A DNA stretch of 24,010 nt from a virus. Under the pieces are notes generated by a model, which saw only the letters and a list, made by a program, of their open reading frames with translations, had not been told where the DNA came from and did no database searches. How positions within the stretch are numbered: the stretch's first letter is position 1; every line of letters begins with the position of its first letter. Shown here one piece after another: positions 1 through 24,010 of this stretch. The translations under genes were made by a program, and so were the position numbers. The stretch is taken from the IMG/VR virus record IMGVR_UViG_3300021135_000043, positions 1 to 24,010 of that record. One strand, written 5' to 3'.

Positions 1-191
1 CCTTCTTGATGCAAAATCCTTTGAAGAAAAAAGGATGATGAGAGGGAAAGTGCAACGACTAATAGGTGAGGAAAATGCATCCAATAAACCTAACACGAGC
101 GCGCAACATCCAGAAATGGATGAAGATATAGTCTGAACTATATAGAAATATATAGATACTAAGGATAAAGAGCCTTAGTGATAACAAAATG
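1..191 (+). other. Group I intron, 3' half of catalytic core
   Basis: The sequence carries the conserved 3' landmarks of a group I self-splicing intron. GACTA at 57-61 (in an R-like context) can pair with TAGTC at 129-133 inside AAGATATAGTCTGA, the classic S element, forming P7. Between them is a perfect P8-like hairpin, CATCCA-GAAA-TGGATG (107-122). Behind S come two more perfect hairpins: CTATATA-GAAA-TATATAG (138-155, GNRA loop, P9-like) and ACTAAGG/CCTTAGT (158-179, P9.1/P9.2-like). The extra sequence between the P7 5' strand and P8 suggests a subgroup IA intron. The 5' half lies left of the window. The 3' splice site is not certain; G191 is my best guess because the downstream frame is open from 193 onward. 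Confidence 0.85.
2..136 (+). CDS. Possible C-terminus of an intron-encoded ORF (partial)
   Basis: An open frame enters from the left edge and ends at TGA 134-136, inside the P7 3' strand of the intron. Translation gives 44 residues, rich in charged residues and ending in PEMDEDIV. Intron-encoded endonuclease frames that run on into the catalytic core are known in group I introns, so this may be such a tail. The core structure alone dictates most of this sequence, so the frame may also be open by chance. No catalytic motif is visible in the part present. Confidence 0.25.
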   Translation, partial: LLDAKSFEEKRMMRGKVQRLIGEENASNKPNTSAQHPEMDEDIV

Positions 192-516
192 ACACTGTCC
201 AACATTAAACTCACAAAGAGCCGTGAACTGGCTTTTTATGATGGAGGCAATATTTTCTTATGCAGAACATCATATGAAAGATATAATTTTAGGAGAAAAG
301 ACTATATTTGAAATGGTTCTAAATAACTATAAAGATCAATTTCCTAAAAGTAGTGATGCAAAATTTCTTAGTGAATATCTAATTGCATATTATCAAGAAA
401 GATGTAAGTTAATGAAAAGAGATATTGACAATGGAGATAAAATAAGTTCTCACTTGATAGATAAAGATAATTCATATTCGTTTGAATATAAAGGAAAAAG
501 TCTATTTAAAAATTAG
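192..516 (+). CDS. 3' exon of an intron-interrupted gene, product unknown
   Basis: The frame is open from 193 (just after a TGA at 190-192) to TAG at 514-516. It would encode the last ~107 residues of a protein whose 5' exon lies left of the intron. The only start-like codon near the beginning is a GTG at 223 with no leader signal, so reading it as a spliced exon is more convincing than an independent 97-residue gene. The visible part is mostly helical and charged (for example AEHHMKDIILGEK near the start, YYQERCKLMKRDI in the middle) and ends in a Lys-rich tail. I do not recognise the family. Phage group I introns usually sit in conserved replication, nucleotide-metabolism or packaging genes, so this is probably an essential protein, but that is inference. 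Confidence 0.6.
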
Positions 517-573
517 TTTGTGTTGTTGATTGATTAATGTGTGAAAAAATAGTTAGACTAATAAATAGAAATA

Positions 574-605
574 TTTGTTAGTTTGGCTATTTTTGTTTAT
601 TTTTG
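574..605 (+). promoter_or_regulatory. Bacteroidetes-type promoter for GIY-YIG gene
   Basis: TTTG at 574-577, exactly 20 bases, then TATTTTTG at 598-605. This matches the Bacteroidetes primary-sigma consensus (TTTG at -33, TAnnTTTG at -7). The start ATG is at 611, so the mRNA would be leaderless or nearly so. It also rules out the earlier in-frame TTG at 575, which lies within the -33 box. Confidence 0.75.
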
Positions 606-610
606 TGTTT

Positions 611-1039
611 ATGTGGTATTATAAAGAACAGATAATAGATTGCCTTGAAAAAATTCCTATTAGCGCAATAGGATTTATATATAAAATTACAAAGTTAGAT
701 GATTACAAATTTTATATAGGAAAAAAACAAATATACACAAATCGACGTACAAAAATAACACAAAAAGAAAAATTAGAAACAGGAAATAATCGAAAAAAAT
801 TTAAAATTGTAACTAAAGAATCTGATTGGCTTACTTATAATTCGTCATGTCTTGAACTAAAAAAAGAAATAAAAGAATTAGGAGAAGGGAGATTTATAAA
901 AGAAATTTTAGAATTTTGTTTTGATAAACGAGATTTAAATTATAAAGAAGTGCGATGGCAATTTTTGTTAGAAGTATTAGAAAAAAATACATATAACGGA
1001 AATATATTAAATAGATTTTTTCGTGAAAAAGAAACATAA
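611..1039 (+). CDS. GIY-YIG endonuclease, SegE-like, free-standing homing endonuclease
   Basis: This encodes 142 residues from ATG 611. The N-terminal third carries the GIY-YIG signature as GFIYKI (about residue 21) followed by FYIGKK (about 34-39). Next come the motif SDWLTYNSSC and an EILEFC/NYKE stretch typical of the phage T4 SegE-like branch, in which a short GIY-YIG nuclease acts as a free-standing homing endonuclease that cuts DNA of related phages. It lies directly behind the intron-containing gene and has its own promoter. The longer frame from TTG 575 would add a hydrophobic N-terminus, but that stretch is the promoter itself. Family assignment is by motif; homing activity is inferred from family and context. 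Confidence 0.75.
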   Translation: MWYYKEQIIDCLEKIPISAIGFIYKITKLDDYKFYIGKKQIYTNRRTKITQKEKLETGNNRKKFKIVTKESDWLTYNSSCLELKKEIKELGEGRFIKEILEFCFDKRDLNYKEVRWQFLLEVLEKNTYNGNILNRFFREKET

Positions 1040-1047
1040 TGCAAATA

Positions 1048-1079
1048 TTTGGTAATGTCAATTAAATACCTTATATTTT
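1048..1079 (+). promoter_or_regulatory. Bacteroidetes-type promoter for LAGLIDADG gene
   Basis: TTTG at 1048-1051, 20 bases, TATATTTT at 1072-1079. It matches the consensus TTTG-N20-TAnnTTTG at every fixed position except the last G. The start ATG follows at 1083, three bases after the -7 box, implying a leaderless mRNA. Confidence 0.55.
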
Positions 1080-1082
1080 ATT

Positions 1083-1991
1083 ATGAAACATCAGAAAGGA
1101 AAATATAAAACATACAAAGATATGTTAAAAGAATTACCAAAAATTGGTAAACTACAAATTTTAGAATTTTCCCACAAAAATAAGTGGGGGAATGTGTATC
1201 TCAAATCACAATGTGATTGCGGGAATATTTCAATAACAGATTTCTCATCTTTAAATATAGGAAAAACACTTTCCTGCGGATGTCATCAAAGAGAAAAAGT
1301 TAAGGAAACAGGACTTAAAAATAGAAAATATTGTGTCAATATTGATAGATTAATAGACAACTCAGAAACAGCGTATATTGCTGGATTACTTGGAGCAGAT
1401 GGTTATAAATGTAAAAGTGGAATTGGAATTAGTTTAGTTGAAAGTGATAGTTATTTATTATTAGAGATAATTAACTACCTAGAATTTAATGGTAAATTAA
1501 TGTTTGTTAATAAAAGTAAAATAAACCCAAACTGGCAAGACGCATATAGATTCACTATTTCTGATGCAGACTTCATAAAATTTTTTAACGATAGAGGGAT
1601 TATCACAAATAAAACTTATGCTTATATAATACCAGAAATGTATCAATATAATTCTGATTTTTGGCGTGGAATGATTGATGGGGATGGTTGTTTATTTAAT
1701 TATAAATATAAAACAACAAATAAAAAATATACCTATAAATATGTGGGTATTGGTTTGATAGGAACACTAAATTGTATAGAGAAATTTAAACAATATTGTG
1801 AATTTATATGTAATAAAAAATTAAATATTAAAATTTACAAAAATAAAAAATGCAAAGATATTTATACATTTCATCTAGTTGGTATAAAGGCAGTTCCTGT
1901 GCTAGATTCTTTGTATGGAAATTTAACAAATAATATGTATTTAAAAAGAAAATATGAAAAATATAAAGAAATTACTACAGATCTAAAATGA
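1083..1991 (+). CDS. LAGLIDADG homing endonuclease with N-terminal zinc-binding module
   Basis: This 302-residue protein has two LAGLIDADG motifs in one chain: YIAGLLGADG (98-107) and FWRGMIDGDG (193-202). That is the monomeric, pseudosymmetric form that binds long asymmetric DNA sites and cuts with the acidic residue ending each motif. Before them is a four-Cys module, C44-x-C46 and C65-x-C67 (CDCG and SCGC), of the type often fused to HNH and AP2-type homing endonucleases as a DNA-binding add-on. It is free-standing: no intron core motifs flank it, and it carries its own promoter. It ends seven bases before the next gene. The pairing of the Cys module with a LAGLIDADG body is less usual than with HNH. 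Confidence 0.85.
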   Translation: MKHQKGKYKTYKDMLKELPKIGKLQILEFSHKNKWGNVYLKSQCDCGNISITDFSSLNIGKTLSCGCHQREKVKETGLKNRKYCVNIDRLIDNSETAYIAGLLGADGYKCKSGIGISLVESDSYLLLEIINYLEFNGKLMFVNKSKINPNWQDAYRFTISDADFIKFFNDRGIITNKTYAYIIPEMYQYNSDFWRGMIDGDGCLFNYKYKTTNKKYTYKYVGIGLIGTLNCIEKFKQYCEFICNKKLNIKIYKNKKCKDIYTFHLVGIKAVPVLDSLYGNLTNNMYLKRKYEKYKEITTDLK

Positions 1992-1998
1992 AATAAAT

Positions 1999-2196
1999 AT
2001 GAAACATACAACACAGGAAGAATTAAATAAAATGTCTGATAGAGACATACAAGAAAATTATCATGATAGTGTAGTAACGGCAAATGATTGTTTAAATGGT
2101 AGTCTTTGGCCTAGTGAAGAATGTGATATTTTTGAAAAAGAATTAAAAAAAAGAAAATTAAAAAAACTCCCCTGGTTAAACGGTACAATAGATTAA
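1999..2196 (+). CDS. Small charged protein, unknown
   Basis: This encodes 65 residues starting MKHTTQEELNKMSDRDI, with a Lys/Glu-rich helix (FEKELKKRKLKK) and a short LPWLNG tail. I recognise no domain. It starts seven bases after the LAGLIDADG stop and ends one base before the next small gene, so it belongs to the run of small plus-strand genes up to 2881. Its ATG is preceded by A/T-rich sequence with no Shine-Dalgarno, as elsewhere in the window. Confidence 0.55.
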   Translation: MKHTTQEELNKMSDRDIQENYHDSVVTANDCLNGSLWPSEECDIFEKELKKRKLKKLPWLNGTID

Positions 2197-2197
2197 T

Positions 2198-2338
2198 ATG
2201 AAACAAGATAATGCAATGGAAGAAGCATTTAGAAATAAACCATGTAGTTGTTGCAAAACTAAAAAATTTTGGTTTTGGCGCAAAATATGTCATAAATGCT
2301 ATTTAATTTTGTTTGAAAGATTTAAACAATCTATATGA
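2198..2338 (+). CDS. 46-residue zinc-ribbon-like protein
   Basis: A small gene, ATG 2198 to TGA 2336-2338, encoding 46 residues. It contains CSCCKTKK followed about 16 residues later by CHKC, a four-Cys arrangement that could bind one zinc ion, with a Trp/Phe-rich, basic stretch (KKFWFWRK) between. Its stop overlaps the next start as ATGA (2335-2338), the usual sign of translational coupling, which supports it as a real gene despite its size. Function unknown; a nucleic-acid-binding or protein-binding ribbon is a guess. Confidence 0.55.
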   Translation: MKQDNAMEEAFRNKPCSCCKTKKFWFWRKICHKCYLILFERFKQSI

Positions 2339-2652
2339 AAATTAGAAAACCAAAATGGCATTTTAATATTTATAAATCAAAATGTTGGACTTGGAAACCA
2401 GGATTTTATTATTTAAATGAATTACTTTGGAAAGATAAATACAATACTCCAAGAACTGAAAGAGAACCACATTTTACATTTTGGTGGGGATATTGGACTT
2501 TTGAATTTAAACAAGGAGATGATCAAGAATGGGAACAATATTTGTGGATTACAAAATATTGTGAAAATAATTTTGAAAAGGCAAAAGAAACTTGGGGATG
2601 GATAGATCATAAAACCAGATTATCAACTTGGAAAGATGAATATTATGTATGA
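2335..2652 (+). CDS. Conserved-looking Trp-rich phage protein, unknown
   Basis: This 105-residue protein is unusually rich in Trp and Tyr, with the segments LLWKDKYNTPRTEREP, FWWGYWTFEF and EQYLWITKYC. The pattern WKDK-(Y/F)-x-(T/S)PR-x-E-x-x-P followed by a Trp-rich sheet is familiar from hypothetical proteins of other phages, but I know no function for it. It overlaps the zinc-ribbon gene upstream by four bases (ATGA) and the next gene by a few codons, so it is co-translated in an operon. Confidence 0.65.
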   Translation: MKIRKPKWHFNIYKSKCWTWKPGFYYLNELLWKDKYNTPRTEREPHFTFWWGYWTFEFKQGDDQEWEQYLWITKYCENNFEKAKETWGWIDHKTRLSTWKDEYYV

Positions 2653-2881
2653 TAAATTAACAATATTTGTAAAAAGACTAGAAAAAATAGGAATTAAAAC
2701 AACTTATTTTGCAAATTTTCCTTGGTTATATTTAGATACTGTAAATGGAAAGAAGGTTCTAGAAAAATTTGAAGCTAATCATGGATTTACAATTGCGTTT
2801 TTACCAATAAAATCTGGGCAAGAAATGCGATTTACAGATATAGGGGAAATATTTAAATTAATAAGAAAGTATGCAAAATAA
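2645..2881 (+). CDS. Small phage protein, unknown
   Basis: About 78 residues starting MYDKLTIFVKRL. An ATG three codons upstream (2636) is also in frame; I prefer 2645 because it overlaps the preceding gene by 8 rather than 17 bases. The protein has an N-terminal helix, then a short mixed sheet region with the phrases NGKKVLEKFEANHGF and FTDIGEIFKLIRKY. No known domain. It overlaps the start of the nuclease gene (ATG 2871) and is part of that operon. Confidence 0.6.
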   Translation: MYDKLTIFVKRLEKIGIKTTYFANFPWLYLDTVNGKKVLEKFEANHGFTIAFLPIKSGQEMRFTDIGEIFKLIRKYAK

Positions 2882-4022
2882 AAATTACAGGGAGAATGGT
2901 GGGCGAGATGGGTTGCATTTAAGTCAAAGTTCTATTAAGCATTGGAAAAATATTTCGCCAATGCAATGGAAAAAGAAATATATAGATAGAACAGAACCTG
3001 AAGATGAAAATCCTGCATTTTTATTAGGTGATCTTTTAGATACGTTAATTTCTCAACCACATTTATTAGAATCTAGATATTTTATAGCTAATTTTGAGAA
3101 ATTACCTAGTGAAACTGAATGCAAAATTATTGAATGCGTTTATCGAGAAATTAAAAAAGTGAATGAAGAAATTGATTGGTTGGCAGAATCTTTACCAGAA
3201 GTAAAAGATAAATTAATTTTTAATTTAGGTGATCATAGAGATTTAATTTTGTATTGTTGTAATTCTGAAAAGTGGCAATCTACTTGGAAAGACGATACTA
3301 GAGTAAATAAAATTATTGAAAAGGGTACAGATTATTTTGATATTTTGGCAGAGGCTAATGATAGAAAAATAATTAGTTCTCATTTAAATATGCAGGCTTT
3401 AGAATTGGTAGAAATATTAAAGAAAAATAAATGGACAAAAGATTATCTTGTAGAATCTGAAGGAAATGAGTTGCATTTTCAATTAGAAATTTTTGCAGAG
3501 TATGATTACTGTATAGATTCAATAGATACAGTATTATCCGAACACAGAAAAATCCCCATTAAAGGCGCAATTGACATACTTAGAATAAACCACAAAGAAA
3601 AAACTATTCAAATAGTAGATGTAAAGAAAGCATTTTCTAGTCATCAATTTATTGAGAATGTAAGAAAATTTGGGTATATAGAGCAATTATCTTTTTATAA
3701 GTACCTTTTAAAATTTTGGGTAAAGGAAAATCCACAATTTAAAGACTATATAATAATTTCACCAATTAATATTGTAATAGATATAGCTGATAAAATTCCT
3801 TATTGTTATTCGTATACCGACTTAGATTTCGCAATCGCACAATATGGAAATAAAGATATATTACATAAAATTTTTAATTATGAATTAGTTCCAATTAAAA
3901 TAAAAAAAGGTTGGGAGCAATTATTACAAGATATTTGTTGGCACTATGTTACAAATAATTGGGCTGCCCCAAGAACAATGTTAGAAAATGGTATAATCAC
4001 ATTAAATTTAATAAATGACTAA
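2871..4022 (+). CDS. PD-(D/E)XK nuclease, RecB/exonuclease-like
   Basis: This 383-residue protein carries the core of a PD-(D/E)XK nuclease. The signature is KGAIDILR (D235) followed by IVDVKKA (D250-x-K252), the Asp...Asp-x-Lys pair that holds the catalytic metal. Upstream are LHLSQSSIKHWKNISP (16-30), like the entry helix of RecB-type and RecE-like phage nucleases, and FLLGDLLDTLI (50-60), the site of the usual G-x-x-x-H motif, in which the His appears to be missing. After the core, the phrase FGYIEQLSFYKYLL matches the conserved 'QL..Y..l' helix (motif IV) of RecB-like nucleases. It is probably an exonuclease for phage recombination or DNA processing, and recA lies about 3 kb downstream on the same strand. 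The exact substrate is not visible. Confidence 0.75.
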   Translation: MQNKNYRENGGRDGLHLSQSSIKHWKNISPMQWKKKYIDRTEPEDENPAFLLGDLLDTLISQPHLLESRYFIANFEKLPSETECKIIECVYREIKKVNEEIDWLAESLPEVKDKLIFNLGDHRDLILYCCNSEKWQSTWKDDTRVNKIIEKGTDYFDILAEANDRKIISSHLNMQALELVEILKKNKWTKDYLVESEGNELHFQLEIFAEYDYCIDSIDTVLSEHRKIPIKGAIDILRINHKEKTIQIVDVKKAFSSHQFIENVRKFGYIEQLSFYKYLLKFWVKENPQFKDYIIISPINIVIDIADKIPYCYSYTDLDFAIAQYGNKDILHKIFNYELVPIKIKKGWEQLLQDICWHYVTNNWAAPRTMLENGIITLNLIND

Positions 4023-4024
4023 AA

Positions 4025-4897
4025 ATGAGAGTTGTTAGATGTTATCACGATCCTATTTCTAATAAAATGATGGAAGAAGTGATTGAAATGACACATGAAG
4101 AATTTATTACAAATGCACAAATTAAGTTAAAAAATACTTTAGAAAAGAGTATTTTAAATTTAAGTAATGCAAATTATCAAAAAAGACTACAAACAATGAC
4201 AGTAACAGACACAGCTAAAGAGATAATAAAACAAGAATATAAAACACCAGAATCAATTTATAACGGGCCGTACACTAAGACGGCTCTTTTCTTGTTACCT
4301 ATGTTAGAGTTGACCTTGCGCAACGAAAAAATAAAAAAATATTTAGTAAATGCATATTTAGACGATATAGCTTACGAACACGATTATACTCGACCAATAT
4401 TTCTTTTACTTAAAGTAAAAAGTTTTGCAGAACCTGAATATAAAGAATTATTTAAATTTATAACTACTTTGCCAAGTTTTAGAATAGATTATGACTTGGG
4501 TACACAAGAATTTATAGATCCACAAAATAATTGGCCAACTAAATATAATTTAGTAATGATGGTTTATGAAACCCCTGAAAAATGGAAAGACGACTATTAC
4601 CATTTTAAAGCAGGCAGATACTCAAGATTTTCTTCAGAATATAAATTAAAATTTCCTAAAGAAACTTTAGATAAAGACAATAAACGAGTAGAAAGTCTTG
4701 TTTATGGTGTTATTCATAAAACTGCTTATCGTAAAGATCAGGTTGCAAAACATTTTTGTGTAAAAAACGACAAGGGTACAATAAAAGATCTGCAAGAATA
4801 CGAAAAAAATAGAAAAGAAATGGACGGCTGGGCAGAAATTTGGGAATGCGCAGATAAGAAACACGAATATTATAACTATTGTGAAGAAGTAAAATAA
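4025..4897 (+). CDS. Conserved-looking phage protein, unknown
   Basis: This 290-residue protein starts two bases after the nuclease stop, so it is likely co-transcribed and co-translated with it. It has no signal peptide or membrane segment. Landmarks are an N-terminal helix bearing an Asn-rich patch (LSNANYQKR), a hydrophobic helix ALFLLPMLELTLR (about 86-98) and the motif HFKAGRYSRFSSEYK (about 194-208), followed by a basic region and an acidic, Tyr-rich end. The AGRYS motif looks conserved in character (Gly, Arg and aromatic residues in a loop), but I cannot name the family. Position next to a nuclease and before recA suggests a replication or recombination role, as inference only. Confidence 0.6.
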   Translation: MRVVRCYHDPISNKMMEEVIEMTHEEFITNAQIKLKNTLEKSILNLSNANYQKRLQTMTVTDTAKEIIKQEYKTPESIYNGPYTKTALFLLPMLELTLRNEKIKKYLVNAYLDDIAYEHDYTRPIFLLLKVKSFAEPEYKELFKFITTLPSFRIDYDLGTQEFIDPQNNWPTKYNLVMMVYETPEKWKDDYYHFKAGRYSRFSSEYKLKFPKETLDKDNKRVESLVYGVIHKTAYRKDQVAKHFCVKNDKGTIKDLQEYEKNRKEMDGWAEIWECADKKHEYYNYCEEVK

Positions 4898-4903
4898 AAA
4901 TAT

Positions 4904-4978
4904 ATGAATCCAGATGCATTAATGTCATGGAAATATCATAAAAAAACAACTAATAAATCAAATGGCACAAAAAAGTAA
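4904..4978 (+). CDS. Possible 24-residue peptide, doubtful
   Basis: ATG 4904 opens a 24-codon frame starting MNPDALMSWKYHKKTT and ending at TAA 4976-4978. It overlaps the first 17 bases of the next gene, which starts at 4962. It begins six bases after the preceding stop, in the position an operon gene would occupy, and resembles short basic peptides found between phage genes. It may equally be chance in A-rich sequence. Confidence 0.25.
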   Translation: MNPDALMSWKYHKKTTNKSNGTKK

Positions 4979-5528
4979 ACCAAAAGAAGAATCTTCACAG
5001 GCAAGACAACTGTTAAATTTAGGGGGTAAAGAAATTGCATCTCTACAAGGTGTAAGACTCTTTAGTTACGCAGGAAATATCTACAATGATAAGTTAACAA
5101 CTATGGATGATCATCAACAACATGTTAATAGAATACTGAATAATTCTTCAATAACTTTAGAAGGTATTTTAAATCCTCATTTTGATATTGTGTATGATGA
5201 GATAAGAAGAGAGTATTTTATTAAACCAAAAGATTCTAAAGAAGATGTTATGCCTAAAAATATAGAAATTTTAGTTATATTAGATGCCGAAACAAAAGAA
5301 ATTTTAAAAGGCAAAGAAGAATTAGAAAAACACAATTTATTGGGTGTAAGAAAACTTAATAATAAAGAAGAATGTATTGTTAATATAGAAGAATTAGTTG
5401 ATTATTATACAATGGAAGAAATAAATAGAGGTTATATGAAATTTGATTTAGAAAAGAATGCAGATATATATAAAACTATTTATAACAAACATTTAAATAA
5501 TTTAATGCGTTTTAAAGCTGAAAATTAA
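4962..5528 (+). CDS. Unknown phage protein
   Basis: This 188-residue soluble protein has a Ser/Lys/Glu-rich, probably disordered N-terminus (about residues 1-18) and then a mixed alpha/beta body. Visible phrases are LLNLGGKEIASLQGVRLFSYAGN and ILVILDAETKEILKG, the latter a possible beta-hairpin in the middle of the protein. There are no catalytic motifs I recognise. It lies between two other unknown genes with small gaps (64 bases before, 11 after), so it belongs to the same transcription unit. Confidence 0.6.
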   Translation: MAQKSKPKEESSQARQLLNLGGKEIASLQGVRLFSYAGNIYNDKLTTMDDHQQHVNRILNNSSITLEGILNPHFDIVYDEIRREYFIKPKDSKEDVMPKNIEILVILDAETKEILKGKEELEKHNLLGVRKLNNKEECIVNIEELVDYYTMEEINRGYMKFDLEKNADIYKTIYNKHLNNLMRFKAEN

Positions 5529-5539
5529 ATAATTAAGAT

Positions 5540-6373
5540 ATGTCAGATAAAAAGAAAGGAGTAATTTTTTATGATGTGCAGTTGATACGAAATTTTAGGT
5601 ATCCAAAGGCAATGTTAGAAAGAGGTGATGAACAAAACGATGCCTATTACAAAGCACATAATGATATATATAAAGATATTCACGAAATAACTACAAATAA
5701 ATTTGAAGAAGTAGATACACATAAATTCTTTAAAACTGAAGTAAAACAAGATTGTGGTTGGAAATTAAGAAATAATTCTGAAAATAAGAATCAAGTAAAT
5801 TTAGAAGAAATAATTTCACATTTTGCTTGCGCAGATTTTGAGAAAAAATATGGAATTTTAAATATAGAAGAAAATCCTGATTTATTTGAATTCCAAGCAG
5901 AAGATCAAGAAAAAGAATTAGAAGAATGTTGGTATTTAAAAGAAACTCTTGAAAAAGAACTTTCTAAAATAAAGGCAAATTATCGTGCAAAACTAAAAAA
6001 GTTTGAAAGAAAAGATTTAGAAGTACCACGATATAGAAGAGGTACACCTGATTCTAGACCACATGCTGCAAGATTAACAGGTATTTATGATACTATAAGG
6101 CAACACAGTTCAAGTACACCACGTATAACTTGGAATGCTTTTGGAAGTACAGCGAGTAGTAGTCCAACAAGTAATACAAATGAAGCCCAACAAATAGTCC
6201 CACCAAGACCATTAGTAACAGGTACTGCGGGTAGTGGTCCGGAGTTTATAATAGAAGATTTAGGGGGTTCCCCAATAAGAGTAGAGGAAACTTTCAGAGC
6301 AAATAGTGAAGAAATACTTAGAGAAGCTGTAGAAAATAGATTAAGAGAAGAAATGGATGAAGATTTATTTTAA
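5540..6373 (+). CDS. Unknown protein with coiled coil and disordered Ser/Thr-rich linker
   Basis: This encodes 277 residues. The N-terminal part (about 1-120) is globular and acidic. Residues about 125-165 (EKELEECWYLKETLEKEL onward) form a likely coiled coil. Residues about 170-240 are rich in Ser, Thr, Pro, Gly and Arg and look disordered (for example SSSTPRITWNAFGSTASSS). The end is a charged amphipathic helix with paired Glu residues (REAVENRLREEMDEDLF). Such a layout suits a scaffold or adaptor rather than an enzyme. It is the last gene before a strong terminator hairpin at 6394-6428. Base composition is less A-rich in the linker than in its neighbours. Confidence 0.6.
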   Translation: MSDKKKGVIFYDVQLIRNFRYPKAMLERGDEQNDAYYKAHNDIYKDIHEITTNKFEEVDTHKFFKTEVKQDCGWKLRNNSENKNQVNLEEIISHFACADFEKKYGILNIEENPDLFEFQAEDQEKELEECWYLKETLEKELSKIKANYRAKLKKFERKDLEVPRYRRGTPDSRPHAARLTGIYDTIRQHSSSTPRITWNAFGSTASSSPTSNTNEAQQIVPPRPLVTGTAGSGPEFIIEDLGGSPIRVEETFRANSEEILREAVENRLREEMDEDLF

Positions 6374-6393
6374 TAATGGATGATTGATGTGTT

Positions 6394-6428
6394 ATAATGG
6401 GTAGCAATTAATAACTGCTACCCATTAT
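6394..6428. terminator. Bidirectional terminator between convergent genes
   Basis: A perfect 13-bp inverted repeat, ATAATGGGTAGCA (6394-6406) and TGCTACCCATTAT (6416-6428), with a nine-base loop and a T-rich stretch after it on the + strand. It sits between the end of the + strand gene (6373) and the end of the - strand gene (6432), so it can stop transcription from both sides. Confidence 0.8.
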
Positions 6429-6431
6429 TTA

Positions 6432-6725
6432 TTAGATTTCAGGCTCTATACTTGGTAAATTATTTGTATGTATTTCTGTAAGTGCGTCTTTAAGAATTTT
6501 TTCTATTTGTTTTTTAGAAAGTTCTTTGCCATCCATAGATTCGTACCTGATCTTCATTAACCCAAGGTCCAGTTGCTTAGCTATAAATTTTTCAAAGAAT
6601 GGCAAATAGTTTGATGCTGCCTCAGCCATTTTTACAAATTCATTAAATTCTAAAGCTGTTAGAGTGAATTCAGTAGAAGTGTCATAAATAGGCACCTGTC
6701 GAAAAGTTTTAATATCTTTTTTCAT
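6432..6725 (-). CDS. Small helical protein transcribed against its neighbours, unknown
   Basis: This 97-residue protein starts MKKDIKTFRQVPIYDTS and is mostly helical and Lys/Glu-rich; the middle reads FVKMAEAASNYLPFFEKF. No domain is recognised. It is the only minus-strand gene in the left block. It has its own promoter (6739-6770) and shares a bidirectional terminator with the convergent gene at 5540-6373, so it forms a self-contained single-gene unit. The short leader (about 13 bases from the -7 box to ATG) suggests recognition by host RNA polymerase. Confidence 0.7.
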   Translation of the reverse strand: MKKDIKTFRQVPIYDTSTEFTLTALEFNEFVKMAEAASNYLPFFEKFIAKQLDLGLMKIRYESMDGKELSKKQIEKILKDALTEIHTNNLPSIEPEI

Positions 6726-6738
6726 AAATTAATTTTCA

Positions 6739-6770
6739 CAAAGATAACAATAAAATATGGATAATCCAAA
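6739..6770 (-). promoter_or_regulatory. Bacteroidetes-type promoter for 6725-6432
   Basis: Read on the - strand: TTTG (6770-6767), 20 bases, TATCTTTG (6746-6739), and an ATG at 6725 13 bases later. It is a full match to TTTG-N20-TAnnTTTG. The same -7 box, TATCTTTG, is used in front of recA and the gene at 15239. Confidence 0.8.
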
Positions 6771-6915
6771 AAAAATAGAAAAAAAAGTTTTAGTTTTTCC
6801 TAGTTTTGCAGATATAGACCAATTATCTATAGCAGAACTCACAAAAATTAAAGTAGTTGCAGAAAATTTAGCCGATTACGTGGCACATAAAATAAGGCAA
6901 AAAATCCAGAGATAA
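6757..6915 (+). CDS. 52-residue protein, unknown
   Basis: ATG 6757 to TAA 6913-6915 encodes 52 residues, starting MDNPKKIEKKVLVFPSFADI and ending in a basic helix (VAHKIRQKIQR). The composition resembles real small genes in the window rather than random AT-rich sequence. Its first codons overlap the minus-strand promoter at 6739-6770, so the two divergent units share control DNA. No clear promoter for its own strand was found. Confidence 0.4.
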   Translation: MDNPKKIEKKVLVFPSFADIDQLSIAELTKIKVVAENLADYVAHKIRQKIQR

Positions 6916-6939
6916 TAATAACATAAATATTTTAAAATC

Positions 6940-6971
6940 TTTGGAATAAAGCTAATTTAGTAGTATCTTTG
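6940..6971 (+). promoter_or_regulatory. Bacteroidetes-type promoter for recA
   Basis: TTTG (6940-6943), 20 bases, TATCTTTG (6964-6971), full consensus. The recA start ATG is at 6991, giving a leader of roughly 12-15 bases with no Shine-Dalgarno. No LexA-like palindrome is evident around it. Confidence 0.8.
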
Positions 6972-6990
6972 TATACTAAATTAGATAGAA

Positions 6991-7992
6991 ATGAATAGCG
7001 CAGAAAGAATTGAAGCAAGAAAAGTAGCAAAGGTATCTTTAGACAAAGATTTTGGTAAAGGAACTGTAATGTCATTATCAGATAGAGGAGATATGGATAT
7101 AGAAGTTATATCTACAGGGTCTCTTGGTTTAGATATTGCCTTGGGTATAGGAGGGTTACCAAAAGGGCGTATTATAGAAGCTTATGGTATGGAGTCTTCT
7201 GGAAAAACTACTATGGCAATACACTTAATTGCCGAGGCGCACAAAAATCCTGAATCAATTTGTGCTATTATTGATGCAGAACATTCTTTTGATATGGAAT
7301 ATGCCGCAAATTTAGGTGTAGATATATCAAGATTAGATATAAATCAGCCAGAATTTGGTGAACAAGGCTTAGAGGTAGCTGAAAAATTAATTAGTTCGGG
7401 GGCATATGATGTAATTGTAATAGATTCTGTAGCTGCATTAGTTCCAAAAGCTGAATTAGAAGATGAAATGGGTACACAGAAAATGGGATTACAAGCAAGA
7501 ATGATGGGGCAAGCTTGTAGAAAATTAGCTGGTACAGTTAAAAAAACTAATACAATACTACTATTTTTAAATCAGCAACGTGAAAAAATTGGTGTTATGT
7601 ACGGCTCTCCGTTAACAACAAGCGGGGGAAATGCGTTAAAATTTTATGCGTCTGTAAGACTTGAAGTCACTAGAAGCACTACATCAGATAACTCCATTAA
7701 GAACGGGGATGAAATTTTAGGAAATCTTACTAAGGTTAAAGTTATTAAAAATAAAGTTGCGCCCCCTTTTAAAAATTGTGAGTTCAACATTCTATATGGA
7801 ATAGGAATTGATAAAATTGGAGAAATCGTTAAATTAGCTAATGACTTAGAAATTTTAAAGAAATGGGGCAAAACAATTACTTATAATAATGAAAAGTATG
7901 AAGTGCCTGTATTTGAATCAATGTTACTTGATAATAGTGAGTTTTATGATGATTTAAGAAAACAAGTGTTAGAAAGAGTTAGGGCTAAATGA
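6991..7992 (+). CDS. recA: RecA recombinase
   Basis: This 333-residue protein is a bacterial-type RecA, the ATP-dependent strand-exchange protein that forms filaments on single-stranded DNA. Walker A is GMESSGKT (66-73), in place of the usual GPESSGKT. The segment IDAEHSFD (94-101) supplies the catalytic Glu (about 97), and Walker B is VIVIDSV (141-147). The DNA-binding loop region reads FLNQQREKIGVMYGSP, followed by TTSGGNALKFYASVRL, near-identical in pattern to bacterial RecA. Compared with E. coli RecA (353 residues), it lacks the acidic C-terminal tail, which usually restrains activity. It begins an operon of nucleotide and recombination genes and has its own promoter. It probably serves phage recombination-dependent replication and repair. 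Confidence 0.97.
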   Translation: MNSAERIEARKVAKVSLDKDFGKGTVMSLSDRGDMDIEVISTGSLGLDIALGIGGLPKGRIIEAYGMESSGKTTMAIHLIAEAHKNPESICAIIDAEHSFDMEYAANLGVDISRLDINQPEFGEQGLEVAEKLISSGAYDVIVIDSVAALVPKAELEDEMGTQKMGLQARMMGQACRKLAGTVKKTNTILLFLNQQREKIGVMYGSPLTTSGGNALKFYASVRLEVTRSTTSDNSIKNGDEILGNLTKVKVIKNKVAPPFKNCEFNILYGIGIDKIGEIVKLANDLEILKKWGKTITYNNEKYEVPVFESMLLDNSEFYDDLRKQVLERVRAK

Positions 7993-8000
7993 TTTAAATA

Positions 8001-8282
8001 ATGGAGTTAGATAAAATACAAAATAGATGGAGTAAAGGTTGTGCAGAAATGCAAAATTTTTTTATACAAAATGCAATTGATAATGTTAATGTTTCCACAA
8101 TAATTTATTTTTTAGATTCTAAAGGAATATTTATAGGTATAAATTCAATAGATGGAAATGATTATATAGGAGATTTATCAGGATTAGTAATTGGTATAAA
8201 AAATACTAGAAGAGAGATAGAAAGATTATTAATAGAGGAATCTTTTTCTATTATAGAATTAGAATTAAATAATAAGATATGA
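8001..8282 (+). CDS. Small protein after recA, unknown
   Basis: This encodes 93 residues and starts eight bases after the recA stop. It has an N-terminal helix (MELDKIQNRWSKGC), a central sheet-like stretch (STIIYFLDSKGIFIGINS) and a C-terminal acidic helix. I recognise no domain. Its stop overlaps the next start by four bases (ATGA), so the two are likely translated together. A role with RecA is possible from position only. Confidence 0.6.
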   Translation: MELDKIQNRWSKGCAEMQNFFIQNAIDNVNVSTIIYFLDSKGIFIGINSIDGNDYIGDLSGLVIGIKNTRREIERLLIEESFSIIELELNNKI

Positions 8283-8497
8283 ATGATAGTGAAATAAAAA
8301 TAAATATATTAGAACTTGCAAGTGCATTAGCAGATGAAATGGTTTCTGCAAAATTTGAAGACGATGAGTCTAAAATATTTACTAAAGAAAATGAGGCGGA
8401 TGAATGTACTATATTTACGGAAGAAGCTCAAGAAGTATTTAATGAATGGTACGACCATTATTATAATATAATTACAAATCACGAAATAAAATTTTAA
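8279..8497 (+). CDS. Small acidic protein, unknown
   Basis: This 72-residue, strongly acidic protein (repeated Glu/Asp, e.g. KFEDDESKIFTKENEADE) has a Tyr/Trp-rich C-terminus (VFNEWYDHYYN). The acidity is of the kind seen in DNA-mimic proteins that block host nucleases or methylases, but many neutral explanations exist and I see no family match. It overlaps the previous gene by four bases and is followed one base later by the next gene. Confidence 0.55.
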   Translation: MNDSEIKINILELASALADEMVSAKFEDDESKIFTKENEADECTIFTEEAQEVFNEWYDHYYNIITNHEIKF

Positions 8498-8498
8498 T

Positions 8499-8897
8499 AT
8501 GAGTTGTAGAAATTGTAAGACAAAAAAGATTTATTATGCCCACAATATGCTCCAGTACGGAAGTAATATAGAAAATCAAGATATTAAAACATTAGAATTT
8601 TTAGGCTTTGAGGTAATTAATCCAAATCATCCTGATAATGAAAAGGCATATTATGATAAAAAGAAAAGTCACCCAGGAACAGAATTTAGTGTATTTACAG
8701 ATATGGTAAAATCTTGTGACGCAATTGTATTTAGAAGTATTATGGGAAAAATAAGTGCGGGTGTTGGTAAAGAAATTATGTTTGCAAAAGAACTCGGTAT
8801 GCCTATAATAGAAATGCCAACAATCACAACAGATAGATTTTTAACAGTAGAAGAAACAATTGAATATTGTAGACCATTGGGTGTAAAGGAGGCTTAA
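8499..8897 (+). CDS. Nucleoside 2-deoxyribosyltransferase-like protein
   Basis: This 132-residue protein has the layout of the nucleoside 2-deoxyribosyltransferase superfamily, a Rossmann-like fold. A first strand and loop, KIYYAHNMLQYG (about 10-21), is followed by LGFEVINPNHP. Then comes FTDMVKSCDAIVFRS (about 66-80) and the signature GVGKEIMFAKELGMPIIEM (about 88-106), in which E92 would be the catalytic Glu. Family members exchange bases on deoxynucleosides or hydrolyse deoxynucleotides. A short N-terminal CRNC is an addition of unknown use. The next functional genes (dATP/dGTP diphosphohydrolase-like and MazG-like) also act on nucleotides, which supports this reading. An alternative is a relative of SLOG/TIR-type nucleotide sensors; the motif fits deoxyribosyltransferase better. 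Confidence 0.6.
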   Translation: MSCRNCKTKKIYYAHNMLQYGSNIENQDIKTLEFLGFEVINPNHPDNEKAYYDKKKSHPGTEFSVFTDMVKSCDAIVFRSIMGKISAGVGKEIMFAKELGMPIIEMPTITTDRFLTVEETIEYCRPLGVKEA

Positions 8898-8898
8898 T

Positions 8899-8943
8899 AT
8901 GGAAGGACAAGAACCACAAAAGGCAAGAAGATATAATGTTTGA
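8899..8943 (+). pseudogene. Cut-off 5' end of the diphosphohydrolase gene
   Basis: ATG 8899 begins one base after the preceding stop, as an operon gene would. It encodes MEGQEPQKARRYNV and stops at TGA 8941-8943. The intact gene beginning at 9481 encodes MEKTNARRYNKDK, so ARRYN occurs in both. I read this as the original start of the dATP/dGTP diphosphohydrolase-like gene, severed when the HNH endonuclease gene (8997-9512) inserted after the Asn codon. Confidence 0.65.
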
Positions 8944-8996
8944 TTTGGAAATATGAACTTATTGTTGTATATTGTATTATACTAAAACTATAATAT

Positions 8997-9512
8997 ATGG
9001 CTTATAAGAATTTTGAAGATCAGCAAAAACATCATCGTGAATATTACGAAAAGAACAAAGTAAAAATATTAGCACAAGAAAAACAAAATAGAAAAGATAA
9101 GTTTGATGCATTATCTGAAGATGAAAAAAAAGAATTTTTAAAAAAAAGATGTGAAATGCAGTTAAAATCATATCATAAACATAAACATGAGAATAAAGAA
9201 GCTAAAAAAGAAAGAGCTTTTAAATCACAATTAAAATATTTTTATGGTATAACACTCGAAGAATATTATATTTTTTTAAAAAATCAAGATAATAAGTGTG
9301 CAATTTGTGGTTGTGCTGAATATGAAAAACGATGGACTTCTGCAAAATTACCGTTTGCTGTAGATCACGATCATGAAACTAAGATTATTAGGGGACTTTT
9401 ATGTGATAACTGTAATGTAATGATTGGTCATGCGCATGAAAATATAGAAATTTTAAAAAATGCAATAAAATATTTAGAATATGGAAAAAACAAATGCTCG
9501 GAGGTACAATAA
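8997..9512 (+). CDS. Endonuclease VII-type HNH endonuclease, likely homing endonuclease
   Basis: The 171 residues fall into two parts. Residues 1-75 are very basic and helical with short repeated YYEKNK-like units, a likely DNA-binding region. Residues about 76-163 form a recombination endonuclease VII (His-Me finger) domain: FYGITLEEY, CAIC (C101, C104), the catalytic DHDH (123-126), GLLCDNCN (C136, C139, N140) holding the zinc, and the closing helix ILKNAIKYLEYG. T4 endonuclease VII resolves branched DNA. Here the protein sits within a split metabolic gene, so a free-standing homing endonuclease is more likely. Its last 32 bases overlap the restored gene at 9481. A degenerate promoter (TTTG at 8944, N20, TATATTGT) may precede it. 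Confidence 0.8.
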   Translation: MAYKNFEDQQKHHREYYEKNKVKILAQEKQNRKDKFDALSEDEKKEFLKKRCEMQLKSYHKHKHENKEAKKERAFKSQLKYFYGITLEEYYIFLKNQDNKCAICGCAEYEKRWTSAKLPFAVDHDHETKIIRGLLCDNCNVMIGHAHENIEILKNAIKYLEYGKNKCSEVQ

Positions 9513-9831
9513 AGATAAAATAATGTTATCATTAATACCAACTGAATTAATAGAAGAAGTTGGTAAAGTAATGACTTATGGCGCATTAAAATACACTATT
9601 TATAATGAAGATGGTAGTATAAAATCAGATGGAAAAAATAACTGGAGATCTGGATTACCTTGGATGTCCGTTATAGATTCGTTAGAAAGGCATTTATTAG
9701 CCTTTAAAAAGGGTGAAAATGTTGATAAGGAGTCAAATTTACTTCATTTATCTCATGCGGCTACTAATTTAGCATTTCTTCTAAATTATTATTATAAAAA
9801 ACCAGAATTTGATGACAGAACTAGAGATTAA
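9481..9831 (+). CDS. dATP/dGTP diphosphohydrolase-like protein (DUF5664-type)
   Basis: This 116-residue protein matches the pattern of the phage dATP/dGTP diphosphohydrolase N-terminal family. The landmarks, in order, are RRYNKDKIMLSLIP (7-20), VMTYGALKY (30-38), KNNWRSG (52-58), SLERHLLAFKKGE (67-79) and VDKES followed by LHLSHAATNLAFLL (81-101). Such proteins lower or reshape purine dNTP pools during infection. The N-terminus is coded within the 3' end of the HNH gene, which supplies a new ATG and the codons for MEKTNARRYN; the original start survives upstream at 8899. The end overlaps the MazG-like gene, so the two may work as a pair. Confidence 0.7.
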   Translation: MEKTNARRYNKDKIMLSLIPTELIEEVGKVMTYGALKYTIYNEDGSIKSDGKNNWRSGLPWMSVIDSLERHLLAFKKGENVDKESNLLHLSHAATNLAFLLNYYYKKPEFDDRTRD

Positions 9832-10105
9832 AGCATTACAAATTGCTAATAAATATGTAGGACATTATAGTAAAGAAGAGAAAATTAAAAAACTCGGAGA
9901 AGAAATAATAGAACTTGCATATGCATTAGCAAAAAATGATGAAGAAAATATAGAAGAAGAGATAGGCGATTGTATATTTTTATTATTAGATATTGCTACT
10001 ACAAATACAATGCAAATGGGTTTAGACTACTATGTAAATCTTGCCGCAGAAAAAATGGAAAAAAGACAAGGCACTAAAATTTCAAAACAAGTCGGCAAAT
10101 TATGA
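9812..10105 (+). CDS. MazG-like nucleotide pyrophosphohydrolase
   Basis: This encodes 97 residues from ATG 9812 (a TTG just before it, 9809, is in frame but less likely). It shows the all-alpha MazG signature: LGEEIIELAYAL (E30, E31, E34), then IEEEIGDCIFLLLD (E50 and D53), the four acidic positions that bind the metal ions needed to cleave NTPs to NMP and pyrophosphate. It overlaps the diphosphohydrolase-like gene by 20 bases and is itself overlapped by the next ATG. MazG proteins are common in phages, where they are thought to affect nucleotide pools or (p)ppGpp. MazZ of 2-aminoadenine phages is also in this family, but no purZ-like gene is seen here. Confidence 0.8.
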   Translation: MTELEIKALQIANKYVGHYSKEEKIKKLGEEIIELAYALAKNDEENIEEEIGDCIFLLLDIATTNTMQMGLDYYVNLAAEKMEKRQGTKISKQVGKL

Positions 10106-10359
10106 ATATAACACAAGAAATGGAGGAAAATACAGTAAGATGGGCAGAAGAAAATATAGTAAGACTCAGTGAATATCAAGAACAACAATTATTTACTAAT
10201 GAGTTACTGTTTGGAGAAAGTTCTTTAGAATTTGGTGCTGATGGTGGTATTAGAGTTTTGAGTATAAAGGAAATGCTTGAGTTAAGAAATAAACCTTATG
10301 AGTTTAAGATTCATATTGAAGATCAAATTGCAGACCAAAAAATAAAAAATGGCAAATAG
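10102..10359 (+). CDS. Small acidic protein, unknown
   Basis: This 85-residue, Glu-rich protein (start MNITQEMEENTVRWAEENIV) ends in a basic tail (DQKIKNGK). It has an internal Gly-rich turn (FGADGGIRVLS) but no motif I can name. It overlaps the MazG-like gene by four bases (ATGA) and the next gene by 11 bases, so it sits in a tightly coupled operon of nucleotide-related genes. Confidence 0.6.
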   Translation: MNITQEMEENTVRWAEENIVRLSEYQEQQLFTNELLFGESSLEFGADGGIRVLSIKEMLELRNKPYEFKIHIEDQIADQKIKNGK

Positions 10360-10789
10360 AGTTGGATTATACGTAAATCAAATAGAGAAACTTCCTATTA
10401 AGCCTAAATCTTTAGATCAATGGATGTGGGCTTCGGATATTAAGGATTTTATGCAAATCATAGAAAATTTTTTTAAAGAGACGCAAGAATTACCTGAAAT
10501 TATTTCTATTTGCCATGATTTAACAGACGAGCATATTAGTTTGGAGCTTCGCAGACCTGAAAATAGAAGAATAGAATATGATATGTTTAAGGCAGATACC
10601 GGTTTACATTGCGCAAAATTTTTAGCAGAGTTTGCAAATGAGCATAATCTATACCTAAACAGAGTCTGTACACACGGGTATAATTCTACAGGAAATTCTA
10701 ATATAGCAAGGCTTATTAATGAATACTATAAGTGGAAAGGAGATACAGGAAAGAGTTGTTATAATCAAACTTGGGAATATGAAAAGTAA
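10349..10789 (+). CDS. cREC-like (cyclic-phosphate processing receiver) domain protein, degenerate
   Basis: The 146 residues match the outline of the phage cREC receiver-like family, predicted to process cyclic phosphates. The segments are LPEIISICHDLTDEH (about 48-62), where family members have S-F-D-H-D-L, then DTGLHCAKFLAEF (about 82-94) and THGYNSTGNSNIARLI (about 108-123), where the family has H-S-x-N-P-x-G-x-x-N-I. Two expected acidic positions look lost: the first Asp of DHDL is Cys, and no paired Asp is visible in the first strand (GLYVNQ). It may therefore bind rather than cleave. It overlaps both neighbours and lies two genes after the MazG-like protein. The assignment is by remembered pattern only. 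Confidence 0.55.
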   Translation: MANRVGLYVNQIEKLPIKPKSLDQWMWASDIKDFMQIIENFFKETQELPEIISICHDLTDEHISLELRRPENRRIEYDMFKADTGLHCAKFLAEFANEHNLYLNRVCTHGYNSTGNSNIARLINEYYKWKGDTGKSCYNQTWEYEK

Positions 10790-11060
10790 AAAATTACTAT
10801 TTGCAAAAACACGAAAAAAATTTATTCCTAAAGGAAAATTTCCTACTAAACTAATAGAGGAAATATATGGTGAGTTATTAAAACCTACTTCTCCTAATAA
10901 TAGATGGAAAGGTCTAGATTGGACTCCAAAACATCACGTATGGACAGAAGATGGCATCCAATATTCTAGTTGGCAAATAGGACCTATATATACAGGAGAT
11001 GCAGGAATGGAATTATTTCAGGAAGCTCTTAAAAAAGAATTATTAAAAAATGAAAAATAA
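10779..11060 (+). CDS. Small basic protein, unknown
   Basis: This encodes 93 residues from ATG 10779 (start MKSKKLLFAKTRKKFIPKGK). An upstream ATG at 10719 is in frame but would overlap the previous gene by 71 bases, so I prefer 10779, with an 11-base overlap. The N-terminus is strongly basic; the middle is Trp-rich (RWKGLDWTPKHHVWTEDG) and ends in a helix. It could contact nucleic acid, but no family is recognised. It overlaps the next short frame (11050) by 11 bases. Confidence 0.55.
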   Translation: MKSKKLLFAKTRKKFIPKGKFPTKLIEEIYGELLKPTSPNNRWKGLDWTPKHHVWTEDGIQYSSWQIGPIYTGDAGMELFQEALKKELLKNEK

Positions 11061-11118
11061 AGAATTATATTATACGCCTGAAATAGAGGAGTTGCATTTT
11101 ATAAATAAAAATTTCTAA
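11050..11118 (+). pseudogene. Truncated small gene, 22-residue remnant
   Basis: ATG 11050 encodes 22 residues beginning MKNKELYYTPEIEELHF and ends at TAA 11116-11118. The YTPEIEELH opening resembles the N-terminus of a family of small phage proteins that usually continue with a Gly-Phe-Glu-Tyr segment and run past 80 residues. Here it stops early, and the following DNA has only tiny open frames. I read it as a decayed gene at the end of the operon; a genuine micro-peptide is the alternative. Confidence 0.35.
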
Positions 11119-11146
11119 AAAACGTAGCACATTTCATACAAAAATA

Positions 11147-11224
11147 ATGTTAATTCAAAGATTCTATAAGTTTAAATACGGTTCTAACTGGAGTTTTAAA
11201 CCTAAAGTACAGAAAATACTATAA
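11147..11224 (+). CDS. Possible 25-residue peptide
   Basis: ATG 11147 to TAA 11222-11224 encodes 25 residues, basic and aromatic (MLIQRFYKFKYGSNWSFKPK...). It may be the tail of the decayed gene at 11050 or a stand-alone peptide. Nothing else is seen between 11119 and the promoter at 11227. Confidence 0.2.
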   Translation: MLIQRFYKFKYGSNWSFKPKVQKIL

Positions 11225-11226
11225 GA

Positions 11227-11258
11227 TTTGGTTATGTTAAAACTTTTAATTACCTTTG
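11227..11258 (+). promoter_or_regulatory. Bacteroidetes-type promoter for 11291
   Basis: TTTG (11227-11230), 20 bases, TACCTTTG (11251-11258), full consensus. The start ATG at 11291 is 32 bases downstream, the longest leader among the promoters in the window. Confidence 0.78.
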
Positions 11259-11290
11259 TATTATTACAAATAAATAATTAAAAACTTAAT

Positions 11291-11548
11291 ATGAAATTTT
11301 CTCTACCAAATGGTAAGGTTGTAAATGTGCCTGCCAAATTTTTTTTAGAAATGAGTGATTCAGAATTTGAAGAAGAAATATCTAATCTTGTAAGTCTTGA
11401 TATGGGATTTGAAACAAATGATATTTGGGAAGATTCTGTATTAAAAGATGGCGAAATTGGCAATAAAAAAGAGGTAGAAATAGATGACGATTCTATTCTA
11501 CCTCTTCTTGATGATGATTTAGAAGATTATTTTTTAAATGAGGATTAA
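11291..11548 (+). CDS. Small acidic protein, unknown, single-gene unit
   Basis: This 85-residue protein opens with MKFSLPNGKVVNVPAKFF, then becomes very acidic (EFEEEIS, DIWEDS, and a C-terminal run of Asp/Glu ending YFLNED). The N-terminal part could form a small beta fold of the kind in which 'F-x-L-P-N-G-K' makes a hairpin. It has its own promoter and faces the convergent minus-strand genes, its stop touching a fossil endonuclease fragment. Such small acidic, separately expressed phage proteins are often inhibitors of host proteins, but nothing here proves that. Confidence 0.6.
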   Translation: MKFSLPNGKVVNVPAKFFLEMSDSEFEEEISNLVSLDMGFETNDIWEDSVLKDGEIGNKKEVEIDDDSILPLLDDDLEDYFLNED

Positions 11549-11616
11549 TAATTATGTTTTTCTAAGTATTTTATTGCCTCATTTAAAAATAAAATATTAT
11601 CTCTATTAAATACTGT
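11545..11616 (-). pseudogene. Fossil C-terminus of an HNH homing endonuclease
   Basis: On the minus strand, directly after the stop of the 116-residue gene and in the same frame, 23 codons encode a peptide containing NILFLNEAIKYLEKHNY. This matches the closing helix of the HNH protein at 8997 (NIEILKNAIKYLEYGKN). The DNA also matches: GCAATAAAATACTTAGAA here against GCAATAAAATATTTAGAA there, 17 of 18 bases. There is no room for the catalytic part, so this is the relic of a lost endonuclease VII-type gene. Confidence 0.6.
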
Positions 11617-11967
11617 TTACCCAAGAGGATTAACTGCAAAATCTATTGAAACTTCTTCAGTCATTCCTTGCTCCTTTGCATTTTTAAGTATAAGCTTATA
11701 AAACGAGTCAAGAATCGCAAATGCGTGAAATTCAATATCAGAAAATCCTTTGATTTTATCCTGTTGCATTACAGTTGCTTCTTCCTTAAACTTTTCTAGT
11801 TTTTCTGGGGCATATTTCTTCCAATTTTCTGCTTGAATGAAGATGCTTTGCGCTATGGCCCCGCAAATATTATAGTTAATTTTTACATCAACCAATGCAT
11901 CCTTAGTTAAAATTGGCACTGTCTTAGGTAAATTTGTACTCGGTACTTCTGTTTTTACTTTACTCAT
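11617..11967 (-). CDS. Small unknown protein downstream of the methyltransferase
   Basis: This encodes 116 residues. The N-terminus (SKVKTEVPSTNLPKTVPIL) is extended and polar. The rest appears helical, with AIAQSIFIQAENWKKYAPEKLEKFKEEA and HAFAILDSFYKLILKNAKEQG. No domain is recognised. It starts ten bases after the methyltransferase stop and must share its promoter at 12396-12427. Its C-terminus ends FAVNPLG just before the fossil endonuclease tail, so its original end may have been altered when that element came or went. Confidence 0.6.
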   Translation of the reverse strand: MSKVKTEVPSTNLPKTVPILTKDALVDVKINYNICGAIAQSIFIQAENWKKYAPEKLEKFKEEATVMQQDKIKGFSDIEFHAFAILDSFYKLILKNAKEQGMTEEVSIDFAVNPLG

Positions 11968-11977
11968 AAATATATAT

Positions 11978-12391
11978 TTAGTGTTTAAAAATTACTATCA
12001 TTGAATCGTGTTTACCTTTTGCTGTTTCAGTATATTCTCCCTTTGTATTATAACCTTTAAATGCAACTCTGCCTTTTAAAAATCTAACTTCTGCATTTGG
12101 TAAAATTAAATTATGAAATTGTTTTGTAGAAGTTGCAACAGGAAGTAATAATACGCAGGTTTTTCCTTTTTGCCATTCTTCATAAGCTTTTTGTATAAAT
12201 TTAGGTTTATCTGTTCTATTATATGGTGGATTTATATAATTTGATTTTCCCCATTCGGCAACTAAACCATCAAATTCTGCATGTAAAGGGCAGGGGTCAA
12301 AATCAAAATGAAATTCGTTATCTAATTCTTTGTATAAATAATCAGGTGTTGCCCAATTATCATTATTTTCTAAACCATCTCTATTTATCAT
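11978..12391 (-). CDS. DNA N6-adenine methyltransferase, phage Dam type
   Basis: This 137-residue protein matches the phage-type DNA N6-adenine methyltransferase family. NDNWATPDYLYKEL (10-23) opens it, FDFDPCP (29-35) forms the cofactor-binding strand, and INPPYN (53-58) is the catalytic (D/N)PPY motif IV. LLLPVATSTKQFH and FLKGRVAF follow as in the family, with the end forming the last strands. It transfers a methyl group from S-adenosylmethionine to adenine. No partner endonuclease is nearby, so it is a solitary methylase, most simply used to hide phage DNA from host restriction. It has a private promoter whose -7 box ends four bases before the ATG, so the mRNA is probably leaderless. Confidence 0.88.
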   Translation of the reverse strand: MINRDGLENNDNWATPDYLYKELDNEFHFDFDPCPLHAEFDGLVAEWGKSNYINPPYNRTDKPKFIQKAYEEWQKGKTCVLLLPVATSTKQFHNLILPNAEVRFLKGRVAFKGYNTKGEYTETAKGKHDSMIVIFKH

Positions 12392-12395
12392 AATG

Positions 12396-12427
12396 CAAAT
12401 TTAAGAAAAAAAATTGATAAATCCAAA
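12396..12427 (-). promoter_or_regulatory. Bacteroidetes-type promoter for the methyltransferase
   Basis: Read on the - strand: TTTG (12427-12424), 20 bases, TAAATTTG (12403-12396), then CATT and ATG at 12391. It is a full consensus match and sits right behind the terminator at 12443-12479, so the methyltransferase unit is insulated from the late genes upstream. Confidence 0.78.
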
Positions 12428-12442
12428 TTAGTTAAAAAAATT

Positions 12443-12479
12443 ATCCCAGCAATCTATATCGAATATAGATTGCTGGGAT
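12443..12479. terminator. Strong bidirectional terminator
   Basis: A perfect 17-bp inverted repeat, ATCCCAGCAATCTATAT (12443-12459) and its complement (12463-12479), with a three-base loop CGA. An A-run lies on the left and a T-run on the right, so it works in both directions. It ends the late minus-strand unit (gene 12532-12849). A weaker hairpin, TAATCTTA/TAAGATTA, lies next to it at 12484-12509. Confidence 0.88.
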
Positions 12480-12531
12480 TTTTTAATCTTATAATCTTGA
12501 GTAAGATTAGAGATTTAGGGTAGGAAGTATG

Positions 12532-12849
12532 TTAACAGTATCGTAAATATTCTCTCCACCAACAATCATTTGGTGAATTGGGATATTTTTTAGTCATTAT
12601 AAGTGAATTTGCCTGAACTACTAATGGTTTTGAATAAGGTACAACTCTATAGAAAAAACGATTGCCCTCTGGAAATTTACAATTTGTTTTTCCAGCAGGA
12701 ACTACGGGGGTAGGGAGTAATTCTACCATATTACATGGATCATTACAAGGAAGAGCAACATTATTAGTATACCCCATTTGTGTACCAGGAATTGGTTCGT
12801 GATCCGCATTAATTTTTGCGAAATATCGCAGACATTCATTATTAGCCAT
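12532..12849 (-). CDS. Small Cys/Pro-rich protein of the late module, unknown
   Basis: This 105-residue protein starts MANNECLRYFAKINADHEPI. It has six Cys residues, many Pro residues (LPTPVVPAGK) and a Trp-Trp pair near the end (DCWWREYLRYC). It appears to be all-beta without a signal peptide or membrane segment. It lies at the end of the late block, so a small virion or decoration protein is plausible but unproven. Its ATG overlaps the last 8 bases of the GIY-YIG gene upstream, which probably inserted directly in front of it. It is followed by the strong terminator. Confidence 0.6.
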   Translation of the reverse strand: MANNECLRYFAKINADHEPIPGTQMGYTNNVALPCNDPCNMVELLPTPVVPAGKTNCKFPEGNRFFYRVVPYSKPLVVQANSLIMTKKYPNSPNDCWWREYLRYC

Positions 12850-13663
12850 TTGTTATATCTTTATATTTAAAATAATATTTTTTAAAAACTTTTTTATGAT
12901 CTCTAACACCTTTTTTAACGGCACTATACCCAATTCCAAGTTCTACTGAAGCTTCTAATAATGAATCCCATTCTCTAATAAAATTCATTTCTAAATCATA
13001 TTGTAAAACTTTTCGTTTTTGACTATTCTTTCTTGGGATTACTAGTTCACCATTATATTCAGATTTATATTTAAATAAAGAATTTGCAGCATAGATAGCA
13101 GCCCCTCTTAAACAATTAGAAACCTGATATGTATTTAATTCTCTATTTGCATCAGCAATAGATTTAAACTCTTTTATAAAATTGCCTTCTTTGTCAAATT
13201 GAAGAATTTCTTTTGAAACATCATATCTTTTTCTTCCAATATTAGCTTGTCTAGTTTTTTCAATAGCTGACTGTGGCATCTTTTTTCCTAAAAACGCTTT
13301 TCTTAATTTTTCTTTTGATTCGGGTGTATGAATGGGTCTACCACATTTTTGTCCAACTGGTCCTGTAGTGGCAATATTATAACCTCGTTCTGAATTATGT
13401 GAATCTAATAAATTAGACCAATAATTCTCTTGACTATATAAAAATTGTTCTTCGCATTCTTCTAAAATTTCAAATTCAAAGTTAGATTCCCCATATTTAT
13501 TATAGACATATTGCAAATAAGGATTATGATGTTTATTTGCTCTTAACATAACTTTATGTGTGGTTATTCGTTGTTGTAATGATAAACTTAAACCAACATA
13601 AATTTTATGATCTATTTTACTAAATATAGTATAAATACCTGGTATATGGTTCTTATATGGCAA
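12842..13663 (-). CDS. GIY-YIG/NUMOD homing endonuclease (I-TevI-like, free-standing)
   Basis: This 273-residue protein has the full modular build of a GIY-YIG homing endonuclease. The nuclease domain carries GIYTIFS (9-15), KIYVG (20-24), R32 and catalytic E79 (QENYW). A linker with a NUMOD3-type motif follows (about 113-146, TPESKEKLRKAFLGKK). Then come two NUMOD1-type DNA-binding repeats, about 151-198 (ILQFDKEGNFIKEFKSIADA) and 217-268 (VLQYDLEMNFIREWDSLLEA). The start must be TTG at 13663, because a TAG lies directly upstream in frame and no early ATG exists. Promoter signals are weak (TAATTTTG at 13677-13670 without a matching upstream box; TTTG-N20-TATATTAT further up). No intron core surrounds it. 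Confidence 0.85.
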   Translation of the reverse strand: MPYKNHIPGIYTIFSKIDHKIYVGLSLSLQQRITTHKVMLRANKHHNPYLQYVYNKYGESNFEFEILEECEEQFLYSQENYWSNLLDSHNSERGYNIATTGPVGQKCGRPIHTPESKEKLRKAFLGKKMPQSAIEKTRQANIGRKRYDVSKEILQFDKEGNFIKEFKSIADANRELNTYQVSNCLRGAAIYAANSLFKYKSEYNGELVIPRKNSQKRKVLQYDLEMNFIREWDSLLEASVELGIGYSAVKKGVRDHKKVFKKYYFKYKDITNG

Positions 13664-13724
13664 CTAGTTCAAAATTATTAGTATAATATAATATAATACA
13701 TATTTTTTACATTTCCAAATGCAA

Positions 13725-14396
13725 CTATTTTTTACCAAATTGTAATAGATTATATGTAATTCCTATACCTAAAACAGGATAAAATTTCTGTGTTGTACTA
13801 TAAGAAACACCTAAAAATGGTCCTACAGAAAACATTGATTTTTTAAGTTCTGTAGTATAAGAATTGCCTGAAGTAGTTACATATAACTTATTTGTATGTG
13901 TTATATCTACTTGCATTTGATTTTTCTTAAATAGATGCCACTTCTCTAAAAATATTGCACTTGTGGTATCATTAGTTAACTGAATAGAGAAATGTCCGCT
14001 ATCAGCCTTCAAATTGCCTGAAAACGTCTCTTTTATGTATCTATTTGAATCTTCTACAAAAATTGCATTTGTATCTATAAAAATAGGAACAGTTGTAGAT
14101 ATAGTATCTACTCTTGTTATATATTTAACTACTGTTTGTATTTTGCCATCTTTTTTATAGATTTTTTGTAAAGAATCGGTAAGACTTTTTACTTGAGATT
14201 CTGAATAAGTAGTCTGTTGAATTTGCACATAATTATTGCCATTTTTGTCAGTTTTTTGTATAACTGGCGCATATTTTTGTGGTGCAATATAAGTACCTAT
14301 ATCTTTTTTATGTAATATATCTCTGTAAATATAGGTTCCTGCACAGCATAATAGAATAAAAGCTAATATGTAAAGTATTATTTTAGTATAATTCAT
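13725..14396 (-). CDS. Membrane-anchored late protein, possibly spanin- or envelope-related
   Basis: About 223 residues from ATG 14396. An earlier in-frame ATG at 14432 lies inside the terminator hairpin and is rejected. Residues 5-23 are a single transmembrane helix (IILYILAFILLCCAGTYIY) followed by a charged residue, which fits an inner-membrane anchor or an uncleaved signal. The middle is a helical, then beta-rich periplasmic-type region (SLTDSLQKIYKKDGK; TISTTVPIFID). The end has alternating strands FSVGPFLGVSYS and FYPVLGIGITYNLL, like pieces of an outer-membrane beta structure. The layout suits an envelope-spanning lysis or structural protein. I cannot assign a family with confidence. 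Confidence 0.6.
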   Translation of the reverse strand: MNYTKIILYILAFILLCCAGTYIYRDILHKKDIGTYIAPQKYAPVIQKTDKNGNNYVQIQQTTYSESQVKSLTDSLQKIYKKDGKIQTVVKYITRVDTISTTVPIFIDTNAIFVEDSNRYIKETFSGNLKADSGHFSIQLTNDTTSAIFLEKWHLFKKNQMQVDITHTNKLYVTTSGNSYTTELKKSMFSVGPFLGVSYSTTQKFYPVLGIGITYNLLQFGKK

Positions 14397-14421
14397 ATAA
14401 TGATTTTTTATAATAATAAAA

Positions 14422-14445
14422 ACCCACTGCATTTCTACAATGGGT
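14422..14445 (-). terminator. Rho-independent terminator, minus strand
   Basis: On the minus strand, ACCCATTG (14445-14438) pairs with CAGTGGGT (14429-14422) through eight base pairs including one G-T, with an eight-base loop, followed by TTTTTATTATTAT. It ends the unit begun at the promoter 15255-15286, after the 93-residue gene. Confidence 0.75.
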
Positions 14446-14485
14446 ATTATTGGGTTATGGGAAATGTAAAATTATTTAGTCTCTC

Positions 14486-14767
14486 TTAGTATTTCCAAGT
14501 AATTGCCTTAACTGCTAGCATTTGTGCTTCTAAAGCTCTCATTTTTGCAGCTTCCCAAATACTATTTAAAGTATCTTGACCTCCAAGTGATACTTTTGTA
14601 TTGCGATTGGCATTATCTATTTCATTCATAAAATTTGCAGCAGATTGTTTTACTCTATCTACATCTGAATCGTTTGACGGATTAAAGGTAGTTCCTGCTA
14701 ATTTTTCTCCAAAAGACCATGTTGGTGTACCTAATGTTTCGGTAGTATTATCTGTGATTTTACTCAT
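14486..14767 (-). CDS. Acb2/Tad1-hairpin-like protein (DUF7681 type), candidate anti-CBASS sponge
   Basis: The 93 residues fit the outline of small helical phage proteins in the Acb2/Tad1-hairpin family. TTFNPSNDSDVDRVKQSA (26-43) is the F-N-P-S entry and first helix. A second helix ends AALE-type, reading RALEAQMLAVKAITWKY (77-93), where relatives show E-(D/E)-A-x-M-W-A-x-x-A-(I/V). Acb2 forms a hexamer that soaks up cyclic di- and trinucleotides made by host CBASS enzymes. It is expressed from the late promoter at 15255-15286 and is followed by a terminator. The match is by pattern memory only, and the ligand-contacting residues of characterised Acb2 cannot be confirmed here. A small structural protein is the alternative. 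Confidence 0.5.
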   Translation of the reverse strand: MSKITDNTTETLGTPTWSFGEKLAGTTFNPSNDSDVDRVKQSAANFMNEIDNANRNTKVSLGGQDTLNSIWEAAKMRALEAQMLAVKAITWKY

Positions 14768-14807
14768 ATTATAATTGGTTTTAATTTGTTTTTAAAAAAT
14801 TTGCAAT

Positions 14808-15239
14808 TTATCCTTTTAAAATTAATGATGGAGATTCCATAGTTGCTTTAGTCATTGGTTCAACCTTAGCTATTAAAGGGATATATAGTTCATACTTATC
14901 TCCGTTAATACAAGTTTCCTCAATAAAAAATTTTATAGATGCAGGATCTGAAATTCCAAACTCTGTAAAATCTTCAATCATTCTACGTTCAACTGCATGT
15001 TGCCCTGTCTTAGTTTTCTTATACTCACCCGTATCTGTTATACTAGGAATAGTATGTGGTTCTGATTTCTTTTCTTTAGTAATTAGAAGAAGACTTCCTG
15101 CTTCAACACTATAATGACCTAACTGATAAGGACATGTTGTGTCCAAAGGTAATAGTCTAAATGTCTTTCCAGCTACTCTACCATCTTGTGCAATATCATT
15201 TGTATTCACAAGAATCATATTTTTTCTTCGATTGTCCAT
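14808..15239 (-). CDS. Late protein of unknown function
   Basis: This encodes 143 residues from ATG 15239 (MDNRRKNMILVNTND). An upstream in-frame TTG at 15257 overlaps the promoter's -7 box and cannot be the start. The protein seems beta-rich and soluble (GKTFRLLPLDTT, GSLLLITKEKK, YELYIPLIAKVEP) with a charged centre. No family is recognised. It is the first gene behind its own promoter and is followed after a 40-base gap by the Acb2-like gene. Placement directly after the giant virion genes makes a structural or head-tail role possible. Confidence 0.6.
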   Translation of the reverse strand: MDNRRKNMILVNTNDIAQDGRVAGKTFRLLPLDTTCPYQLGHYSVEAGSLLLITKEKKSEPHTIPSITDTGEYKKTKTGQHAVERRMIEDFTEFGISDPASIKFFIEETCINGDKYELYIPLIAKVEPMTKATMESPSLILKG

Positions 15240-15254
15240 ATTGGTTATTTTCAA

Positions 15255-15286
15255 CAAAGATACAATAGATTTTTGAATAAAACAAA
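15255..15286 (-). promoter_or_regulatory. Bacteroidetes-type promoter for 15239-14486 unit
   Basis: Read on the - strand: TTTG (15286-15283), 20 bases, TATCTTTG (15262-15255), full consensus, 15 bases ahead of ATG 15239. It lies between the stop of the 1931-residue gene and the next gene, so these two small genes can be made independently of the giant ones. Confidence 0.8.
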
Positions 15287-15292
15287 TCTTTT

Positions 15293-18200
15293 TTAGAAAT
15301 ACTGAACATTTTGGTATTTAATATTCCAGTCTTTTCTAAAATCTGCATTTAAAAGAGCCATTATATCTTCTATTTGTCTTGTACCGGGTAAAAATTTTAA
15401 AGTCTGTTTTAATGGCATTGCTTTTTGTATAGTTGCATCATCCCCTGTTATTTCTCCTTGTATTTCTTGTTCTAAATCTGAAATAAGCTTCATTAAATCT
15501 GTTAGGGTTCCTATTGCAGGAACAGAGTTAGAAAACATTTGTACAAATTCTCGAGGGTCATAGTAAAAACTTAACTCGTTAAAAAATGATTTAAAGTACT
15601 TTGCCATATATGCACGTCTAGCTTTTTCATCTTCATCAGCATCTTTATCAGGTTTAATTAACAAAGCTAAAATAAATATGCCTACTGTAAGCATTAACTC
15701 TTTTGCATAAGATTGAATTGTATTAACATATTGATGAAAATATTCATCTTTATCCATATCAAATGTCTTTCCGGGATTATTTTTTTCGTAATCTTGTTTT
15801 TTCTTTTGGTAAGAATCATCTGCAGCATCTTTAACATTTGGTGCAAATCTATCCCCTCCTAACATACCAAACAATATTGTTGCACTTGATCTTGTGTGAG
15901 TAAATAATTGTCCAAGCAATCTCCATCTACCTTCAATAAATGTATTTTGTGCAGGGATAAATCTCATTTTCTTAAGACGAGCATTCAATTGCCCAGGTAT
16001 CCAACCACGATAAGTAAATAACAAACGTGTTTTATTATTAGTATTGGCACCCATTGGATCATCACTATTTTTTGCTCCAATAATTCTATTAGACATATCC
16101 TTTACTTGACGTTGTTGTAAAGTTCTATTAGATTGTAAACCATTTATTGGAGTAGTCATGTCTACTTTTTTCCCATCTTTATATTCCCAATATGGATGTT
16201 TATTTTCGTCAAACTTTACAGTTGCCCATAAAGATTGTGTTTTAGAAATTTTTTCTACTTCTGAATCTATATTTTTAGCAGAAATATCTTTTCTAGTTCT
16301 AAGTAAATGTTGTTTAATATTTACTCGTTTACCATTATCATCTAACATAGAACCCATTGCTTCTGCAATATTACATAATTCTTGAATACCTTCATCTGTA
16401 AAGTGCATTCCAAACAATAAAGTTCTTGAAAATGACGGTACTAATTTTTTACCTGCCGCTTTCTTTTGTAATTCTCGATCTCTAGAATCTTCGGTATGTG
16501 GTTGAAAATATTCACTAAGCATTTTTTTCTTTTCGCTATTTTTTATTACTTCCGATATTGCTCTGCTACCTAATTTTTCACCATACTGTTGCATGTAAAA
16601 GTTACTCAATCCACCAAATAAGTTAGAAAGAGTAGATTTAATAGAAAGAGCTAATCCACGAACAACAGTAAAGGATGCAATCTCATTTAGTAATTTATCA
16701 CCTGATAAATTTTTATCTGCTAATTGCAATGCACGAGAAATAAAATTATTCCAAACTTTTATTGTACTATCATTTCCTTGTGTTTTACCATATAAAGAAT
16801 AATCTATTATATCTTGCATAAATTTAGCATTAGTAGTATTTTCTACTGCTGTATCACTAACTTTACCTCTTTTAAGTCGAGGAAACATTTTTTTATTTTT
16901 TTCAGCTAAAAGCAACAAATTTACATCGGGGATAACTTTAGTTAGTTCTTCATATTTTGCTAATGCAGAAGCAAAAATTTCATAACATAGTCCAATATCA
17001 ACACTTTGTCTTTCTTGATTTCCCATTATACCTAATCCCATAACAGAAACTTCAAGATTGGGATTACCAGAAAGAGGGTCTAAATCTCCTTTAGATTCTT
17101 TTTCAGCATCTGTTATTGTTATTGCGTCTGCCATTCGACCTACAAATTTATTAAGACCTTCTTTAGAACCTTGTTGCCAAGCCTGAGAAAAATTAGTTTC
17201 AATAAAAGGAAAATGGGTGTAGGCTTCCCATTCTTTAAGTAAACCATTTTCTACAGCTATAAAATTTAATTTTAAACAATCTCGATATAGTTTTAATAAA
17301 TCAGGATTTTTTTCTATTTCACGATAATCTTCTGAAAACCATTTTTCTTTAGGAATTAAATATTTATTTCCTCTTTGCCCATGTAATAATGCACCTACAT
17401 TTGAAAAATCATCATTTGTATCAAATTGTTGTTTAAATTCTTCTATTGCTTGTTGCTTTTCAGATTCTGTATTGTCTCCTAAAGAAATAAGTTTATTAAA
17501 TTTTTCTTCTAGATTTTGCAAATCTTTATTAAATCTATCTCGGTTAAATATAGTATTATCAATAAACCATTGTTTTCCTTCAGGTAAATTTGTACCTGCA
17601 GCTACAATTGCATTAACATCTCTTTCTTTAAAGAAATCAGAATTTATTGTGTGCCTCCATTTATATATACCTTGAGAATTTTTTGCAATTAGTTTTGAAG
17701 TGTAGATATCAAATATTTTATCTTTATATTTCTTTTTTAGTGTTTCTGCATCAACTATTATTGGTTTAGTATATTCTTCCCTTTTTAATTCTGATTTTGC
17801 CTCTGATTCATGAATAAGTTGTAAAGCAGTCATTAAATTAACTTTATCAACTTGGCTAGACAAAGTTAAGTTTCTATCTCCAAAAGCTAATTCTACTTCT
17901 GGTTTACTTACATCTACATTAAATCCTGCTTTATCTGCTAATTCTTGCGCTACTTGCGTTGAATATTGAATAATTTCTTTCATTACAGTAGTTACTAATC
18001 TATGTGCCTTATCAAAATGATAAAGTCTATCTTGAGTAATCTGTTTATCTTCTTTAAGAAACTGCCTATCTTCTTCAGTTAGATTAGGATCAACTAACAT
18101 CTTATCTAAATCCTTTAGTTGATTTTCACCATCTTTTATTCTTTGTTCTATAAACCCGCTAGAAGTTTGATATATTTTTAATCTTTCTAAAGATTTAGTT

Positions 18201-21088
18201 AAGTCAACCGATTTATCTTTGTTTTTTATTACATTTCTAATAGTTTCTAATTCTTTAAGGATTATATTAGTCATTGAACTAACATCTTTTCTAAAAGTAA
18301 CATCAAATAAGGCTTGTTCTAGTCTAGACGCGTTTATAGTAGCGATTTGTATATCTGCATCATCACCTTTTGATTTTGCTTGAAGAGTTTGTTTTATAAC
18401 TTTATCTATATCATTACGATATGTTTGAATATCTTGGTCATCTGATTCTGCATAATGGATTACTACAGGCTGCAGATACATTTTTTGTGGATCAATTGCA
18501 CCAAATGAAAATGGAGAAATTTCAATATTTTCTAAAGTAAGTGCATCTCCTTTGCCATCAGCATTATAATTTCTTTTACCTAAAAGATTCATAGGAAGCA
18601 TTACATCTACTCTTCTATCAGATAATCCATAAGAACTCTTGAGAATATCTGAAAGAGAATTTGATTGTTCTCGAAAATATCCTTTAGTTACTTGGTCTAT
18701 TCTGCCTTTTGCTGATAGATTATATTTACCCTTCCAGTCATATTTATCGTAAGAATTATCAGGATAAAGAACTAATAAATCAATAGTTCCAGGCATACCT
18801 TTGCCTGCATCAGAAAGTTCATTTACTACTTTGCATTCTGGTAAAATTTTTAGACCTGCAATATTTTTTTGCCTGTAAAAATCTATTACTTGATTAGCAA
18901 ATGATCGTAACTGTGAAAATATATGTTCAGGAGTATTTTTTTCTAAATTATCTTTAGCTATAGGAGATATTTCATGATTTGCGTTTAAATACCTTTTAAA
19001 TTCGTTTTCTAAGTCTTTATGTACTTGAGTACCTCTATCCGCAATACTTAGATTAAAATCTTTATCTTCCTCTTTAGGATTGAATTTTTTATCAATTCTT
19101 GTAGTAACTGAAGGGCCTAAATCTCTTTTTACTCCGTTTTTAGTTATAGTGTAAATATGCCTTCTCTGTCCTGTTTTTGCATCAGTGCTTTCATCAAGAT
19201 CTAATTCTGATTGAGATTTAATTAATTTATCATATACTGTTTCTGCAGGAGTTCTAACTGGTTCTGAAGTAAATGCAGTTAGATTAGAAGGTTGCCAAGT
19301 CCCGGCACCAAAAGATTGGTTAGAATCTTGAATAGGATTTACATATTGATTAGATTGTGTAGTACTTGTTATATTAACCGAATGTCTTTGAGTAAATGTT
19401 ATTGTTCCTAAATCTTGATGTGGGATTGCAAGAATATTAGAATATTTAGGCACTGTTTGAGTTGCCCATTTGTTTATACTATCAGCAAATCTTTTTACAT
19501 CCTCACCTGTTTTAGTTGCAAATACTCTACCTGAAGTATCATTTCTAGCAGGGCGTAATCCATTAAATGTTTTACCTTTTTTTAATGATTCTAATGCTTT
19601 TTCAAATGGGACTTTTGGCTCTAAAGTTGCAAGTTGCTTTTCTTGTTCTTCTTTTATAATTGAACCAAAACTTTCATATAAATCATCTAAAATAGATGGT
19701 TGTTTTGCATTTAATAATTCTAAAACACTACTTAGAAAATCTTTAAATAAATTTACTATTCTTTGAAAAATAGAAGGGATATTTTTAAGTCTATTTATAA
19801 ATGAACCATTAGAAAATGCTTCTGAAATAAATTCTTTTGCATTATCAAATCCATATTTATTACCCCAACCTTCTTCTTGTGCAGTTTGCTTTGCTTTTTC
19901 ATATATTTTATATATGTTATGCATTACTTTTATTTGCCTAGAATTTAAAGTAATATTAGTTTCTAATGTTTTTGTATCTAAACCTTCTGCCTTTTCAGGA
20001 AAAAGTTTTAGATATGCATTCATAAAATTATCAGAAACAAGATGCATTATTTCATGAACAAGAATATGACTTTTGTTTTTCTGTTCTTCATCTTTATTTA
20101 AATGCATTGTAATAGTTTTATCTTGTGGATTATAAACACCCCCACTTGATTCTATTTTGCCATCTGTATATTTTTTTATATCGTCGTAAGATCTAAATCC
20201 TTGAATATCTTTTAAAAGACCATTTACACTTAATATTTTAACTAATTTACCTAAAGGAGAATCTGAATTTTTTAAATCTGCAATTCTTTTTCTAAACTCC
20301 TCTAAACCTTCTCCAGCATTAGCCATTTCTAATTGTCCTGAAGAATATGGGTTATTTCTCGCAACTTTTTCAGACGGTAATAATTCTTGTTGTTCTAAAT
20401 TAAATTGTCTAATAGTCTGAAAAGGTTTAAGTGCTGCATCTTCAGTTTTTTCGTGTAGATAAATTTCTGAAGAAAATGTACCATAGTTTTCTTGAAGTGA
20501 AGTTAAAGCTTTAATTCCATCTCCATGAAACAAGATACCACTATCTTTTCCTATATTTCTAAATTTTTGAATCTCAGGTATAAAGGTATTAAACCAAGAA
20601 TTAAATGATTCTCCTTCTTTTGGAGTCTCGTTAGGATGTTCTAAATAATATTTAGTATCAAACGCATCTTCATTTTTACCAATTGCCGTACCCCTATTCC
20701 AAGTTCTTAAATTAGAATTAGGTATAATATTTAATTCAGGATTATATTTCTTATATATTTCACAAGTTTGAACTGATCTTGGTGCATCACTACATATTAT
20801 AGTTTTTAATCTTTGTATTTCTGGAGTTAGCGCATTTTTTTCAGATTCCGCAACTCCTTCTTTAGAAAGACCTTCTCCTATTGGGCCTGACATTTTATCT
20901 TGTAGATCAAAAGGTGTCTCTGCATGGTGCAAAATATTTAAGACTTTAGACTGCAACAGTTTATTAGCTTGGTCTAATGTAGGAATTTTATCTCCGTTCA
21001 TATGCCAAACACTTAGAGTTGCAATTTCTCCAAGAGATTTTTCTAATTCCTTATATTCTTCATTTTTTACTGGGCAACTATTTGGCAT
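15293..21088 (-). CDS. Giant multi-enzyme virion/cargo protein: histidine phosphatase-like, zinc peptidase, PD-(D/E)XK nuclease
   Basis: This 1931-residue protein lies one base after the RNA polymerase-like gene. Residues 48-200 resemble a histidine phosphatase (phosphoglycerate mutase fold): LHHAET (53-58; canonical RHGE-T, Arg replaced by His), SDAPRSVQT (100-108) and LFHGDG (186-191). Residues 300-430 hold a zinc peptidase, HEIMH (345-349), with E423 in KEFISEAFSNG as likely third ligand. Residues 680-800 hold a RecB-type PD-(D/E)XK nuclease: RGTQVH (685-690), E751, GTIDLLV (D770) and YDWKGK (D784, K786). A long helical region follows, then a membrane segment (about 1795-1811, ELMLTVGIFILALLI). 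This is the build of phage 'polyvalent' proteins and of crAss-like cargo proteins, packaged in the virion and released into the cell. Confidence 0.8.
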   Translation of the reverse strand: MPNSCPVKNEEYKELEKSLGEIATLSVWHMNGDKIPTLDQANKLLQSKVLNILHHAETPFDLQDKMSGPIGEGLSKEGVAESEKNALTPEIQRLKTIICSDAPRSVQTCEIYKKYNPELNIIPNSNLRTWNRGTAIGKNEDAFDTKYYLEHPNETPKEGESFNSWFNTFIPEIQKFRNIGKDSGILFHGDGIKALTSLQENYGTFSSEIYLHEKTEDAALKPFQTIRQFNLEQQELLPSEKVARNNPYSSGQLEMANAGEGLEEFRKRIADLKNSDSPLGKLVKILSVNGLLKDIQGFRSYDDIKKYTDGKIESSGGVYNPQDKTITMHLNKDEEQKNKSHILVHEIMHLVSDNFMNAYLKLFPEKAEGLDTKTLETNITLNSRQIKVMHNIYKIYEKAKQTAQEEGWGNKYGFDNAKEFISEAFSNGSFINRLKNIPSIFQRIVNLFKDFLSSVLELLNAKQPSILDDLYESFGSIIKEEQEKQLATLEPKVPFEKALESLKKGKTFNGLRPARNDTSGRVFATKTGEDVKRFADSINKWATQTVPKYSNILAIPHQDLGTITFTQRHSVNITSTTQSNQYVNPIQDSNQSFGAGTWQPSNLTAFTSEPVRTPAETVYDKLIKSQSELDLDESTDAKTGQRRHIYTITKNGVKRDLGPSVTTRIDKKFNPKEEDKDFNLSIADRGTQVHKDLENEFKRYLNANHEISPIAKDNLEKNTPEHIFSQLRSFANQVIDFYRQKNIAGLKILPECKVVNELSDAGKGMPGTIDLLVLYPDNSYDKYDWKGKYNLSAKGRIDQVTKGYFREQSNSLSDILKSSYGLSDRRVDVMLPMNLLGKRNYNADGKGDALTLENIEISPFSFGAIDPQKMYLQPVVIHYAESDDQDIQTYRNDIDKVIKQTLQAKSKGDDADIQIATINASRLEQALFDVTFRKDVSSMTNIILKELETIRNVIKNKDKSVDLTKSLERLKIYQTSSGFIEQRIKDGENQLKDLDKMLVDPNLTEEDRQFLKEDKQITQDRLYHFDKAHRLVTTVMKEIIQYSTQVAQELADKAGFNVDVSKPEVELAFGDRNLTLSSQVDKVNLMTALQLIHESEAKSELKREEYTKPIIVDAETLKKKYKDKIFDIYTSKLIAKNSQGIYKWRHTINSDFFKERDVNAIVAAGTNLPEGKQWFIDNTIFNRDRFNKDLQNLEEKFNKLISLGDNTESEKQQAIEEFKQQFDTNDDFSNVGALLHGQRGNKYLIPKEKWFSEDYREIEKNPDLLKLYRDCLKLNFIAVENGLLKEWEAYTHFPFIETNFSQAWQQGSKEGLNKFVGRMADAITITDAEKESKGDLDPLSGNPNLEVSVMGLGIMGNQERQSVDIGLCYEIFASALAKYEELTKVIPDVNLLLLAEKNKKMFPRLKRGKVSDTAVENTTNAKFMQDIIDYSLYGKTQGNDSTIKVWNNFISRALQLADKNLSGDKLLNEIASFTVVRGLALSIKSTLSNLFGGLSNFYMQQYGEKLGSRAISEVIKNSEKKKMLSEYFQPHTEDSRDRELQKKAAGKKLVPSFSRTLLFGMHFTDEGIQELCNIAEAMGSMLDDNGKRVNIKQHLLRTRKDISAKNIDSEVEKISKTQSLWATVKFDENKHPYWEYKDGKKVDMTTPINGLQSNRTLQQRQVKDMSNRIIGAKNSDDPMGANTNNKTRLLFTYRGWIPGQLNARLKKMRFIPAQNTFIEGRWRLLGQLFTHTRSSATILFGMLGGDRFAPNVKDAADDSYQKKKQDYEKNNPGKTFDMDKDEYFHQYVNTIQSYAKELMLTVGIFILALLIKPDKDADEDEKARRAYMAKYFKSFFNELSFYYDPREFVQMFSNSVPAIGTLTDLMKLISDLEQEIQGEITGDDATIQKAMPLKQTLKFLPGTRQIEDIMALLNADFRKDWNIKYQNVQYF

Positions 21089-21089
21089 A

Positions 21090-24010
21090 TTATAAACATT
21101 TTATTGCATCAAGAATTTCAGAATCTTTTGCATTTGTTGATTTCATTACTTTATATAACTCTTGTGATTTCTCTAATTTTTCAGACGGAATATTGTTTTC
21201 CTGAGCAAATTTATTAAATATTTCTAAATCGTGTGCAGCACCTTGTTCTTCCATGTCCTCATCTGTTAAATTATTTCTATTATTTAAATAATCTATATCT
21301 TCTTGTGGAAGATTTGTATAATGGTCTGGCAAAGATACACTATTTTTTTCATTTGACCTAAAAATACCTTGATCTCGTAGATAATTATCTATTTGGGGTT
21401 GAGTTAAAGGTACAGGTATGTTTTCAGGGTGAATAGATTTTTCTAAGTCTTGAGGTGCAACTTCTACGTGATAACCTCTTTTACCGAGAACAGTAATTCT
21501 TTTGTAATAAACTCTATCAGGATGATTTACATTATCTAATCTTTCATATAAGAATGGTTTGCTTAAAATTTGTTTTCCACGCTCGTCTGTTTGATATATT
21601 TGATTAAAATCATTATCAAATTGCCCCTCTAATTCTAAAGGTATTCTTCGTTGAATATATTTATTATTTGTTATATCATCATCTTGACTTAGACTTATTA
21701 GATTTATATCTATTTCATTTTTTACTTGGTATTCTGCATCAATATTTTTTGTAAATTGATTTTGTCCCATCACAGGAACACTTGTAAAATCATGAGTATT
21801 GTTTTGAATAATTTGTTTTCGGATATGTTCTGGAGTTATACCTAATTGATCTAAATTAAAGTGTGGATTAGATTTAAGTAAGTCTAATAAATGTGCATTT
21901 GCGTCAAGCCAAAGTTGCGCAGGAATATATTTTTGTATAGAATTACGCATATTTTGCCCACCACTCTGAATCAATGAGTAGACAGCAATATTAGAAAAAA
22001 AGTTTCGCAAATCTTGTTTTGCAGGATCTGTTGATTTAAAAGCAACTAAAGCAGAATCTACAATTAGATTAATATCGTGTAAACTATTATTCATTTTATA
22101 AGAACGCATTGAACTTGCAGCATTCTTAGTAGATTGGTTTAATAATGGCTGTATTTTTGAAAGCCAAATATTATCAGGATATTTTCTTCGTAAAGTAGAT
22201 AATTGTAATGGTGTGTTATCTATAAATAATAATCTCGATGCTTTTGCAAATTGTGAATCTCCATTTTCATCTGGAATAACCTGCAAAAGATAATTAGTTA
22301 AGAAGTTACAATCTCTATTTATACTTTTTATTTTGTCGTCCTTTGTTACGTATTTATCAGGATTATCGTGAAAATTGATAATCTCGTTTATAATAGGTTC
22401 TAATCTTGCATCTCGTGAAGTAAAAAATTTAGAAGCAAATTCTTGAGAAACTAAATCTACTGAATCTTTAATAGGTCCAACAAAAGTTTTTTCAAATATT
22501 GCATCAGGATTTTCAAACATTCCTGATTTTGCTATTTGTTCTCCGTATCTACTCAATAAGGCATACTCACCAAAAGAACCTATGTTTGCAGTATCTCTGT
22601 TTATATTTTGGTTTAAAGTAAAAGTTTGTTGTGCTTGTTGTTGTAATTGCAAAAAGTGTACTAAAAATATTGCTTGATCTTTTTTCAAAGCATCTAAAGA
22701 TTCAAAATTAGTCTGAAGATGTTTTTCTAATTGATTTAAGGATTGTTCTGGAAATTTATTAAACGCATCCATTAAACTTGCCCAAAAGATTTTTTTATCT
22801 TTTCTTTTGGTGTAATTAGTCATTGGATTTTTACTATTCCAATACTTTGAAGCTAATTCTAATGCAATCCCTGAACGAAATTTTCTTTCACCCATAAGTT
22901 TATTCTGCATTGAATTATCTTCCCCCCACATTTGTTGGAATTCTTTTATTATTGGAAGATTTAAGAATAAGAATGTATAAGCATTTGGTACACCTAATTC
23001 AGTTAAATAAGCATAAATTGCTGCAGTATTTCGATTAATACCTGTATTCTTAATATCATTACTCTTTACTATTTCAAGGTTGGCTTGTATTACACTTGTA
23101 AATTTTTGTCCGGTATTTATACCTTGAGTATCAGTTTCACCTCCAAAGAATTCTTTGCCTTCTTCCGTTTTATTAGTAGGAAAAATTCTTTTAATAGAAG
23201 TTTTATTTAATCCTAATCCATAAGATTCTTTTTTATTTGAACCGTAAAGAAAATATAAATCTTTTGCATTAAAAGTACCTGTTAGATAAATAGGTGCAAT
23301 ATTACACATTACGTGCATAGTACAGGCTCTTGCCAATACTCCTATATTATCCTTATAATCTAAGTAGGATTTACGTAATTTTTCAGATGCAACCATTTGA
23401 GAAATAGCTGTATTATCTGTTTCTATTTGTGAAAGTCTTTGTAAATTATTTATTTTTTGAGAAAACGCAGGTATATCACCAAGGGTAATAGGAGTCATCA
23501 TTGAAGTATATCCTTGGGGAGCTTCAAGTAATTTCCATTGCAAATCTAAAATTTTATTAGATAAACCATCTACAGAATCTTCTTCTGAATCTATAGGTTC
23601 TAAAACTACATTTTCTTTGTATTTTTGATTATATTCTTGTATTCCTTGTTTAATATGAGTAAAGAATTTTAAATAATCTTCACCTAATACATTTCCTAAT
23701 CCTTCGATTGAACCTGCCTCGTTATCATATTTTTCTGCAGCACGTTCTGTCCAGTTAGCATGATTAAGTTTCTTAAATCCATTTTCATCTAACTTATTAA
23801 ATTCTGCTTCAGGATTTACATAATTAAGTTTTTCTAAATGTGCCAACATAAATTTCTTAAATTGCTCAGAACCAAAATCAGTACGAACAACTCTTGAATT
23901 ATAGAATCCTATATAGTCCTTATCACCATCAAAGTCCTTATCCATTCTACCTACTTCAGAAGAAGTTACAGTAGCTATTTGACCTCGTTCTGGGCCGTAC
24001 ATTCCTATTC
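21090..24010 (-). CDS. Virion RNA polymerase-like protein, DFDGD type (5' end outside window)
   Basis: The frame is open to the right edge; codons continue upstream of the ATG at 24002, so about 972 C-terminal residues are seen. GRMDKDFDGDKDYIGFY (DFDGD at 23936-23922) is the metal-binding motif of two-barrel RNA polymerases, in the form found in crAss-like phages, where the three Asp residues hold catalytic Mg. Downstream, YTSMMTPITLGDIP and KDNIGVLARACTMHVM resemble the bridge region that follows this motif. The remaining ~650 residues are helical and Asn/Gln-rich, with no further motif I know. In crAss-like phages this polymerase is packaged and transcribes early genes after entry. The N-terminal barrel must lie beyond the window. 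Confidence 0.75.
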   Translation of the reverse strand, partial: IGMYGPERGQIATVTSSEVGRMDKDFDGDKDYIGFYNSRVVRTDFGSEQFKKFMLAHLEKLNYVNPEAEFNKLDENGFKKLNHANWTERAAEKYDNEAGSIEGLGNVLGEDYLKFFTHIKQGIQEYNQKYKENVVLEPIDSEEDSVDGLSNKILDLQWKLLEAPQGYTSMMTPITLGDIPAFSQKINNLQRLSQIETDNTAISQMVASEKLRKSYLDYKDNIGVLARACTMHVMCNIAPIYLTGTFNAKDLYFLYGSNKKESYGLGLNKTSIKRIFPTNKTEEGKEFFGGETDTQGINTGQKFTSVIQANLEIVKSNDIKNTGINRNTAAIYAYLTELGVPNAYTFLFLNLPIIKEFQQMWGEDNSMQNKLMGERKFRSGIALELASKYWNSKNPMTNYTKRKDKKIFWASLMDAFNKFPEQSLNQLEKHLQTNFESLDALKKDQAIFLVHFLQLQQQAQQTFTLNQNINRDTANIGSFGEYALLSRYGEQIAKSGMFENPDAIFEKTFVGPIKDSVDLVSQEFASKFFTSRDARLEPIINEIINFHDNPDKYVTKDDKIKSINRDCNFLTNYLLQVIPDENGDSQFAKASRLLFIDNTPLQLSTLRRKYPDNIWLSKIQPLLNQSTKNAASSMRSYKMNNSLHDINLIVDSALVAFKSTDPAKQDLRNFFSNIAVYSLIQSGGQNMRNSIQKYIPAQLWLDANAHLLDLLKSNPHFNLDQLGITPEHIRKQIIQNNTHDFTSVPVMGQNQFTKNIDAEYQVKNEIDINLISLSQDDDITNNKYIQRRIPLELEGQFDNDFNQIYQTDERGKQILSKPFLYERLDNVNHPDRVYYKRITVLGKRGYHVEVAPQDLEKSIHPENIPVPLTQPQIDNYLRDQGIFRSNEKNSVSLPDHYTNLPQEDIDYLNNRNNLTDEDMEEQGAAHDLEIFNKFAQENNIPSEKLEKSQELYKVMKSTNAKDSEILDAIKCL

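Follow-up and report, generated by a model that had tools for sequence, protein, structure and literature searches.

What is a histidine phosphatase doing inside a giant phage protein, and can it still work as one? The question is raised by a 24,010-base viral contig (hereafter the window, a complete IMG/VR viral record) in which one open reading frame encodes 1931 residues. A first-pass annotation made from the letters had read this frame as a virion-type giant protein carrying a histidine phosphatase, an HExxH peptidase, a RecB-type nuclease and a membrane segment. Its domain calls and its virion-type guess were borne out. The Crassvirales transcription cassette around the gene was overlooked, as were a second active-site change (Thr129), the loss of a zincin histidine in gp49-type relatives and the lineage-specific nature of the phosphatase. 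The features in the list that follows are all on the minus strand of the window.

15293..21088, minus: giant protein, very probably cargo-type, 1931 aa, equivalent to crAss001 gp49 and phi14:2 gp076 (uninterrupted ORF)
20945..21088, minus: conserved N-terminal module, aa 1-48 (sequence comparison with relatives)
20453..20941, minus: histidine-phosphatase-superfamily domain, aa 50-212, lineage-specific insert (PF00300, predicted fold)
20924..20929, minus: His54, in the place of the RHG Arg, and His55, nucleophile position (motif, comparison set)
20777..20779, minus: Arg104, second phosphate-pocket Arg position of SDxxR, kept (motif, comparison set)
20702..20704, minus: Thr129, in the column holding the acid Glu in 55/79 comparison proteins (comparison set)
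20525..20527, minus: His188, second catalytic His position, kept (motif, comparison set)
19679..20413, minus: zincin-like metallopeptidase region, aa 226-470 (motif, homologues)
20042..20056, minus: HEIMH zinc-binding motif, aa 345-349 (motif, homologues)
19832..19834, minus: Glu419, probable third zinc ligand, also kept in degenerate gp49 copies (alignment)
18449..19180, minus: PD-(D/E)XK (RecB-type) nuclease domain, aa 637-880, with D770, D784 and K786 (motifs, homologues)
15296..18448, minus: C-terminal part, aa 881-1931, homologous to the body of gp49-type proteins (sequence matches)
15656..15712, minus: single hydrophobic segment, aa 1793-1811 (sequence)
21090..24002, minus: C-terminal half of a crAss-type virion RNA polymerase, cut by the contig end (homology)
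23922..23936, minus: DFDGD, the DxDxD catalytic motif of the RNA polymerase (motif)

Genome context

The RNA polymerase reading frame lies upstream of the giant gene and ends 1 nt before its start codon. The part present in the window begins near DFDGD, a site at which crAss001 gp50 has DFDVD. A RecA search of IMG/VR returned one relative, a 134-kb contig whose RecA is 82% identical and whose 2985-aa polymerase is 25% identical to that of the window over 902 aa. The window and this contig are syntenic. The terminase (2e-25) and portal (2e-14) of the contig match those of cr108_1, a member of the Crassvirales, and its primase and helicase do so too. The synteny and these matches indicate that the window represents part of the genome of a distant crAss-like phage. 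The giant protein is 25% identical to its counterpart in the relative vs 57–82% for several neighbouring products, so the protein as a whole diverges fast. Scans of viral contigs for peptide patterns of RecA, of the C-terminal pair, of the RNA polymerase pair and of a conserved replication-side protein each recovered only the 134-kb relative. Patterns from the giant protein, from its C-terminus and from the gp49 alignment recovered no further relatives in these contigs.

Several other genes of the window were noted in passing. A GIY-YIG homing endonuclease with NUMOD1 repeats lies at 12842-13663 (minus strand), an HNH-type endonuclease at 1083-1991 (plus strand), and a Dam-type N6-adenine methyltransferase (PF05869, 3.9e-18), which is not among the matches to the relative, at 11978-12391 (minus strand). 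A 93-aa frame at 14486-14767 (minus strand) scores 15 bits against an Acb2/Tad1 hairpin profile whose cut-off is 27, a weak lead. Two frames at 9481-10105 (plus strand), encoding 116 and 98 aa, take the place of a single 284-aa frame of the relative, the beginning of which matches the first of the two; the gene may be split or frameshifted here. For the giant protein, nothing relevant emerged from PADLOC, Rfam, tRNA or NCBIfam equivalog searches.

A probable virion cargo protein of the gp49 type

Sequence matches place the giant protein beside a set of crAss-like proteins that follow the virion RNA polymerase. The cr108_1 protein QOR58988 matches it at the N-terminus (3.6e-5), at the C-terminus (8e-11) and weakly over the nuclease (0.016), and also matches crAss001 gp49. 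The direct match between gp49 and the giant protein is marginal. The phi14:2 protein gp076 connects the two, matching gp49 at 3e-32 and the giant protein at the C-terminus (3e-5) and in the region of the zincin Glu (0.001). The hydrophobic stretch that had been read as a membrane segment is the only one in the giant protein and occupies the same place in the homologues examined. We consider the giant protein very probably the last large cargo protein of the crAss transcription block, a member of the gp49-type family.

The gp49 protein of crAss001 was detected in virions by mass spectrometry and has been discussed as cargo ejected from the capsid before the DNA (PMC10172136), and the record of phi14:2 gp076 is annotated as structural by MS/MS. 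These orthologues agree with the earlier virion-type guess, and by analogy with them the giant protein is likely to be present in the virion. A late role within the infected cell, for example as an assembly scaffold or maturation protease that is not injected, is improbable. Its location among late or virion-type genes and the virion-maturation action proposed for zincins of other phages (PMC7824862) would fit such a role; however, the orthologues occur in finished virions and are the very proteins discussed as ejected cargo.

By eye, proteins of the gp49 and gp50 types resemble each other at the N-terminus (20945-21088 in the window, and homologues): they often begin with MxxxC at similar spacing and have Pro-Ser/Thr some 35–55 residues further on. 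The polymerase proteins of several phages also have a Cys within their last residues. An N-terminal signal common to gp49-type and RNA-polymerase-type proteins found no statistical support in our comparisons (E 0.3 or worse).

Metallopeptidase and nuclease regions

The HExxH peptidase recognised earlier corresponds to HEIMH at residues 345-349 together with Glu419. By chance, a protein of this composition would contain about 0.03 HExxH motifs, and the same segment is conserved in homologues, which argues against a chance occurrence. Both HEIMH and Glu419 have aligned counterparts (an HExxH and a Glu that is likewise conserved) in the nearest relative, in the cr116_1 and cr108_1 RNA polymerase proteins, and in a protein from a Helicobacter prophage; phi14:2 gp076 has an identical HEIMH and a similar Glu region. 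Matches to the Helicobacter prophage protein and to N4-like (Presley) sequences cover the zincin region only. The region scores below the Pfam peptidase cut-off (at best 16.6 bits vs 27.4), a cut-off that is the threshold of one profile and does not define the zincin fold.

The first zinc His is lost in crAss001-type copies (EEFAH) and kept in phi14:2. The degenerate form EExxH, with the first zinc His lost and the downstream Glu kept, was observed in crAss001 gp49 (L005:8725-12774), in cr108_1 (L002:15717-20861) and in two further copies (L003:5815-9852, L007:8509-12504). The HExxH of cr108_1 lies instead in its polymerase protein, at 1525.

The RecB-type nuclease called by the first-pass annotation is represented by GTxVHxxxE (686-694), D770 and D784xK786, a set common to cr108_1 and the nearest relative. 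Profile scores are low, with a PHROG exonuclease at 0.0025 in the giant protein and PDDEXK_1 at 0.0013 and 0.02 in homologues, under the cut-off. Both the zincin and the nuclease are putative assignments that rest on motifs and homologues, neither reaching a Pfam cut-off alone. A PDDEXK domain in a crAss transcription protein has been reported before (PMC7886860).

A histidine-phosphatase-like domain inserted in one lineage

In a Pfam search of the 1931-aa protein, PF00300 (His_Phos_1) was the sole family above its cut-off, matching residues 54-196 at E=2.8e-7 (30.9 bits). Residues 45-215 in isolation matched at 6.5e-9 with 36.2 bits vs a cut-off of 21.7, bearing out the histidine phosphatase proposed earlier, and the motifs lie where they had been placed (H54-H55-A-E-T, SD101-xx-R104-S and H188-G-D-G). 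The domain was modelled with AlphaFold2 using 38 Prevotellaceae homologues as alignment rows, giving moderate scores (pLDDT 64.5, pTM 0.63); a single-sequence prediction of residues 1-470 was uninformative (pLDDT 36). Fold comparison of the predicted domain gave 48 PDB matches at E<=0.001, led by family members, and Z values up to 11.9; the top matches among those listed are histidine-phosphatase-superfamily proteins. Named viral structures among the matches are small proteins of two phages or giant-virus proteins. A fold unrelated to phosphoglycerate mutase, which would speak against the assignment, was not obtained, in a model whose alignment rows themselves carry the phosphoglycerate mutase fold. 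The model is partly circular for that reason and is support rather than proof, and the Pfam score is independent, sequence-level evidence for family membership. We regard the superfamily fold as almost certain.

The domain is a lineage-specific insert, judged by comparison with related sequences. It sits between the N-terminal module (residues 1-48) and the zincin. The module is 49% identical in the nearest relative and is present too in cr108_1 and cr109_1. The relative's 2165-aa protein has the module, the zincin (as HEPFH), the nuclease and the C-terminus, and at residues ~50-400 it carries an unrelated segment of ~350 aa in place of the phosphatase; its record gave no PF00300 match. There is no extra domain at this position in cr108_1 or in crAss001 gp49. 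A scan of viral contigs for a Prevotellaceae-type phosphatase found none, and tblastn of phage records with the domain returned weak matches only, two of them from one assembly, on a contig with bacterial metabolic genes. An alignment of four phosphatases gave no usable stretch. Within the sequences and papers searched here, a histidine phosphatase in such a cargo protein appears to be new; the zincin and nuclease are typical of the kind.

As one contig alone carries the segment, an assembly chimera or a chance similarity might be suspected. Either is very hard to reconcile with the PF00300 match at E=6.5e-9, with the single uninterrupted frame, and with homologous sequence flanking the insert on both sides. 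The GC content and codon use of the segment also match those of the rest of the gene, and composition gave no sign of recent transfer.

An atypical active site

The active site was compared with 79 PF00300 proteins, 71 of them obtained via Bacteroidota genomes across the phylum, 5 from Prevotellaceae, 2 from E. coli and 1 labelled Acinetobacter. The earlier observation that the Arg of the RHG motif is replaced by His holds, with His54 here vs Arg in 79/79 comparison proteins, a set drawn mostly from Bacteroidota (the likely host phylum by inference) that may miss rarer variants elsewhere. The nucleophile His and the second Arg are invariant in the same set and are kept here as His55 and Arg104, and the second His of the phosphate pocket is retained as His188. 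In the column of the acid Glu of PhoE and GpmB types the giant protein has Thr129. Glu occupies this column in 55 of the 79 proteins and is absent from the remaining 24, so the acid Glu does not define the superfamily as a whole. Both the RHG Arg and the acid Glu are invariant among 80 Prevotellaceae homologues.

The RHG Arg of this superfamily binds phosphate, and losing it usually cripples activity. For this reason we consider a catalytically active phosphatase to be possible and somewhat doubtful overall, with His54 and Thr129 together making ordinary phosphatase activity doubtful and any activity uncertain. One reading, in line with the first-pass annotation, is that the domain is fully functional as an enzyme and, after injection, removes phosphate from a host protein or a nucleotide signal at an early stage. 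Retention of His55, Arg104 and His188, the natural absence of the acid Glu from 24/79 family members, and the enzymatic character of the other domains found in such proteins agree with that proposal. It is nevertheless unlikely, given an RHG Arg replacement seen in 0/79 comparison proteins, the additional change at the acid Glu, and a context that suggests no substrate. A pseudo-enzyme with no catalytic role, which either recognises a phosphorylated ligand of the host or is simply a folded spacer or packaging element, is a somewhat better candidate that we favour tentatively. It would account for the loss of both the phosphate-pocket Arg and the acid Glu and for the fast divergence of the whole protein, and the homologous zincin of gp49-type relatives has lost its first His, which indicates that loss of activity happens in this protein family. 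However, the nucleophile His, the second Arg and the second His are all kept, a pattern not favoured by drift. With the RHG Arg and the acid Glu both replaced, the domain may be a slow or specialised phosphatase acting through His55, Arg104 and His188, or it may bind a phosphorylated ligand.

Enzyme domains in related RNA polymerase proteins

Comparable enzyme domains occur in the RNA polymerase proteins of other crAss-like phages. That of cr116_1 (L009:10456-17979) contains ART-PolyVal (9.2e-13, aa 248-376) and a zincin with HELIH at 635; it is annotated as hypothetical. In cr126_1 (L182:6163-13371) a NADAR domain (1.7e-13, aa 62-189) directly follows a short N-terminal stretch. The polymerase of the 134-kb relative (L013:6807-15764) has an insert of ~700 aa near its C-terminus (aa ~2185-2900) with an AlkB-like 2OG-Fe(II) oxygenase (PF13532, 3.9e-7, just under the Pfam cut-off) and a DprA-like region (PHROG, 6e-4), an insert that the polymerase of the window lacks.

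Different sequences, or none, at the phosphatase position in other crAss-like phages suggest that these cargo proteins ship exchangeable enzymes. The states compared were the phosphatase, an unrelated segment and an empty position, plus other enzymes in the sister protein, and the notion of an exchangeable slot rests on few comparisons because one close relative was found.

As a separate observation, the polymerase frame is broken at or near the DxDxD motif in cr108_1 (L002:13027-13318), cr116_1 (L009:17979-18820) and bajarodcaudo virus 1 (L006:5123-6018), as if by an intron in the active-site codons. Two of these three have an extra frame in the gap, which in bajarodcaudo virus 1 is an endonuclease.

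Proposed role

From one 24-kb fragment and one close relative, we conclude that the giant protein is probably a polyvalent-type cargo protein that a distant crAss-like phage injects, with an accessory domain open to exchange. It shows features of polyvalent proteins, namely several enzyme domains, a zincin and a virion RNA polymerase as neighbour. The giant protein would be made with the polymerase encoded directly upstream, packed in the virion and, if it behaves as its orthologues, driven into the cell together with the polymerase before the DNA enters. After entry the zincin may cut the polypeptide and free the N-terminal domain, and the nuclease may target nucleic acid, either that of the host or that entering the cell. 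The phosphatase-like domain would be a lineage-specific effector acting on a phosphorylated ligand, and the site that it occupies, after the N-terminal module and before the zincin, would be an exchangeable slot. The proposed cleavage is testable because crAss001-type proteins have lost the first zinc His and phi14:2 has not.

A broader and rather unlikely extension is that the ejected, RNA-polymerase-associated proteins of Crassvirales form a general delivery platform. A conserved N-terminal module would precede an effector that can be exchanged (a phosphatase-like domain here, the NADAR domain in cr126_1, ART in cr116_1), and a zincin would release this effector in the host, each lineage injecting its own counter-defence or take-over enzyme, here one working via an atypical His-His/Arg/His site. 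If exchangeable enzymes are indeed injected at the onset of infection, these cargo proteins would be a ready source of candidate factors for host take-over and counter-defence, and a phosphorylated host target would be indicated by the phosphatase-like domain. Delivery and processing would be directly testable in the phi14:2 and crAss001 isolates, which have the same cassette.

Comparison with known systems

A survey of polyvalent proteins describes zincins and variable effectors in injected proteins, N4 virion polymerases included (Iyer et al. 2017, PMC5512222); the word "phosphatase" is absent from its main text, and a Crassvirales review makes no mention of polyvalent proteins (PMC10136315). 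Like polyvalent proteins, the giant protein unites several enzyme domains in a polypeptide encoded with virion genes, and has a zincin of the kind proposed for processing and accessory domains that vary between phages (PMC5512222). It differs from N4-type virion RNA polymerases fused to a metallopeptidase in that the polymerase here is a separate, crAss-type DxDxD enzyme.

Among gp49-type cargo proteins, crAss001 gp49 (YP_009910789), phi14:2 gp076 (AGO48954) and cr108_1 QOR58988 are all encoded directly after the virion RNA polymerase and share with the giant protein the C-terminal homology, the single hydrophobic segment and a zincin-derived region. The phi14:2 protein resembles it further in its intact HEIMH, and that of cr108_1 in its N-terminal module and nuclease, whereas crAss001 gp49 has EEFAH for HExxH and no recognised nuclease. 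Unlike the giant protein, all three are without a PF00300 match. The nuclease shows no essential difference from the PD-(D/E)XK nucleases of large crAss-like transcription proteins (PMC7886860), and this part was already known. With branch 1 of the histidine phosphatase superfamily (PhoE/CobC/GpmB and SixA types) the inserted domain shares the profile, the predicted fold, His55, Arg104 and His188; it is set apart by His54 for the RHG Arg, by Thr129 at the acid column, and by its setting in a giant virion-type protein.
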